Notes under the pieces: generated by a model
What the model saw: the letters and a program-made list of their open reading frames with translations, nothing else
The model's database searches: none
Told to the model about the DNA's origin: nothing
Shown: positions 1 through 64,000 of the stretch, piece by piece
Layout: every line of letters begins with the position of its first letter
Position numbering within the stretch: position 1 is the first letter of the stretch
Position numbers and translations under genes: made by a program
Assembly (NCBI RefSeq): GCF_003057885.1
Contig: NZ_QAGK01000004.1
Coordinates: 1 to 64,000 of the forward strand
DNA from: Oceaniglobus ichthyenteri
GTDB taxonomy: Bacteria; Pseudomonadota; Alphaproteobacteria; Rhodobacterales; Rhodobacteraceae
Reading direction: 5' to 3'
Length of the DNA: 64,000 nt

Positions 1-13
1 CGGCCATAGCTCC

Positions 14-1459
14 CTAAAGACAGGGCAAACTGCTCGCGAATGTGCGCGAGGACCACCATATCCTTTCGCTGGCTTTGGCTGAGCGGACGATTGCGATAGG
101 CGCGATATCCAACAGATCATCGCCGCCATATCCACCCGCCGCCCGTCCTTCGCCGTGACCATGGCCCATGATAAGCAACTGAATGTTGGTTGGGGTCGTG
201 CGGCGCAGCCAATCCTTGACCGAATGGCGCAGCGAATACGGCACCTTACGGATTTTCACCCAGACCCCAGCGGCCTTCATAGGCTTCACCAGGGTGGCCG
301 ACAGGGCGTTGGCGTTGCGTTGATGGGCATAGCGCGGGAACACGTCAGACGAACCCCCAAGGGCGCTGTCACGCCGCCGCTGCATCATGGCCAAAGCCGT
401 GCCGACAAGGGGAACACGCCGCCGCCTCTCACCCACCTTCAACCTGCGCCGCCCATTGGGTTTGACTTCAAAGTGTGGGGTCGCATCGCCCAGGTGGATT
501 TCATCCCATTGCAGACCCCGCGCCTCATTCGGCCCCAGCCCGGTGAACATCATCAGGTGCCAAATGTCGCGCATATCGTCATTAGATCCGGCTAACTTAT
601 CCCGCACCTTGCAAATATCGTCCAGGGTCAACGGGTCACGCTTCATTTCGCCCGCTGCATCATCGTCTTGCGCCATCTCAATGCCGTTGAACGGATTGCG
701 CCAATCGGGCAGATCAAACCGCCTTTCGCCGTGGTTTAGGATTGCCTTAATGGTCGTGATACGCCGCCGCACGGTGCCATGGGCGTTTCCCTTTGCGGTC
801 AGGCTATCACGATAGGCATAAGCGGCCTCACGGTTGATACTTTGAATGGGCGGGTCTTTGCGCCCCATGGCTTGCTCAAGACCCTCCACCACAAGTTTCA
901 CCTGTTTCGACAGATCGTCATAGGACGAACGCCGCTCACGATCCTTGAGATACGCCTCAACCACGGCGCTCAATAGGATGGGGGGCCGCTCAACCCCGAA
1001 CATCTGGGCTTTGGCCAGCAAACCAAAGGCGGTTTCTGGGGGCTTGTTGGCGAATGACGTGTTGAGGGTTTGCGGGGTCAGCTTTGCGGCTTCTTCCAAG
1101 GCGGCTTTGGTGAAGGCATCGAACCGCCCACCCTCCAGATCGCTATCAATGGGGCCGATCTTGCTGGCATCCGGGCGCACCAAACCATGGGCCACAGCGG
1201 CCTTGTGCAAGATACTCCATTCAACTTGATCGGTGGTCTTGCCCTCTGCCTTGGCCAGCAAAGCCTTAAACCGTTCATTGGCTTCTTTCCAAGCCTCAAC
1301 GATCTTAACCGGGTCACGGGTCTTGAGCGACCACTCCACCGCTGACTTGCCCAACAAAGCCCGCATTTGGGGTGACGTGACACGCCGCCGATACTTGGCG
1401 TTGCCAGTTTTCCCGATCTTGAGATGCGGCAATTCCATAGTGAACCTCATGGTCGCCAC
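14..1459 (-). CDS. Tyrosine recombinase / phage-type integrase
   Basis: Predicted 481-aa site-specific recombinase that would integrate or excise a mobile element at the adjacent tRNA-Thr gene. The C-terminal catalytic domain shows Arg314 (in GLGPNEARGLQW), a Y-S-L-R-H segment with Arg411, His433/435 in MGHGHG, and a likely nucleophile Tyr444 in GGYGG. The usual first His of the HxxR box reads as Tyr408 here. The N-terminal half is a plausible arm/core-binding domain. The gene lies about 70 bp from the 3' end of tRNA-Thr and reads away from it, the classic arrangement for an element that uses a tRNA 3' end as attB. The rest of the element should lie left of the window. Starts at residues 4 and 8 are also possible. 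Family call is firm; activity is not shown. Confidence 0.88.
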   Translation of the reverse strand: MATMRFTMELPHLKIGKTGNAKYRRRVTSPQMRALLGKSAVEWSLKTRDPVKIVEAWKEANERFKALLAKAEGKTTDQVEWSILHKAAVAHGLVRPDASKIGPIDSDLEGGRFDAFTKAALEEAAKLTPQTLNTSFANKPPETAFGLLAKAQMFGVERPPILLSAVVEAYLKDRERRSSYDDLSKQVKLVVEGLEQAMGRKDPPIQSINREAAYAYRDSLTAKGNAHGTVRRRITTIKAILNHGERRFDLPDWRNPFNGIEMAQDDDAAGEMKRDPLTLDDICKVRDKLAGSNDDMRDIWHLMMFTGLGPNEARGLQWDEIHLGDATPHFEVKPNGRRRLKVGERRRRVPLVGTALAMMQRRRDSALGGSSDVFPRYAHQRNANALSATLVKPMKAAGVWVKIRKVPYSLRHSVKDWLRRTTPTNIQLLIMGHGHGEGRAAGGYGGDDLLDIAPIAIVRSAKASERIWWSSRTFASSLPCL

Positions 1460-1531
1460 CCGGTTCGGTGTAGCGTTTGTGTAGTGGTTTTCCCACTAAC
1501 ACCATGAAAACATAACGATTTCAAGTAGAAT

Positions 1532-1607
1532 TGGTGCCCCCACACGGACTCGAACCGCGGACCTACTGATTACAAATCAGTTGCTCTACCAGCTGAGCTA
1601 TAGGGGC
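1532..1607 (-). tRNA. tRNA-Thr (anticodon UGU), CCA encoded
   Basis: On the minus strand the sequence folds as a complete cloverleaf: acceptor GCCCCTA pairs with TGGGGGC, the anticodon loop is TTTGTAA between ACTGA and TCAGT, the T-loop is TTCGAGT, and the CCA end is encoded at 1532-1534. Anticodon TGT reads threonine codons. Its 3' end faces the integrase gene, so it is a likely integration target whose 3' end was rebuilt by the element. Confidence 0.95.
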
Positions 1608-2155
1608 TTGCAATGTACGAGCGGTTTTCACCTCCATTGAAGCATCGGCTTTGATTTCCGCCAATTCCGATGCTCGATGTGCCGTTTAACTGCGCCGATA
1701 CATATTGTCCATAGCTCTATTGCGGGAAATTTTATTGTTCGGGGTGCGCTTGACGATGGCGGGTTATCCGGATCAGCGGCATCAAAAAGCTTCCCACCGA
1801 CGCGAACATCAGCATTGTCAGGCGCTTTGAGGTTGCAGCCGCGCAGATGTAGCATGGCGCGGTCGCTGATTGCCCATATCCGGCGCGAGATTCGACACAT
1901 TGCATCAGATGATCTGCTTGCCATAGAGGCCACTATACTGGGTTCGCTCTGTTCAGGTTCAGATCTTCTTTTTGGCGTGTGGATACAGTTTGGCGAAACT
2001 GGAATGTGGGCGTGGGTGGCTTAGGTTGTGGGGCAGATTCTCATTTAATATTGAGCACTTGTGCCTTCAGTTGAACTTTCGGCAAACTGGCGTTTTCGGC
2101 GCGTTGCTGTGCCAGTCAACCTTTCCATGCTCCAGTCGCCGACAGCATTTTTACC
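1608..2155. other. Intergenic stretch without a convincing gene
   Basis: No ORF here has a recognisable family, a good ribosome binding site or a partner gene. The best is a 101-aa minus-strand frame at 1628-1933; it resembles nothing I know and overlaps equally long frames on the other strand. Base composition drops toward AT near 1960-2140. It separates the tRNA-Thr boundary from the transport operon and may hold degraded sequence. Confidence 0.5.
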
Positions 2156-2875
2156 TTATGGCCCGTTCTGCACCACGCCCTTGGATAACAATTGGGCAAG
2201 GTGGCTGATGTCGGGCACGACGACGGTTGCCAGCGGGGCCAGTTCCACGGCGCTGCCAGTGCCGCTGAGCACCCCAACGACCATGCCGGCCCCTGCGTCG
2301 CGGCCAAGCTGCAGATCTTGTATGTTGTCGCCGACCATTGCGATTTCGTTTGGTGCGGCGCCGATTTCGTCGGCAAAGGCCAAGAGTGCGGCGGGGTCGG
2401 GTTTGTGGCCATATCCGGAATCATAGCCCGCGATGAACTGAAAATACTCGGCAAGGCCCACACTGTCGAGAAAGACACGAATCGCGGCGGCGCTGTCGCT
2501 GCTGGCGACGCCCATGATAATTCCCTGCGCCGCAAGCGTGCGGATCAATCCCGCACCGCCGGGGATGGGAATGGCGCGGTGCATGGCATCGACAAAGATT
2601 TCATCGATCTGCGCCCCCAAGCTTTCCAGGGTCCACGCGACGCCATGCGTGATCCATGCCTGCGCGATCTGCGCAGAGTTTCCGGCGGCAAGAAGCCCGC
2701 CGGCCTTGGCCATTCCCGTATCGGGATCGGCATCCGCCAGCGCAAGCAGTTGTCGCGCCAGTGCCGGGTTGCCGCGTGCGCCCACTTTGGCGGCCTGAAG
2801 ATTCACCTCGGTCCATGTGGCATGGTAATCCAGCAGTGTTCCATCCTTGTCGAACAGGATTGCCTTGATTGTCAT
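2156..2875 (-). CDS. HAD-superfamily phosphatase (phosphoglycolate phosphatase-like)
   Basis: Predicted 239-aa cytoplasmic phosphomonoesterase. All four HAD motifs are visible: motif I FDKDGTLLDY near the N terminus (nucleophile and acid/base Asp), motif II VASSDS, motif III Lys in GHKPDP, and motif IV MVGDNIQD. The helical insert after motif I fits a C1-cap, as in Gph-type enzymes. Motif I is DxDGT, so this is a phosphatase and not a phosphonoacetaldehyde hydrolase. It is the last gene of the ABC operon, 12 bp after the permease stop. A phosphatase behind an importer suggests dephosphorylation of an imported organophosphate; this is inference. Confidence 0.85.
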   Translation of the reverse strand: MTIKAILFDKDGTLLDYHATWTEVNLQAAKVGARGNPALARQLLALADADPDTGMAKAGGLLAAGNSAQIAQAWITHGVAWTLESLGAQIDEIFVDAMHRAIPIPGGAGLIRTLAAQGIIMGVASSDSAAAIRVFLDSVGLAEYFQFIAGYDSGYGHKPDPAALLAFADEIGAAPNEIAMVGDNIQDLQLGRDAGAGMVVGVLSGTGSAVELAPLATVVVPDISHLAQLLSKGVVQNGP

Positions 2876-2887
2876 TGTTGCACTGCC

Positions 2888-4564
2888 CTATCGAATAAGA
2901 GTGACGCCGCGCGCGCCTGCGGCCCAAAGTACGCTGCGCACGACCAAAAGCATCAGGATCACAATTCCCATGATGCAGACCGAAAACGCCGCGGCCTGAT
3001 TGGTGGCCCCGCGGTCTGCCAATTGCAGAACCGACACGGCCGCCACTTGGGTTTGTGGTGTGATGAGAAAAATCACAGCCGAAAGTGAAACCATCGCACG
3101 CATGAAAAAGAACACCCCAACACCAAGCAAAGTTGGCCAAAGCAAGGGCAAGGTGACCTTGATCAGGGTGCGCAGCGCGCTGCCGCCCAACATGGTCGAC
3201 GCTTCGTCAAAGGTTGTGCTGATCTGTTTCAGGCTGGTCGCAGTGATAAGATAGCCCTGCGCATGGTTGTAATAGATATAAAGCAGGATGATCAGCGGGA
3301 AGGTGCCGTAAAGAAAGTTCAGCGGATTCGCGAGGCTGTTGAATGCCAGCACATAACCCAGCCCCAGCACCATGCCCGGAATCGACGCCGGCAGGGTGGC
3401 AAGGAACGATATTGGCCCGCTCAGCGGTGTGCGGAATTTGAGGGTGACGATGGCCGCTGCGAAAACGGCAATCACCCCGAAAAAAGCGGTCGCCAATGCC
3501 ACGCCAATGGAGTTCCACAGGGGTTCGGTTCCATTCTGAACATCAAAACGGTAATGTTCCAGTGTAAAGGTCATGTTATAAGGCCAGAGTTTGACCAGAC
3601 TGGCAAAGACCACGATCAGCGGAACCGCCAGAAAGATCAGAACAATCAGACCAACATAGATGCCGAACATCAGATCGCGGCGGCGATTGGGCCTGATCTG
3701 CAGGGCCGTCGATTTGTCAGTAACCTGCGCATGCTGCTTTTTCGAAATACGCTCAACGATCAGTTTCGATACGGCGGCAGGCACCAGCAGGACAACGCCG
3801 ATCACCGCCCCAAGGTGGAATTGCGCCTGGCCGATGACCTTGTTGTAAATCTCAGTTGCGAGCACATCGAAGTTGCCGCCAATCACGATGGCATTGCCGA
3901 AATCGGTGATTGACAGCGAAAACGCAACAAAAAGCGCCGCCGCGATGCCAAACCGGGTGGATGCCAGTGTGACTGTGCGAAAAATCTTCCACGGTCGTGC
4001 ACCCATTACAATGGCCCCTTCATAAAGCCGCGCATCGGCCACGGCGAGGGCCGCCGACAGGATCAGGAAGGCATAGGGAAAAGTGTACAGCGTGTTGGCG
4101 ATTGCCACCCCCCAAAAGCCATAAATTTCGATATCGAAACCGAGAAAACGGTTGAAGACGCCGTTGCGGCCCAAAAGAAAGATTAGGCCCTGTGCCTGAA
4201 TCAACGACGGTGCAAACAGCGGCAGCATCACAACCATCCGCAGCGCAGATTTCCAGACGACATTGGTTCGTTGGAGCGCATAGGCATAGAAATAGGCAAG
4301 GGTCACGGCACAGACCGCCGAAAGACCAGACACGGCAAGACTGTTGAGCACCAATTCCCAGATCCGCGCATCGTTGAGCGCGGTGGCGTAGTTGCCAAAG
4401 CCGATGCCGGTATCGGTATCAAAGCTGCGCCAAAGGATCGCAATGACCGGAACGATGAAAAACACCGCCATCGCAAGGATCACGATGATCGAAAGGCCAA
4501 GCGAAATCGTGCTATCGCCAAATTTCGGCAGGCGGCGACGCGGGGTGGGGGCAACCTCGGCCAT
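2888..4564 (-). CDS. ABC transporter permease, fused two-domain (FbpB / PhnU2-like)
   Basis: 558-aa inner-membrane permease with two binding-protein-dependent transport domains in one chain, about 12 hydrophobic segments. Each half has an EAA-type cytoplasmic loop for contacting the ATPase: GAIVMGARPWKIFRTVTL in the N half and EASTMLGGSALRTLIKVTL in the C half. Fused permeases of this length occur in the Fe(III), hexose-phosphate (AfuB) and 2-aminoethylphosphonate branches. Its start overlaps the ATPase stop by one base (TGATG), indicating translational coupling. It should pass substrate delivered by the periplasmic protein at 5700-6698. Substrate not determined. Confidence 0.88.
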   Translation of the reverse strand: MAEVAPTPRRRLPKFGDSTISLGLSIIVILAMAVFFIVPVIAILWRSFDTDTGIGFGNYATALNDARIWELVLNSLAVSGLSAVCAVTLAYFYAYALQRTNVVWKSALRMVVMLPLFAPSLIQAQGLIFLLGRNGVFNRFLGFDIEIYGFWGVAIANTLYTFPYAFLILSAALAVADARLYEGAIVMGARPWKIFRTVTLASTRFGIAAALFVAFSLSITDFGNAIVIGGNFDVLATEIYNKVIGQAQFHLGAVIGVVLLVPAAVSKLIVERISKKQHAQVTDKSTALQIRPNRRRDLMFGIYVGLIVLIFLAVPLIVVFASLVKLWPYNMTFTLEHYRFDVQNGTEPLWNSIGVALATAFFGVIAVFAAAIVTLKFRTPLSGPISFLATLPASIPGMVLGLGYVLAFNSLANPLNFLYGTFPLIILLYIYYNHAQGYLITATSLKQISTTFDEASTMLGGSALRTLIKVTLPLLWPTLLGVGVFFFMRAMVSLSAVIFLITPQTQVAAVSVLQLADRGATNQAAAFSVCIMGIVILMLLVVRSVLWAAGARGVTLIR

Positions 4565-5604
4565 CAGCGCAACACCATAAGTGCGTCGGCAGGAAAACTG
4601 GCAACAACCCTGGCCCCCGAAGCGGGGGTGGTGGCCAGACCGTTCATCTCGATCTGAAGTCGCTGTTCGGGGGCGCAGTCGGGCTGTATCTCGATATGCT
4701 GCAGATTGCCCATGAAACGGGTTTGGGTCACCACGCCAGACAGTTCATTCGCGGCGCCAATCGGCTGTTGTGACAGGGTGATGGCCTCGGGGCGCAGACC
4801 CAGCGTTGTGGCGCCATTAAGCTTGCCTGTCATGGCAAGGGAGTGTGTGCCCAATTGCGCCTTGCCCTGTGCATCACTGGTGACGTTCAACAAATTGATC
4901 GCGCCGATAAAGTCAGCAACAAACCGGGTTTCCGGGTGCGTATAAAGATCGCGTGGGGCGCCGACCTGTTCAATCTGACCTTCGCGCAGAACGACAATCT
5001 GATCGGCCATTTCCAGCGCTTCGTTCTGGTCGTGGGTCACCATGATGGTGGTGATTCCGAATTTTTGTTGAATGCTTCGGATTTCGCTTCTCAGTTCGGC
5101 ACGCACCTTTGCATCTAGCGCCGAAAGCGGTTCGTCGAGCAGCAAAAGCGATGGTTCGGGTGCCAATGCGCGGGCGATGGCGATGCGCTGCTGTTGCCCG
5201 CCCGACATCTGCTCGGGCAGTTTGTTTGCCTGATCGCGCAAATGCACAAGGTCAAGCATCTCTTCCGCCCGTTCCCGGCGCCGCGTGCGGCCCCAACCCC
5301 GGCATTCCAGCCCGTATTGCACATTGCGCAAGGCTGTCAGGTTGGGAAACAGCGAATAGGATTGGAACACGACACCAAAGTTTCGATCCGACGGCGCAGT
5401 GTCCGACAGATCGTCATCCCCCAGCATGATCTGTCCGCGCTCGGGCGTTTCCAGCCCGGCGATGACCCGCAACAGCGTGGTTTTGCCACAGCCCGAGGGG
5501 CCGAGAAAACAGGTCAGGCTGCCAGCGGGGATGGTCAGCGACAGATCGTTCAACGCTGTGACACGACCATAGCTTTTCGAGATATTCTTGACGTCGAGAT
5601 CCAT
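4564..5604 (-). CDS. ABC transporter ATP-binding protein
   Basis: 346-aa nucleotide-binding subunit of the importer. Walker A is GPSGCGKTTLLR near residue 38, the signature is MSGGQQQRIAIARAL, Walker B is LLLLDEPLSALD, and the switch histidine is in MVTHDQNEA. The C-terminal ~110 residues form a TOBE-like regulatory domain, typical of the CUT2/Fbp/Pot group of importers. It sits between the binding-protein gene and the permease; the 95-bp gap upstream carries a strong hairpin. Powers import across the inner membrane. Confidence 0.92.
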   Translation of the reverse strand: MDLDVKNISKSYGRVTALNDLSLTIPAGSLTCFLGPSGCGKTTLLRVIAGLETPERGQIMLGDDDLSDTAPSDRNFGVVFQSYSLFPNLTALRNVQYGLECRGWGRTRRRERAEEMLDLVHLRDQANKLPEQMSGGQQQRIAIARALAPEPSLLLLDEPLSALDAKVRAELRSEIRSIQQKFGITTIMVTHDQNEALEMADQIVVLREGQIEQVGAPRDLYTHPETRFVADFIGAINLLNVTSDAQGKAQLGTHSLAMTGKLNGATTLGLRPEAITLSQQPIGAANELSGVVTQTRFMGNLQHIEIQPDCAPEQRLQIEMNGLATTPASGARVVASFPADALMVLR

Positions 5605-5632
5605 GAAGCGCCTTCAAACTATAAGGTAATTT

Positions 5633-5660
5633 CGCCCCCGGCCAGATCGGGCCGGGGGCG
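5633..5660. terminator. Strong GC hairpin between binding-protein and ATPase genes
   Basis: An 11-bp perfect stem (CGCCCCCGGCC with GGCCGGGGGCG) around a 6-base loop lies between the binding-protein stop and the ATPase start. No long T tract follows, so it probably acts as an mRNA stabiliser or partial terminator that raises binding-protein expression relative to the membrane subunits, a known pattern in importer operons. Confidence 0.7.
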
Positions 5661-5699
5661 ATCAAGGCCAGAGCACCGCCCGGGCCGATTGCCATGCAA

Positions 5700-6698
5700 T
5701 CAGTTTTCGTAGCGATTTTGCCATTCTTCGATGATCGCGGTGCGGTCTTCGGCGGCGGCGGTGAAATCGGTCGGGTGCAGAACGTCAGATGTGTCTTGCG
5801 GCAGACCGGCATCAAGGAACTGCTGGGGCTTTTCACCGCCGGGCATTGTCACGATGGCCTTCCACTTGCCATAGGCGGTGGCGGCTTCGGGCGTTACTGT
5901 CCAATCAAGGAACCGCTTTGCATCTTCCTTGTTGTCAGAGGTGGCAACCAGTGCGTTTGCCTCCAACTCGTTGCCGGACCCTTCGGAGGGGATGACCATG
6001 GTGATTGGATAGCCTTCGGCGATGTTCTTGATCGCGCGCATGTCATAAGAGGCGCCCACGACATATTCACCTGCCGATGCCGCATGGCAGGGCTTGGAGC
6101 CGGATTTGATGTATTGCGCAACGTTCTCGTCAAGCTTGTCCAACAGCGCCCAGCCTTCATCCTCGCCCATCATCTGCAAGAGCGAGCTGATCTGGATATA
6201 GCCGGTGCCAGAGGATGCGGGGTTTGGCATGACCACCTCACCCTTGAAGGCGGGGTCGGTCAGATCGGCCCAGGATGTCGGCATTTCAAGGCCCTTGTCC
6301 TTTAGGCGCTCATTGTTGACGCAGAAGGCCGCCATATACCCTGTCACGGCAAACCATTTGTCCTCATCCGAGCGGAAGGCCGCCGGAATACCTTCGACAC
6401 CCTTGGGCGCGTAGGGTTCAAGCGTTTTCTCGATCTCGGGGTTAACGATGGTGGACGCGGCAAAGCCCCAGATCACATCATGCTGCGGATTGCCTTTTTC
6501 AGCGATGATTCGCGCGGCCAGATCACCCGTCGACAGGCGCAACATATTCATCTCGACATCGGGCAGCGCCGCGCGCGCCAGATCAAGAAATGCGGCTGCC
6601 TCGTCTTCTTCGTAGGAGGTATAGATTGTTATCTCACCGGCAAAGGCCGAAGTGCCCATCAATAGAGCGGCGGTCAAAGTGGCGGTATGAAATTTCAT
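5700..6698 (-). CDS. Periplasmic substrate-binding protein of ABC importer
   Basis: 332-aa secreted protein with a Sec signal (MKFHTATLTAALLMGTSAFA, cleavage after AFA). The mature start EITIYTSYEE matches the type-II binding proteins of the FbpA / AfuA / 2-aminoethylphosphonate branch, which begin with a strand reading about (I/L)x(I/V)Y(S/T). It is the first gene of the operon and would capture the ligand in the periplasm. The ligand cannot be read from sequence. With a sugar-phosphate-type repressor and a HAD phosphatase as neighbours, an organophosphate is more likely than free iron (inference). Confidence 0.85.
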   Translation of the reverse strand: MKFHTATLTAALLMGTSAFAGEITIYTSYEEDEAAAFLDLARAALPDVEMNMLRLSTGDLAARIIAEKGNPQHDVIWGFAASTIVNPEIEKTLEPYAPKGVEGIPAAFRSDEDKWFAVTGYMAAFCVNNERLKDKGLEMPTSWADLTDPAFKGEVVMPNPASSGTGYIQISSLLQMMGEDEGWALLDKLDENVAQYIKSGSKPCHAASAGEYVVGASYDMRAIKNIAEGYPITMVIPSEGSGNELEANALVATSDNKEDAKRFLDWTVTPEAATAYGKWKAIVTMPGGEKPQQFLDAGLPQDTSDVLHPTDFTAAAEDRTAIIEEWQNRYEN

Positions 6699-6748
6699 GG
6701 TCTGTCCCCTTGATTGTCGTTTTGTGGTCTCGCCGCCAACCTACGGAA

Positions 6749-6777
6749 TGTGAGGTATTTTACAAGTTATTTGTGAG
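6749..6777. promoter_or_regulatory. Possible operator repeats in divergent promoter region
   Basis: The 192-bp gap between the binding-protein gene and the divergent repressor is AT-rich and holds two copies of TGTGAG (6749-6754 and 6772-6777), 23 bp apart, flanking a run reading TATTTTACAAGTTAT. Direct repeats about two helical turns apart suit an oligomeric DeoR-family repressor. Site identity is inference. Confidence 0.3.
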
Positions 6778-6890
6778 ATTTCTTCCATTCTTCTGGATCA
6801 CGGGCGGTTTTTCGGTATAGAATAAAGGAATTACGCTGCCGTCGGTCACGAGGCTGGGGGCGGGAAACAGCACAGAATGGACGGCGCTTT

Positions 6891-7700
6891 ATGGCTGCGG
6901 AACCCGAAAAGAAGGACAAGCGACGCGCGGCGCTGATGGCGATCGTCGAAGAGCGGGGATATATCACGCTTTCCGAAGTCGCGGCAGCCTTGGGTGTGTC
7001 TGCCCAGACAATCCGCCGCGATATGACCGAGCTGGAAAAGCTGGGCCGGGTAAAGCGCACCCACGGAGGCATCACATTTACCGGCGCGCTTGATCAGCGG
7101 GCCTGGCACCAGCGCCAGCGCAGTCAGACAGTCGAGAAAAAGGTCATTGCCGAACAGATCGCAGATCTTGTCACTGATGGCGCCACGGTATTTCTTGATA
7201 TCGGCACCACCTGCGAAGAAGTCGCCGTCGCCCTGCTTGCGCGGCGCAACCTGAAAATCGTGACCTACAGCATCCGCAGCGCCGCCATTTTTGACAACCG
7301 CGAAGATTTCACAGTGGCGATTCCCGGCGGGATTGTCCGACATATCGATGGCGCAATCTTGGGCGCGGGGGGCGACGATTTCATTTCCCAGTTTCGTTTC
7401 GACTATGCCATTCTCGCCGTTAGCGGAATCGACATGCACGGAACGCTGCGCGACGATGATGAGTTCGAGGTGCTTCGTGTTCGCACAGCCATGGCCCACG
7501 CCCGACAGATCCTCCTGGCCCTGACCACGGACAAGATCGGCACCGGCGGATTGGTGAAACTCTGTGATCTCGGCGAGATCGACGTTGTCGTGACCAACGA
7601 CCAACTGCCATCACCCATCCTGTCGATTGCCATGGAGAATAACGTCGAGGTCATTCCAGTCTCACCTCTCGATCCGATGGGGGGCAGCGCCCACAAATAA
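6891..7700 (+). CDS. DeoR/GlpR-family transcriptional repressor
   Basis: 269-aa regulator. The N-terminal winged helix-turn-helix (residues ~20-60) reads ITLSEVAAALGVSAQTIRRD followed by the family hallmark KLGRVKRTHGG. The C-terminal sensor domain begins with VFLDIGTTCEEVA, the sugar-phosphate-binding strand-loop typical of DeoR/GlpR. Members usually bind a phosphorylated sugar or glycerol phosphate as inducer. It is divergent from the importer operon and probably controls it and itself. The stop codon directly abuts the end of an IS256-type relic, so the last few residues may have been altered by the insertion. Confidence 0.9.
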   Translation: MAAEPEKKDKRRAALMAIVEERGYITLSEVAAALGVSAQTIRRDMTELEKLGRVKRTHGGITFTGALDQRAWHQRQRSQTVEKKVIAEQIADLVTDGATVFLDIGTTCEEVAVALLARRNLKIVTYSIRSAAIFDNREDFTVAIPGGIVRHIDGAILGAGGDDFISQFRFDYAILAVSGIDMHGTLRDDDEFEVLRVRTAMAHARQILLALTTDKIGTGGLVKLCDLGEIDVVVTNDQLPSPILSIAMENNVEVIPVSPLDPMGGSAHK

Positions 7701-7903
7701 TGCGCAAAAGTTGGTGACGCTTGATCAGGCGGCAGCTCGAAATTGGCGGAGGCTATCGCGGAACTCAACCCCTCGGACGGTTTCGGGCAGGCGGTTTTGG
7801 CCGTTAAGTTTGCGCCATTTCTTCTGCGCGGACATCATCAGCTTGAAGGCCATGGCCAGACCGGTCTTGCGGCTGAGGCAGCCCTTTGTGCGTTTCGTGT
7901 GAT
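7697..7903 (-). mobile_element. IS256-family relic (terminal repeat plus transposase C-terminus)
   Basis: This segment is clearly homologous to the left end of the intact element at 36833-38207: both start with GCGCAAAAGTTGGTGACGC and then encode, on the minus strand, the transposase C-terminus (shared blocks TKRTKGCLSRKTGLAMAFKL and QKKWRKL). Only about 60 of 416 transposase residues remain. Substitutions are scattered, so it is an old, independent insertion and not a recent copy. Homology ends near 7903, where unrelated sequence begins. Confidence 0.88.
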
Positions 7904-7919
7904 CGACACCACGCATTCA

Positions 7920-8286
7920 AGGTCTCAACCGATATCCCGACCATTGGAGCCACGTCGGGTGGAAGAAGAAGCGGAAGCTTCAGGGCGTTCCAAAGGCTCT
8001 CATCCTGGTGAGGACCGAGTCCGATTGCAGACCAAAGTTCGCTCCAGGCAAGCGTCTGCCTGCCACTAAGCCCCCATGATCTCAGCAGTTCGCGACGCTT
8101 GTCCTCCTTCACCCGCAAGAAGGAGTCGATCTCGGACATCGTGGCGTGGCCGGACGTCGATGTGTGAAGTGAGTTCAACATGCCAAGAACCTTGGTTCGT
8201 TCTTCGGCCCGCAGAAATCCGTCAAGATACAGTCGATAATGCGGGCACTCGCCCTCGATCGCTGAGCGGGCTGGGGACGCCAGCAA
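7920..8286 (-). CDS. Unrecognised protein fragment cut by the IS relic
   Basis: A minus-strand frame of about 122 codons opens at a TTG (8286) after an in-frame stop and runs into the IS relic, where the frame is lost. I do not recognise the family. The end, VAPMVGISVETLNAWC, looks like a helix-turn-helix recognition segment, suggesting the start of a DNA-binding protein whose C terminus was removed by the insertion. No strong ribosome binding site is seen. It could equally be non-coding. Confidence 0.3.
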
Positions 8287-8483
8287 GTCAGTCTTGGCTG
8301 CGTCGCGTCCACGCTTTCAGGGCGCTTTCGCTGGAAGGGAAATTGACCAAATCTTGCCCAAACCGGGTGCCATTCTGTGCCTCTCAGTGCCATTTGAGCA
8401 CGTTTTTGGGCGCAGGGAGGTTTTTTCAATAAATCCCAATTTGGCCTTGTATTCCCTATGTTTGCTTGGCTATACGCGTCGGT

Positions 8484-8573
8484 GGAGACGTGGCCGAGTG
8501 GTCGAAGGCGCTCCCCTGCTAAGGGAGTAGGCCCGGAAGGGTCTCGAGGGTTCGAATCCCTTCGTCTCCGCCA
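8484..8573 (+). tRNA. tRNA-Ser (anticodon GCU), CCA encoded
   Basis: Class II tRNA with a long variable arm. Acceptor GGAGACG pairs with CGTCTCC, the anticodon loop is CTGCTAA within CTCCC/GGGAG, the T-loop is TTCGAAT, the discriminator is G8570 and CCA is at 8571-8573. Anticodon GCT reads AGC/AGU serine codons. Its 3' end points into the accessory block, making it a plausible attachment site for integrated DNA to its right. Confidence 0.96.
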
Positions 8574-8599
8574 CTTGCCCCCACGAAAGCGTTCTCCCG

Positions 8600-8621
8600 A
8601 TCCGGCTGTGGCCGGATTTTT
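8600..8621 (+). terminator. Rho-independent terminator after tRNA-Ser
   Basis: Stem ATCCGGC/GCCGGAT with a TGTG loop is followed by a run of T. It lies 27 bp after the tRNA CCA end in the right orientation to stop tRNA-Ser transcription. Confidence 0.8.
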
Positions 8622-8838
8622 CCGTTGTTTTCGAGGGTTATGCACGAGGAGCTGTTCACCGGCCCCGGTGCGAAGAGGGCCCAAAGCGTTCTCTACGGGC
8701 TGATATTCTCCGGACCTGTTGACTGCGCTGATTTAGTGAAGTTCCACAAGTGGATGATATTATTATGATATTCCGGTCACATGGCTTCATTTGGACAGCG
8801 GTCTCGTTTGGTTCAGCGGCGACTAGCGTCGGAATTTC

Positions 8839-8934
8839 TCAGGCCATTATCCTCTCTAGGCGTTGCTTCCGGCGCTCCCAATCCGGCATCACCCGGTCCA
8901 GCAGGTCAAAGAAAGCCGTGCCGTGGTGCGGCTC
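8839..8934 (-). pseudogene. C-terminal remnant of a YgjP/DUF45-type metallopeptidase
   Basis: Reading the minus strand in the frame next to the recombinase gives EPHHGTAFFDLLDRVMPDW and a basic tail ending at a stop at 8839. This matches the C-terminal pattern of YgjP (M48-like) proteins, where a His in a NHSxxFW-like segment precedes a MPDW-type block. Only about 31 codons remain and the HExxH core is absent. It is joined out of frame to the truncated recombinase, marking a deletion junction near 8935-8940. The 8622-8838 stretch beyond it shows no gene. Confidence 0.5.
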
Positions 8935-9268
8935 ACCCCATTCCGGTCAAATACCTCGACCAGCTTGGAAAAATCCATCAACGAGCGCGACAGGCGGTCG
9001 ATCTTGTAGACCACGACCACATCGACCAAGCCATCTTCGACGTCTGTGAGCAGCCTTTTCAGGTCCGGGCGTTCCAGCGTGCCGCCGGATATGCCGCCAT
9101 CATCATATTGATCGCGGACCAGCACCCAACCCTCCGACCGTTGGCTGGCGATATAGGCTTCACAGGCCTCCCGCTGGGCGTGAAGGCTGTTGAACTCCTG
9201 CTCAAGCCCTTCCTCGGAGGATTTGCGGGTGTAGACCGCGCAGCGCAGTTTGCGGACGATGGGTTTGG

Positions 9269-9272
<4 letters not shown>
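8889..9272 (-). pseudogene. Truncated serine recombinase (large resolvase family), N-terminus only
   Basis: Resolvase catalytic domain with the nucleophile region YTRKSSEEGLEQEFNSLHAQ, the strand DQYDDGGISGGTLERP, and the active-site Arg segment YKIDRLSRSLMDF. It stops at 127 aa; large serine recombinases are usually over 450 aa, so the zinc-ribbon and coiled-coil DNA-binding regions are missing. After VFDRNG the frame runs into unrelated sequence, giving a nonsense tail. Its ATG overlaps the DUF2924 stop, the normal order for these islands. It should be unable to recombine on its own. The real homology ends near 8940. Confidence 0.85.
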
Positions 9273-9717
<445 letters not shown>

Positions 9718-9721
<4 letters not shown>

Positions 9722-9921
9722 GCGTTTCTCTTTTTTGTTGGAGTTGCATGACGCCATTGGTCGGGCGGAAAGTGTAGGCAACTTTCTCCATTTTCGTCAG
9801 ATACTTCCCCCCGATCCCGCATCCGCAGGCGAACCAGCCCGAGAGCCAGAAAGCCACACAAATCGGCGCGGCGCTCAATGGGCGTCATCTGGTCGGGCGG
9901 GAGCGGATTGGGTCGTTTCAT
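9718..9921 (-). CDS. Small conserved protein of the recombinase/DUF2924 operon
   Basis: 67-aa protein beginning MKRPNPLPPDQMTPIERR, with ALGLVRLRMRD in the middle and a Lys/Arg-rich end. It precedes DUF2924 with an ATGA overlap, so the three minus-strand genes form one transcription unit. Small proteins of this kind commonly lead DUF2924-recombinase operons. No domain is recognised. The coding call rests on the overlap and position. Confidence 0.65.
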
Positions 9922-10058
9922 GCAAACCTCGGGGCGGTGGTCTCCCTTGGCTTCTACTCATCGGTCTCAGAATCCGTCCCAACTGTTCACCAAACTGTTG
10001 CGGCAATATGGGTGAGAACATATTATGAACATTCATTTCATGGAAAAGGGGATTCGCG

Positions 10059-11300
10059 ATGGCCGGAAATTTGAAAAAGTTCGTGAACCCCAGGTTCATC
10101 AAGACAATTGATCTGGTTCTGATGAAGGCATTGTTGGCTCGCCACGAGAGCAAATTCACCAGTTTCTCCGTCGATCTGCTTGATCAGGACGACGATGCGG
10201 CGCGCAGTGCGCTACACGACCTCCTGACGGGAAGTGAGGACAGTTATCCGGAAGGGCTGCGGGCCGATCTCCATCGGATTGCCGAACTGGGCGACAGGCG
10301 GGGCCTCGAAGTCATCCAGACTCAGGCCGCCCGTCAGGGCATCGATCTGTTTCCGGACATGAAGACCGGTGATGAGGATGCTCCCAACAGGGCACATGAT
10401 CCAAAACACATTGCGGTCCGCGTGTTTCTTGAACATCCCGATTTGTTTGACGCCGCCGCCGATCACATGGCGATGCTCGCCGCAGATCGCCTGTATGAGT
10501 ACGCCGGACGGGAACGGGGTGTTACGATCGATCTGACGCAAGAGAAGGTCGAGGCGTTCCGGAAGGCTGTTGCCGATCTGTTCCGCGATGCGTTCCTGGG
10601 AGATTACTGCCGGGTCGGCGATTACGCCGACGGCGACGAGGTCAACCTCGTGGTCAGTCACGGCTCCATGGTCTCGACCATGCCGGTCGTCGAGGGCCTG
10701 CAGGAGCGGGTTATCAGCGTTCGGCAGATTGCCCATGCCGTGCTGCGCTATTCCGAGAACACCGGCATGCTCCGGCTCGCCCGGATCAGAAAAGCCCACC
10801 AGCCGGAGGTCGCCGAACTCTTCGCCGCGATCATCCTGGAGCGGCCGGGCTTTTTCGACGGTGATGATGCACAAGACCTCTACACGCTGCGACCGGTTGA
10901 ACTCGCGGGCCCCGATTTCGCATTTGATCATGTTTACGATCCCATGATTGATCGTGCCCTGATCATCGAGGCGGCGGCAGACCTGATGGTGCCTGGCAAG
11001 AAGGGGTATCTGCGCGTGGCGCGGACGCTGCGGTCGCGCGACCTTGGCGGCGAAGCGCTTCGGCATTTTGTCAGCACGCCGGTGTCATTTGCGGGATCAT
11101 GGCGCCTTGGTGAAATCGTCTTTCGGATCCTGTTCAAGGGCGATGGTAAGCGCCAACCGCAGGTGACGGTCAAACTGCGCCCGCCCGGTGTCGTGCAGTT
11201 CCGGCGCACTCAGCATGAGGCGCGGGTGATGAAACTGATCGAACGGAATGGGCTGGTCAATGACCGAGACGATTTTGAGGTTGTTGACGCGGCTGAGTGA
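10059..11300 (+). CDS. Unknown 413-aa protein, first gene of island cargo pair
   Basis: Starts with ATG after a good ribosome binding site (AAAAGGGG, about 9 bp upstream). I do not recognise the family. It appears soluble, with no signal peptide or membrane span, and is alpha-helix-rich in the first ~270 residues. A conserved-looking segment is NLVVSHGSMVSTMPVVEGLQ. The last 80 residues look like a beta-rich, basic domain (PQVTVKLRPPGVVQFRR). It is followed, with a 41-bp overlap, by the Cys-rich gene at 11260, so the two are translationally coupled. It is divergent from the recombinase operon, which fits cargo of a DUF2924-recombinase island. A defence or regulatory role is possible but unproven. 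Confidence 0.75.
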   Translation: MAGNLKKFVNPRFIKTIDLVLMKALLARHESKFTSFSVDLLDQDDDAARSALHDLLTGSEDSYPEGLRADLHRIAELGDRRGLEVIQTQAARQGIDLFPDMKTGDEDAPNRAHDPKHIAVRVFLEHPDLFDAAADHMAMLAADRLYEYAGRERGVTIDLTQEKVEAFRKAVADLFRDAFLGDYCRVGDYADGDEVNLVVSHGSMVSTMPVVEGLQERVISVRQIAHAVLRYSENTGMLRLARIRKAHQPEVAELFAAIILERPGFFDGDDAQDLYTLRPVELAGPDFAFDHVYDPMIDRALIIEAAADLMVPGKKGYLRVARTLRSRDLGGEALRHFVSTPVSFAGSWRLGEIVFRILFKGDGKRQPQVTVKLRPPGVVQFRRTQHEARVMKLIERNGLVNDRDDFEVVDAAE

Positions 11301-12210
11301 GGCTGGCGACGACGCCATCCTGCCCGGTGAGCTTGCCGCGCCGTTCTTTGGTCCGGTCTTTGACCGGCTGCTGGCGAAACGTGTCCTCGTCGAACTGGCG
11401 CCGCTCTCCGATTGGGAGGTCTGCGATGCCTGCGAATGCGGGTTGCCATGTCGGCCGATTCGGAAAGCAGGCGATGCATTTCGGGCTGAGTGTCCGCTCG
11501 ATTGCCGACAGGACACTGATCTCACCGAGGAGGATCTGCGCGTGTTCGGCATCGGCGCTGCGGCGTTGGCGTCCGTGATCGGCGCGGCTGCGGGATTTGG
11601 CGCCGCCACGAAGCTGGCGGCAGAGAAGGTCTGGCGGCTCGGCGATACGCCATCGGGGCGCGCAGTGTTTCTTGCGCTGGAGCCTGCAGCCCTGACCGGC
11701 GAGGGCATTGCCGCATCGTTGCGCCAGGCGGCGCAGGGCTCGGACATCACGATCCTCGCACCGAATTTGCCAGCGGAGGCTACGCGGCGACACTACGATG
11801 CGGGCTTTCATCTGATCGAAACCCTCGAGCTGCTGAAGCCTGCCTCGAACGTCCTCGGCGCTGCAATCGACGACGCGGCTTTGGCGCCGGTCCCACTGGC
11901 GCCCGTGCTTCGTGTGCGAAGGGCAACGGCCGAGGTTCAGTGGGATGGTCGCTCCGTCATTCTGTCGCGCCAGATTTTCCCCGTATTCGAGCGCCTGTTG
12001 GAGAAGGCGCTGTCGCGCGATCCGGTTGCCTCCCAAGCCCATGTCGAAGGCACGACGGCGCGCGAGGCCAAGGATCTGATCCGCGAGCTGCGCGCTGCAT
12101 TCAGGAATGCGGGGTTTACCGATGCCGAGAGCAAGGCCCTGATCGAGACGGTGCGCAACCGGGGCTACCGGCTCGGCGTTCCGGCATCCGAAATCGTGGT
12201 CGAAGGCTGA
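11260..12210 (+). CDS. Unknown Cys-cluster protein with C-terminal winged-helix-like end
   Basis: 316 aa from the ATG at 11260 (an in-frame ATG at 11248 is also possible). N-terminal ~40 residues resemble a small helical or winged domain. A cysteine cluster follows (CDACECGLPC, then CPLDC), likely binding metal. A hydrophobic Ala/Gly-rich segment around residues 95-115 (GIGAAALASVIGAAAGFG) could be a membrane span or a loop. The middle contains DITILAPNLPAEATRRHYDA. The C terminus, ALIETVRNRGYRLGV, matches the recognition-wing ending of OmpR-type DNA-binding domains (VRGxGYRL). A metal-binding DNA-associated protein is plausible. It is co-expressed with the upstream 413-aa gene through a 41-bp overlap. 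Confidence 0.72.
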   Translation: MTETILRLLTRLSEAGDDAILPGELAAPFFGPVFDRLLAKRVLVELAPLSDWEVCDACECGLPCRPIRKAGDAFRAECPLDCRQDTDLTEEDLRVFGIGAAALASVIGAAAGFGAATKLAAEKVWRLGDTPSGRAVFLALEPAALTGEGIAASLRQAAQGSDITILAPNLPAEATRRHYDAGFHLIETLELLKPASNVLGAAIDDAALAPVPLAPVLRVRRATAEVQWDGRSVILSRQIFPVFERLLEKALSRDPVASQAHVEGTTAREAKDLIRELRAAFRNAGFTDAESKALIETVRNRGYRLGVPASEIVVEG

Positions 12211-12631
12211 CCAGCCGCTCTCTGTTGAAGTCCGGCAAGCCGATCCTAGCGACATTTGCCGCAGCTGCACTGCGGCGGAGATCGGCAATCGGCAGTGCGC
12301 AGGAAGCGGAATCAGTAAAGTTGGGAACCTTGGTCGTTGTTCTCGACGTGGCCGGCCTAGACCGGACCTTGGCCACTTCGCCTGCCTCTGCGGCGCAGCT
12401 TCCCGAGACCGGCCATTCGCGCTGAGCGCAGCATTCTGGACAGGCGAGTTACGAAGGCGCGGACGAAGCTTGCGTTCATCTGAGGGACACCGATGACTGC
12501 AAGTAGCCCATTTTGTCCGTTCGCGTTAGCGGAGCAATGATCATTCTGCCGTGGCAACGCAGGTAGAAACTCGGCGGCTCTTTAATTTCTCCATCGCCGC
12601 CAGATTTTTTACTTTTTTCGGTGGAACTTGG
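12211..12631. other. Intergenic gap between two cargo units
   Basis: No supported gene. Frames here are short and overlap on both strands. GC content falls steadily toward 12600, where an AT-rich segment (TTTTTTACTTTTTTC near 12604) marks the approach of the convergent AT-richer module. The transcript from the left should end here, but no clear hairpin terminator is visible. Confidence 0.5.
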
Positions 12632-12916
12632 TTAAACCTCACCCGCCTCTTTGAGAAGCTCAATATATTCCTCTTGGGATACGGTGCATTCCGCAAGACC
12701 TCTGAAATTCTTGGCAGTTAGCTTGCACTGTTTAGCCATCTGGGAAACAAGATCATCGCCCAGTGTCTTGTATTTGCTTCCATGGCTAACGTGGGTGCGG
12801 ATATGAGTTTTCTTCCCGTTGTGATGGAAGTGATAGAAAATATGCTTCCGGTCGTCTTGTTCAACGAAACCCTTTTTCGGCAGGTTATCCCGCACTTTAG
12901 TGCGCTCCAGATTCAT
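12632..12916 (-). CDS. HicA-like small protein (putative toxin component)
   Basis: 94-aa basic protein. The arrangement of a GFVEQDDRKHIFYHFHHNGK strand-turn followed by THIRTHVSHG resembles the double-stranded-RNA-binding-like fold of HicA mRNA interferases, where a His in the second strand is catalytic. The C-terminal half (QMAKQCKLTAKNFRGLAEC) is longer than in HicA. The start ATG overlaps the stop of the upstream 355-aa gene by 4 bp (ATGA). Together they make a compact bicistronic unit, lower in GC than the neighbours. A toxin role is inferred from fold resemblance only. Confidence 0.5.
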   Translation of the reverse strand: MNLERTKVRDNLPKKGFVEQDDRKHIFYHFHHNGKKTHIRTHVSHGSKYKTLGDDLVSQMAKQCKLTAKNFRGLAECTVSQEEYIELLKEAGEV

Positions 12917-13980
12917 GAAGAAATTTCCTTGAACAGTATCTTAAGCTCTGCCTTAAGCAAAATAGCCTTTGGCGCAAGGTTGGCGTCGTCTTCCTGAGCT
13001 ACATTTTTCCACAGAAAATCAATCTCGGCTTCCAGTGCATCTACCAAATCGGAGCGGGTATATGCGGCGTGATCAATACCGAGTTCGTCCAGCTTCGCAA
13101 AATAGGTCTGCTTATCCTCGCTCAATTCCACGGATACCTGAAGATTATTCAATTGATTAGCTTTGAGGTAATCTGGGAGAAGCTCGATAAGGTCGATATC
13201 ATCAGTGTTGACTGGATGCACCTCCTGAACGTCAGTAATTCTTTGCGGATTTCCGTCTTCATCAAGTTCGATGGTCCCAACGACCTGGATAAGATCTCGT
13301 GCATTCTCGAGAAGTGCAGGCTCAATATCTTCCTCATATAAGCAGCTGATCAAACGTCCTGTGCTTGGTATAAGCAAGGAGAGTTTGCGCTCCTTGAAGT
13401 CAATCTTATTGAAATACCCTGTGACAATCGAATGGGTGCCCGGCGACAAACGCGCCTGCCGTAGCCGTTCCAGTGCATCGGTCGCAGATACACTGTTAAC
13501 GATCACGTTGCCCGCCTTGTCCTCAATCGCAAGGCGGTAGTGCGAGCCTTGCCCACCAAACATCTTTCCGAGAGATGCAATGATTGGTGTTCTGAAAGCA
13601 GAATCCACTACTGTCTTCTTAAAATCTCGCTCATCCCCCGCCTCGATCGAACTCAGCAAGCTTCGAGTTATCTGTGCCACTTCCCTCGCTTCGTCCGTGC
13701 TGAAGAGGGTTTGATCTCTTTCCGCAATGAAGGTCGGCTGATAAAAGCTCCCTTCTTTTGGAATTTCGCAATGAAGCTGAAACCGATCTTCAATATCGCG
13801 TGTCACGCGAGCTCGCGTCTTTACTTCTCGTCCTTCTCTCATCATCGCGACCAAATGGATGGTTCGCTGCAATCCCTCCAAAGCTTGAACAAGATTATAC
13901 GCCGGAAGAACATGAGCGCCATCGCCCTCATGTCGTGTCTCAAAATGCAAGCCAAAGAAAGTATCTTGTTCGAAATCCAT
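12913..13980 (-). CDS. Unknown 355-aa protein, partner of HicA-like gene
   Basis: The ATG at 13980 has a GGAGG box upstream; longer in-frame starts lie in sequence with poor coding character. The protein begins MDFEQDTFFGLHFETRHEGD and is soluble, acidic and mixed alpha/beta. Recognisable points are RVTRDIEDRFQLHCEIPKEG, a central SHYRLAIEDKAGN segment and a Leu/Asp-rich C terminus. I do not recognise a family. Codon use and composition are AT-richer than the flanking phage module, suggesting separate acquisition. As first gene of a two-gene operon with a 4-bp overlap to a HicA-like protein, it may act as antitoxin, sensor or effector partner. Function unknown. Confidence 0.7.
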   Translation of the reverse strand: MDFEQDTFFGLHFETRHEGDGAHVLPAYNLVQALEGLQRTIHLVAMMREGREVKTRARVTRDIEDRFQLHCEIPKEGSFYQPTFIAERDQTLFSTDEAREVAQITRSLLSSIEAGDERDFKKTVVDSAFRTPIIASLGKMFGGQGSHYRLAIEDKAGNVIVNSVSATDALERLRQARLSPGTHSIVTGYFNKIDFKERKLSLLIPSTGRLISCLYEEDIEPALLENARDLIQVVGTIELDEDGNPQRITDVQEVHPVNTDDIDLIELLPDYLKANQLNNLQVSVELSEDKQTYFAKLDELGIDHAAYTRSDLVDALEAEIDFLWKNVAQEDDANLAPKAILLKAELKILFKEISS

Positions 13981-14628
13981 TTGCGGGTGCCTCCGAGGGG
14001 AGCATATCCAACCGTTTTCACTTCCGCCATTGGAAAGCACGGAAGCCCTTACGGTATTTTTATAGTCGGTGCGCCTCCGACACGATCCCGATAACGCAGC
14101 GAGTGTCCGGAAACAAGAGCCGCGCCAAGCGACAGATGAGCATGCCCCATGACGGCCTTGGTGCAATCACGCCCACGCGATCTGGTGTGCCACTTTTACT
14201 CAGCAGTGTCCGCGTCCTGCGCATGGCTGTTATTTGCAGAGGCCACAGCGCGAGCGACCGGCGTTTCGGTAGTAAATGGCCGCTCTCGCCTTACTGATGC
14301 AAGGCCCGTGCGCTTGCGACAAACTACCGATTTCCGCCCGACCTACATATGCTGGCCCACCTGACTGCGCAGCAGCCATGCGTTCGCTTAGGGAGGAAAC
14401 CGGTCCGCTGTGCTCGCAGCACCCATGGCCGGTGGGCCGGCCCGTCCACCCGCTGTGAACTCGGGATCTGCCCTTGCCTGAACTGCGTGATCTTCATTCA
14501 GCCTGACTGGCCGTGGGAAAGGTCTCGGCCCACCAAACCCCCACCTTCTTCCCACACCGTTCCCACCTGCACACCGACCGCATCCGGCATCTTGGGCTCA
14601 TCAGAAACGATGACCGAGGCGCACAGCG
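13981..14628. other. Gap between AT-rich module and phage module
   Basis: No gene supported. The left end (13981-14090) should hold the promoter of the minus-strand two-gene unit; TTTTTATAGT near 14060 is a candidate -10-like region. From 14100 to 14628 the composition returns to high GC and short frames overlap on both strands without recognisable products. Probably a recombination junction. Confidence 0.45.
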
Positions 14629-15225
14629 ATGCAGATCAAGCTCTCCCCCGACGACATTGAAACCATCATCTCCGAGGCTGACTCCGCGGCCCGGCGGCTG
14701 CGGCGGCGGCTGGGCTTGCCCGCCTGCGATCGCGAGGATCTGGGTCAGGATCTTCTGATCGATCTTCTGCGCCGCTTGCCAGCGTTTGATCCGGCACGCG
14801 GCAGCCTCGGTGCATTCGCGGGTCTGGTCTTGCGCAATCAATCGTCACGGATCGCGATCCGGATGATGCGTGATCGCAGTGCGCAGGGTGGCGGGCTGCT
14901 GTCGCTCGATGCGCCCTCCGGACCGGACGACCAGCGTCCGCTTGCCGAGACAATCGGTGAGGATGAGGGCCTGTCGGCCTGGCATGGCCAGGCGACCACC
15001 GCGCATGCCTCCACTGAGCAGCATCAGGCCGTGCAATCCGCGATTTCACATTTGCCGCTCGAGGATCGTCGCCTCTGCGCAGCGCTGGCGCATCGCCCGA
15101 TTTCGGCGCTCGCCTCCGAAGGTTTCGGCAGCCGGTCCGGGCTCTACCGCCGCCTTGCCGATCTCCGCCACGTCCTCACCGCACATGGCCTCGGTCCCTC
15201 CTGGGACGATTTCGCAGCGGCCTGA
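14629..15225 (+). CDS. Sigma-70-like (ECF-type) factor of the phage module
   Basis: 198-aa protein resembling a minimal sigma factor. The region-2-like segment is DREDLGQDLLIDLLRRLPAFDP followed by GSLGAFAGLVLRN, and the C-terminal region-4-like part contains LPLEDRRLCAALAHRPISAL and a helix-turn-helix-like SRSGLYRRLADLR. The linker is unusually Gln/Asp-rich. Such sigma-like genes accompany prophage or GTA-like clusters in Rhodobacterales and could direct transcription of the tail and lysis genes to the right. It is the first gene of the plus-strand phage run. The start has GAGG upstream. Confidence 0.75.
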   Translation: MQIKLSPDDIETIISEADSAARRLRRRLGLPACDREDLGQDLLIDLLRRLPAFDPARGSLGAFAGLVLRNQSSRIAIRMMRDRSAQGGGLLSLDAPSGPDDQRPLAETIGEDEGLSAWHGQATTAHASTEQHQAVQSAISHLPLEDRRLCAALAHRPISALASEGFGSRSGLYRRLADLRHVLTAHGLGPSWDDFAAA

Positions 15226-15247
15226 GTAGAGGGGAAAGGAGGAGATC

Positions 15248-15601
15248 ATGTTCATGGGAACCACACCCTTTATCACCGTTCGCGCCAGCCGACCGCTGTC
15301 CGAGATCGAGTTCTGCGCCTGGGTGGCGCAGGCCGTTCCCGGAGACCGGCTGGAATACCACCGCGGTTTTCTGGTGCTCGACATCTTCCCTGTGTTTTCA
15401 GGGCTATCGGATGCGGCGCGGGCCGAATTGAGCAGGCTTGGGTCGCGGGCCTTCTGGGCCGCCGAGCTGGGTCTCGTGCATCTCGTCCAGGAGCGCGTGG
15501 GGCCCGACCAGTTCGCCTATATCGCCGTCGCCCGGCCCAAGCCCAAAGCCGCCGCTGCCTCCCTGTCCGAGCTGCTGCTCGCCGAGCCAGAGGCCGCGTG
15601 A
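15248..15601 (+). CDS. Phage-associated conserved hypothetical protein
   Basis: 117-aa protein with a strong ribosome binding site (AAAGGAGGAG) before ATG 15248. It contains TVRASRPLSEIEFCAWVAQA, then GDRLEYHRGFLVLD. This recurs, as far as I recall, in alphaproteobacterial prophage early regions, where it is encoded just before the next gene. A short Lys/Pro/Ala-rich tail follows. The stop overlaps the next start (TGATG). Function unknown. Confidence 0.7.
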   Translation: MFMGTTPFITVRASRPLSEIEFCAWVAQAVPGDRLEYHRGFLVLDIFPVFSGLSDAARAELSRLGSRAFWAAELGLVHLVQERVGPDQFAYIAVARPKPKAAAASLSELLLAEPEAA

Positions 15602-16134
15602 TGGCCGCCTTCCAATCCTTTTTCACCGATCACGGAGACCAACTCATGCCATTCCCAGAGAACACGCCCACGCCCGACGATCTGCCATCCCTGAGCGCAG
15701 GCGAAATCGCGGCCCTGCCAGTCGAATTGCTGGCAATCCTGCAGCGCGAGATCGATGAGCGTCTGAAGCGCGACAAGGCGGCCAAGACCCGCTTCGATGC
15801 CGGACTGGCCGTCCGCTACGCCAACCGCGCCGCTGAAGAACGCCAGGCTCAGGCCAAGGACACTGGTACGGTCCGGTTCGATGACGGCGATTTCACCGTG
15901 GTCGCCGATCTGCCGAAGCGGGTGGAATGGGATCAGGACCGGCTGGCCGCCATGGTCGCCCGTATCAGCGATGCAGGCGACGACCCCGCCGAATATGTCG
16001 ATCTCGCTTACAAGGTGCCCGAGCGCAAATACGCGGCCTGGCCCGAGGCCATCCGGCAGGGCTTCGAGCCTGCGCGCACCGTGAGGCCCGGCACGCTGAA
16101 GATCGAGATCGTCGCTCAAGGGGCCGATCAATGA
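15601..16134 (+). CDS. Phage-associated conserved hypothetical protein
   Basis: 177 aa from the overlapping ATG at 15601; an internal ATG at 15646 (MPFPEN) is an alternative start. The first half is acidic and Pro/Leu-rich with a helical EREIDERLKRDKAAK-like region, and the C-terminal half has VADLPKRVEWDQDRLAAMV and YKVPERKYAAWPEAIRQGF. It looks like a conserved prophage protein. Function is unknown. It overlaps the following gene by 4 bp (ATGA). Confidence 0.68.
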   Translation: MAAFQSFFTDHGDQLMPFPENTPTPDDLPSLSAGEIAALPVELLAILQREIDERLKRDKAAKTRFDAGLAVRYANRAAEERQAQAKDTGTVRFDDGDFTVVADLPKRVEWDQDRLAAMVARISDAGDDPAEYVDLAYKVPERKYAAWPEAIRQGFEPARTVRPGTLKIEIVAQGADQ

Positions 16135-16628
16135 GCCTGCTCGCCCATGCATCGGCCCCGTCGCAGGACCTGCCCAGCCTGATCGATCGTGCCGCGAGCA
16201 TGCTGTCGGGTGCGAAAACCGCCGCCGAGGTTCTCGAGGCGCGGGAGGTTGCCGGTCTGGCCTACGATGTTGCGAAACGCGCCGCTCGACTGCAACGCGC
16301 GAAGAGCGCTCATGATGATCTGATCGCCGCCGCGCACCGCGCCCAGGCAGATGCATTGGAAATCGAGGCCGCTGCCAAGCGGCGCCTGGCTGATGAATAC
16401 GATGCTGCGCAGGCGCGCGGCGACGTCGCCACCCGCCAGCGCAATCCCGGTTCTGTGGGGCATGTCGGCGATCACAACATGCCCCCGGCGACGGCCGCCG
16501 ATCTCGGCCTGCGTCGCGATCAGATCCATGAGGCACGCCAGGCGACGTTCGACTGGCAGGCTGCGCGCGACAGCCTTGTTGGCCGGATGTGCACTGCAAC
16601 CCTCGTGAATGATGTGGAGTCCTATTGA
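16131..16628 (+). CDS. Phage-associated helical protein (replication/regulatory-like)
   Basis: 165-aa, strongly helical protein. An Ala/Arg-rich coiled region spans residues ~20-90. It then contains DHNMPPATAADLGLRRDQIHEAR, a motif seen in phage or plasmid ParB-like and replication-associated proteins where a DLGL...IHEAR helix-turn-helix occurs. The last ~25 residues after this motif do not fit that pattern, so the original C terminus may be lost at a deletion that brought tail genes next to early genes. It starts and ends with 4-bp and 1-bp overlaps. Confidence 0.62.
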   Translation: MSLLAHASAPSQDLPSLIDRAASMLSGAKTAAEVLEAREVAGLAYDVAKRAARLQRAKSAHDDLIAAAHRAQADALEIEAAAKRRLADEYDAAQARGDVATRQRNPGSVGHVGDHNMPPATAADLGLRRDQIHEARQATFDWQAARDSLVGRMCTATLVNDVESY

Positions 16629-17065
16629 TGCTGACACTCGATCTGACGAATGCGCCAAGGTGGCATGACCTCGCGCCGGGCGTCCGGGTGCAACTGCGGC
16701 CACTGACCACGGCGCTGATGGTGGCAACGCGCAGTGACCCGGTGGTGGAAAGCCTGCCAGAGGAGGCCAGCGACGAAGAACGCGCCGTTGCCTTTGCCAA
16801 GGCGCTGGCGCGCCGTGCCGTGCTGGTCTGGGAGGGCATTGGCGACGCCGACGGCAATCCCCTCGACCCCAGCCCGGACGCCATCGACGCGCTGCTCGAT
16901 ATCTGGCCGATCTTCGAGGCTTTCCAGCTGACCTATGTCTCCAAGGGCCTGCTGCTGGAACAGGAAAAAAACGTCTCCGCGCTCTCGCCGACTGGTCCTT
17001 CGGCGGGGGCGAGCGCTACTGCGAGGGTTGCCAAGAGGTCTGCGCAGACTGCCCGGCGCGGCTGA
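16628..17065 (+). CDS. Phage tail assembly chaperone, zero-frame product
   Basis: 145-aa acidic protein with the character of phage tail assembly chaperones: N-terminal strand-rich segment (VRVQLRPLTTALMVATR), then helices with EEASDEERAVAFAKALARRA and DALLDIWPIFEAFQ. Such proteins coat the tape-measure protein during tail assembly and are encoded directly before it, as here. After codon 114 the zero frame gives a Ser/Ala-rich tail (SALSPTGPSAGASATARV). The ATG overlaps the previous stop. A canonical slippery heptamer lies at codons 113-115, see the frameshift entries. Confidence 0.75.
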   Translation: MLTLDLTNAPRWHDLAPGVRVQLRPLTTALMVATRSDPVVESLPEEASDEERAVAFAKALARRAVLVWEGIGDADGNPLDPSPDAIDALLDIWPIFEAFQLTYVSKGLLLEQEKNVSALSPTGPSAGASATARVAKRSAQTARRG

Positions 17066-17304
17066 ACCGACCGCTCACCCATGAGGGCTGGCAGGCCTGG
17101 GACCTCGTCGGTCGTCTCGGCGGGCAACTGCGCGTGCTGCCCGGCGCGGTGATCGGTTGGGACCTGTCGGCGGCACTGTCACTTGGTGATGCCCTCGGCA
17201 TCCCGCCTCTGGCCATGGCCGAACTGCTGCCCGTCATCGAGGCGGTGATGGTCGCCAAACTCAACGAACAGATGGATCATTCCCATGGCGGAAAAACGGG
17301 TTAG
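16628..17304 (+). CDS. Predicted -1 frameshift product (GT-like tail chaperone)
   Basis: If ribosomes slip -1 at 16966-16972, residues 1-114 continue as K-R-L-R-A-L-A-D-W and on to a stop at 17302-17304, giving a 225-aa fusion. The extension is clearly protein-like, not random: it carries a four-Cys cluster (YCEGCQEVCADCPARL), then EGWQAWDLVGRLGGQLRVLP and LGIPPLAMAELLPVIEAVM. Without a shift no good start opens this frame. The arrangement copies lambda G/GT, where the longer form recruits the tape-measure protein. It overlaps the tape-measure start by 20 bp. Expression is inference. Confidence 0.6.
16966..17016 (+). promoter_or_regulatory. Programmed -1 frameshift signal: slippery site and hairpin
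   Basis: The heptamer A-AAA-AAC at 16966-16972 is in the correct phase (X XXY YYZ) with the zero frame. A hairpin starts 6 nt after it: outer stem GCGCTC (16979-16984) with GAGCGC (17011-17016), inner stem CGCCG (16986-16990) with CGGCG (17001-17005), and a 10-nt loop. Spacing and GC-richness are what frameshift stimulators usually show. Directly visible in sequence; efficiency unknown. Confidence 0.7.
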
Positions 17305-17707
17305 CGTCCGCCTTGCGGCCGTGGGTGGGCGGCAGGTGCGCGCGGAGTTGGAAGGTGTCGGCGAGGCCGGGTCGCGCGGCTTCGGGCGGCTCAGCCGCGA
17401 GATGGAGGCGGCCAATGCCCGGATGGCGGCGTTCTCGCGTCGGGTCAAAGTTGCGGCCGCGGCCGCGGTTGCTGCTGCCACCGCCGCCGGTGTCGCCATG
17501 GTGCGCTCCGGGCTGCAAACCGTGGATGCGCAGGCCAAGCTCGCGGCCTCCCTTGCCACCACGGTGGCCTCGATCCAGGTGCTCGAACGCGCGGGCGATC
17601 TTGCCGGAGTATCCATGGGTCAGGTTGAACAGGCGACCGTTCAATTGACGCGGCGGCTCGCCGCAGATATTGCCCGCGCCGTGTCGCTCGGGCGGAGGGG
17701 CATGTGA
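17285..17707 (+). pseudogene. Tail tape-measure protein, collapsed to 140 aa
   Basis: The N terminus (VSVRLAAVGGRQVRAELEGV, then GFGRLSREMEAANARM) and the Ala-rich hydrophobic stretch at residues ~55-70 are those of phage tail tape-measure proteins, as is TVASIQVLERAGDLAGVSMG. These proteins normally run to several hundred or more residues because their length sets tail length. Here the frame ends after 140 aa, with VQLTRRLAAD followed by an unrelated-looking tail. An internal deletion appears to have joined the first part to the last few codons. A normal tail is not expected. The start lies inside the end of the chaperone -1 frame. Confidence 0.78.
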
Positions 17708-20496
17708 TGTTCCACGAAATCAGGTTTCCCGATGACATCAGCCGTGGCGCACGCGGCGGGCCGGAGCGGCGCACGCAGATCGTTGAGCTGGCCTCGGGCA
17801 GTGAGGAGCGCAACGCCAGTTGGGCCAATTCGCGGCGGCGCTACGATGTCGCTTACGGCATCCGCCGCGCCGACGATCTGGCGGCGGTCGTGGCCTTCTT
17901 CGAGGCGCGCAACGGGCGGCTGCACGGCTTTCGGTTCAAGGACTGGTCGGATTACAAATCCTGTCAGCCCTCGGGAGCGCCATCGCCCCTCGATCAGGTG
18001 ATCGGCATCGGCGATGGCACGACGACGACATTTCAGTTGCTGAAGAATTACACCTCTGGCGCACAGACCTGGATCCGAACGATCAGCAAGCCGGTGGCGG
18101 GGTCGGTGCGCATTGCCCTGGGAGGCGTCGAAACGGCCACGGGCTGGTCGCTCGACGCCACGACCGGGATGGTCAATTTTGGCACGGCCCCTGCACTGGG
18201 CGTGGCTATCACGGCAGGCTTTAAGTTCGACGTGCCGGTGCGGTTTGACAGCGACCTGCTGGATGTCACCCTCGACGTCGAGCGGCTGGGCTCGATCACC
18301 TCCGTTCCGCTGGTGGAGATCCGCATCCCGGTGCCTGTCGCTGCGCTTGAGCCTGAACCGGCAATCTTCACCTGGGAGGATGTGTTCACCGATCACAGGG
18401 CGATGGCAGGCGGCGCTGACTGGACCGGCTGGGGCACCAGCACCGCGCAGCCTGCCGAGGTGCCGCTGGAGTTCTTCCTGCGCAGCGTTTTGCCGGAGCT
18501 GCAGCCGGACGGGGCGGTGCTTGTCCTGGAAAGCCCCACGGGTGTGATGCACCTGCGCGGCCGCATGCAGCCGCCGCCGCGCTCTGTGCTGGCCAACTGG
18601 ACGCTGGATCTGGCCGATACCGTGGTCGAGCGGGGCAGGGCGGGCACCTATTGGGGCCAGATCCATCTCTGGGGCGACGTGGTCGAAGCGCCATCGGCCT
18701 CGCCGCCCTCGGTCAGCGTCGCGGCGGCCATCGGTGACACCCAGCTGACCCTGAAAGATGATGCTGACACGACGATGTTCCTCGCCACTGCGGGTCCCGG
18801 CGCCATCGCCGTGGTGCGCACCAATGCGACCGCCCCGGATTATCACCCGGCAGAGAGCCGGGAGGTGATCTATATTTCCTCGGTCAATCAGCGCACTCTG
18901 ACCCTGTCGCGGCCGCTGAGCATCGACGTGCCGGTGTCCAACCCGCTGGATTATCCCAGCGAGGTCAGCGATCCCTCGACAGTCACCCTGCTGGTCGGCT
19001 CCCTGCTGGCAGGTGACGCGGCCGAAGGTGCCACCCAGATCACGCTCGTCGACGCAGGGGGGCTCGCGGTCGGCGATTGGGTCTATCCCTCGACCTCCGA
19101 GTTACCCACGCCGACCGGCAACCAGTTTGCCGGTACGCTGGGGGCACTCCTCGACCCCGGGCAGGAGTTTGGCGACATCCTGATCAACGAGGAAATCCAC
19201 CGCATCACGGCGATTTCCGGCAACACGCTGACGCTGGCCGAACCGCTCGGCAAGAACAAGCTGACCGCCTGGAACGCCGCCTGCGTCAAGATCGATCCGA
19301 TCGAGAATGCCACGATCAAGGGCGGGCAATTCCTCGGCCAGGAAGACGGCAGTTCGGCTGAAGCCTGGGAGCATCAGTATATCTGGGCGCGCTATTGCGT
19401 GGGTTGCACGATCAGTGATGCCGCGTTCGACACCGATCCTGCTCGCAGCCTTGCGCAGCGGCGTATCGGTCAAGCGGTGCGCTCGGACACCGGCGCGGGC
19501 AACCTGATCACCCGTCTGACCATCGCCCAAGGGGGCAGCATCGCCGCGGGCGAGGGCTACGGCGTCTCGTTGCGTCGCGGTGAACGCAACACCATCGTCT
19601 CGCACAATGACATCGAGAAATGCCGTCACAGCATTGAGCTCTGGAGCACGACGGCAGGCTGCATCATCGAGCACAACAATGTTCGCAACGACACCTCCAG
19701 CAGCCTCGACACCCATGGCAGCTGGAACAAGGGGGTGGTGATCCGCAACAATACGATCTCGAACGACGGGCTGCTGCTCTCACCGGACCTTGGCGACCGG
19801 CCCGATGCAATCCGGATCGGCAACAACAAGTTCTGGCTGGACGAAGATATCCAGGTTCTGAACAACACCGTGACCGGCTACCGGGGCACTGCGATCAGCA
19901 TCGTGCCGGGATCGCGCAACGTGACTGTCGACGGGCTGGACTGCGACGACATCGACAGAATTCTGTCGATCGGTCGCAACAGCCGCCACCCGGGCCTCTA
20001 TTCCAGTGACATCGTGATCCGCAATGTCAGTGCCGATGATGTGCGAGACCGGCTGGCGGAGGTCGACAACACGTCGAACAGCACCCACGTCAAACGCCTG
20101 ACGCTGGAAGGTTGGACGGTGGGCGGCTCTGGCCTTGGCACCATCGACGATCCGGGCATCCTGAACTTCCGGCTGTTCTGGATCGAGGATCTGGTGCTCG
20201 ACAATGTTCGGCTCGAAGCCATCCACACACAGCAATACCACTATGCCTGGCATTTCGAGGACGTGGCGGGTCTGACCATCACTGATTGCTTCCAGCAGGG
20301 CGGCGAGCGCGGCATCCGCGCGACCCGCACCAGCGGTATTTCCGGCAGCATCACGATCAACAACTTGGAAGCCAATACACCGCATGTCTTCCGCCAGGTC
20401 AGCACCGGCTCCGGGGCGCTGAGCGTCACCCATGATGCCTCTTACACGCCGGTGATCGATGCGGCCGATGTCGCCATCACGCTGATCCCGGCCTGA
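17707..20496 (+). CDS. Distal tail protein (DUF2460) fused to a beta-helix domain
   Basis: 929-aa protein. Residues 1-~205 are DUF2460, the GTA g12-type distal tail component: MFHEIRFPDDISRGARGGP, ASWANSRRRYDVAYGIR, NGRLHGFRFKDWSDY and LERLGSITSVPLVEIRIP-like ending. The next ~120 residues hold another beta-rich domain with a WTGWGTSTAQ turn and LANWTLDLADTVVERG. Residues ~400-900 contain repeated Asn/Ile-rich rungs (for example NTIVSHNDIEKCRHSIEL, GCIIEHNNVRND, GVVIRNNTISND), the hallmark of a right-handed parallel beta-helix as in phage tailspikes and pectate-lyase-like folds. DUF2460 proteins are usually only about 210 aa, so this is a fusion of tail hub and receptor-binding or polysaccharide-binding parts. 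Confidence 0.82.
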   Translation: MFHEIRFPDDISRGARGGPERRTQIVELASGSEERNASWANSRRRYDVAYGIRRADDLAAVVAFFEARNGRLHGFRFKDWSDYKSCQPSGAPSPLDQVIGIGDGTTTTFQLLKNYTSGAQTWIRTISKPVAGSVRIALGGVETATGWSLDATTGMVNFGTAPALGVAITAGFKFDVPVRFDSDLLDVTLDVERLGSITSVPLVEIRIPVPVAALEPEPAIFTWEDVFTDHRAMAGGADWTGWGTSTAQPAEVPLEFFLRSVLPELQPDGAVLVLESPTGVMHLRGRMQPPPRSVLANWTLDLADTVVERGRAGTYWGQIHLWGDVVEAPSASPPSVSVAAAIGDTQLTLKDDADTTMFLATAGPGAIAVVRTNATAPDYHPAESREVIYISSVNQRTLTLSRPLSIDVPVSNPLDYPSEVSDPSTVTLLVGSLLAGDAAEGATQITLVDAGGLAVGDWVYPSTSELPTPTGNQFAGTLGALLDPGQEFGDILINEEIHRITAISGNTLTLAEPLGKNKLTAWNAACVKIDPIENATIKGGQFLGQEDGSSAEAWEHQYIWARYCVGCTISDAAFDTDPARSLAQRRIGQAVRSDTGAGNLITRLTIAQGGSIAAGEGYGVSLRRGERNTIVSHNDIEKCRHSIELWSTTAGCIIEHNNVRNDTSSSLDTHGSWNKGVVIRNNTISNDGLLLSPDLGDRPDAIRIGNNKFWLDEDIQVLNNTVTGYRGTAISIVPGSRNVTVDGLDCDDIDRILSIGRNSRHPGLYSSDIVIRNVSADDVRDRLAEVDNTSNSTHVKRLTLEGWTVGGSGLGTIDDPGILNFRLFWIEDLVLDNVRLEAIHTQQYHYAWHFEDVAGLTITDCFQQGGERGIRATRTSGISGSITINNLEANTPHVFRQVSTGSGALSVTHDASYTPVIDAADVAITLIPA

Positions 20497-20524
20497 TCCT
20501 CATGACCATTCCGGAGCCACGCCG

Positions 20525-21409
20525 ATGAAAGCTCTTTCGCCCGACCTGCAGGCCCATCTCGATGAGGGCACCACGACACTCGCCTGGTGCTGGCGGATCC
20601 TCCGCGCCGATGGCGTGACTTTCGGGTTCACCGACCATGATCTGACGCTTCGCTTTGACGGCACCGACTTCGAGCCGGAAAGCGGGCTGACGGCCTCCGA
20701 GGTCCGGTCCGGCTCGGACCTGTCCGTAGATGCCCAGGATGCCGAGGGTGTGCTGACCTCCGACCGGATCAGTGAGACCGACATTCTCGATGGCCGCTGG
20801 GACAATGCTGAGGTCGAGGTCTGGCGCGTGAACTGGGCCGACACCGCGCAACGGGTTCTGATGCGCCGCGGGGCCATCGGCCAGATCCGGCGAGGGCGGC
20901 TCGCCTTCGTCGCCGAGGTGCGATCACTGGCCCATACCTTGAGTCAGACGGTGGGGCGCACCTTCCAGGCGACCTGCGACGCCGACCTTGGCGATACGCG
21001 CTGTGGTATCGATCTGGAGGACCCCGCCTACAAGGGCACTGGGGCCGTCCTCGATGTCCTGCGCGACCGGACATTCACTGCCTCGGGGCTTGGCAGTTTT
21101 ACCTCTGGCTGGTTCACCTTCGGCACCGTCAAATGGACCAGCGGGGCCAATGCCGGGCGGCGAGCGGAGGTCATCGCACATGATGTCGCGGACGGCATTG
21201 GGGTGCTGACGCTGCTCGAAGCGCCGGTGCGGTCCATCGCCGAGAGTGACGGCTTCACCATCCGTGCTGGCTGCGACAAGCGCATGGAAACCTGTGGAAT
21301 GAAGTTCTCCAACACCGCCAATTTCCGGGGCTTCCCGCATATCCCCGGGCAGGACGCGGTCCTGCGCTACGCCACTAAGGACGGCGGACATGAGGGGGCG
21401 GTGCTTTGA
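20525..21409 (+). CDS. DUF2163 tail protein (GTA g13-like)
   Basis: 294-aa protein matching the family represented by GTA ORF g13. It starts with MKALSPDLQAHLDEGTTTLA, then TFGFTDHDLTLRFDG and FEPESGLTASEVRSGSDL, then CDADLGDTRCGIDL and, near the C terminus, GCDKRMETCGMKFSN, a Cys-rich block typical of the family and likely to bind an iron-sulfur cluster or metal. Structural studies of the Rhodobacter capsulatus GTA place g13 in the tail hub. It is between the g12-like and g14-like genes in the standard GTA order. Confidence 0.85.
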   Translation: MKALSPDLQAHLDEGTTTLAWCWRILRADGVTFGFTDHDLTLRFDGTDFEPESGLTASEVRSGSDLSVDAQDAEGVLTSDRISETDILDGRWDNAEVEVWRVNWADTAQRVLMRRGAIGQIRRGRLAFVAEVRSLAHTLSQTVGRTFQATCDADLGDTRCGIDLEDPAYKGTGAVLDVLRDRTFTASGLGSFTSGWFTFGTVKWTSGANAGRRAEVIAHDVADGIGVLTLLEAPVRSIAESDGFTIRAGCDKRMETCGMKFSNTANFRGFPHIPGQDAVLRYATKDGGHEGAVL

Positions 21410-21840
21410 ATGCTGCCAAATCACAGTGCGTTCTCAAGGTAGCGCGATCCTGGCTGGGCACGCCGTATCACGACCAGGCCAGCCTCCGGGGCGTCGGCTG
21501 CGACTGCCTTGGGTTGGCGCGGGGCGTCTGGCGCGAAATCGTCGGCCCCGAACCATTCCCGATTCCGCCCTACAGCCGCGACTGGGGCGAGACCGGGCCG
21601 CACGAGGTTCTCGCGGAGGGCGCGCGGCGCGTGATGATCGAGGTGGACCTTGTCTCGGCTGGTCCCGGCGCGCTGGTCCTGTTCCGCATGAGGCCGCGCG
21701 CCATCGCCAAACATGTCGGGATCCTGACCGGGCCTGACAGTTTTTTGCACGCCTATGAGCGCCTCGGCGTGATCGAAGAACCGCTCACCCCGTCCTGGCG
21801 GCGGCGCATCGCCTTCGCTTTCCTGTTTCCGCAACGCTGA
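21406..21840 (+). CDS. NlpC/P60-family peptidase (GTA g14-like tail protein)
   Basis: 144-aa cell-wall peptidase-like protein. The start is TTG at 21406, overlapping the previous stop (TTGA). The catalytic Cys lies in GCDCLGLARG (Cys34), a catalytic His is His103 in AKHVGILTG, and His115 follows in SFLHAYE. Members ride on the tail tip and locally digest peptidoglycan during DNA injection. Order g12-g13-g14-g15 is preserved. It is normal in length for the family and looks intact. Confidence 0.85.
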   Translation: MNAAKSQCVLKVARSWLGTPYHDQASLRGVGCDCLGLARGVWREIVGPEPFPIPPYSRDWGETGPHEVLAEGARRVMIEVDLVSAGPGALVLFRMRPRAIAKHVGILTGPDSFLHAYERLGVIEEPLTPSWRRRIAFAFLFPQR

Positions 21841-21849
21841 GATCTCGCC

Positions 21850-24800
21850 ATGGCCACACTCGTTCTTGGTGCCGCAGGTGCCGCCATTGGCGGCAGCATT
21901 GGCGGCGCAATTCTCGGCGTCAGCGCCGTCACCATCGGCGGTTTTATCGGCTCAACCATCGGCTCGGTGGTCGACAGCTGGATCATCTCGTCGCTCGCAC
22001 CGACCCAGCGCATCGAAGGCGCGCGGCTTGATAATTTGCGGATCACATCGTCGACTGAAGGGGCAGTGATCCCGCGGCTTTATGGCCGCATGCGGGTCGG
22101 CGGCAATATCCTATGGGCGACGGATTTCCGCGAAGAGACCAGCACGACCCGGCAGGGCGGCGGCAAAGGCGGCGGACCCAAAGTCACAACGACCGAATAT
22201 ATCTACTATGCTTCGTTTGCCGTGGCGCTGTCGGAGGGGCCGATCACCGGCATCGGGCGTATCTGGGCGGACGGCAAGCCGTTGGACACCGCCGGAATCA
22301 CCTGGCGCTGGTATCCGGGCGATGAGAGCCAGGCGGCCGATCCGTTCATTTCGGCCAAGATGGGCGCGGCCAACACGCCTGCCTATCGCGGCACGGCCTA
22401 TGTTATCTTTGAAGACCTTCCGCTGGGAACCTACGGCAACCGCATCCCGCAGCTGAGCTTCGAGGTGTTTCGCCCTCTGGCCGATCCCGACACCGCCGAG
22501 GGTCTGACCCGCGCCGTCACCATGATCCCGGCCTCTGGCGAGTTCGCCTATGCCACGCAGGGCATCCGGAAAGGCAGCAGCGGATCGCAGACCGCTGACA
22601 ATCTTAACGCATTGACCGACACTGCCGACATGGTGGTGGCGCTGGACCGGTTGCAGGCCATGGTGCCGAAGGTCGAGAGCGTCAGCCTCGTGGTGTCCTG
22701 GTTTGGCGATGATCTGCGCGCCGGGCACTGCCAGGTCCGGCCGAAAGTCGAACTGGCCGACAAGACCGCCAAGCCAAAAGCCTGGTCTGTCAACGGCGTG
22801 AACCGGGCATCGGCACATCTGGTCAGTCGCGATGGTGATAATCGTCCCAACTTTGGCGGCACGCCTGCGGATTTCACGGTGGTGCAGGCGATCCAGGAGA
22901 TGAGGTCGCGCGGGCTGCGGGTGACACTCTATCCGTTTCTGATGATGGACGTGGCGCCGGGCAACACGCTGCCCACCCCATATTCCGACAACGCCGCCGA
23001 GACCGGCCAGCCTGCGTTCCCCTGGCGGGGACGGATCACCTGTTCTCCGGCTGCGGGCTATGTCGGATCGATGGACAAGACCGCTCCGGCCGCCACTCAG
23101 GTCGCAGCGCTCTTTGGCAGCGCCAGCCCTGCAGATTTTGCCATATCGGGCGAAAGCGTCAGTTGGACCGGCGCGTCCGGCGACTGGGGCCTGCGCCGCA
23201 TGGTGCTGCATTACGCCTTTCTTTGCGCGGCGGCGGGCGGCGTTGATGCTTTTCTGATCGGGTCGGAGATGCCGGGACTGACGACGATCCGCTCGGGTGC
23301 CTCCACCTATCCGGCGGTGCAGGCGTTACGCGACCTGGCGGCGGATGTGCGCGCGATCCTTGGGGCGTCGACGAAGATTGGATATGCGGCCGACTGGTCG
23401 GAATATTTCGGGCACCAGCCGGGTGACGGCAGCGGTGATGTGTTCTTCCACCTCGATCCGCTCTGGGCCGATCCGGAGATCGATTTTATCGGCATCGACA
23501 ATTACATGCCGCTGTCGGACTGGCGGGATGGGTTTGACCATGCCGATGCGCAGGAGGGTTGGCCCGCGATCTACGACCGTGCCTACCTGCAGGGGAACAT
23601 TGTAGGCGGCGAAGGCTTCGAGTGGTTCTATGCCAGCGCCGCCGAACGTTCAGCGCAGATCCGGACGCCGATCACCGACGGCACGGCAGGAAAGCCCTGG
23701 GTGTTCCGCAACAAGGATCTGAAAGCTTGGTGGTCGAACGCACATTACAACCGCCCGGGTGGGATGGAAGGCAGCACGCCGACGGCTTGGGTGCCGCAAT
23801 CCAAGCCGATCTGGTTCACCGAGCTTGGCTGCCCCGCCATTGACCGCGGCACCAACCAGCCCAACGTCTTCTTCGACCCGAAGTCGTCCGAGAGCTTCAC
23901 GCCGCATTTCTCACGGGGCTGGCGGGATGATGCGATCCAGCGCGCCTACCTCGAGGCGACATATCTCTGGTGGGGTGACGCGGCGAACAACCCGGTCTCG
24001 TCAGTCTACGGCGGCCGGATGGTGCACTTGCCTGAATGTGCCGCCTGGACCTGGGACGCGCGACCCTATCCGTATTTTCCCGAACTCACCGATGTCTGGG
24101 CCGATGGGCCAAACTGGCGGCTCGGCCACTGGCTGACCGGACGGCTTGGCGCGGTGTCGCTGGCAGCGCTTGCCCGCCACCTCTGCCTGCGGGCCGGAAT
24201 GCCGGAGGCGAGGGTCGACGTCACTGGCCTCTGGGGCGCGGTCGAGGGCTACGCCATCGGCGCGCTGGAAAGCCCGCGCGCCTCGATCACCACGCTGTCG
24301 CGGCACTTTGGCTTCGACGCGGTCGAGACCGAGGGGGTGATCCGGTTTGTCATGCGCGGCCGTGGATCCGTCACCACCATCGTACCTGACGATCTTGTTG
24401 CCGCTCGCGAAGGCGACGTGCTGGAACTGACGCGCGGCCAGGAAACCGAACTGCCGCAGGCGCTGAAGTGGCAGATCGCGCGGGCCGATGAGGATTACGA
24501 CGCGGCCCTCGTCGAGGCCCGGCGCATCACGGTGGACACGACGCGCATCGCGTCCGAGTCCTTCCCGATGGCCGTACCGCCCGAGGAGGCCGAACGCCGC
24601 TGCCGCCGCGCGCTGATGGAGGCGTGGGTGGGGCGCGAGACCGCGGCGTTTCGTCTGCCGCCCTCGCGCCTCGCGCTTGACCCGGCCGATGCGATCCGGC
24701 TGGAGCATGACGGGCGGTTGGTCGATCTGCGGCTCGTCTCCATTGCCGACGCCGAGGCGCGGGGCATCGAGGCGGTGCGCCAGGACCGGGCGACCTACGA

Positions 24801-25854
24801 CATGCCGCCCGGCGATCCCCGCGCGGCGTCGCTGACGCGCGCCGTGGTGTTCGGCGCACCGGATGCGGTGCTGATGGATCTGCCGCAGCTGACCGAGGAC
24901 CAGCCCGCGCATCGGCCGTTTGTCGTGGCGAATGCCGTACCCTGGCCCGGCGAGATGGCGGTGTTCCGCAGCCCCTCGACCGATGGCTTCGAGCTGCTGA
25001 CCACGTTCGGCAGTCGCGCCCGGATCGGGGTGCTGGTCTCCGACCTCTATCCGGGCCCCACCTCGCGCTTCGATCTCGGCAATGCTCTGGTGGTCGATCT
25101 GCTGACCGGCACGCTGGAAAGCGTCACGGACCTGACCTTGTTCGGCCGGGCGAACGCGCTGGCCATCGAGAGCGCGCCCGGCGTCTGGGAGATCGTCCAG
25201 GCGGGCGCGGCCGAGCTTCTGGCGCCGGGCCGGTATCGTCTGACCCGGCTCCTGCGGGGCCAGCGCGGCACCGAGGGTGCCATGGGCAACCCGGCGCCTG
25301 CTGGCGCGCGGGTCGTCGTACTCGACGACAGCCTCGCATCGCTGCCCATCACCGAGGCTGATCTCAGCATCCCGTGGAACTGGCGCATCGGACCAGCCAG
25401 CCGTCCGGTCAGCGACGAGACCTATGTGGGGCAGACCTTCACGCCTGAGGGCGTCGGGCTGCGGCCCTTCTCCGTCGCACATGTCGATCAGCCGTGGCGT
25501 CGCGCCCGCACGCCCGGCGACCTGACCATCCGCTGGACGCGCCGGTCCCGCGCGCTCGCGGCCGACAGCTGGGGCGCGGTGGAGGTGCCGCTGGCCGAGG
25601 GTGAGCAGGGACCCTGGCCCCAGTGGGGCCAGGCAAGCCCTGCGAACGAAGCCTACGAGGTCGAGATCCTCGACGGCGCGACCGTGAAGCGGGTGCTGAG
25701 CACGGCCACCACCAGTGCGGTTTACACCGCCGCCGTGCAGACCGCCGACTGGGGCGCGCCGCTTGGCCCCGGCGACACGCTCGACATCCGCATCGTCCAG
25801 CTCTCCGCCCTCGTGGGGCGGGGCGCGCCCAAGACCGTCACGCTCACGTTCTGA
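21850..25854 (+). CDS. GTA g15-type host-specificity / baseplate protein (megatron)
   Basis: 1334-aa protein. The N-terminal ~45 residues form a Gly/Ala-rich hydrophobic segment (GGSIGGAILGVSAVTIGGFI) as in GTA g15. Residues ~60-130 resemble the phage lambda J-like start (LRITSSTEGAVIPRLYGRMR). A TIM-barrel, glycosidase-like domain lies around residues 420-720 (VDAFLIGSEMPGLTTIR, then WADPEIDFIGIDNYMPLSDW). The C-terminal ~500 residues contain the tail-tip beta domains, ending LGPGDTLDIRIVQLS. It would form the hub tip that contacts the host surface. It follows the NlpC-like gene by 9 bp and appears full length. Confidence 0.9.
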   Translation: MATLVLGAAGAAIGGSIGGAILGVSAVTIGGFIGSTIGSVVDSWIISSLAPTQRIEGARLDNLRITSSTEGAVIPRLYGRMRVGGNILWATDFREETSTTRQGGGKGGGPKVTTTEYIYYASFAVALSEGPITGIGRIWADGKPLDTAGITWRWYPGDESQAADPFISAKMGAANTPAYRGTAYVIFEDLPLGTYGNRIPQLSFEVFRPLADPDTAEGLTRAVTMIPASGEFAYATQGIRKGSSGSQTADNLNALTDTADMVVALDRLQAMVPKVESVSLVVSWFGDDLRAGHCQVRPKVELADKTAKPKAWSVNGVNRASAHLVSRDGDNRPNFGGTPADFTVVQAIQEMRSRGLRVTLYPFLMMDVAPGNTLPTPYSDNAAETGQPAFPWRGRITCSPAAGYVGSMDKTAPAATQVAALFGSASPADFAISGESVSWTGASGDWGLRRMVLHYAFLCAAAGGVDAFLIGSEMPGLTTIRSGASTYPAVQALRDLAADVRAILGASTKIGYAADWSEYFGHQPGDGSGDVFFHLDPLWADPEIDFIGIDNYMPLSDWRDGFDHADAQEGWPAIYDRAYLQGNIVGGEGFEWFYASAAERSAQIRTPITDGTAGKPWVFRNKDLKAWWSNAHYNRPGGMEGSTPTAWVPQSKPIWFTELGCPAIDRGTNQPNVFFDPKSSESFTPHFSRGWRDDAIQRAYLEATYLWWGDAANNPVSSVYGGRMVHLPECAAWTWDARPYPYFPELTDVWADGPNWRLGHWLTGRLGAVSLAALARHLCLRAGMPEARVDVTGLWGAVEGYAIGALESPRASITTLSRHFGFDAVETEGVIRFVMRGRGSVTTIVPDDLVAAREGDVLELTRGQETELPQALKWQIARADEDYDAALVEARRITVDTTRIASESFPMAVPPEEAERRCRRALMEAWVGRETAAFRLPPSRLALDPADAIRLEHDGRLVDLRLVSIADAEARGIEAVRQDRATYDMPPGDPRAASLTRAVVFGAPDAVLMDLPQLTEDQPAHRPFVVANAVPWPGEMAVFRSPSTDGFELLTTFGSRARIGVLVSDLYPGPTSRFDLGNALVVDLLTGTLESVTDLTLFGRANALAIESAPGVWEIVQAGAAELLAPGRYRLTRLLRGQRGTEGAMGNPAPAGARVVVLDDSLASLPITEADLSIPWNWRIGPASRPVSDETYVGQTFTPEGVGLRPFSVAHVDQPWRRARTPGDLTIRWTRRSRALAADSWGAVEVPLAEGEQGPWPQWGQASPANEAYEVEILDGATVKRVLSTATTSAVYTAAVQTADWGAPLGPGDTLDIRIVQLSALVGRGAPKTVTLTF

Positions 25855-25863
25855 GGCCATCCC

Positions 25864-26940
25864 ATGTCCGACGCCACGACCCATCTCCTGCTGCCCTACA
25901 TCCTCGCGGCGCAGGCCCAGAAGCATGTCACCCACAACGAGGCGCTGCGGCTGCTCGACGGGCTCGTCCAGCTCTCCGTCCTCGACCGGGAACTTACCGC
26001 GCCGCCCGGCAGCCCCGTCGATGGCGACCGCTACATCGTCGCCTCGGGCGCGACCGGCGACTGGGCGGGGTGGGACCTGAACGTCGCGCTCTGGACCGAT
26101 GGCGCCTGGTTGCGCCTGCCGCCGCGGAGCGGGTGGCGTGTGTGGGTGGAGGACGAGGGCCTACTGCTCGTCTACGATGGCGCGGGCTGGATCGGGACCA
26201 CACCAGCAGCGCTGCAGAACATCGCGCTGCTCGGGTTGGGCACGACAGCGGATGCCTCGAACCCGTTCTCGGCCAAGCTCAACGCCGCGCTCTGGACGGC
26301 GAAGACCGCGGCCGAGGGCGGCACCGGAGATCTGTTCTACACCATGAACAAGGAGGCCGCTGGCGACGATCTCGGGCTCACGCTGCAGACCGGCTTCGTG
26401 ACCAAGGCGCTGGTGGGGCTGTTCGGGTCGGACCGCTTCCGGCTCGCGGTCTCCGCTGACGGCAGCACCTTCTTCGACGGCCTCAGCGTCGACAACGCCA
26501 CCGGCATTGTCGATCAGCCCCGGCTGCCGCGGTTCAAGGCGTACACCAACTACGACAACTACGTGGGCGTTGGGACCTGGACGAAGATCGGCCTGAACAA
26601 CACCGACTACAACGATCAGGGGGCCTTCGACGCCGCGAACAACCACTTCGTGGCGCCTGTCGACGGCACCTATCTCTTCGGCGCGACGCTGCTCTACAAG
26701 ATCAACGCCAGCGCCACGGCCCGCATGCGCGGGCGGCTCGTCCTGAACGGCACGACCGAAATCCGCGGCTCCCTCGGCGAAATCTCCGCCACCCATGTCT
26801 CGCTCGCTACCGCGATCTGGCTTCAGACCATGGTGCCGCTGACGGCAGGCGATACCGTCGAGCTGCAGGGGTATTTCCGGGTCGCGGACGGCTACTTCGC
26901 CGCCGATCACACCTCGTTCTGGGGCTGCAAGGTCGGCTGA
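25864..26940 (+). CDS. DUF2793 protein with C1q-like C-terminal domain
   Basis: 358-aa protein. The N-terminal ~105 residues are DUF2793 (LLLPYILAAQAQKHVTHNEA, PGSPVDGDRYIVASGATGDW, VWVEDEGLLLVYDGAGW), a domain at the tail tip of GTAs and related phages. The C-terminal ~120 residues (NNHFVAPVDGTYLFGATLLY, LQTMVPLTAGDTVELQGYF, ending TSFWGCKVG) follow the C1q/TNF-like jelly-roll pattern. This combination suggests a trimeric receptor-binding fibre head. It lies 9 bp after the g15-like gene. The domain call on the C terminus is by pattern only. Confidence 0.8.
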   Translation: MSDATTHLLLPYILAAQAQKHVTHNEALRLLDGLVQLSVLDRELTAPPGSPVDGDRYIVASGATGDWAGWDLNVALWTDGAWLRLPPRSGWRVWVEDEGLLLVYDGAGWIGTTPAALQNIALLGLGTTADASNPFSAKLNAALWTAKTAAEGGTGDLFYTMNKEAAGDDLGLTLQTGFVTKALVGLFGSDRFRLAVSADGSTFFDGLSVDNATGIVDQPRLPRFKAYTNYDNYVGVGTWTKIGLNNTDYNDQGAFDAANNHFVAPVDGTYLFGATLLYKINASATARMRGRLVLNGTTEIRGSLGEISATHVSLATAIWLQTMVPLTAGDTVELQGYFRVADGYFAADHTSFWGCKVG

Positions 26941-26956
26941 GCGGAAGGAGGACCCA

Positions 26957-27244
26957 ATGAACCCACCCCGATCCGAGGGCTTCGTGCGCATGCCCGATGC
27001 CGAGTTCGAGGCGATCCTGACACGCGCCGCCGAGGAAGGCGCGAAGCGCGCGCTGGCCAATGTCGGGCTCGACGGCGACGAGGCCGCGCTCGACATCCGC
27101 GATCTGCGCTCCCTGGTGGACTGCATCCGCCTGGTCCGCCGCACCGCGATGCAAACCGCCGTCCGCATGATCACCACGGGCGTCATGCTGGCGCTGCTCG
27201 CGGGCATCGCCATCAAGCTGAAGATCTTCGGCGGCGGCCCGTAG
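26957..27244 (+). CDS. DUF6127 small membrane protein
   Basis: 95-aa protein with a good ribosome binding site (GGAAGGAGG). It begins NPPRSEGFVRMPDAEFEAIL and has a helical central part (EEGAKRALANVGLDGDEA) and a C-terminal transmembrane helix (TTGVMLALLAGIAIKLKIF). DUF6127 proteins sit between tail-tip and endolysin genes in Rhodobacterales prophages and GTA-like clusters. A holin-related or membrane-anchoring role is possible but unproven. Confidence 0.75.
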   Translation: MNPPRSEGFVRMPDAEFEAILTRAAEEGAKRALANVGLDGDEAALDIRDLRSLVDCIRLVRRTAMQTAVRMITTGVMLALLAGIAIKLKIFGGGP

Positions 27245-27277
27245 CCGCGCCCCATCCCCATTCATCAGTCCGCAATG

Positions 27278-27303
27278 ACCCGCCCTTTGAGGCGGGTTCT
27301 TTC
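27278..27303 (+). terminator. Rho-independent terminator before lysis cassette
   Basis: A 7-bp stem ACCCGCC/GGCGGGT with a 6-base loop is followed by TCTTTCGTTT. It separates the tail-tip genes from the endolysin gene, so some separate or read-through control of lysis is likely. Confidence 0.75.
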
Positions 27304-27319
27304 GTTTCGGAGGACCCTC

Positions 27320-27994
27320 ATGACCACGACATTCCATCGCCATTGGCGCGACGTTCCGGAGAGCGCATGGCGCTTGCGGAATTTCAGCCCCGCCGAGATC
27401 GCCTGCCGGGGCACCGGCAAGCTGCTGGTCAACGAACCCGCCCTCGACAGGCTGCAGGCGTTGCGCGACCGGCTGGGCAAGCCGCTGATCGTCCGCTCGG
27501 CCTATCGCAGCCCCGAGCACAATCGCGCCGTGGGTGGCGCCACCCGCTCCAAGCACCTCGACGGCGCCGCCTTCGACATCGCCATGGCGAACCACGACCC
27601 GGTGGCCTTCGAGGCGGCGGCCCGCGAGGTCGGGTTCCTCGGCTTCGGCTTCTACCCGCGCTCGGGCTTCATCCACGTCGACCTCGGCCCGGCGCGTCAG
27701 TGGGGCGAGCGCTTCCCGGTCCGGGCGACGGCATTTGCAGCCGAGACGCCGCCCGCGCGCGAGGCGCTGGCCGACAGCCGCACGATGAAGGGTGGCGGGG
27801 CGGCGGGTGTCGCGACGCTCGGCGCAGCCGGGGTGGAAGTCGCCCAGCAGGTGCTGGCGGAGACGCAAAGCGCCGTCCTGCCGCTGGTGCCGTATCTCGA
27901 CACCCTGCGCTGGGTGTTCATCGCAGTGGCGCTCGGCGGCATCGCGGTCACGATCTACGCGCGTCTCGATGACTGGCGCCGAGGGCAGCGGTGA
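27320..27994 (+). CDS. M15-family peptidase endolysin with C-terminal membrane segment
   Basis: 224-aa protein starting at ATG 27320 after GGAGGA. The M15/VanY-like D-Ala-D-Ala carboxypeptidase fold shows the zinc ligands in SKHLDGAAFDI (His and Asp) and FIHVDLG (His), plus SAYRSPEHNRAVGG. The C-terminal 90 residues have a linker and one hydrophobic helix (LRWVFIAVALGGIAVTIYA), so it may be membrane-tethered rather than freely soluble. It is first in a lysis cassette with the spanin-like pair, with a 1-bp overlap to the next gene. Confidence 0.85.
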   Translation: MTTTFHRHWRDVPESAWRLRNFSPAEIACRGTGKLLVNEPALDRLQALRDRLGKPLIVRSAYRSPEHNRAVGGATRSKHLDGAAFDIAMANHDPVAFEAAAREVGFLGFGFYPRSGFIHVDLGPARQWGERFPVRATAFAAETPPAREALADSRTMKGGGAAGVATLGAAGVEVAQQVLAETQSAVLPLVPYLDTLRWVFIAVALGGIAVTIYARLDDWRRGQR

Positions 27995-28248
27995 TGGCCC
28001 CGCTCCTGATCGGGTTCGCCGCCAGCCCATGGATGCGGGCCGCTTTGCGCTACGGCGCCATCATCCTCGCCCTGCTCCTGTTCCTGCTTTCGCTTCGGCG
28101 GTCCGGCGAGCGAGCGGGACGCCTCGCTGAACGCCTTCAGACCACGGAGAAAGCCAATGATGTCCAACGCCAGATGCTCGAGGCGACGGCTCGTCGTCCT
28201 AGGTCTCGCGACGAGCTTGCTGAGCGGCTGCGCAACGGTCGGTTCTGA
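27994..28248 (+). CDS. Putative i-spanin (Rz-like)
   Basis: 84-aa protein with an N-terminal membrane helix (ALRYGAIILALLLFLLSLRR) followed by a charged coiled-coil-like stretch (RSGERAGRLAERLQTTEKAN). This topology and position, after the endolysin and overlapping a lipoprotein gene, fit the inner-membrane spanin that spans the periplasm to fuse membranes in the last step of lysis. The call is by architecture; these proteins have little sequence conservation. Confidence 0.65.
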   Translation: MAPLLIGFAASPWMRAALRYGAIILALLLFLLSLRRSGERAGRLAERLQTTEKANDVQRQMLEATARRPRSRDELAERLRNGRF

Positions 28249-28414
28249 GCCCGGCATCGCGACCGTCTGCCCGCCCGTGGTAGAGTACAGCCGCGAGTTC
28301 CAGGCGCGCGCAGCCGAGGAGCTCGCGCGGCTGCCGCACGGGTCGGCCATCGCCGAGATGCTGAGCGACTACGCCGTGATCCGGGATCAGGTCCGTATGT
28401 GTTCTCGCCCCTGA
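28157..28414 (+). CDS. Putative o-spanin lipoprotein (Rz1-like), overlapping
   Basis: 85-aa lipoprotein encoded in a different frame, starting 92 bp before the i-spanin stop. A lipobox (SLLSGC, Cys near residue 25) follows a short basic and hydrophobic signal (RRRLVVLGLATSLLSGC). The mature part is short with Pro residues and a paired C near the C terminus. Rz/Rz1 pairs overlap like this, which supports outer-membrane spanin function. ATG 28157 or 28160 may start it. Function inferred. Confidence 0.65.
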   Translation: MMSNARCSRRRLVVLGLATSLLSGCATVGSEPGIATVCPPVVEYSREFQARAAEELARLPHGSAIAEMLSDYAVIRDQVRMCSRP

Positions 28415-28440
28415 TCAAGAGCCGAATTGGAGCCTCAAGG

Positions 28441-28920
28441 TCAGGCAGCAGCGTAGCTGGTAAAGACCTCGTTCGATCCGTCGCGCCGGATCAGAAACAC
28501 GTCGTAGGCCTCGCGCTGGCTTTCCGGTCCCATCCCGGGCGAGCCGTAGGGCATGCCTGGCACTGCGAGGCCGACCGCGTCGGGGCGTTCCAGCAGGAGA
28601 CGGCGAATGTCGGCAACAGGGACGTGACCCTCGATAATGTAACCATCCACACGACCCGTATGGCAGGAGACCATCTCCTGCGGGATGCCGTTGTCCAGCT
28701 TGTAGCGCATCAGAAGCGTCCCGGCGCTCGCCTCGGTCGTGACGGCGAAGCCGTCGTTCTCGAGGATCTCGATCCAGGCCGAGCAGCAGCCGCAGTTGGG
28801 GTCCTTCATCACGTGGATCGCCGGACCGGCGCCTTGCGCCAGAGCCCTCAAGGGCGACGCAGCCGCCAGCGCAGCTGTGCCGATCAGGAGCTTGCGGCGG
28901 GAAAACATGTCTTGGGTCAT
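28441..28920 (-). CDS. DUF411 protein, metal-resistance associated, Tat-exported
   Basis: 159-aa exported protein. A twin-arginine-type signal (SRRKLLIGTAALAAASPLRA) is followed by the DUF411 core: VMKDPNCGCCSAWIEILE with a CGCC motif, then MVSCHTGRVDGYIIEGHVP and VGLAVPGMPYGSPGM. DUF411 proteins occur with copper resistance genes, probably as periplasmic copper binding or handling proteins. It lies next to the CopA-type ATPase in the same orientation, starting with an AAAGGA box. Biochemical function of the family is not settled. Confidence 0.85.
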   Translation of the reverse strand: MTQDMFSRRKLLIGTAALAAASPLRALAQGAGPAIHVMKDPNCGCCSAWIEILENDGFAVTTEASAGTLLMRYKLDNGIPQEMVSCHTGRVDGYIIEGHVPVADIRRLLLERPDAVGLAVPGMPYGSPGMGPESQREAYDVFLIRRDGSNEVFTSYAAA

Positions 28921-28959
28921 CTGATGTTCCTTTCGAGGTTGGATGTGTGGGCTGGCAGA

Positions 28960-31293
<2,334 letters not shown>

Positions 31294-31322
31294 GGTCTGC
31301 CAGCCTTTCGGTATCTCGTTTC

Positions 31323-31353
31323 AGCTTGCGGCCTCCAGCCGTTGGAAGCTCAA
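31323..31353 (-). promoter_or_regulatory. MerR-type (CueR-like) promoter of the copper ATPase gene
   Basis: On the minus strand, -35 TTGAGC (31348-31353) and -10 CAAGCT (31323-31328) flank a 19-bp spacer (31329-31347) that carries an imperfect dyad, TTCC(N)AACGGC(N)TGGAGG-like, centred between them. The over-long 19-bp spacer with a central dyad is the signature of MerR-family activation. TTCCA/TGGA half-sites resemble CueR operators. No CueR gene is in the window. Confidence 0.6.
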
Positions 31354-31360
31354 GCCCTTT

Positions 31361-32671
31361 TCAATGGTGGTCGTGAGCGCCTTCCGGGGCGGGATTCCGT
31401 GCGAGGAAGATTCCGACGAACAGGAACACCAGCGCCATGCCGATCGCACCCAGGACGACGATCAAGGGGTCGGACTGCCATTTCATCGCGGCGAAGGCGG
31501 CCAGCACCACGGCATCAAGTGCGATTGCCGTCAGCAACACCCAGCCCCGAGCGCCGATTTCTTCGCGCAGATGCCGGAACACGCCAAAGTGGATGATCAT
31601 GTCCATCACCAGATAGAAGAAGGCCCCGAGCGAGGCGATGCGGTTGAGATCGAAGAAGACCGTCAGGAAGCCCGCGATCACGACGGTATAGACGAGCGTG
31701 TGATCCTTGATCGTGCCTTGCATCCCGAAATGGCTGTGCGGGATCATTTTCATGTCGGTCAGCATCGCCAGCATCCGCGAGACCGCGAACACGCTGGCGA
31801 TCAGACCCGACGCGGTGGCCACCAGCGCCAGCGCCACCGTCAGGTAGAAGCCAGTCTTGCCGAGCGCGGGCTCGGCGGCCTCGGCCAGCGCGTAGTCCTT
31901 CGACGCCACGATACGGTCTAGCGGCAGGCTGGAGCCGACCGCGAAGGCCACCAACAGATAGACGACGACGCAGAGCGCGATGGACCAGATGATGGCCCGG
32001 CCCACGTTGCGGTGCGGGTCGGTGACCTCTGCGCCGCTGTTGGTGATGGTCGTGAAGCCCTTGAAGGCCAGGATCGACAGCGCAACCGACGCCACGAAAC
32101 CTGTGGCTGCAAAATCATCACCCGTCGCCTCGAACGAGATGCCGCTTGCCCAAAGACCCGCTGCGCCGAACAGCGCGATGCCGCCCACCTTGAGCACGGC
32201 CATGATGATGGAGAACAGCCCAACCGACCGGGTGCCCGATGCGTTCACGAGATAGGCGAAGACGATCAGCCCGACACCGAGAATAGGCACGAGAATGCTG
32301 TCCGGATCGCCGCCGAACGCCCGCAGCGTGTAGGTGCCGAAGGTGCGCGCGACGAGGCTTTCGTTGATCACCATCGACAGCGCCATCAGCAGGGCGGCGC
32401 CCGCCGCGATCGTCGTCGGGCCGTAGGCCTTCTTCAGGATCATCCCGATGCCGCCCGCTGACGGATACGCGTTCGACATCTTGATGTAGGTGTGGGCGCT
32501 GAAGGCGGTCACGATGGCGCCCACGACGAACGAGAGCGGGAAGAGCGGCCCGGCAAGCTCGGCGATCTGGCCGGTCAGCGCGAAGATGCCCGCGCCGATC
32601 ATCACGCCGGTTCCCATGGCCACAGCACCCGGGAGGGTAATGCTGTTCTTCTCGTAATCGCTTTTCGTCAT
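31361..32671 (-). CDS. APC-family permease
   Basis: 436-aa membrane protein with about 12 hydrophobic helices. The start shows the APC consensus GAVAMGTGVMIGAGIFALTG, as in amino-acid/polyamine/organocation transporters. A His-rich C-terminal end (EGAHDHH) may bind metal, which is unusual for the family. It sits between copper genes, sharing a 4-bp overlap (ATGA) with the TVP38-like gene, so it belongs to the copper operon. Its substrate and role in metal resistance are not clear. Confidence 0.82.
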   Translation of the reverse strand: MTKSDYEKNSITLPGAVAMGTGVMIGAGIFALTGQIAELAGPLFPLSFVVGAIVTAFSAHTYIKMSNAYPSAGGIGMILKKAYGPTTIAAGAALLMALSMVINESLVARTFGTYTLRAFGGDPDSILVPILGVGLIVFAYLVNASGTRSVGLFSIIMAVLKVGGIALFGAAGLWASGISFEATGDDFAATGFVASVALSILAFKGFTTITNSGAEVTDPHRNVGRAIIWSIALCVVVYLLVAFAVGSSLPLDRIVASKDYALAEAAEPALGKTGFYLTVALALVATASGLIASVFAVSRMLAMLTDMKMIPHSHFGMQGTIKDHTLVYTVVIAGFLTVFFDLNRIASLGAFFYLVMDMIIHFGVFRHLREEIGARGWVLLTAIALDAVVLAAFAAMKWQSDPLIVVLGAIGMALVFLFVGIFLARNPAPEGAHDHH

Positions 32672-33342
32672 GGATTTTCCTTTTCAGGCTTTTGTCGCAG
32701 CGCCACCCAGAGCAGCGGCAACCCCGTCACAAGCCCGAGTCCGAGCACCGCCCATGTCGCGCGCCCGAGGTCACCGCTCACCGCCTCACCGCCGAAATGG
32801 GCCAGCAGGAAGCTTGCCGGTATGATCCCCGCCAGTGTTGCGACGGCGAACCGCCAGGCGTGCAGGCGGCTCAGCCCTGCCGCATAGCTAATCATGTCGA
32901 AAGACACGAAGGGCATCAGGCGGCTGGCAAAGATCATCGCCGTCAACGCGTTCTGCGAGCCGAGCAGCCCGGCATCGACGCGGTCCCCGAACACCCGCCG
33001 CAGGACGTCATGCCCCAGAACCCGTGCGAGACCGAAGGCGATCAGCGCCCCGAGCTCGGCGCCGATGACGACCTGCACGGTCCCCCAGAGATGTCCGTAG
33101 GCCGCTCCGGCCGCCAGTGCGATGGGTGCACTCGGGATTGGGCTGGCCACGACCGCGATGGTCATAAGCGTGACGATCAGGACCGGCCCCCAGAGACCCG
33201 CACGCGCCACCAGCGTTTCCAGACGCTCGGGCTCCAGGAGGCTGCGCGCCTCGGCGAACACCGAAGGCGCGAACTGCCAGACAGCGAGCAGTCCGATGCC
33301 GAGGATCGCAAGGCCCGCGAGAATGGTGACGCGCAGGCTCAT
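32668..33342 (-). CDS. TVP38/TMEM64-family membrane protein
   Basis: 224-aa membrane protein. The typical core is visible: PIPSAPIALAAGAAYGHLWG followed by VIGAELGALIAFGLARVLG and then SRLMPFVSFDMISYAAGLS. Family members are DedA-like and are often part of mercury or copper resistance clusters; some are linked to lipid scrambling or selenite transport. It lies 1 bp from the DUF302 stop and overlaps the APC permease start, so transcription is shared. Confidence 0.87.
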   Translation of the reverse strand: MSLRVTILAGLAILGIGLLAVWQFAPSVFAEARSLLEPERLETLVARAGLWGPVLIVTLMTIAVVASPIPSAPIALAAGAAYGHLWGTVQVVIGAELGALIAFGLARVLGHDVLRRVFGDRVDAGLLGSQNALTAMIFASRLMPFVSFDMISYAAGLSRLHAWRFAVATLAGIIPASFLLAHFGGEAVSGDLGRATWAVLGLGLVTGLPLLWVALRQKPEKENP

Positions 33343-33343
33343 C

Positions 33344-33730
33344 TCAGACCGCCGCGACGGCCTTCGCCAGGAGGTCGCGCACCTCGCCCGCCACGGCCGT
33401 CAGTTCGGCGTTCTCAATCGCCTGCATCGACGCCACAGGATCGATGGCGCTGACTTCCACGCCACCGTCGACCTCGCGCAGGATGACGTTGCATGGCAGC
33501 ATCGCACCGACGCGCGGTTCGATCCCGATGGCCTGATGCGCCATCTTGGGGTTGCAGGCGCCGAGGATGCGGTAGGCGGGCATCTCGACATCTAGCTTCT
33601 TCTTCATCGTCGCCTTGACGTCGATCTCGGTCAGGATGCCGAAGCCGTGGTCGGTGAGGGCCTTCCGCGCGCGAGCGTCGACGTCGTCGATACCGGCGTC
33701 GGGGAACATTCGATTGATCGTGTAGGTCAT
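33344..33730 (-). CDS. DUF302 domain-containing protein
   Basis: 128 aa from the ATG at 33730, which has an AAGGAG box; a longer TTG start is less likely. DUF302 features are visible: TEIDVKATMKKKLDVEMPAY, then ILGACNPKMAHQAIGIEPRV and MLPCNVILREVDGGVEV. Two cysteines (ILGAC and MLPC) suggest metal or thiol binding. DUF302 genes accompany copper and heavy-metal resistance operons. No enzymatic activity is assigned. It is adjacent to the small membrane protein and the multicopper oxidase. Confidence 0.85.
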   Translation of the reverse strand: MTYTINRMFPDAGIDDVDARARKALTDHGFGILTEIDVKATMKKKLDVEMPAYRILGACNPKMAHQAIGIEPRVGAMLPCNVILREVDGGVEVSAIDPVASMQAIENAELTAVAGEVRDLLAKAVAAV

Positions 33731-33746
33731 TGCCAACTCCTTTTTT

Positions 33747-33875
33747 CTATTTCCGAAGATACTTGATCAGCGCTGCTATGGCCAAAACCAGCAGCACGAG
33801 GATCAGCAGGCCGAAGAGCCAGCCAAACCCCATTCCGAAACCCATTCCGGGGCCCATGTCGTTCCAGTTCATCAT
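33747..33875 (-). CDS. Small 42-aa membrane protein of the copper cluster
   Basis: A short frame with an AGGAGG box 5-7 bp upstream of ATG 33875. The product begins MMNWNDMGPGMGFGMGFGW and continues with a single hydrophobic helix (LFGLLILVLLVLAIAALIK) ending KYLRK. The Met-rich start followed by one transmembrane helix suggests a copper-binding membrane peptide like those found next to multicopper oxidases in resistance operons. It is below the usual gene-finding length. Function inferred only from Met content and position. Confidence 0.7.
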   Translation of the reverse strand: MMNWNDMGPGMGFGMGFGWLFGLLILVLLVLAIAALIKYLRK

Positions 33876-33995
33876 CTCATCCTCCTGATTTTTACCCGCA
33901 GGGTGCGTCTTTTGGCCGGCCCTCACGACAACATGGGGCAGGACAGACCAGGATCGGTGCCGGGCGGGGCGCCATGTCCGGACGACCCGCTGGGA

Positions 33996-35549
33996 TCAGA
34001 CGGACGCCGTGACCGCGAATTCGGTCATCATCCCCGTCGTAAGGTGCGGCATGTGGTGGCAATGCAGCATCCATCGGGCGGCCTCACCGACATCGAGGGC
34101 GACATCGACCATCGACATCGGTGGCACGTGAACCGTGTCGCGTAGTGCACCGGCGACCCGACGCCCGTTCAGCCCGACGACCTGGAACACATGGCCGTGC
34201 AGATGCATCGGGTGCGCCATCATCGACATGTTGTGGAACGACAGCACGACCCGCTCACCGCTGCGTGCGGTGATCGGCTGGTGCTGGCCCCAGACTGCCC
34301 CGTTTATCGTCCAGACGTACGGCTGCATCGAACCGCCCAGCATCAGCATCTGGCTGCGGTCCACGGGTCGATCCGGCAGAGCGTCCAGCGCGATGAGGCG
34401 CGCCTCCTGCGCCAGATCGGTGTCGAACGCGGGCGCTTCGGCATCCGCCATTGCATCGAGACGCCGCACTTCGGCACCCTGCGTGGCGAGGATCAGGCCG
34501 GTGCGCTCGCGCGCGCCTTCGCGCAGGGCGAGGATCGGCCAGGCGCCGCCTTCGTGCGGCAGGTCGATCTCGATGTCCAGACGCTGGCCCATTGCCAGAC
34601 CGAACCGCGTGCCGGCGAGAGGTTCGACCGCGTGCCCATCTACCGCGACCAGCCGCGCCTCGGCACCGCCGGTCTCGATCCAGAATACCGTCGCCGCAGC
34701 GGCGTTGATGACCCGAAGCCGGATACGGCCACCGCGCTCGACCTGGACCACCTCCGGGTCCGACAGGGTCCGGTCATTGGCGAGATAGGCGTCCCAGTCA
34801 TAGTCGTTCAGGTCCATGGCCATGCCGCCCATCTGGCCGCCCATACCCATCATCCCGCCCATTCGGGGCATGTTGCCCATCGGCATGCCGCCCGTGGCGC
34901 CATGGCCCATGGCCCCGTGATCCATGCCCTGCATCGCCCCCATGCCTCCCATGGGAGCGCCCTGATCGGGCAATGCACCGGCACCATGGCCCGCGCCGTG
35001 CCCGCCGCCATGACCTGCGCCGATCTCGGCCAGAACCTCCTCGGGGGCCTTGAAGGAGAAGTCATGAAGGAACATCACGACGTCTTGCCGGTCGGCAGCA
35101 ACGTCCTCGGCCGAGCGCACGATCAGCGGCGCGGCGAGCAGCTGCATCTCCTGGGTGGGCACATGGCTGTGCATCCAGTGCGTGCCGGGCCGTGCCTCGA
35201 AGTCGTAGGATCGGGTTTCACCCGGTGCGAGGAGGGGCATCGGCATGTCCGGCACACCGTCCTGCGCGTTGGGCGGGATCTGTCCGTGCCAGTGGATGAT
35301 GGTACCGACGTCCAGGTCGTTGGTCAGATCGACCCGGAACCTCTGGCCGGGGTCGAGGATCAGTCCCTGACCGCCGGGGCCGGCAAGCCCGAAGACCGTG
35401 GCAGCGCGACCGTCGATGTCGAGCGTGCGCGTCGCAGCGGAGAGGCTGATCGGCGCCACCCCTTGCGCGAAGGCGATGCGGGGCAAGTGTGCAGCGCCAA
35501 TGGCGGCCGCACTTGCGGCAAGAAAGCCGCGTCGAGAAAGCATGTTCAT
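33996..35549 (-). CDS. Multicopper oxidase (CopA/PcoA-like) with Met/His-rich linker
   Basis: 517-aa periplasmic enzyme that oxidises Cu(I) to the less harmful Cu(II). It has a Tat signal (SRRGFLAASAAAIGAAH). Copper ligands are visible in all four boxes: HWHG at 87-90, HWMHSH at 124-129, HPMHLHGH in the C-terminal domain, and HCHHMPHL near the end. Residues ~179-245 form a linker very rich in Gly, His and Met (for example GGHGAGHGAG and MGGMMGMGG) that probably binds copper. Length and layout match CopA-type oxidases of the two-domain-plus-linker kind. It is preceded by the Cys/Met-rich small gene. Confidence 0.92.
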   Translation of the reverse strand: MNMLSRRGFLAASAAAIGAAHLPRIAFAQGVAPISLSAATRTLDIDGRAATVFGLAGPGGQGLILDPGQRFRVDLTNDLDVGTIIHWHGQIPPNAQDGVPDMPMPLLAPGETRSYDFEARPGTHWMHSHVPTQEMQLLAAPLIVRSAEDVAADRQDVVMFLHDFSFKAPEEVLAEIGAGHGGGHGAGHGAGALPDQGAPMGGMGAMQGMDHGAMGHGATGGMPMGNMPRMGGMMGMGGQMGGMAMDLNDYDWDAYLANDRTLSDPEVVQVERGGRIRLRVINAAAATVFWIETGGAEARLVAVDGHAVEPLAGTRFGLAMGQRLDIEIDLPHEGGAWPILALREGARERTGLILATQGAEVRRLDAMADAEAPAFDTDLAQEARLIALDALPDRPVDRSQMLMLGGSMQPYVWTINGAVWGQHQPITARSGERVVLSFHNMSMMAHPMHLHGHVFQVVGLNGRRVAGALRDTVHVPPMSMVDVALDVGEAARWMLHCHHMPHLTTGMMTEFAVTASV

Positions 35550-35621
35550 GGTCGTCTCCTCGGGACTTCCGTCCCGTTCATCAATACCGATGGGGCGCCT
35601 CGGGCGTCTGCCCGGGCGCGC

Positions 35622-35984
35622 TCAGAGGAGACGGAGCTTGGGAGGTCGTTCGTTCAGTCCCGGCGCACGGCTGACGTGGATTGCCGCGGACGGGACGTCA
35701 TGACTGGCGGCGCCGTAGGCGTGCCCGGCTTCCTCGCCTGCCGACGTCAGGAAGGCAGAGAGGCCTGCGCATACGAACTCGCACATCTCGGCATCGGCCG
35801 ATCCACAGTGCTCTCCAGCGTCACAGTCGAAGCCCGAAATGACCGGAGAGTGCATCATGTCGGCGACATGCATCGCGTGATCCACACCGGAATTCATGCT
35901 CATGCGTGTCGCATGCGCGGAGGTCACCGTCGTCACCACGGTGATCGCGAGTATGGCAAGCATGGTGACGACACGTTCGAGCAT
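35622..35984 (-). CDS. Secreted Cys/Met-rich small protein of the copper cluster
   Basis: 120 aa from ATG 35984 (a GTG slightly upstream in the same frame is possible). A signal peptide (MLERVVTMLAILAITVVTTVTSAHA) is followed by a Met/His-rich stretch (MSMNSGVDHAMHVADMMHS) and several Cys (FDCDAGEHCGSADAEMCEFVC). I do not recognise a family. The composition suggests periplasmic copper binding. It lies 72 bp upstream of the multicopper oxidase in the same direction. The longer frame upstream to 36845 is spurious because it crosses the opposite cytochrome gene. Confidence 0.65.
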   Translation of the reverse strand: MLERVVTMLAILAITVVTTVTSAHATRMSMNSGVDHAMHVADMMHSPVISGFDCDAGEHCGSADAEMCEFVCAGLSAFLTSAGEEAGHAYGAASHDVPSAAIHVSRAPGLNERPPKLRLL

Positions 35985-36101
35985 GCTGCAAAGATAGGCA
36001 TTGCTCACGAGAATGTCCAGTGTCGCAGGCGCCTCGCCGCTGGCACAACGTGGTCTCGACCAAACGCGAATGTTATTCCGCAGTGATCGGGGATAGACGT
36101 C

Positions 36102-36563
36102 TTGAAAAAAGCTCTCCGAAATACTGTCGTGATCGGTCTGGTCGTCGGAGGTGTGATCCTCGCGGTCTTTGCTGGCTGGCGTTATGCCGGTACCGCATCC
36201 ACCGCCGTGGCGTCGGCGGACATCATCGCGCAAGGACGCCAGATCTATGCGGATCAGTGCGCCGCCTGCCACGGCGCGGAACTGGAGGGCCAGCCGGGCT
36301 GGCGCTCGCCGCTTCCGTCCGGCCGGTTGCCGGCGCCACCCCACGACGCCAGCGGCCACACCTGGCACCATCCTGACGATGTCCTGTTCCGCATCGTTAG
36401 GGAAGGCACCGCCGCCGTGGTCGGCGGCGGATACGAGAGCGACATGCCCGGCTTCGCAGACGTGCTGAGCGACGCGGACATCCGCGCCGTTCTCGATTAC
36501 ATCAAGAGCACATGGCCAGAGCGCGAGCGCCGATACCAAGAGAGGTTGTCGGAGGCAAACTGA
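36102..36563 (+). CDS. Membrane-anchored c-type cytochrome
   Basis: 153-aa protein beginning at a TTG codon (36102). One N-terminal hydrophobic helix (TVVIGLVVGGVILAVFAGW) serves as a signal anchor. A single haem-binding motif CAACH lies near residue 55, and a distal Met ligand is likely in ESDMPGF near residue 111. This is a class I cytochrome c domain facing the periplasm. It is divergent from the oxidase-side genes and may accept or donate electrons in copper oxidation. Role inferred from position. Confidence 0.85.
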   Translation: MKKALRNTVVIGLVVGGVILAVFAGWRYAGTASTAVASADIIAQGRQIYADQCAACHGAELEGQPGWRSPLPSGRLPAPPHDASGHTWHHPDDVLFRIVREGTAAVVGGGYESDMPGFADVLSDADIRAVLDYIKSTWPERERRYQERLSEAN

Positions 36564-36822
36564 CATTCCCCATGGTCGTCGGCTGCTACTCGCGCCAGGC
36601 CAGTTCGCAGACCGAGTTAGAGGAACGTCGCCGACCAGGTCAGCACCATGAAGCCGCCGAGCGACTGCATCATGTTGACCATCCGTATCGGCCCGGTTGC
36701 CTCGATCTGCGTGTACCCGAGCGTGGCGAAGTTGACGCCGGAGAAGTAGATCAGGCCGCTCCAGCATGGGTCGTAGCTGCCGTCGAAGCCTCCCACGCCC
36801 CAGCCCTGCAGCGCCCTGTAGA

Positions 36823-36832
36823 CTGCGGCGAA
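36823..36832. repeat. Target-site duplication, left copy
   Basis: CTGCGGCGAA immediately flanks the left end of the IS256-family element and is repeated at its right end. IS256 elements usually duplicate 8-9 bp, so one or two of the ten bases may be chance or element ends. Confidence 0.85.
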
Positions 36833-38207
36833 GAGATATGCGCAAAAGTTGGTGACGCTTGATCAGGCGGCATCTTGAACGTGGCGGAGACCGTCGCGGA
36901 ACTCAACCCCTTGGATGATCTCGGGCAGGCGGTTTTGGCCGTCGAGTTTGCGCCATTTCTTCTGCGCCGATATCATCAGCTTGAACGCCATCGCCAGACC
37001 GGTTTTGCGGCTGAGGCACCCCTTGGTGCGTTTTGTGCGATGCCGGACGGTGGCGAAGGTGCTTTCGATCGGATTTGACGTGCGGACGTGTTTCCAGTGC
37101 TCGGCCGGAAAGTCGTAAAAAGTTAGCAGCGCGTCGCGGTCCTTGACCAGCTTGGCCACCGGCTTGTCCCATTTCACACCATAGGTTTCGACGAAGAAAT
37201 TGAAGGCGACAGAGGCCGTGGCTTTTGTCTCTGCCTGCCAGATGTCGTGCAAATGGCCCTTGGCTTTTGCCTGCAAGGATTTCGGCATCGCGTTCAGCAC
37301 GTTCATCGCCTTGTGAACCCAACAGCGTTGTTCTCGCGTCGTAGCGAACACCTCCCGCAGCGCGGTCCAGAACCCGAGTGCGCCGTCACCGACAGCCAGC
37401 TTGGGGTCCTGTTTCAGGCCGCGCCGCTTGAGATCGAGCAGAACCTCGCGCCAGCTTTGCGTGCTTTCGCGGAAACCGTCAGTCATGGCCAACAGCTCTT
37501 TGCGGCCATATTCATCAGCCCCGACGATCACCAGAACGCATTGCTTTTCTTCAGCCATGCGCGGTTTGAAGTAGACGCCGTCAGCCCAGATATAGAGGAA
37601 GCGCCGACTGCCAAGATCGCGTTTCTGCCAGGCCTCGAAGTCTTTCCACCAGTCGGCTTTGAGCCGCGTGATGGTCTTGGCAGACAACCCCTTGGCGTTC
37701 GGACCCAGCAGCGCCTCCAGCGCCTCGGTAAAATCGCCCGTGGACACGCCCTTGAGGTAAAGCCAAGGCAGCAGCTCCTCAATTGATTTCGCTTTGCGCA
37801 GATAGCGCGGCAGGATGCTGGGCGTGAAGGTGATCTTGTCTTCGCCAGCGCCCCTGTCCCGCACGCGCGGTACTTTCACCGGCACTGGACCAATGCCAGT
37901 CATCACCTCCCGTTCGGGTAAGTGACCATGGCGCACCAGGCGTGCCCGTCCGTCCTCGAGCCTTTCCCCAGAAAAGGCGTTCATCAGAGCAGCCAGTTCC
38001 GCATGGATCGCCTGTTCGATCAGCTTGCGCGCTCCATCGGGCAGGACTTCGGTGAATGGGTCGGAGCTAAATCCCGATGGATCGGATAGCTGGGTGATGG
38101 TAGTCTCTTGCATGTGGCATATCCCTTTCTCAGCAGAGAATTGACGGCGTCTGAACACCGCCATGATATGCCGCCCCTCAGGGCATCACCAACTTTCGCG
38201 CGTTTCT
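36833..38207 (-). mobile_element. Intact IS256-family insertion sequence (about 1375 bp)
   Basis: It is bounded by imperfect terminal inverted repeats: the left end AGATATGCGCAAAAG then TTGGTGACGC, and the right end (reversed) AGAAACGCGCGAAAG then TTGGTGATGC, matching at 21 of 25 positions. It encodes one full-length transposase and is flanked by the 10-bp direct repeat CTGCGGCGAA. It inserted into an ion-channel gene. The relic at 7697-7903 belongs to the same family. Because both repeats and the transposase are intact, it may still be active. Confidence 0.92.
36863..38113 (-). CDS. IS256-family (mutator-type) transposase
   Basis: 416 aa from ATG 38113, which has an AAAGGGA box upstream; a start at 38164 would add 17 residues. 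The DDE residues lie in YIWADGVYFK (Asp), LAVGDGALGFW (Asp) and SNPIESTFATVR (Glu), with the family C/H region (QRCWVHKAMNVLNAMP) between them. This is the standard IS256-family length. The protein catalyses copy-out/paste-in transposition. It is the only gene of the element. Confidence 0.93.
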   Translation of the reverse strand: MQETTITQLSDPSGFSSDPFTEVLPDGARKLIEQAIHAELAALMNAFSGERLEDGRARLVRHGHLPEREVMTGIGPVPVKVPRVRDRGAGEDKITFTPSILPRYLRKAKSIEELLPWLYLKGVSTGDFTEALEALLGPNAKGLSAKTITRLKADWWKDFEAWQKRDLGSRRFLYIWADGVYFKPRMAEEKQCVLVIVGADEYGRKELLAMTDGFRESTQSWREVLLDLKRRGLKQDPKLAVGDGALGFWTALREVFATTREQRCWVHKAMNVLNAMPKSLQAKAKGHLHDIWQAETKATASVAFNFFVETYGVKWDKPVAKLVKDRDALLTFYDFPAEHWKHVRTSNPIESTFATVRHRTKRTKGCLSRKTGLAMAFKLMISAQKKWRKLDGQNRLPEIIQGVEFRDGLRHVQDAA

Positions 38208-38217
38208 CTGCGGCGAA
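38208..38217. repeat. Target-site duplication, right copy
   Basis: CTGCGGCGAA matches the left flank at 36823-36832 exactly, proving direct insertion at this site rather than a rearranged end. Confidence 0.85.
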
Positions 38218-38498
38218 AGCCAGGATTTCAATCGTGTGGAGCGCGAGCAGCCCGACGAACGCCACCATGATCGCCGCCTGCGGTCTCTCTTTCGAGTTCG
38301 GCTTCACGCCCCGGACGGCCAATAGCCCCGTAGTGGTGCGCGACCAGATGGCGGCCACCAGCGCGAAACCGAGCAGAAGCCCGATTCCAGTTGCAGCATG
38401 TTGAGCACTCGCGGCGGAACAGTACCCCGAGGTTTATGTTCTCAGCGCTCGGCCCTGCGGCATGGCAGCGGAACCATCGCCCTGCCGATGATCTGATC

Positions 38499-40730
38499 TC
38501 AGGCCTCACGTTCCGGATCAAACGCAAGAAGCCGCAGCGCGTTCAGCGTGACGAGCACCGTCGCGCCGGTATCGGCGAGGATTGCAATCCAGAGCCCGGT
38601 GATGCCAAGGATGGTCGTCACTAGGAACACCGCCTTGAGGCCGAGCGCGATCACCACGTTCTGCCTGATGTTGGCCATGGTCGCCCGGGAAAGCCGTATC
38701 TTGCCGGCCACATCGGTTACCCGGTTGCGGAGGATCGCGGCATCGGCAGTCTCAAGCGCGACATCCGTACCGGAGCCCATAGCCACGCCAATATTGGCGG
38801 AGGCAAGCGCAGGGGCATCGTTGATGCCGTCACCCACCATCATGACCTGGCCCTTGGCAGCCATCTCGCGGATCGCAGCGACCTTGTCTTCGGGCATCAA
38901 CTCGGCGCGGTACTCAATGCCGAGGCCGTCTGATATGGCTGCCGCTGTGCGTCGGTTGTCACCGGTCAGCATCACCGAACTCACGCCGAGCGCCTTCAGC
39001 TGCTGGACCGCACGGGCGGCATCCTCTCGAGGCTCATCCCGAAGCGCGATGAGCCCGACAAGCTCGCTCCGGCGGAAGACTGCGACGACCGTCTTGCCCT
39101 CGTCTTCAAGGCTCGCCGCCCTCCGCCGCGCGCTGCCGTCGAGCACACCGTGCTCCTCCGCGAACCGTGGCGAGCCCACCCATGCCTGGTCACCCTCCAC
39201 GACCGCCTCGGCCCCCCGGCCCGGGAGCGTTTTGGCGGCCGATGCGACCAAGGGCGCAATTTCCGCCGCTTCTGCGCGCGCCAGGATCGCCTCCGCCAAA
39301 GGATGGCTCGACCCCGCTTCGACGGCGGCAGCCAGCGCCAGCACCTCCGTCTCCGATACCGAGATCGGCACCACGTCCGTGACTCGCGGCCGTCCGTGGG
39401 TCAGGGTCCCCGTCTTGTCGAACGCAACATGAGTGATCGCCGCCGCAGCCTCGATCACGGCGCCTCCCTTCATCAGGAGCCCACGCCGCGCGCCGGAAGA
39501 AAGCGCAGAGGCGATGGAAGCCGGCACCGAGATCACCAGCGCGCAGGGACATCCGATGAGCAGGAGCGCGAGCGCGCGGTAGATCCACGTATCCCAGGCT
39601 TGCGCGAACGCGAGGGGCGGAATGATCGCCACCAGCACCGCAACCCCGACGACTGCGGGCATGTAGATACGGCTGAAACGATCGATGAAGCGCTCCGTCG
39701 GTGCGCGGGCACTCTCTGCCTCCTCGACCAGACGAATGATCCGGGCGATGGTGTTGTCCTCGGCCGACTTCGTGACCCGGACACGCAGCGCCGCCTCGGA
39801 ATTGATCGAGCCTGCAAAAACCGGGGACCCCGGCTCCTTCAGCTTCGGCACACTCTCCCCCGTGACGGCGCTCTCGTCGACGCCCGAAGTGCCCTCGATC
39901 ACCTCGCCGTCTGCCGGGACCCGGTCCCCCGGGCGCACCAGAACGATCTGGTCCACTTGCAAATGGTCGGCCGGTATCACCCGTGTCCTGCCGCCGATCT
40001 CGAGGAGCGCAGTCTTCGGCACCAGGCGAGCGAGCGCCCGGATCCCGTCGCGCGCCTTGTTCGCCGCCACGCCTTCGAGAACCTCCCCAACAGCGAAGAG
40101 GAAGACGACCAGCGCCGCTTCTTCTGCTGCATTGATGACGAGCGCGCCGGTGGCGGCGATGGTCATCAGCATCTCGATCGTGAACGGCATACCCGCTCGG
40201 GCGGACGCCACGGCGCGGCGCGCGATTGGCGCAACCCCGATGAGCGTGGCGAGGACGAATGCCCAGGTCGCCACGTCCTGGGAAGCGAGCAGTTTCACGG
40301 CCCATGCCGCCGCGAGGAGGAGCCCGGTGCCGATCACCAGTCTGCCCTTCGCGGTCCGATACCAACGGGAACCGGGCGCGGGTTGGCTCTCGGGCTCTGT
40401 CGATGCAGTGTCGGGCTCGCGTCCTGCGCCATCCTGCGCGCCGTCTGGCGACAACGACCGGTCGCCCGTCGGCAGCACGAAGCGTTTCCGGTCGGGGCTC
40501 GACCCTTTTGTCGCGATCCCGTAGCCGAGCCGCTTGACGGTCGCCTCAATCTGATCGCGCGGCGTCTGCCCTTCGTCGAGGGTTAGCCGAAGCCGCTCAG
40601 TCATAAGCGCCACGTCGACGTCCCTCACGCCCGGCAAGCGTTCGACCGCACCCCGGACCTTGTTGGCGCAGGACGCACAGTCCATCCCGGAAACCGTCCA
40701 CTCGTAGGTTGCACTGTCGCTCGCTGTCAT
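38499..40730 (-). CDS. zntA: Zn/Cd/Pb-exporting P1B-type ATPase (ZntA-like)
   Basis: 743 aa from ATG 40730. One N-terminal HMA domain has the metal site GMDCASCANK (Cys18, Cys21). A variable linker of about 40 residues follows. Membrane helices carry the ion-site CPC in LLIGCPCALVISVPASI, and the catalytic region includes the phosphorylation Asp in FDKTGTLTHG and the hinge motif VGDGINDAPALA. The HMA/CPC pattern, and a C-terminal end without a copper-type Met motif, favour Zn/Cd/Pb export. It is divergent from the MerR gene and its promoter has a 19-bp spacer. Confidence 0.9.
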   Translation of the reverse strand: MTASDSATYEWTVSGMDCASCANKVRGAVERLPGVRDVDVALMTERLRLTLDEGQTPRDQIEATVKRLGYGIATKGSSPDRKRFVLPTGDRSLSPDGAQDGAGREPDTASTEPESQPAPGSRWYRTAKGRLVIGTGLLLAAAWAVKLLASQDVATWAFVLATLIGVAPIARRAVASARAGMPFTIEMLMTIAATGALVINAAEEAALVVFLFAVGEVLEGVAANKARDGIRALARLVPKTALLEIGGRTRVIPADHLQVDQIVLVRPGDRVPADGEVIEGTSGVDESAVTGESVPKLKEPGSPVFAGSINSEAALRVRVTKSAEDNTIARIIRLVEEAESARAPTERFIDRFSRIYMPAVVGVAVLVAIIPPLAFAQAWDTWIYRALALLLIGCPCALVISVPASIASALSSGARRGLLMKGGAVIEAAAAITHVAFDKTGTLTHGRPRVTDVVPISVSETEVLALAAAVEAGSSHPLAEAILARAEAAEIAPLVASAAKTLPGRGAEAVVEGDQAWVGSPRFAEEHGVLDGSARRRAASLEDEGKTVVAVFRRSELVGLIALRDEPREDAARAVQQLKALGVSSVMLTGDNRRTAAAISDGLGIEYRAELMPEDKVAAIREMAAKGQVMMVGDGINDAPALASANIGVAMGSGTDVALETADAAILRNRVTDVAGKIRLSRATMANIRQNVVIALGLKAVFLVTTILGITGLWIAILADTGATVLVTLNALRLLAFDPEREA

Positions 40731-40779
40731 CACGCCCTTCCACCCGCCCAGCGGGCGACGTTGTATTTACTGAGTCGGG

Positions 40780-40810
40780 AATGTAAGATCTCTAGTAGCT
40801 ATAGCTTCAA
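40780..40810 (-). promoter_or_regulatory. MerR-type promoter of zntA
   Basis: Minus-strand -35 TTGAAG (40805-40810) and -10 TACATT (40780-40785) are separated by exactly 19 bp (40786-40804). The spacer carries the near-perfect dyad CTATAGCTACTAGAG. This layout is the textbook target of MerR-family activators, which untwist the spacer when metal binds. It lies just before the start of the MerR gene, which itself likely binds here. Confidence 0.85.
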
Positions 40811-40821
40811 GAGGCAATCTG

Positions 40822-41256
40822 ATGCTCACCATCGGAAAATTGGGTAAGGCGGCCGGCGTAAAGGTTCCGACGATCCGCTACTACGAGCAGATCGGGCTCC
40901 TGCCGGAGCCGGAGCGCAGCGCCGGAAACCAGCGGCTCTATGGGCAGTCGGCACTGGATCGGCTGGCGTTCATCCGACATGCGCGCGAGCTCGGGTTTCC
41001 GCTGGAGGCTATCCGGGACCTTCTCAGCCTCTCCGACAAGCCCGATCAATCCTGCGCAGCCGCCGACGTCATTGCGAAGAAACATCTTACCGCCGTCAAG
41101 GCCCGGATTGCGCGGCTGACGGCGCTGAAGGCAGAGCTCGAGCGCATGATCACGCAATGCGCACAGGGCACCGTGGCCGACTGCCGCGTGATCGAGGTGC
41201 TGAGCGATCATTCACGCGGCGCGCAGGACCACAGGACGTCCGGGGCCGCCGAATGA
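40822..41256 (+). CDS. MerR-family metal-responsive activator (ZntR/CadR/PbrR-like)
   Basis: 144-aa regulator. The N-terminal winged helix reads [20 protein letters not shown], a strong MerR signature. A long dimerisation helix follows. Cysteines at 78 (DQSCAAADV), 113 (TQCAQGTV) and 121 (ADCRV) match the pattern of the Zn/Cd/Pb-sensing branch rather than the Hg-specific or CueR types. It should activate the divergent zntA promoter at 40780-40810 and probably the operator at 41585-41615 on metal binding. It overlaps the ynfA-like gene by 4 bp. Confidence 0.9.
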
Positions 41257-41588
41257 CGGCGCTGCCGACCCTGGCGATTTATGCCGCCGCGGCTCTGGCC
41301 GAAATTGCGGGCTGTTTCGCGATCTGGGCTTGGTGGCGTCTCGGCGCCTCAGCGGTTTGGCTGGTTCCAGGCGTTGCGAGCCTGATCGCCTTTGGCTGGC
41401 TCCTGGCGCAGATTGACTCGGCCTTCGCCGGGCGCGCCTACGCAGCCTACGGGGGCGTCTACATCGTGGCGTCGGTCGCCTGGATGTGGCTGGCCGAAGG
41501 CGAGCGACCAGACCGCTGGGATCTCACAGGCGGCGTCGTTTGCCTTGCGGGCGCGGCCCTGATCCTGCTCGCCCCGCGCGGCGCTTGA
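41253..41588 (+). CDS. ynfA: YnfA-family (UPF0060) four-TM membrane protein
   Basis: 111-aa protein with four hydrophobic helices and no signal peptide. The family core is [38 protein letters not shown] and [20 protein letters not shown]. It starts at ATG 41253 overlapping the MerR stop (ATGA). YnfA-like proteins belong to the small multidrug resistance-related group. A place directly behind a MerR regulator suggests a metal efflux accessory role here; that is inference. Confidence 0.82.
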
Positions 41589-41615
41589 ACCTCTAGCGAC
41601 TAGAGGAATTAGAAC
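41585..41615 (+). promoter_or_regulatory. Second MerR-type promoter, upstream of the CDF genes
   Basis: -35 TTGAAC (41585-41590) overlaps the ynfA stop, and -10 TAGAAC (41610-41615) lies after exactly 19 bp. The spacer and its edges carry the perfect dyad CCTCTAG-CGA-CTAGAGG. Its half-sites resemble those at the zntA promoter, so both are probably controlled by the same MerR protein. Confidence 0.85.
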
Positions 41616-41740
41616 TGCCTCTCGGCCGATTCTTGGGGCAGCAGGCCTGCTTCTTTTCTGGCGAGGATCGAGTGGCTTGCGCATGCAGGGCAGATGAGGC
41701 CGCCTTGATCCGACGGCCGGCACGAACGGAGGCGAACCTG

Positions 41741-42360
41741 ATGACCAAAGAACTGCCAAAGGATCCGGATGAACGTCAGCGCCGTACGCTCTGGACGGTT
41801 CTGCTGCTGAATGCGGCCATCGCCATCGGCTTTTTTGCGACAGGTGCATTGGGCGACTCCAGTGCGCTGATCGCCAACGGTCTGGACAACACCTCCGACA
41901 GCTTCGTGTACGCCATCAGCCTTTTCGCCCTGTCTCGTTCGGACAAATGGAAGCGTGCGGCCGCTAACGTGTCGGGGGGCTCCTGCTGATCTTCGCGGCC
42001 GGTATCCTGATTGATGCCGTCCGCCGTTTCTACACCGGTTCCGAACCACTCGGCCCGCTCATGATCTCCATGGCGCTCATTGCCGCGGTCGTTAATGGCA
42101 TCTGCATCTGGCTCCTTGGTCGGCTCGAGGATCCCGACGTGAACGTCCGAGCGGCTAACACATTTAGTCTCAATGACTTCATTTCGAACGGCGGGATTCT
42201 CGTCGCAGGCGGTCTGGTCTGGTTGCTGGGCAGCAATTGGCCCGATCTGGTGGTCGGTATCGCGGTCGCCGGCGTCGCCGCCTGGGGCGGTATCGAAATC
42301 CTGCGCGACGCGCATGGCGAGCACCACAAGGCGGTCCATCAAGATGACGGCAAGACTTAA
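41741..42360 (+). pseudogene. CDF-type cation transporter with a one-base frameshift at a G run
   Basis: ATG 41741 follows a GGAGG box. The first frame encodes LLLNAAIAIGFFATGALGDS and SALIANGLDNTSDSFVYAIS, then ends in SGGSC. In the other frame the coding continues as LLIFAAGILIDAVRRF, PLMISMALIAAVVNGICIWL and FISNGGILVAGGLVWLL, to a stop at 42360. The break is at the G6 run 41974-41979, where one base is missing. Restored, it gives about 206 aa with six membrane helices (short CDF, no C-terminal cytoplasmic domain). It may be a real null allele, a phase-variable tract or a sequence error. Confidence 0.8.
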
Positions 42361-42371
42361 GCGAGAACACG

Positions 42372-43304
42372 ATGTCTCACGACCATGGCCACGCACATAT
42401 CGACCCCAAGTCCGGCGACCGACGGGTTTCCATTGCGATCTGGGCGAACGCGCTTTTGACGGTCGCCCAGATCGTCGGTGGCATCCTGTCCGGCAGCCTC
42501 GCCCTGATCGCCGATGCGCTGCACAACTTCTCCGACATGGCGTCGCTCGTGATCGCCTTCGCTGCGCGCAAGATCGCGCGGCGGCCCGCTGACGAGAGGA
42601 TGACCTTCGGTTACGGCCGCATCGAAATCGTCGCCGCTCTGATCAACTACACCACGCTGATCCTCGTTGGCTTCTATCTCATCTACGAGGGCGGCATGCG
42701 GATGATCGACCCGCCCCAGGTCGCTGGCTGGACCGTGGTCATCCTCGGCGGTGTCGCGCTGGTGGTGGACACGCTGACGGCGCTGCTCACCTATTCGATG
42801 CAGAAGGGCAGCGTGAACATCCGTGCCCTTTTCCTGCACAACCTGTCGGACGCCCTGGCATCGGTCGCCGTGATCGTGGGTGGCGCGCTGATCATCCTTT
42901 ACGACATGCGGTGGGTCGATCCGGCGATCACCATCGGCATCGCGCTCTATATCCTCTACTTGGCTTTGACCGAGATCGGTGGGCCGATCCGGACCCTGAT
43001 GCTCGGCAGCCCGCCGGACATCGACAACGACGCGGTTGTCGCCGCGATGCGTGGCATCGACGGGGTGGCTGACATCCACCACGCCCATTTCTGGCAGATG
43101 GAAGAGCATGCTGCTGCGCTCGACACACATGTGGTGGTCGAGGTGACTGCATGGGATCGCCTCGAGGACATCAAGCACGCGATGAAGCGGGCGCTTGAGA
43201 GCGAATTCGGCATCACGCACTCGACGCTCGAGTTCGAGCGACAAGATCGGGCCCACCAGAATGCTAGCCTCTATGGACATGGAGGAAAGGAGGATGCGGA
43301 CTGA
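42372..43304 (+). CDS. CDF-family Zn/Cd/Co exporter (CzcD/ZitB-like)
   Basis: 310-aa membrane protein with six helices and a His-rich start (SHDHGHAH). The two metal-site segments are SLALIADALHNFSDMASLVI (N-type HxxxD) and LFLHNLSDALASVAVIVGG (HNLSDA). A cytoplasmic C-terminal domain of ferredoxin-like type runs from about 210 (IDNDAVVAAMRGIDGVADIH) to the end. It expels Zn(II) or similar ions in exchange for protons. It directly follows the broken CDF gene and should be expressed from the operator at 41585-41615. Confidence 0.92.
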   Translation: MSHDHGHAHIDPKSGDRRVSIAIWANALLTVAQIVGGILSGSLALIADALHNFSDMASLVIAFAARKIARRPADERMTFGYGRIEIVAALINYTTLILVGFYLIYEGGMRMIDPPQVAGWTVVILGGVALVVDTLTALLTYSMQKGSVNIRALFLHNLSDALASVAVIVGGALIILYDMRWVDPAITIGIALYILYLALTEIGGPIRTLMLGSPPDIDNDAVVAAMRGIDGVADIHHAHFWQMEEHAAALDTHVVVEVTAWDRLEDIKHAMKRALESEFGITHSTLEFERQDRAHQNASLYGHGGKEDAD

Positions 43305-43454
43305 TGCGAGCTGCAGTGTGGTAACGATCCCAATGTCACTATAACGAAAACAATGACTTAGGGTGGAGAAGGTTGTCTTTCAGGCCCATCCCCTCCGCCA
43401 TTATCCCCCATTGCGAACCACTCACACCGCCCTGACGGGCACGGATTTTTCCGT

Positions 43455-43730
43455 GTTATCAAAAGGCTTTGCGCGAACCGACCGACCTTCCGTAGCACCA
43501 AACCTGCAGCCCGTGAGTTCACACATTGGGTGGCAAACGTGGTTCTCCCAGCCATCCGCAAGGACGGTGGGTATATCGTGGGTGAAGAGAAGGTCGCCAC
43601 TGGTGAGATGGACGAGGACGAGTTGATCCTCAAAGCCCACGACTTGTTGAAGCGTAAGGTCGAGCGGTTACGTGAAGAGAACGTGGGATGCTTGCAAAGC
43701 TCGCTGATAGCGCAAGTCACGCTGAGTTAA
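43455..43730 (+). pseudogene. Phage antirepressor (BRO-N type) remnant
   Basis: Reading the frame ending at 43730, FRSTKPAAREFTHWVA and NVVLPAIRKDGGYIVG match the end of the BRO-N domain (KPAxxFxxWVxxEVLPxIRKxG). Next come a GEMDEDELILKAHDLLKRKV segment and an early stop. The N-terminal half of BRO-N and the C-terminal domain are missing and no start codon is convincing. It is a phage-gene relic in the gene-poor end of the island. Confidence 0.55.
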
Positions 43731-43918
43731 CCATGATGCGCAAGCTCAAGGTAAAGGCGGATCACCATATGACCGATTCCAATGTGGCGACATTAGTTAC
43801 TTCATAGCAAGGCATAGGCAATCGTATGTAATGCAATGTTATCAACATCTTATTGTGTTTCGCTTTTGTGAATCCTAGATTTCCGTAGGGGCTTAATCAC
43901 AATCATAGGACAGTCATC

Positions 43919-44104
43919 ATGGCCAATACCGAACAGACAACACGAGACCTCAAATCCCTCTGGGATATTGCCGACACCCGGATTGCAGAAATGACAGGGA
44001 CTGCATTCTACAAGGTGCCGGGGGATACACCAAGTGAAGCTGAGATCGAAACTCTGGTGGACCTAAGAGGCCGTATTGCTGCGGCACTGGGTGAAGCAGC
44101 GTAG
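43919..44104 (+). CDS. Small unknown protein, 61 aa
   Basis: An ATG after AGGAC opens a short acidic protein (ANTEQTTRDLKSLWDIADTR, then EAEIETLVDLRGRIAAALGE). No family recognised. A GC hairpin follows at 44123-44152. The upstream 100 bp are AT-rich, as expected for a promoter. It may be a small island gene. Confidence 0.5.
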   Translation: MANTEQTTRDLKSLWDIADTRIAEMTGTAFYKVPGDTPSEAEIETLVDLRGRIAAALGEAA

Positions 44105-44122
44105 GGGGCGGCGCAAGGTAGA

Positions 44123-44152
44123 CCCGCCGGTGATCTTAGGGTGACCGGTGGG
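44123..44152 (+). terminator. Hairpin after the 61-aa gene
   Basis: A 9-bp stem CCCGCCGGT/ACCGGTGGG (one G-T pair) with a 12-base loop lies 18 bp downstream of the stop. No strong T tract follows, so it is a possible but weak terminator. Confidence 0.5.
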
Positions 44153-45079
44153 CTTGCGTTCAGCATTCCCCATTCTTCATTGTTTGCCTGTACTGGCAGG
44201 TTGCTTTCAAGCTAAGGGCTAGGGCAATATTCCAGCGTGTTTGTTGGCGGAACAGCAGAGAGCCAGATTAAGGACCACCCTAGATATATTTGATGAACGA
44301 TCTCTCCCAGAGTTCACCACTTGATCCGCCTTGTCGTTATCATGATGTTGCTGCGAAGCTCTTCAATGGGCGAGACCGAATTAGGGACCACCCACGAAGA
44401 GCCAAAACCTGAGCCAACCTAAGTGTCACCTTAATGTACACGCTCAGTCCTCCCCCGAATACCCGACACATACGATTGACACAGAACCTGCGTCGCCACC
44501 GACCTAGTCGGCTTGGGGGTCTTTCGGCAATCCAGCTACACACCCAAGGCCCACCTCAGACACCGACATACACCGCTAAAGACGCCATACCTTGTTACCA
44601 CTGTGAGATGCTCATGGTTTCTTTGAAGTCCAGATGTAGGTTCTGCGGTATCGGATGCCGTTTGGCAGCGCACAGGGCCACACACAAGCCACCCTCTCAA
44701 ACGATCCTGCAACGTGGGAAGGCCGATGCCTGCTTGCCGGACATGTCATCCGTAGCGCTACGTTCGTGATTACCATGAGCTTATCCCCGACACCTGATCG
44801 CTCGGGGTGCATTCATGGTTATCTAAGCGTGATCGTTGTTTGGTGATGACCACCATTATCAATCCATCTTGGTCATGCCTGATCTGCGGTCTCCATCTCT
44901 GACCAGCACTACGGGTCATCGCCCGTCGTTGTCTCAGAGTATCTCTGCATACAACTTTGCTTAACACGAACAGCCGACCCCAAGCCTCTCATTATATGTG
45001 CGGAGGCGGATTAGGTTCACCGTTGGTGTTCAGCTCTTGCCATCAACCACCCCCAATATCCCTCATGAAAGGAGCCGCC
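44153..45079. other. Gene-poor island stretch with a short repeat
   Basis: No supported gene. It holds two copies of the 14-mer ATTARGGACCACCC (44267-44280 and 44380-44393), about 113 bp apart. A plus-strand frame contains a CxxC...CxxC pattern (PCYHCEMLM, CRFCGIGC near 44590-44670), but without a start site or coding character around it. Base composition is mixed, lower in GC than the flanks. Confidence 0.5.
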
Positions 45080-45526
45080 ATGCTCGATGCCATGGCCAAT
45101 GCGTTAGTATGCCCACGGTGTAACGCCGAGTTCGAACCGCGCCGATCCAACCAAAAGTTCTGTTCTCGTTCGTGCCAGAAAAATGCCACTCGGGGCAAAC
45201 GCTCACAGGAACACCAAGACCGCTCTAAGCACCACTACGAGCGGTCCCGCCGTCTCTTCGAGATGATCTACAAGGCCCCTCCAAGTGAACGATTAGGGGT
45301 CATGAGACACATCCTGCTCTTCGTCCCAACAGATACCGGTCTCCGCAACATCCTCACCGATCCGGCGTTACTTTCGAAACCTCGTCGTGCGGATCATCGA
45401 ATGAACATCGCCAAAGCAGCTGACGCATACACCAAGATGTTCTTTGGCGTATCGATCTCGACCTATGTCAGGAAGACTCGAAACGGTAAGCAACTGGAAG
45501 GCATCCCTGTCCGCTTGGGAAGCTGA
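45080..45526 (+). CDS. Unknown protein with an N-terminal zinc-ribbon-like finger
   Basis: 148 aa from ATG 45080, with AAAGGAG upstream; longer frames starting earlier lack coding support. The N terminus shows CPRCNAEFEPRR and FCSRSCQKNATRG, a CxxC-x13-CxxxC pattern of a small zinc finger. A helical, basic remainder follows (HHYERSRRLFEMIYKAPPSE). Its family is not recognised. It may be a DNA- or RNA-binding protein of the gene-poor island end. Confidence 0.6.
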   Translation: MLDAMANALVCPRCNAEFEPRRSNQKFCSRSCQKNATRGKRSQEHQDRSKHHYERSRRLFEMIYKAPPSERLGVMRHILLFVPTDTGLRNILTDPALLSKPRRADHRMNIAKAADAYTKMFFGVSISTYVRKTRNGKQLEGIPVRLGS

Positions 45527-46206
45527 TTCAACCCGACCCCAAACATTGAACTTGGTTACGTCACGAGTATGACTGTCGCGTCCACCGGACGTCGCCCTTT
45601 ACACCCTATCTCTGAGAAGCCGCAAAAGAAACCAAAGCCCTCGCCCAAGTGGCGGGGCTACATCCCAATTCGGTCACTGATTAAGAGGGTTCGATACCTG
45701 CCTGTTTCCCTACCTTTTTGGCTATCTATCATGGTTGTGCATCGTTCGTTGGCGGGGCGTTCATGCCAGCTCTGGGGCGGTATGGCGGTTCACAAAGAGG
45801 GCCTTCCAGCGAGCATATGAAGCATACCTCGCGCTGTATCGGTGTTTCCCAGTAGGCCGCACAAGCAGGCTCAGGAGGACTTCAAAGCGCTTGTCGTGGC
45901 GGCTGTAGGAAATCTGTGGCCTCCGTATGGTTGCACAAAGTTGCTAACACAGACGTTCAGTTGTTCTGTGAGGTCGATAGAAACGGCCTTGTGACGCCAT
46001 GTACACCGCCGCCGCCTCCACATGTCGATTCTGCAATGTTGGAAGAACCCAAGTGATCCAGGGTTATGGTGCCGATAAAAGGATTGATCTCGTACGGCAG
46101 GCGCATAGAAGGCGCGATAAGTGGGACTGAAAATTGGGTATAAAACTAGGTACAGCCATGCCCAGGCTGGTCTTTAAGCTGTTGATTTCAAAGGAAAACA
46201 TATAAG
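45527..46206. other. Gap before tRNA-Glu without a supported gene
   Basis: Frames such as the one at 45569-45820 are short, lack ribosome binding sites and have no known relatives. The stretch is adjacent to the 3' end of tRNA-Glu and is where an attachment junction would lie, but I see no clear tRNA-end duplicate here. Confidence 0.5.
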
Positions 46207-46281
46207 TGGCAGCCCGTAGGGGAATCGAACCCCTCTTTCCAGGTTGAAAACCTGGCGTCCTAACCGATAGACGAACGGGCC
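46207..46281 (-). tRNA. tRNA-Glu (anticodon UUC), CCA encoded
   Basis: The minus strand folds with acceptor GGCCCGT/ACGGGCT, anticodon loop TTTTCAA between CCAGG and CCTGG, T-loop TTCGATT, and CCA at 46207-46209. Anticodon TTC reads GAA/GAG. Its 3' end points left into the accessory block. It is beside recJ, an arrangement I associate with Rhodobacteraceae. Confidence 0.96.
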
Positions 46282-46338
46282 ACTGTTGATGCGTTGGGGT
46301 TTAGGCAAACTGCGCGGGGAGGGCAAGTGGCATTTTGC

Positions 46339-46357
46339 ATCTTTTTGTAAAAAAGAT
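46339..46357 (-). terminator. AT-rich hairpin between recJ and tRNA-Glu
   Basis: ATCTTTTT/AAAAAGAT forms an 8-bp stem around a short loop and gives T-runs on both strands, which can end recJ transcription before the tRNA. Confidence 0.55.
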
Positions 46358-46382
46358 CGAAGTTCGGTGAGGCGGCTGGTGG

Positions 46383-48131
46383 TCAGGGCCTGGCGACATC
46401 TTCAAGGCGCAGCTGTGGGCGCGATTTCCCACCCCAGTGGTTGATTTCCAGCCGCCCGGCCATGTGAAAACGTGCGCCCCCGTGCGATTCGAGGGCCGGG
46501 CCGAGGGGGCCGTCAAATGCGCCAAAACAGATTGCGTCGATTCGGGCGCCCAGGCCGTCGCCGAAGGTCACCTTGAGGTGGCTGTCACCAACGCGGCGCG
46601 CGGCGTGAATCTGGCAATCGGGAAAGGCGAATCGCGGCGCAGGGGCGCCCATACCAAAGGGGCCGGCCTGTTCGATCTGTTCAATCAGCTCGGGCGTTGC
46701 GGCACCGGGCATCAAAAGCGCATCAAGACGCAATGCCGCGGGGCCACCGGTTCCGGCGCCTTGCCGGGCCAATAAATCGCCCAGTCGGGCCATGGCCGGT
46801 TCCAATTGCTCGGCGGTCACGCTCAGCCCGGCCGCCATCTTGTGCCCGCCGCCTTTTAACAGCACTCCTTCGCTGGCCAGGCGTTGGATCGCCGCGCCCA
46901 GATCGACACCCGATACCGACCGGCCGGAACCTTTGCCCATGCCATCGGCGTCGAACCCGATCACGACTGCCGGGCGACCAAAGGTTTCTTTCAGACGGGC
47001 GGCGACAATGCCGACGACACCGGGGTGCCAACCGGCCCCGGCGGCCCAGACCAACGGGCCATCACTGCCGCGGGCCTCAACCTGGGCCATGGCGGCGGCG
47101 CGCACGGCGGATTCGATATCGCGCCGCTCGGTGTTCAGCAGATCAAGCCGCTCGGCGAAGGCCTGCGCCTCGGTCAGGTTGTCGGTGGTCAACAACCGCG
47201 CGCCCAGATCGGCGGCACCGATGCGCCCACCGGCATTGACCCGCGGACCCAACAAAAACCCCAGGTGATAGGGCGTTGGCGCACCGTCCATCCGCGCCAC
47301 ATCGGCCAGGGCAACCAGACCGGGGCGGGCGCGCCGCGCCATCACTTTCAGCCCCTGGCGCACCAGTGCGCGGTTCACGCCGATCAAAGGGGCCACATCG
47401 GCCACCGTCGCCAGGGCAACAAGATCCAGCATCGCCATCAGGTCGGGCCCTTTGATGTTGTCCTGGCGCAATCTGCGGTTTGCCTCGACCAACATCAAAA
47501 ATACCACGCCCGCCGCGCAAAGGTGGCCCAGATCGCCCGACTCGTCCTGGCGGTTGGGGTTCACCACCGCCACACAATCGGGCAGGGTTTCGCCGCCCTG
47601 GTGATGGTCAAGCACGATGACATCGGCCCCCTTGGCCGCCGCAATCGGACCATGGGACAGGGTGCCGCAATCGACACAGATGATCAGATCGTGGGTTCGG
47701 GCCAGATCGGCCATCGCGGCGTCGTTCGGGCCGTAGCCTTCGTCGATCCGGTCGGGGATATAAAGGGTCGCGCTCAGGTTCATCTGCCGTAACCACGTGA
47801 TCAAAAGCGCCGCCGAAGCGCCGCCATCCACATCGTAATCGGCAAACACGGCGATCTGTTGTTTGTGTTTTACGGCTGCCAGAAACCGCTCGGCCGCGGG
47901 GGCCATATCGCGCAGAATCATGGGATCGGGCAGCAGATCGCGCAGGGCAGGGGCAAGAAACGCGGCGGCATCTGTGGGGGCGATGCCGCGCCGCGCCAAA
48001 ACCGCCGACAGCGCGGGCGGCAGCCCGGTTTCCTGTGCCATCGCTTCGGCCAGACGGGTTTCATCGACGCTGGGCCCCACCCAAGGGCGCCCAAGAATTG
48101 ACTGTTCCACACCTAAAAACGCGGTTGTCAT
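46383..48131 (-). CDS. recJ: Single-stranded-DNA-specific exonuclease RecJ
   Basis: 582 aa from ATG 48131 (48155 is an upstream alternative). DHH-superfamily motifs are clear: VFADYDVDGGASAALL (motif I), CVDCGT (motif II), VIVLDHHQGG (motif III) and a Gly-rich VNAGGRIGAADLGARL (DHHA1 region). The C-terminal part holds an OB-like nucleic-acid-binding domain. RecJ degrades single-stranded DNA 5' to 3' in recombination and mismatch repair. It is downstream of hom and glpX in the order common to Rhodobacteraceae. Confidence 0.93.
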   Translation of the reverse strand: MTTAFLGVEQSILGRPWVGPSVDETRLAEAMAQETGLPPALSAVLARRGIAPTDAAAFLAPALRDLLPDPMILRDMAPAAERFLAAVKHKQQIAVFADYDVDGGASAALLITWLRQMNLSATLYIPDRIDEGYGPNDAAMADLARTHDLIICVDCGTLSHGPIAAAKGADVIVLDHHQGGETLPDCVAVVNPNRQDESGDLGHLCAAGVVFLMLVEANRRLRQDNIKGPDLMAMLDLVALATVADVAPLIGVNRALVRQGLKVMARRARPGLVALADVARMDGAPTPYHLGFLLGPRVNAGGRIGAADLGARLLTTDNLTEAQAFAERLDLLNTERRDIESAVRAAAMAQVEARGSDGPLVWAAGAGWHPGVVGIVAARLKETFGRPAVVIGFDADGMGKGSGRSVSGVDLGAAIQRLASEGVLLKGGGHKMAAGLSVTAEQLEPAMARLGDLLARQGAGTGGPAALRLDALLMPGAATPELIEQIEQAGPFGMGAPAPRFAFPDCQIHAARRVGDSHLKVTFGDGLGARIDAICFGAFDGPLGPALESHGGARFHMAGRLEINHWGGKSRPQLRLEDVARP

Positions 48132-48280
48132 TGGATCACCGGGCCTATTGTCCATTATCTGTATTGGTCAAGAAACCGATACCCTATCGCGCAGTCACAG
48201 ACCATCCAAGGGGCCACGCCCCCTGTTTTTTCTTGCTGAAAATATCCAAATCCGATGGTCGGCCGCAGGCGCGAGCGGCG

Positions 48281-49246
48281 CTATTTCACGGGATTGCGAT
48301 ACGTCATGCGCCGCACCGATCCGGTTTTGCTGCGCATCAGGATCGTTTCGGCGGTCAGCATCCCGGGTTCGCGTTTGATTCCGGCCAGGATCGAGCCATC
48401 GGTGACGCCGGTTGCGGCGAAAATTACATCGGCCGTCACCATATCGTTCAAGGTATATACCCGATCAAGGTTGGTGATTCCGGCCTTTTTGGCGCGGGCT
48501 TTTTCATCGTCATTGCGAAACAGGAGCCTGCCGTAAATCTGCCCGCCCATGCATTTCAGCGCTGCTGCGGCCAATACGCCTTCGGGCGCGCCGCCGCTGC
48601 CCATATACATGTCGATGCCGGTTTCTTCGGCCTCGGCGCAATGAATGATGCCGGCCACGTCGCCATCGGTGATCAGCCGGATCGCGGCACCTGTGGTGCG
48701 GATTTCGGCGATCATCTCTTCGTGGCGTTCACGTTCCAGCACGCAAACGGTAATGTCTTCGGTGCTGCACCCTTTGGCGGCGGCCAGGGCCGACACACGT
48801 TCGCTGGGCGACATATCCATCGTCACAACGCCGCGCTTATACCCCGGTCCAACGGCCAGCTTATCCATATACACATCGGGCGCGTGCAACATGGAACCGC
48901 GCGGGCCCATGGCGATCACGGTTAACGCGTTGGGCATGTCTTTGGCGGTGAGGGTCGTGCCCTCAAGCGGGTCAAGGGCGATATCGACGGCGGGCCCGTT
49001 GCCGGTGCCGACTTCTTCGCCGATGAACAGCATCGGGGCCTCGTCGCGCTCGCCTTCGCCGATGACCACGACGCCGGCAATATCCAGCATGTTCAACTGA
49101 TCGCGCATGGCGTTTACGGCGGCCTGATCCGCGGCCTTTTCATCGCCGCGCCCAATCAGGCGCGCACTGGCCAGTGCCGCCGCTTCCGATACACGGGCCA
49201 GGCCGAGGGACAGCATGCGGTCATGAAATTCGGTGGTCTGGTTCAT
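48281..49246 (-). CDS. glpX: Fructose-1,6-bisphosphatase class II (GlpX)
   Basis: 321-aa gluconeogenic enzyme converting fructose-1,6-bisphosphate to fructose-6-phosphate. Class II features include the start RMLSLGLARVSEAAALASAR, IGEGERDEAPMLFIGEEVG (metal-binding acidic loop) and VDIALDPLEGTTLTAKDMP (DPLEGT substrate loop). It works with hom and recJ in the conserved chromosomal order hom, glpX, recJ. Mn/Mg-dependent and cytoplasmic, full length. Confidence 0.94.
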   Translation of the reverse strand: MNQTTEFHDRMLSLGLARVSEAAALASARLIGRGDEKAADQAAVNAMRDQLNMLDIAGVVVIGEGERDEAPMLFIGEEVGTGNGPAVDIALDPLEGTTLTAKDMPNALTVIAMGPRGSMLHAPDVYMDKLAVGPGYKRGVVTMDMSPSERVSALAAAKGCSTEDITVCVLERERHEEMIAEIRTTGAAIRLITDGDVAGIIHCAEAEETGIDMYMGSGGAPEGVLAAAALKCMGGQIYGRLLFRNDDEKARAKKAGITNLDRVYTLNDMVTADVIFAATGVTDGSILAGIKREPGMLTAETILMRSKTGSVRRMTYRNPVK

Positions 49247-49353
49247 CGGAAAATCCTTGTCACGGTGTGAAATGCATCTGGCATGGGCCTAATGGGTTGG
49301 CCCATGCCTGACAAGGCAGTTAGCGCAAACCAACCGCCGATGCCGGGCCGCGA

Positions 49354-50655
49354 TTACACCTCTTCGATGCGCAACGCGACCGGATCACCCACCAGGACGC
49401 CGGTGCCCGCCATCCCCGCCAACGCCACATCCAGCGCATCGCGGGTGGTTTTGTGGGTGACGATCAGCACGGGTGCGCTACTGTCCTTGTGATCGTACTG
49501 GCGCATCCGGTCGATGGAAATGCCCGCATCCCCCAGAACAGTGGCAATTTTAGCCAGCGCGCCGGGTTTGTCCTGTAACCGTATCCGCAGATAGAATGGC
49601 GCCGGGGTGGGGGCGTTTGCGGGTTTTGCAACGGTCAATGTGTGGGCTGGCTGACCAAAGGTGCTCAGACGGGTGCCGCGCGCAATATCGATAACGTCGG
49701 ACAACACGGCACTGGCGGTGGGGCCCATCCCTGCGCCGGCGCCGCGCAACACGGTCTGGCCCACACTGTCGCCTTCCAGCACGACCATGTTGGTGCCACC
49801 CTCAAGTTGCCCCAAGGGCGAGGCGGTAGGCACAAGGCAGGGGGTCATGCGTTGTTCCAACCCGCGGGCTGTCATTTGCGCCACACCCAACAGTTTGATC
49901 CGATATCCCATATCGGCGGCTTGGGTGATGTCATCAATGCTGATCCGCTGAATGCCCTCAAGCGTCACATTGTCAAAATCCACCCGGGTGCCAAAGGCGA
50001 TGGCGGCCAGCAGCGCCAATTTATGGCCCGCATCAATGCCCCCCACATCCAGGTTTGGATCGGCCTCAAGATACCCCAGATCCGCCGCTTCGGCAAAGAC
50101 CGCGTTATACCCGATGCCGCCACTTTCCATCCGGGTCAGGATGTAATTGCAGGTGCCGTTCATCACCCCCATGACCCGGCTCATTTCATTGCCGGCCAAC
50201 CCTTCGGTCAGGGCCTTGACCACCGGAATACCGCCCGCGACCGCCGCCTCAAACCGCAATACGCTGCCTTTGGATTCTGCCAGTTCGGCCAATTCCTGAC
50301 CGTGATGTGCCAGCATTGCCTTGTTCGCTGTCACCACATCCTTGCCCGCTTTCAACGCTGCGCGGGTGGCCTCCAATGCCGGGCCGGTATCGCCGCCCAC
50401 CAGTTCGACAAACACATCCACATCATCGCGTGTGGCCAGCGCGACAGGGTCATTTTCCCATTCATATTCACCCAACCGCACACCGCGATCCTTGTCGCGG
50501 CTGCGCGCGCCGACGGCGGTGATCACGATGTCACGCCCGGTGCGCGCCGTCAGGCGGGCCGCCTGACGCTGGATGATTTTCACAACACCGGTGCCAACGG
50601 TGCCAAGACCGGCAATGCCAAGGCGCAAGGGCCCAGGGCCAGTGGGGTTCGTCAT
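49354..50655 (-). CDS. hom: Homoserine dehydrogenase
   Basis: 433-aa enzyme that reduces aspartate semialdehyde to homoserine in threonine/methionine synthesis. The N-terminal NAD(P)-binding fold has GIAGLGTVGTGVVK. The catalytic region includes NGTCNYILTRMESGGIGYNA and EADPNLDVGGIDAGHKLALL. The C-terminal ~80 residues are an ACT domain (FYLRIRLQDKPGALAKIATV), giving threonine-type feedback control. Complete and adjacent to glpX. Confidence 0.95.
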   Translation of the reverse strand: MTNPTGPGPLRLGIAGLGTVGTGVVKIIQRQAARLTARTGRDIVITAVGARSRDKDRGVRLGEYEWENDPVALATRDDVDVFVELVGGDTGPALEATRAALKAGKDVVTANKAMLAHHGQELAELAESKGSVLRFEAAVAGGIPVVKALTEGLAGNEMSRVMGVMNGTCNYILTRMESGGIGYNAVFAEAADLGYLEADPNLDVGGIDAGHKLALLAAIAFGTRVDFDNVTLEGIQRISIDDITQAADMGYRIKLLGVAQMTARGLEQRMTPCLVPTASPLGQLEGGTNMVVLEGDSVGQTVLRGAGAGMGPTASAVLSDVIDIARGTRLSTFGQPAHTLTVAKPANAPTPAPFYLRIRLQDKPGALAKIATVLGDAGISIDRMRQYDHKDSSAPVLIVTHKTTRDALDVALAGMAGTGVLVGDPVALRIEEV

Positions 50656-50732
50656 GGGGATGCTCCGTGGCTGATGGCGTTTGGCGCGGCTTACCGTGTT
50701 TCGCGCCCCGCTTCAACGCAGGTTGTTTGGGG

Positions 50733-51017
50733 CTAACGGGAATGGCGCGCGACGGCGGCGCGCATGCGCGCCTTGTCGGCGGGACTGACGGCACTGGCGC
50801 GCATGGCCAAAGCGCGGGCGCGCAACCGTTGCGCGCGCGCCACCAGATCGCGCGACTGGGTCGGATCGGCCAGCCAACCAGATTTTGCGCCATCCACAAT
50901 GGGTGTCAGTGGGATCAACCGAGGGTAATCGGCCCGCGCGGTGGCGGATGGCGACGGCCCAAGATCGGGATAGCCCGAACAGGCCATCAACAACAGAAAA
51001 ACGGCAAGGCGGGGCAT
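50733..51017 (-). CDS. Small lipoprotein, unknown
   Basis: 94 aa from ATG 51017 with AAAGGA upstream. A short signal with lipobox (AVFLLLMACSGYP) suggests an outer- or inner-membrane lipoprotein. The mature part contains a basic, Arg/Ala-rich helix (RDLVARAQRLRARALAMRAS). Its family is not recognised. It lies between hom and the divergent histidine kinase. Confidence 0.65.
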   Translation of the reverse strand: MPRLAVFLLLMACSGYPDLGPSPSATARADYPRLIPLTPIVDGAKSGWLADPTQSRDLVARAQRLRARALAMRASAVSPADKARMRAAVARHSR

Positions 51018-51236
51018 GGTGATCCTTTGCGCGGCTTTGTGCCATTTAACCGCCTGTTGGTATGCCCGGCAAGGGCCGATGCCCCCCAACCATTGCATGT
51101 GACCGGATGCTGCCGTTAAGGGCGAGTGGAACACCGCCTCATTCAACTTGATCTTCGAATCAACTTTGGCTTGTGGCGCAGCGCCCGGTGGGCAAGACTG
51201 ATTTGTACGCTTCTGGTATTGCGATAAGGCGACTTG

Positions 51237-53963
51237 ATGACGGAATTGAACGCGGGCGATCTTTCAAACCTTGCCATTCTTCAGGCGCTCGCCGCCCCGA
51301 TCTGGATATTCGATCTGGATCGCCATTCCATGTGGTGGGCCAACGCGGCTGGCCTGACGTTTTGGAAGGCTGACAGCCTTGCCGATCTGAAAGCCCGGGA
51401 TTTTTCATCGGACAGCACCACCGTGCGCCGCAGGTTGCGCCAGATCGCGTGGTTGGCCGAGCGTGACCAGATGACATCGCAAACCTGGACATTGTACCCC
51501 GGAGAAGAGCCGGTGACCGTGGCCCTGCATTATCAACCGATCAAGATCGAAGATGGCCGCGATGCGATGCTGATCGAAATCATCAAGACCCATGACACCG
51601 GCCCCGATGCCGCCTCTGTGCGCCTGCGCGAAACGATGCGCTATTCCGGCGTGATGCTCAGCATGTATTCGATGTCTGGCACGTTGCTGGTGCAAAACGC
51701 CCCGGCCTTCGATTGTTACGGCGGCAGCCCCGGCAATGACGCCATCATTGAACGCCTTGGCAGTCAGGAAAGCGCAATCGATCTGTTGGGCGCCATTGCG
51801 CAATCCCATGTGTTCGACGCCGAAATCGAAGTTGCAACGCTGGCGGGCAAACGGATGCACCGGGTTCGGGCCCATCGCGGGCGCGATCCGATCACCGGCG
51901 AGGTTGTGGCCGTTGTCAGCGAAGACGACATTTCAGATATCATCCGGTTGCGCAACGAATTGTCAGGGTTGAACTCTGATCTTGAGCGGCGCGTGTCGGA
52001 GCGCAATGAGAGCCTGAGAATCAGCGAGGAACGGTTTTCATTGGCGATGCGCGGGGCCAATGACGGGCTGTGGGATCATGATTTTGAAACCGGCGAAACC
52101 TATCTTTCGCCGCGCTGGCTGGAAATGCTGGGCTATGACGAAAAGAGTGGCGCAGATCTGGATCAACCGACGATCCTGGCACGGGTCCACCCCGAGGATC
52201 GCGCGCAGGTTGAACAGGAAATGTTGCACGCCCCGCCCGATGAATCCGTTACCCGGGAAATTGAATTTCGCATCCGACACAAACTGGGTCATTGGGTCGA
52301 TGTTTTATCGCGCGCCTTCGTGGTGGTGCGGGATGGCAAGGTGGCGCGGATGGTTGGCACCCATGTCGATATTTCCGAACGCAAACGTCACGAGCGCGCC
52401 CTGCGCCGGTTAAAGGAAATCCTGTTTGAAGGCAGCGCGGCGTTGCCATTGGCGCTGGCTTATTACAATCAGGATTTCAGATTGGTGATGCACAATACGC
52501 GCTACAAGGACATGTTGCCGCGCAGCGCGCATATTTTGGTGCCCGGTGTCCGGTTCGAAGACATCCTGCGCAACGCGGCCCCGGAAATTGCGGCCGAACT
52601 TGGCTATGATAATCCAGAGGATTTCATTCAGGATCGGTTGCAATCTGCCCGGGTTGCGCCGCGCACCTGGATTCACAGCCAACCTGACGGGCGCATTGTA
52701 AAAGCCACCGAAGTACCCACCAGCGGCAATGGCGTCATTTCCCTGATCGAAGATATCACCGAAGAACGGGCGCGCCAGAAGTTGCTTCAGCAAGCCCAGA
52801 AAATGGAGGCGATCGGCCAACTGACCGGCGGTGTCGCCCATGATTTCAACAATCTTCTTGCCGTGATCATGGGCAATCTTGAACTGCTGCAACTTGAGGC
52901 GGAAACCGGTGTGCTGAATATGGAGGATGCCAATTCCTTCATCGGTGCGGCGATACAGGCGGTGAAACACGGCGCCGATCTGACCAACAGCATGTTGGCC
53001 TATGCCCGCAAGGCCCGTCTGGCCCCCTCGGTTCTGGACCCAAACCAGACCGTGCGCGAAACCGAACGCTGGATGCGGCGCACCATTCCTTCGAATATTG
53101 AAATCGAAACGGTGCTTCAGGCTGGCATCTGGCCGATCCGTGTCGATCAAAGCTCGTTACAAAGTACGTTGGTCAATCTGATCGTAAATGCCCGCGATGC
53201 GATGGAAAATGGCGGCAAACTGACCATTGAAACCGCCAATTTGCGCATTGATGATACCTATCTGGAAACCAGATCAGAGACCATTTCTGTTGGGCGTTAT
53301 GTAATGGTGGCCGTGTCGGACACGGGCGATGGCATCGCGCCGGATGTGATTGAACAGATTTACGATCCGTTCTTCACCACAAAAACGGTGGGCAAAGGCA
53401 CCGGATTGGGGTTGTCGATGGTCGAAGGGTTCGTGAAGCAGTCAGGCGGCACGATCCGGGTGTATTCAGAACCGGGCAAAGGCACCAGTTTCAAACTGTA
53501 TTTCAAGGCCGAGATGCCCGGTGAATCCCCCCAGCCAGCCATCGCCAGAAAACGGGCAAAGACCCCAGGTGGCAAGGATTCTCGCGCCCGGATATTGTTG
53601 GCCGAAGACAAACCCGAAGTGATGATGGTGCTTGAGCGCACGTTATTGGCTGCCGGGTATGACATTGTCAGCGCCAGCACGGGCGATATCGCATTTGCGC
53701 AGTTTCAGGCCGACCCGGATTTTGATCTTGTGGTGACCGATATCGTCATGCCGGGGCGGTTGCAGGGGCCGGATCTGGCCAGGGAATGCCGGGATTTGCG
53801 GCCAGACACGCCGTTTATTTTTCTGTCGGGCTATGCCTCCGAGGCGACGGTGCATGGCAACGGGTTGTTGCCCGACGATATCCGGCTGATGAAACCCGTG
53901 TCGCGCGCGGATCTTTTGCGCGCGGTTGAAAAGTGCCTGAGCCTTGAAAAGGGCCAAACGTAG
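51237..53963 (+). CDS. PAS-domain hybrid sensor histidine kinase
   Basis: 908 aa from ATG 51237 (a TTG just upstream is less likely). No membrane helix is evident, so it probably senses cytosolic signals. In order: a PAS-like N-terminal domain (PIWIFDLDRHSMWWANAAGL), a second sensory domain, a coiled coil around 240-265, a PAS/PAC pair to about 390, a third PAS-like part, HisKA with the phospho-His in GGVAHDFNNLL (His535), a HATPase domain (NLIVNARDAMENGG, SDTGDGIAPD, GTGLGLSMVEGF) and a C-terminal receiver with phospho-Asp834 (VVTDIVMPG). No partner regulator is next to it, so it may phosphorelay to a distant Hpt protein. Confidence 0.9.
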   Translation: MTELNAGDLSNLAILQALAAPIWIFDLDRHSMWWANAAGLTFWKADSLADLKARDFSSDSTTVRRRLRQIAWLAERDQMTSQTWTLYPGEEPVTVALHYQPIKIEDGRDAMLIEIIKTHDTGPDAASVRLRETMRYSGVMLSMYSMSGTLLVQNAPAFDCYGGSPGNDAIIERLGSQESAIDLLGAIAQSHVFDAEIEVATLAGKRMHRVRAHRGRDPITGEVVAVVSEDDISDIIRLRNELSGLNSDLERRVSERNESLRISEERFSLAMRGANDGLWDHDFETGETYLSPRWLEMLGYDEKSGADLDQPTILARVHPEDRAQVEQEMLHAPPDESVTREIEFRIRHKLGHWVDVLSRAFVVVRDGKVARMVGTHVDISERKRHERALRRLKEILFEGSAALPLALAYYNQDFRLVMHNTRYKDMLPRSAHILVPGVRFEDILRNAAPEIAAELGYDNPEDFIQDRLQSARVAPRTWIHSQPDGRIVKATEVPTSGNGVISLIEDITEERARQKLLQQAQKMEAIGQLTGGVAHDFNNLLAVIMGNLELLQLEAETGVLNMEDANSFIGAAIQAVKHGADLTNSMLAYARKARLAPSVLDPNQTVRETERWMRRTIPSNIEIETVLQAGIWPIRVDQSSLQSTLVNLIVNARDAMENGGKLTIETANLRIDDTYLETRSETISVGRYVMVAVSDTGDGIAPDVIEQIYDPFFTTKTVGKGTGLGLSMVEGFVKQSGGTIRVYSEPGKGTSFKLYFKAEMPGESPQPAIARKRAKTPGGKDSRARILLAEDKPEVMMVLERTLLAAGYDIVSASTGDIAFAQFQADPDFDLVVTDIVMPGRLQGPDLARECRDLRPDTPFIFLSGYASEATVHGNGLLPDDIRLMKPVSRADLLRAVEKCLSLEKGQT

Positions 53964-54062
53964 CGGCGCAGATATCTTTGAAACTGCGGTGGCTGGCGAA
54001 ACGGCTCGATTTCAGGTTTGGTATGGGATAGGCGCAGGGGAACCCAATTCAGAGGCCCGCCC

Positions 54063-54539
54063 ATGTCAGATATCATCGCCGTTGTTTCGCCCTCTCCGAT
54101 GCGCCGGGTGGTTGGCGTTGGGATCATGACGGCGCTGGGCGGCGTGATGATTTACATGGGCGTGGTTTCGGCGGCGTCGTTTGGGGGGCGGGTGGCGTTG
54201 CTGGTGTTTGCCACGGTGGCGCTGTGGGGGGCGGTGCACCTGTGGCAATCGACCCTGAACCGGATTGAACTGACCGACACCGAATTGCGCACATCCGACG
54301 GTATCTTGTTGGCCCGGATCGATGACATCACCGGCATCGACCGCGGAACATTTGCCGCCAAACCGTCAAGCGGATTCGTTTTGAAATTGGCGCACCGGCA
54401 CAAACCGGGCTGGGCACCGGGGCTGTGGTGGCGCACACCGCGCCGGATCGGGGTGGGCGGTGTGACCGGCGCGGGCGAGGCGAAATTCATGGCCGAGTTG
54501 TTGACAGAACGGATCGCCGCGCGAGGCCAAAAACCCTAG
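54063..54539 (+). CDS. Small membrane protein with PH-like domain, unknown
   Basis: 158 aa from ATG 54063. Two hydrophobic helices (MTALGGVMIYMGVVSAASF, VALLVFATVALWGAVHLW) are followed by a beta-rich, PH-like region (LTDTELRTSDGILLARIDDI, GFVLKLAHRHKPGWAPGLWW). Similar membrane/PH proteins are common in alphaproteobacteria with no assigned role. It converges with the Tad triad, overlapping the stop of the gene on the other strand by 4 bp. Confidence 0.75.
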   Translation: MSDIIAVVSPSPMRRVVGVGIMTALGGVMIYMGVVSAASFGGRVALLVFATVALWGAVHLWQSTLNRIELTDTELRTSDGILLARIDDITGIDRGTFAAKPSSGFVLKLAHRHKPGWAPGLWWRTPRRIGVGGVTGAGEAKFMAELLTERIAARGQKP

Positions 54540-55105
54540 GATGTGGTGCTGCCTGTCCACAACAGCTGTGGCACGAACCTTGGCGAGGTGATGACACGGT
54601 TGGCAAATTCGGTTTCCGACAGACCAATCGCAAAGGGTGGTTTATAATCCATCCAGGTTTCCACGATGATTGCCGTATCCGCATTGGCCAGAACCGGAAT
54701 GGCATCTTTCAACTGCTTGAGATTGGCCTTGGTCGTTTTGGGTTTTGACGCATCGTTGCTGTAGGACCAGACCAATTTGTGCTCATCCGTATCCGAAAGA
54801 TAATACACCACGGTGATGCGCATTTTCGTGTCATGGCTGTCGTTGGTCAGAAATTCGTGATAGCGGCCCAGCCCGGTCATGAAATCCTGATCCACCGGAT
54901 TCCATTGCCGGGTCAGCAGATCGCTGATTGTATAGGTCGCGCGCAGGTTAAGCGCCTGCATGCGGTAGCCATCGACAAAGGTATATGTGGCCAGCATGCC
55001 CCATAACAACATCGGAACAATAAGAGCGGTTTCAATCGCATAACTGCCGTTTTCATCGCCAGTAAAAAGGCGCAGCTTTTTTTGGATATATGTGAGAGTT
55101 TTCAT
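54536..55105 (-). CDS. TadE/F-like pilus assembly pseudopilin (triad 1, last gene)
   Basis: 189-aa single-span protein. A class III pseudopilin-type N terminus (DENGSYAIETALIVPMLLWG, with the Glu after the G-x3-A break) is followed by one hydrophobic helix and a periplasmic domain ending ITSPRFVPQLLW. Such minor pilins are assembled by the Tad/Flp machinery. It overlaps its upstream neighbour by 4 bp and has a paralogue at 57475-58041 with the same ending (VTSPRFAPQLLW). Confidence 0.8.
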   Translation of the reverse strand: MKTLTYIQKKLRLFTGDENGSYAIETALIVPMLLWGMLATYTFVDGYRMQALNLRATYTISDLLTRQWNPVDQDFMTGLGRYHEFLTNDSHDTKMRITVVYYLSDTDEHKLVWSYSNDASKPKTTKANLKQLKDAIPVLANADTAIIVETWMDYKPPFAIGLSETEFANRVITSPRFVPQLLWTGSTTS

Positions 55106-55626
55106 GTCGGCTCATTCACAAAAAAGGTGGATGCCATCATTCTGTACCCGCCATTGACAACCGGCGGCAAAATCGCGCCAAGGCCAATTGCCGGAAAGAT
55201 CGGATCGTGCAGGTAACAAAATCGGATCAGCATGATTTCGTTTTTTGACCCCGAGGTGAAATTGATCACCGGGTTGGAAACCTGATTGCGCTCGACGCAA
55301 TCGCCGTTGCCTTCCCAATAACTGAAACCGCGGGTTTTGACCGGGCCCATTTCCAATTTCATGTTGTCCATGCAATCGCCCAAAAGCAGCGCCTCATCAC
55401 AGACCGCCTGTTTCAACACGATCGGATCGCGGTATTCCGGTTTGCCAAGACGCAGATCACGCACCACGATATCCATTGAACGTTCCAACATCGCTTGGCG
55501 CAGTTGGATAGAGCCCATTTCCGCCGACATCATGAAGATCCCCATGACAATCGGAAACATCAGCGAAAATTCGAGTGAGGCAATGCCATCTTCGCGGGCC
55601 AGAAACCTTTTCATACGCTGGATCAT
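55102..55626 (-). CDS. TadE-like pilus assembly pseudopilin (triad 1, middle gene)
   Basis: 174-aa protein with a TadE-like N terminus (REDGIASLEFSLMFPIVMGI, Glu within G-x4-E) and one membrane helix, then a Cys-containing periplasmic domain (AVCDEALLLGDCMDN). Its C terminus MMASTFFVNEPT matches its paralogue at 58059-58589 (AAISTAAFVNEP). It overlaps the TadG-like gene by 4 bp and the last triad gene by 4 bp. Confidence 0.8.
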   Translation of the reverse strand: MIQRMKRFLAREDGIASLEFSLMFPIVMGIFMMSAEMGSIQLRQAMLERSMDIVVRDLRLGKPEYRDPIVLKQAVCDEALLLGDCMDNMKLEMGPVKTRGFSYWEGNGDCVERNQVSNPVINFTSGSKNEIMLIRFCYLHDPIFPAIGLGAILPPVVNGGYRMMASTFFVNEPT

Positions 55627-57266
55627 TGGATCAGCCTCAGTTGGTTGATGGTCGAGGCGATGGCAGAGAATGCATAGATGATTTCATCACCTTCGACGTC
55701 GAAATAATGATTGGGCGAAGAGGCGCATTGTTTCATCAGGCGCGCATCCTCGTCGGTGATTTCAAAAGCGACGGTAAAGATCAGAATGCCGTTGGCCTTG
55801 GCCGCGTTACAGATTTCGACCAGACGATTATCTTTGGTCCGGGCGCTGATTGTTCGATAGGGCGCATAGTACCAGTCGTAATAAACCTGGCTGTTGTTGT
55901 TCTGTCGGTACCACATGTAATAAGCGTTATATTGCGTTGACGCCGATGCCCAAAGTTCGGGATATGTCAGTTGTTTTGTGTTTGCGTCACCGCCATCGCG
56001 GGTATTGTTCCAGCTGTCGGAGGCAGGCAGGTACCAGCGTTCATTGGCGGTCCAATCGCCGTCTTCCCAACCGTTTTCCGGGTGATCCACGCTAAACCGC
56101 CAGCGCCCGCGCGAATCCTGATAACCCCAGACATCTGACAGGCCGCCGCTGAATTCATCGCGCAATTCGTATTGGGTGGTGTTGGCGCCATCGGTCATCA
56201 ACACCAACACTTTCATGCTGTTGGGATGATTATAATCGAAGGGGCGATTGTCAAACGTGGGGTCCACCTTTCCCGCGTCAACCAACCCTTGGGTCACGGG
56301 GCGAAACGACGGATCAAGCAGGGCCGCGCCCCATTTCGCGCCGATTTCAGTAGAGGTGTTTCCATCGGGATCAAGCGCGTCGATCTGCGCAAGCAGCGCA
56401 TTGCGATTTTCGGTCACCGGCTGTACGATAAACGGCGCATCATTGCGACAAACCGGTTTGCTGATCGGGGATGTGCGTGTCCAGGGATCGAAATGGCCGG
56501 TTTGATTGCGGACTTCCTGCGGCAGCTCGGTGTGATCGTAATCGCCATCCTGAAGATCGACGCAATGGGAATAATCGTGGGTGTAATCGAGTGTCAGCTG
56601 TTCAGCGATGCCAGAGCCCACGTTGACCTGGGTGGAATATGGCACAATCGAAAGTGAAACTTCGCCTGCTGCGCCTGCGGTTCTTTCATCGGACAACACG
56701 GTGTTCACAAAACTGCGGGCGGCATTTTTCATCCGGGGCAGACGCCCATCAGATCCCATTGATCCGGAAATATCCAAAACCATCGATATTTCGATATCGC
56801 TGATTTCTTCGTGGGCGGTTCCAAAAGCCCTTGCAGGCATGGACGAAATGCCAAGCGTGTGCATGAACAAAGTGCTGACATCGACGGACGAGTCAGCCGT
56901 CACAGTGCGCGAATTGATGTTTTCGACCACTGTTGTGCTGTTCAGGTGATCACGCAAACCGGCCTTGTCGAAATAATCTTCGACAACTGCGGTGGGATCC
57001 AGCCGTTGGTCCAGATCGGCGGCGGCCAAAACTGCGGTATCCACGGTGTTTTGCAGCCCCAAACGCGAAAATTCGTTGCGCATGATATCAACGGAAATCC
57101 CGCCGATAAGCAGGATCGCCATAAACAGATACAGCGAAAACAATATCATCGATCCATCTTCGTCGCGGGCAAATCCGGCAATATTCAAGCGTCGGTTGCC
57201 GGGCCTCGCTGGATCTTTTTTATGTGTCACAAGCTGACTCCCAAGGTTGTCTTGGATGCAGGACAT
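55623..57266 (-). CDS. TadG-like VWA-domain pilus assembly protein (triad 1, first gene)
   Basis: 547-aa protein. An N-terminal TadG-type membrane anchor (SMILFSLYLFMAILLIGGIS) is followed by a von Willebrand A domain with a MIDAS site, LVLDISGSMGSDG (DxSxS), and later VLVLMTDGANTTQYEL. The C-terminal part contains NHYFDVEGDEIIYAFSAIAS. It likely has a role on the outside of the Tad machinery. Its paralogue is at 58586-60343. First gene of a compact three-gene operon with 4-bp overlaps. Confidence 0.83.
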   Translation of the reverse strand: MSCIQDNLGSQLVTHKKDPARPGNRRLNIAGFARDEDGSMILFSLYLFMAILLIGGISVDIMRNEFSRLGLQNTVDTAVLAAADLDQRLDPTAVVEDYFDKAGLRDHLNSTTVVENINSRTVTADSSVDVSTLFMHTLGISSMPARAFGTAHEEISDIEISMVLDISGSMGSDGRLPRMKNAARSFVNTVLSDERTAGAAGEVSLSIVPYSTQVNVGSGIAEQLTLDYTHDYSHCVDLQDGDYDHTELPQEVRNQTGHFDPWTRTSPISKPVCRNDAPFIVQPVTENRNALLAQIDALDPDGNTSTEIGAKWGAALLDPSFRPVTQGLVDAGKVDPTFDNRPFDYNHPNSMKVLVLMTDGANTTQYELRDEFSGGLSDVWGYQDSRGRWRFSVDHPENGWEDGDWTANERWYLPASDSWNNTRDGGDANTKQLTYPELWASASTQYNAYYMWYRQNNNSQVYYDWYYAPYRTISARTKDNRLVEICNAAKANGILIFTVAFEITDEDARLMKQCASSPNHYFDVEGDEIIYAFSAIASTINQLRLIQ

Positions 57267-57404
57267 GCACCGCCGTGGATCAGGTGTGACGAAGATGTTC
57301 GTCGGAATTTAGACGCAATTAAGACGTTTCACGACGATTTATGGCATCTTTTAGGTTTTTGATGGGTATTGGAACCGCTCATTTTTCTGCGCCAAAACAG
57401 GAAC

Positions 57405-57429
57405 GGCGGCACCCGGCATGGGCACCGCC
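57405..57429 (-). terminator. Hairpin between the two Tad triads
   Basis: A stem GGCGGCACCC/GGGCACCGCC region (10 bp, two G-T pairs when read on the minus strand) with a 5-base loop lies 46 bp after the triad-2 stop. On the minus strand it is followed by a GTTTT run. It should end triad 2 before triad 1 begins, implying separate promoters. Confidence 0.6.
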
Positions 57430-57474
57430 ATTCTTTCCGGGGGCAAGGATTGGGGCTCTGCCACCCGAAAACCG

Positions 57475-58041
57475 TCAGGTGTTGGCAGCGGCCTGACCTT
57501 CCCACAAAAGTTGCGGCGCAAATCGCGGGCTGGTTACCAGAAAGTTGTAAAGCGTCGTATCGGTCAGGCCCATGACAAAGGCAGAGCGATAATCCATCCA
57601 GGTTTCGACCGTGATCACCGTATCGCCATCGGCGGTGACTGGCAGGCGGTCAATGGCGTTTCCTGCTGTTGCCTGGGTATATCCCGAAACGGTGCCGCGC
57701 CCCTCGGACCACATCAGATCGAACTGATTGTCAGTCCCGTCAAAGCGAAACACCGATATCCTCAGCGATTTCTGATATCCGCGGTTTACCAGAAAGCCAA
57801 AAAGGTTTTCAGCGCCGTTGATATAGGCGTCATTCACCTCATCGGTTTCGCGCGACAGGATATCACTGATCGTGTGCGCCGCCTTGACGTTCACATTGGC
57901 CAGACGCAGCCCGTCAAAATAGCTGTACATCGCCAGGATGGCCCAGGCCAACATCGGCAACATCAGGATCGCCTCGACAGAATAGCTGCCTTGGCTGTCG
58001 TGTCGAAACCGGCTCAGGCTGTTTCTTAGGCAGAGTTTCAT
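57475..58041 (-). CDS. TadE/F-like pilus assembly pseudopilin (triad 2, last gene)
   Basis: 188-aa paralogue of the gene at 54536-55105. N terminus GSYSVEAILMLPMLAWAILA with the Glu in the pseudopilin position, then one helix and a periplasmic domain with DTVITVETWMDYRSAFVMGL and the end VTSPRFAPQLLW. It starts 17 bp after the triad-2 middle gene. A diverged duplicate rather than a recent copy. Confidence 0.8.
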   Translation of the reverse strand: MKLCLRNSLSRFRHDSQGSYSVEAILMLPMLAWAILAMYSYFDGLRLANVNVKAAHTISDILSRETDEVNDAYINGAENLFGFLVNRGYQKSLRISVFRFDGTDNQFDLMWSEGRGTVSGYTQATAGNAIDRLPVTADGDTVITVETWMDYRSAFVMGLTDTTLYNFLVTSPRFAPQLLWEGQAAANT

Positions 58042-58058
58042 AGGGATAATCCTTAAAC

Positions 58059-58589
58059 TCAGGGTTCATTGACAAAGGCGGCGGTCGAGATTGCGGCGTA
58101 ATCGCCGGCACCGTCCTTGGGCAACATCAGACCCAAAGCGGTGGTGGGAAAGATTGGGCGCACCTTGACGCAGGCGCGCACCAACATCAGCGCACTGGGC
58201 TGGCCGGGCACGAACCGGGTAATCGGTGCAATGGTATCGCTGCGATCCTGGCATTCGACAGCCGGGCCAATCGTGTTCCACTGGCCGCGGGGGACATTGC
58301 GCAATTCAACGCGCAGGTTTTCCATGCAATCGGGAATCAGCAACGCCTGATCGCAGATCAGTTGTTTCACCTGATCATGGGTGGGGGGCCTGTTGGGGTT
58401 GATGCGTACGGCGCGCATGGCAATATCGGTGCCACGCTCCAACATCACGCTGCGCATGTTCAAAAGGCCGGCCTCGGCCCCGGACATGAACATCCAGATG
58501 ATCGGCGTGACCAGGATAATGAACTCAATCGTTGGCCCGCCGTCTTCGTCGCGGCGAAACCGGCGCAAAAGGGTGAAAAGCCGTTTCAT
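58059..58589 (-). CDS. TadE-like pilus assembly pseudopilin (triad 2, middle gene)
   Basis: 176-aa paralogue of 55102-55626. The N terminus RRDEDGGPTIEFIILVTPII has the Glu motif; a helix and a periplasmic part (QLICDQALLIPDCMENLRVE) with two Cys follow, and the end is AAISTAAFVNEP. It overlaps the TadG-like gene by 4 bp. Same gene order and similar spacing as triad 1. Confidence 0.8.
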   Translation of the reverse strand: MKRLFTLLRRFRRDEDGGPTIEFIILVTPIIWMFMSGAEAGLLNMRSVMLERGTDIAMRAVRINPNRPPTHDQVKQLICDQALLIPDCMENLRVELRNVPRGQWNTIGPAVECQDRSDTIAPITRFVPGQPSALMLVRACVKVRPIFPTTALGLMLPKDGAGDYAAISTAAFVNEP

Positions 58590-60343
58590 TGTGTCAGCCT
58601 CAGTTTGGAAATCGTATTGGCAATCTGGTCAAACGCGGCTTCCAGGTTATCGCCGACAACGCGAATGAAATAATTCGGTGTACTCGCGCATTGGCCCATA
58701 ATACCGGCCGAATGGTTGGTGACTTCAAAGCCGATGGTGAAAATCGTCGCCCCCTGGTCGCGCAATTCGTTGCACAGGGTCAAAAGCCGGGTATCTTTGG
58801 TCGGCCCTTCGACGGCGCGCCAGACATCGCGATAAAACTGGTTCATCGGCCTGGACGAATTGTGCCGCGTGCGCACCCAACTGCTGGCAAAGTGGCGCAC
58901 CGCCATTTCATTCCACAGGCTGGCATAATCCAACTCGACGGGCGGCTGGTTTGTGGGGCTGAGCGCGTTGACCAGCGCCCTTTTCAGTGCCGCACGCTGC
59001 CATGCATTGCCGTTCGTGACTTCAAGTTGGGAAAGATCCAGACCAATGGGATCGTTGGTCCAACCCCGGGCAATGGTGACATTGCTGGACAGGCCCGTCA
59101 CACTGCGCGGTATGGTGAAACCGCGGGTCCAATAGCGTTCGTTATGGATGCCATCGCCGTCCTCATCGCCGTCTTCCGGGCTGTCCCAAGAATAAAAATG
59201 CACCGGCAACAGCGGTGCAGGGGTCCACCGCCACATGCCCGACGGGCCGCTGGCATAATCTGGATTGATTTCCTGCTGGGTGGTGTTCACGCCATCGGTC
59301 AGAACCACGATAAATTTTTCGGTGTTGCCACGATTCCAGTTATAGGGCCGATCGCGATGTGCATCTTCGACCTCGCCGATATCTGCAAGACGGGTGGTGA
59401 TCCGCCGTGCGCTCGGGTCCAGAAACGCGGCGCCCCATTTCAATCCGATCTCGATCGACGTGTTGCCATCGGCCACCAGATCATTGATCGCGCCTTTGAT
59501 CGCGTCAGGGTCGCTCATCACTGGTTTGACGATCTGATCATCCTCGGCGCGGCAAACATAAAGCTGGGGTGTTTGGTTGGAATACCACTGATCGAAATGC
59601 ATCGTGTGACCGTAGGCATCATCGGCCCGGATGACTGTTTCGTCAAAATCGGCATTTTCAAACGCCAGACAGTGGGAATAATCGTGATTCTGGCTCACCC
59701 CCAGTTCATCCATGATTTCAGGGCCCGCGTTCACATGGGTGGAATAGGGCACCAGGTTCATGGTGATGCGATCCGGATCGCCCGATGTGTACACCTTGTC
59801 GACAAACCGGGTGGCGGCCGATTTCATATCGGCCAGTTTTGACGTGCTGCCAACGGCGGTACTGGCCCAATTCATGGAATTGGACACATCCAGCACAAGC
59901 GAGATTTCCAGATCGGTGCGCGCCTCGGTCGCGACCGAGGTCGAACGGGGCGTCAGGGTATCAATCCCGGTGTGGTTCCAGAAATTCAGAAACATGGTGC
60001 GCTGCACCTTTTCCGTTTCAATGTGAACCGTGCGATTGTTGACCCCCTGGGTCACCCGCACATCTTTTAAATAGGCATCCATCCCTTCTTTTTCGAAATA
60101 GGAGGCGACAATCTGTTGCGCGGGCAGGTCCTGATCCAGATCGGCGGCGGCCAGCGCGGCACGATCGCTCAGGTTTTGCAGGCGGGTGCGGTTGTTTTCA
60201 AACACCATGATATCGATCGAAATACCGCCGATGATTACCATGCAGATAAACAGAAGCAGCGCAAAAGCGGTCAGGGATCCGTCTTCTTCGCGGGCGAACC
60301 GATGGGTCATGGCCGGCGTTTCAGTAACCTTGATTGACATCAC
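58586..60343 (-). CDS. TadG-like VWA-domain pilus assembly protein (triad 2, first gene)
   Basis: 585-aa paralogue of 55623-57266. The anchor is SLTAFALLLFICMVIIGGIS; the VWA domain has SLVLDVSNSMNWAST (DxSxS) and later IVVLTDGVNTTQQEI. Its C terminus (TPNYFIRVVGDNLEAAFDQI) matches its paralogue. Promoter is probably in the AT-rich 60344-60420 region. Divergence between the two copies is considerable, so the duplication is old or came from different sources. Confidence 0.83.
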   Translation of the reverse strand: MMSIKVTETPAMTHRFAREEDGSLTAFALLLFICMVIIGGISIDIMVFENNRTRLQNLSDRAALAAADLDQDLPAQQIVASYFEKEGMDAYLKDVRVTQGVNNRTVHIETEKVQRTMFLNFWNHTGIDTLTPRSTSVATEARTDLEISLVLDVSNSMNWASTAVGSTSKLADMKSAATRFVDKVYTSGDPDRITMNLVPYSTHVNAGPEIMDELGVSQNHDYSHCLAFENADFDETVIRADDAYGHTMHFDQWYSNQTPQLYVCRAEDDQIVKPVMSDPDAIKGAINDLVADGNTSIEIGLKWGAAFLDPSARRITTRLADIGEVEDAHRDRPYNWNRGNTEKFIVVLTDGVNTTQQEINPDYASGPSGMWRWTPAPLLPVHFYSWDSPEDGDEDGDGIHNERYWTRGFTIPRSVTGLSSNVTIARGWTNDPIGLDLSQLEVTNGNAWQRAALKRALVNALSPTNQPPVELDYASLWNEMAVRHFASSWVRTRHNSSRPMNQFYRDVWRAVEGPTKDTRLLTLCNELRDQGATIFTIGFEVTNHSAGIMGQCASTPNYFIRVVGDNLEAAFDQIANTISKLRLTQ

Positions 60344-60628
60344 TACCCTCGCATTTGGCCCGGAACCGGGTTTTATCGCGTCGTATTTCGCATAATTTTT
60401 AAAAGGCGCTGCAATTCAGGCAGGAATGTGGCGACACCGGGTCAAACCCGCGCCATAAAACCGCGCCTGTCACCGATTTCCGCCCGGGCCTATTACTGTT
60501 TACAATGTCACTACAATTTGAACCTATTCTGCCATAGCCTGTTCAAAGGCCGCGCTCTGTATAAACCGGGAGCGGTTAACATCAGGTCAAGTTTTCGGAT
60601 GATTCGCAGCCATTCAGAGGGGAAAGCG

Positions 60629-61222
60629 ATGGCCAGGGATGTATCGTTTCGCTGCAAATGTGGCCGCGTTCAGGGCAATTTGCGCGGCGTTGGGCCGGGG
60701 GCAGGGTGCCATCTGGTCTGTTATTGCGCCGATTGTCGCGCCGCCGCGCGCCATCTGGGCCAACTTGATCAATTGTTGCCGGGCGGTGGCAGCGCGCTTT
60801 ATCAAACCTTGTCATCGCGCGCCACCATTGACCTTGGAGGCGAATATATTGCCTGCCTGCGGCTGTCGCCAAAAGGGCTGCACCGATGGTATGCGGCCTG
60901 TTGCAATCGCCCCCTGGCCAACACGGTTGGCACGGCAAAAATGCCGTTCATCGGATTTTGGCGGCCCGTGTTCAGTGACCCAGCCGCGCTTGGGCCGGTG
61001 CAATCCCACGGGTTTACCAAATACGCCCTGCGCGAACCCGGCGCGCCGACAAAAGACCGAGGCATGGCGATCATGGCGTGGGGCATGTTGCGCCGTACCG
61101 CCATGGCCTATGCCACGGGCACAGTGTACCCGCACCCGTTTTTCAATCCCGACGGAACGCCATTGGTCACGCCCGCGGTTTTGGACCCGTCACAGCGCGC
61201 CGCCGCCTATCGCGATCCGTAG
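60629..61222 (+). CDS. DUF6151 (GFA-like) protein
   Basis: 197 aa from ATG 60629, with GAGGGG upstream; the longer frame from 60428 lacks support. Cysteine pairs that could bind zinc (FRCKCGRVQG, CYCADCRAA, AACCNRPLAN) make it a GFA/DUF6151-type small protein. The family often acts as a glutathione-dependent formaldehyde-activating-like or uncharacterised protein. It is a single gene between the Tad triads and the secreted protein gene. Function not assigned. Confidence 0.75.
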   Translation: MARDVSFRCKCGRVQGNLRGVGPGAGCHLVCYCADCRAAARHLGQLDQLLPGGGSALYQTLSSRATIDLGGEYIACLRLSPKGLHRWYAACCNRPLANTVGTAKMPFIGFWRPVFSDPAALGPVQSHGFTKYALREPGAPTKDRGMAIMAWGMLRRTAMAYATGTVYPHPFFNPDGTPLVTPAVLDPSQRAAAYRDP

Positions 61223-61434
61223 ACACATTTGGCCCCTCGCCAAATTGCCGGTGACTTTTTAGCGTCGGACCATAGCCGCAATTCGGAACCTGTGATGACC
61301 TATAATGCCCTGCCCATGCCTAAAAAGGGGTTAACCGGCAATCGCGGTTGGAAGCCTGTCTGGCGCGATCCGGGCGAAAAAGCTGGGCATGGTTGCGGCA
61401 GGGAGCCGCCCCACTGCACAACCTGCATGAACGG

Positions 61435-63234
61435 TTAAAATTCGATTTCAACGGCGGGTGCGGCTTTGGCGGCCTCAACAGCGGCCTGCGCGGTTTTGGC
61501 GGCGTCGCTGATGAATGTGGCATCCACCAGTTGAATTTCGGCCCTGTCGCGCCCCGCCGCAAGCCCGATATAAGCCCCACAAGCCCGCGCCACATTGGCG
61601 GCGGGCAGAACACTGCCTGATTGTTGCCAAAGCCGCAGGGGCACACAGGTTTCGGCAAAATCGCGATCCTGTTCCATCCGCAGGAATGCATCGATATCGT
61701 CAACCCAAAACCGCTGTGTATCGCTGGGCGCGAATGCACCGGCGGCGCCGTATTTCTGCTCCATCTGGGCGATGACATCCACCGTGGCACCGTTCCAATT
61801 CAACACCCGCGCCACCGCGATCACCTGTCCATCGCGCGGAGCGTTTTTGCCCAGATAGACCCGGATTTCATCGGTGATGCCGCCGCCATGGGCGCGGTTG
61901 GCGGTAAAGCTTTGTGAAAGCGGGTCGGTGTCAATCTGGCATTCAGGCGGCATATTCGCCAAACGTTCGGCGCGGCGGGTCGCGATAAGTTCGGCATCTT
62001 CGGGGGTTAAAGTGCCATCACTGCGCCCGGCATTTTGGCTCAGCGTGCTGGTCTGTGCCCGCAAATCCCGCTCTAGCCGGGTGAACAGAACCCCACAGGT
62101 GGTTAAATCATGGGCGGGCGTGGCTTGGGTTGTGCTTAGCTGGTAACGATCGGCCAACAGCGCGCGCGCCGCGTCTTCGTTCTGGCCCAGGGTCAGCCCC
62201 AAAATATCAAGGCTGCGCGCCTGAAACGCCTGTTGCAATTCATACCGGCGCTTTTCTTCGTTGGTCGCCACGGTTAGCGCCGCTTCGGCGGCGCGGCGTG
62301 CGGCGGCCTCGGCGGCCTCAACTGCCGCCTTTTCGGCGGCGCGCCGGGCAATGCCCAGATCGAGATAAAAATCACTTAATCCAAAACCGGGCAGGGGCCG
62401 TTGCAACAGTGGATCAAGATACAGAACCACCTCTTGTGGCGTCCAAATATTGGCTTCGCGCGCTGTGCCCGAAAGGCTGAGAGTGCCGCGAATGACCAGA
62501 TACGCCTCGCGAGTGTCGCCATATTTTGATCTGGTCATGGCGCGGACGATGTCAACGGCGTTGGCGGGGGGCAGATTCAAATGTGTTTTCTGCTCGATAT
62601 CGTCCATTTTATATTGGAACGATCCGAGATTGTGCAAATAGCCGATCCGTTGAAATGCCGGTGCGATATTTCTGATTTGCAATGCGCCGGTCGTCGGATT
62701 GATTTCTCCAAACGAAACGGACGTGTGCATCTCGACCAGGATCTCGCCCACAACCGGGCCACCGGCACCGTAAATCGCCTTCATGTTCTTATAAAACGCG
62801 GCGCGATGAAACTCATCGGCCTGTTGCTTCATCCAGCGTTCAAAGCTTTCGGCGCTTTCGGCAGGGGCCATGTTGGCCACGCCCATTTGAGTCAGGAAAT
62901 ACATGCGCCCTTGGGTATCAAGCACATATCGGGCCAATTCCAGGCTACCATTGTCAGGGTTTTCGGCGCCGCGATACATCTGCATTTGGCCAAACAGCCC
63001 CCAACCCTTGGCCAAGGCATTGGCCAATTCATCGGGCTGACGTTGGTTTCTTTTCAAATGCTCTTGGGATTTCCCGGTGATTGTGCTGGTCAACAGCCGT
63101 CCGTTGATCATTGGTATGCCAAACGCCTGACCTACCTGAGTGCTCAGCAACGCGGCGGCATCCCCATCCTGCGCGCGGGCCATTCCCGGCAGTGTCAAAG
63201 CCAGGCAAAGCGAAAGGAGAATGGGTTTGAGCAT
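61435..63234 (-). CDS. Secreted protein with a central coiled coil, unknown
   Basis: 599-aa exported protein with a Sec signal (MLKPILLSLCLALTLPGMARA). A long Ala/Glu helix (AAEKAAVEAAEAAARRAAEA) around residues 305-325 predicts a coiled coil. Isolated Cys and repeated charged helices lie in the second half. I see no catalytic motif. A Rhodobacteraceae-conserved hypothetical is likely. It is transcribed alone. Confidence 0.72.
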   Translation of the reverse strand: MLKPILLSLCLALTLPGMARAQDGDAAALLSTQVGQAFGIPMINGRLLTSTITGKSQEHLKRNQRQPDELANALAKGWGLFGQMQMYRGAENPDNGSLELARYVLDTQGRMYFLTQMGVANMAPAESAESFERWMKQQADEFHRAAFYKNMKAIYGAGGPVVGEILVEMHTSVSFGEINPTTGALQIRNIAPAFQRIGYLHNLGSFQYKMDDIEQKTHLNLPPANAVDIVRAMTRSKYGDTREAYLVIRGTLSLSGTAREANIWTPQEVVLYLDPLLQRPLPGFGLSDFYLDLGIARRAAEKAAVEAAEAAARRAAEAALTVATNEEKRRYELQQAFQARSLDILGLTLGQNEDAARALLADRYQLSTTQATPAHDLTTCGVLFTRLERDLRAQTSTLSQNAGRSDGTLTPEDAELIATRRAERLANMPPECQIDTDPLSQSFTANRAHGGGITDEIRVYLGKNAPRDGQVIAVARVLNWNGATVDVIAQMEQKYGAAGAFAPSDTQRFWVDDIDAFLRMEQDRDFAETCVPLRLWQQSGSVLPAANVARACGAYIGLAAGRDRAEIQLVDATFISDAAKTAQAAVEAAKAAPAVEIEF

Positions 63235-63642
63235 GAGAACAGAACTTTCACTGTCAGGGGCGTTCGGGTCAGGTTGCCAAAGGCAGAGCGCTCGTGCAAA
63301 CTTTTTTGACAGAAATGCGGATTAAGTCATGCCGCTGATCTGCGCGAATTTCCCTATACCGGCGCGGCGGTATTGGCCGATTGCCCGTTCCGGTTTGTCT
63401 CCGGTCGCCCCGCTTGACAGGCAAAAGCGATTCAATCTGCGCCATTGCGCACGTTGCATGGCCTTGCCCGATTGATACGCGCCCGGCCAGGTTTAATCCG
63501 GGCCATACCGCGTGCACCCTGTTGGGCCAGATCAGCGCCAGCATGCCCCAGATTTCAAACGATAAATCCGCATCATAGTGTTTCGATCCAGGGCGCAGAC
63601 GGTGATTCAGGATCTGATCCGCGCCATGGAACATGCGCAGCG
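63235..63642. other. Gap between two convergent or single genes, no supported gene
   Basis: A 121-aa minus-strand frame (63269-63634) begins MFHGADQILNHRLRPGSKHY and directly follows the DUF427 stop, but it has no known relative and similar frames run on the plus strand. No hairpin is obvious. It could be a small gene but evidence is weak. Confidence 0.4.
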
Positions 63643-63987
63643 CTAAATTTGTTCGACGGCCACCTTTTCCGATGCAACAAAGGCCAGATGCCCGGCAATG
63701 GGTTCAAACCCCGCGCCGGGTGTTTCATAGCTCCAGGCCGCGTCGCGGATCGTTTCGCTTTTGGTGACCACGGAAAAATATCTGGCATCGCCCTTGGCCG
63801 GGCAATGGGTGTGGCTGTCGGACGGTTCAAGAAACGCCATGGCCAGATCGGCGCGCGGAATGTAAATGACCGGCGCAAGGTCGGTTTCAATCAATTCCAT
63901 TGCGTTCGACGTTTCGCCGATCACGGCGCCGCCCGCGCGAATGCTCCAGGTGCCGCCTGCCGGTCTTATTTTGATATGCTCGGCCAT
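63643..63987 (-). CDS. DUF427 domain-containing protein
   Basis: 114-aa protein with the DUF427 core: IKIRPAGGTWSIRAGGAVIG, then YIPRADLAMAFLEPSDSHTH, CPAKGDARYFSVV and AWSYETPGAGFEPIAGHLAF. These small beta-rich proteins are widespread in Gram-negative bacteria with unknown function. The ATG at 63987 lies 13 bp from the window end, so its upstream context is not visible. Confidence 0.88.
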   Translation of the reverse strand: MAEHIKIRPAGGTWSIRAGGAVIGETSNAMELIETDLAPVIYIPRADLAMAFLEPSDSHTHCPAKGDARYFSVVTKSETIRDAAWSYETPGAGFEPIAGHLAFVASEKVAVEQI

Positions 63988-64000
63988 TCTGCCGCTCTCC

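Follow-up and report, generated by a model that had tools for sequence, protein, structure and literature searches.

A predicted -1 frameshift of the lambda G/GT type in the tail chaperone gene of a decayed prophage of Oceaniglobus ichthyenteri

Introduction

A tail assembly chaperone gene located in a 64,000-nucleotide stretch of the Oceaniglobus ichthyenteri genome (positions 1 to 64,000 of contig NZ_QAGK01000004.1, hereafter the window) overlaps a second open frame, and the question raised is whether a -1 frameshift joins both frames and whether the module around them belongs to a gene transfer agent (GTA). A sequence-only reading had recognized a lambda G/GT-type cassette and had placed it in a GTA-like module. 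The cassette is strongly supported, as the slippery heptamer is kept in 332 of 334 distinct junctions and a homologous joined CDS exists in phages of the RcC cluster. The GTA-like module is not borne out, the window carrying a decayed prophage and the GTA of the genome being found on a separate contig (C35). The best reading, to which a probability of roughly 93% can be given, is that tRNA-Lys and tRNA-Asn would slip by -1 on A_AAA_AAC with the aid of a stem, in a lambda G/GT-type chaperone gene of this decayed prophage. The device belongs to a known kind, and relatives among the phages already have it annotated. Within the reach of these searches, the new elements are the scale of the conservation test, the coordination of the codon preceding the heptamer and the placing of DUF7697 in the frameshift extension.

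Anatomy of the locus and proposed mechanism

The first half of the gene product matches the tail assembly chaperone family PHROG 313 (phrog_313, E 1.6e-21) and no Pfam family. The start ATG shares one base with the upstream stop codon (TGATG), and the 0 frame reads ...LLLEQEKN before the codons GAA AAA AAC (16964-16972), which places the heptamer in phase as had been proposed. AAAAAAC has a single occurrence on the + strand of the whole 64-kb window. Beyond it, the 0 frame continues for 30 codons, and the -1 frame, open across 16738-17304, reads CGT CTC CGC and onwards for 110 codons (RLRALADWSFGGGERYCEGCQEVCADCP...) up to the TAG at 17302-17304. The 110-codon length and the four-Cys cluster noticed in the sequence-only reading are thus found again, all four Cys being inside the first 27 codons. 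The same goes for the lack of a good start in this frame, in which the first ATG is found only at 17215, with none near the junction. The start-like codons between the junction and 17215 are GTG 17134 and GTG 17149, and GTG 17134 is not kept as a start codon among relatives.

Table 1. Positions of the features discussed, numbered from the first base of the window
Feature	Position	Strand	Remarks
Fusion ORF: upstream gene and last ~30 codons of the pre-chaperone gene (tail tube by position)	16131..16628	+	start codon by reading
0-frame tail assembly chaperone ORF, G-like	16628..17065	+	145 codons without slippage
Slippery heptamer A_AAA_AAC	16966..16972	+	in phase, 0-frame GAA AAA AAC
-1 frame extension, T-like	16972..17304	+	110 codons and TAG
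Spacer, 7 nt	16973..16979	+	
Predicted stimulatory hairpin	16980..17011	+	12-bp stem 16980-16991 / 17000-17011, 8-nt loop
Four-Cys cluster CxxC-x3-CxxC of the extension	17020..17052	+	
Tape measure remnant, 140 codons	17285..17707	+	phrog_8462; C10 copy 721 codons
Tail-tip genes: DUF2460 with beta-helix, Gp84_N/BR0599, NlpC/P60, GTA_TIM protein	17704..25854	+	

In the proposed mechanism, ribosomes would start at 16628 and most of them would read through to 17065, giving a short chaperone (G). We infer that a minority would slip back by one base at A_AAA_AAC, helped by the stem lying 7 nt downstream, and would continue in the -1 frame to 17304, giving a longer chaperone (GT). On the model of lambda, binding of the tape measure protein would fall to the G part, and recruitment of tail tube protein to the extension. 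Peptides across a K115-R116 junction had been predicted earlier. Arg would indeed stand at residue 116, but Lys at residue 115 would require AAA to be decoded in the A site, whereas tandem slippage would mostly yield K114-N115-R116. The tRNA genes found in the draft assembly, which may miss some, number 36 and include one tRNA-Lys (TTT) and one tRNA-Asn (GTT).

Conservation of the slippery site

Relatives were collected through the protein encoded downstream of the junction, with the best 80 matches kept per scan, so that the heptamer itself was not selected for. Six of the 506 sequences obtained gave no junction (L349, L424, L439, L159, L138 and L496). The 504 hits reduce to 338 distinct 140-base junctions, from which four off-target pattern hits (one in L311, three in L313) were removed by hand to leave 334. 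These share ancestry, and counts made on them are not counts of independent events. Fewer than 80 open codons precede the junction in six of the 334, namely L265, L017 and L136, where the locus ends, L199 with an assembly gap, L231 with a stop and L368, which is out of frame further up. The extension is present in at least 92 of the 394 family genomes searched, that of the window included.

An X_XXY_YYZ heptamer stands at the identical point in 332 of the 334 distinct junctions, which provides the check by homologues that the sequence-only reading had called for. It occurs as A_AAA_AAC (278), G_GGA_AAC (27), A_AAA_AAA (14), A_AAA_AAG (12) and A_AAA_AAT (1), and the two junctions without it read ACAAAAC (L376) and AAAGAAC (L069). 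A smaller set of 30 representatives, taken by name order from + strand loci and sharing at most 82% pairwise identity in the 55 bases past the heptamer, displays it in 30 of 30, in four versions; L376 and L069, being grouped with other representatives, are outside this set. Both halves were found in 185 loci, and the -1 frame relation holds in 184 of them, the exception being L199 with its assembly gap. In one branch of relatives (L012, L289, L292, L293, L302 and L315), a heptamer and the extension are kept while the N-terminal chaperone part is different, as if a segment had been swapped.

The Glu codon before the heptamer follows its version. It is GAG at all 27 GGA sites and GAA at 303 of the 305 AAA sites, upstream Glu codons being GAG 1623 times versus GAA 878 times. 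Middle codons that encode Lys are AAA in 305 of 306 cases, versus 171 of the 737 Lys codons situated upstream in the same ORFs. This codon choice points to selection acting on the RNA.

Predicted stem downstream of the heptamer

Within the 50 bases past the heptamer, a 12-bp stem of -23.1 kcal/mol is predicted to open after 7 nt. The 6-nt spacer and the two-part hairpin at 16979-17016 described earlier were not recovered, the prediction being one continuous helix that pairs 16980-16991 with 17000-17011. For the window sequence alone, this stem is only moderately unusual and not remarkable, since 24 of 200 dinucleotide shuffles fold equally well. Synonymous resampling gives p = 0.037 when codons are pooled from 30 relatives and p = 0.062 when those of the gene itself are used. 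Over the 30 representatives, the 48 bases past the heptamer fold more stably than the resampling mean in 29 with pooled codons (p < 0.05 in 17) and in 28 with own-gene codons (p < 0.05 in 16), with a mean z of -1.8 in both cases; both controls resample synonymous codons of the -1 frame and keep the 0-frame protein in neither. Of 214 windows placed along each gene, those folding more stably than the stem stretch make up a median of 1.2%, and they number 8 of 214 for the window sequence. A stem opening 4-11 nt past the heptamer is predicted in 326 of the 334 junctions, as a raw count with no control.

Covariation of the stem base pairs among the 30 representatives does not rise above shuffles (0.158 observed, 0.160 shuffled). 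In the same set, two-sided changes became more numerous when the 3' stem partners were shifted by one column, so the exact stem may differ slightly from one relative to another. A stimulatory stem is likely on these predictions.

The extension and DUF7697

The second half of the chaperone matches phrog_11212 and, at extension residues 55-106, DUF7697 (PF24752), a Pfam family of unknown function that 32 of 33 scanned extensions match. In these matches, DUF7697 appears as the far half of the frameshift extension and not as a free-standing protein. A literature search found no paper mentioning DUF7697, and an NCBIfam scan of five ORFs gave nothing. The match starts at residue 55, which in the window is GTG 17134, and gene callers may take such a DUF7697-initial GTG as a start.

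As modelled (pLDDT 92.5), the extension is a well-folded domain that includes the four-Cys cluster. All 33 aligned extensions keep the four Cys without change, and these likely form a metal site. The best viral fold match of the extension is a tape measure chaperone (E 2.1e-3), with none below 0.001, and fold searches in the PDB returned no confident match.

A decayed prophage and its second copy

A second copy of the cassette is present in the genome on contig C10, with a first half 95% identical to that of the window. Its junction is A_AAA_AAC and, having the same 140 bases as L362, was counted under it. On C10, the genes run from head protease through capsid, terminator (phrog_4204), phrog_290 protein, chaperone and tape measure of 721 aa (phrog_8462, E 3e-166) to tail tip. 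The phrog_290 protein is called a minor tail protein there, and would be the tail tube by its position, as annotated in RcC phages. The chaperone is thus found after the putative tail tube gene and before the tape measure, which is the G/GT neighbourhood. An IS110-type transposase lies between protease and capsid (L003, 1055-2287), and because of this insertion among the head genes the C10 prophage may be defective too.

Compared with C10, the tape measure gene of the window has lost about 580 codons by an internal deletion with both ends in frame. In the fusion ORF preceding the chaperone, homology to the C10 copy begins at 16539. Both deletions (17285-17707 and 16131-16628) preserve the reading frame. 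A conserved mini tape measure, as in domestication, is unsupported, with no second genome among the matches listed aligning well over the deletion junction. Among the matches listed from the 394 family genomes (own included), none other spans that junction, at base ~100 of the query, and the longest overrun covers 1-106. Seven upstream ORFs scanned between 10059 and 16625 gave no head family match. Judged by its gene content, the window holds a decayed siphophage-type prophage, because the tape measure and tail tube genes are mostly deleted and none of the seven upstream ORFs scanned matches a head family. On one side of the region, a tRNA-Ser (GCT) gene is followed by a short minus-strand ORF whose sole domain is the N-terminal one of resolvases (PF00239, E 8e-24; window 8484-9272), and which may be a disrupted integrase from a mobile element. 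Directly past the prophage tail genes, a heavy-metal P-type ATPase (E1-E2_ATPase, YHS, HMBD) and a DUF411 protein are encoded on the minus strand (28441-31293).

Comparison with known phages

The first half has matches in 13 records of the phage collection, the second half in 14. Eleven of the matched records are phages of R. capsulatus, in which two features called tail assembly chaperone lie under the match. In all four records opened (RcKemmy, RcKai, RcBaka and RcKvothe), the long form is annotated as a CDS joined from two pieces. The RcC-cluster chaperones are homologous to that of the window in both halves (43-45% and 47% identity) and share with it the junction residue and the -1 joined CDS, followed by tape measure and tail-tip genes. 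RcKemmy also has a stem at a distance like that of the window. Differences are found in the heptamer, which is G_GGA_AAC in the four phages examined and A_AAA_AAC in the window, and in the state of the elements, the RcC phages having been isolated on Rhodobacter capsulatus whereas the window copy is a remnant. A Synechococcus phage carries A_AAA_AAA, and a faecal phage contig A_AAA_AAC. PMC8601537, in the part available, describes programmed frameshifting as the usual case for chaperone genes in most of the phages it covers, and as not clear in RcZahn.

Lambda G/GT has, as predicted for the window gene, a -1 slippage near the end of the chaperone gene, at a low level in lambda, and an extension in the new frame; the excerpted text (PMC5009743) mentions no four-Cys extension in lambda. 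In the Acinetobacter phage Loki, AAAAAAC has likewise been proposed for the frameshift between gp12 and gp13, at a site that adjoins the stop codon of the first ORF according to the portion of PMC5313236 available, whereas the 0 frame of the window runs 30 codons further. The Loki chaperone is a weak fold match of the window extension (E 0.48).

The gene transfer agent question

RcGTA g10 and a second chaperone gene resemble the window gene in their place in the gene order and in their presumed role, as far as the excerpt of PMC11409702 goes. The GTA of the same genome differs, however. The chaperone families PF11836 and PF09550 have one genome match each, both on C35 at 175.9-176.4 kb, and none in the window, the proteins of which have no match to them in the Pfam scan. 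By reading, the C35 chaperones are encoded by two genes, of which the second starts at an ATG placed over the stop codon of its predecessor (ATGCCTAG), and no heptamer was seen at their join. The separate chaperone genes that the sequence-only reading had mentioned for the Rhodobacter GTA are thus seen in this genome's own GTA. Membership of the window cassette in a GTA was rejected on these grounds, PF11836 and PF09550 being found only on C35 and as two separate genes. A complete head-tail cluster of RcGTA type is also absent from the window, its tail tube and tape measure genes being mostly deleted and its seven scanned ORFs holding no head family.

The tail-tip genes of the window resemble those of RcGTA, as do those of RcC phages. 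Tail genes common to both are listed in PMC8601537, in the part available, and the module therefore looks GTA-like because RcC phages and RcGTA share these genes. A frameshifted chaperone in such a setting, which had been named as worth noting, is not new, since it is already annotated beside RcGTA-like tail genes in RcC phages.

Alternative explanations

The two frames could also be joined in the RNA itself, if RNA polymerase slipped on the A7 and added one A, so that some mRNAs would carry both halves in one frame. The window has the required A7, and runs of 7 or 8 A occur at 305 of the 334 junctions. The 27 G_GGA_AAC junctions disfavour such transcriptional slippage, as their A run is of only three and their coordinated GAG keeps the X_XXY_YYZ pattern, for which a polymerase has no need, nor would it need the stem. 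It is judged quite improbable on the junctions compared. Translation of the -1 frame from an internal start, for instance GTG 17134 at the beginning of DUF7697, would make it a separate gene as in GTAs, and is less probable still. Two phage records do annotate a separate short ORF in the -1 frame, starting 120 nt past the junction, and the DUF7697 match begins precisely at the GTG of residue 55. Yet only 123 of the 301 loci with the motif (33 more loci are without it) have a start-like codon at residue 55, of which 8 display a Shine-Dalgarno core, and the product would be deprived of the four invariant Cys and would leave the conserved heptamer unexplained. Near the junction (-150 to +45 nt), ATG, GTG or TTG occurs in the -1 frame in 67 of 334 cases and ATG in 23, and an own start of the second frame among homologues, named beforehand together with heptamer loss as evidence against a frameshift, was rejected on the few conserved starts.

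The least credible alternative is that a chance frameshift mutation in decaying DNA broke a chaperone gene in two. The surrounding prophage is decayed indeed, but the C10 copy and the relatives share the -1 arrangement, isolated phages included, which refutes this explanation.

Significance

Heptamers ending in AAC (A_AAA_AAC or G_GGA_AAC) make up 305 of the 334 junctions, and those ending in AAG 12. The lambda heptamer is G_GGA_AAG. AAG is the strong shifter in E. coli, according to the available text of PMC5009743. If slippage is efficient, alphaproteobacterial ribosomes and tRNAs could follow a different slip code, nearer to that described for mammalian ribosomes and haloarchaeal viruses, which we consider rather doubtful. 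The C after AA may also be forced by Asn and Arg codons that share a base in both frames, as a protein constraint. A second tRNA-Lys (CTT), as a cause of AAG avoidance, was not found among the 36 tRNA genes of the draft, which may miss some.

With its tail tube and tape measure genes largely gone, the present strain can hardly use the cassette to build a tail any more. An annotation starting inside the extension misses its four-Cys part. The cassette appears to be kept by selection throughout a large clade that comprises phages and prophages, and its natural heptamer variants, found at one homologous position, offer material for testing slippage rules outside E. coli.
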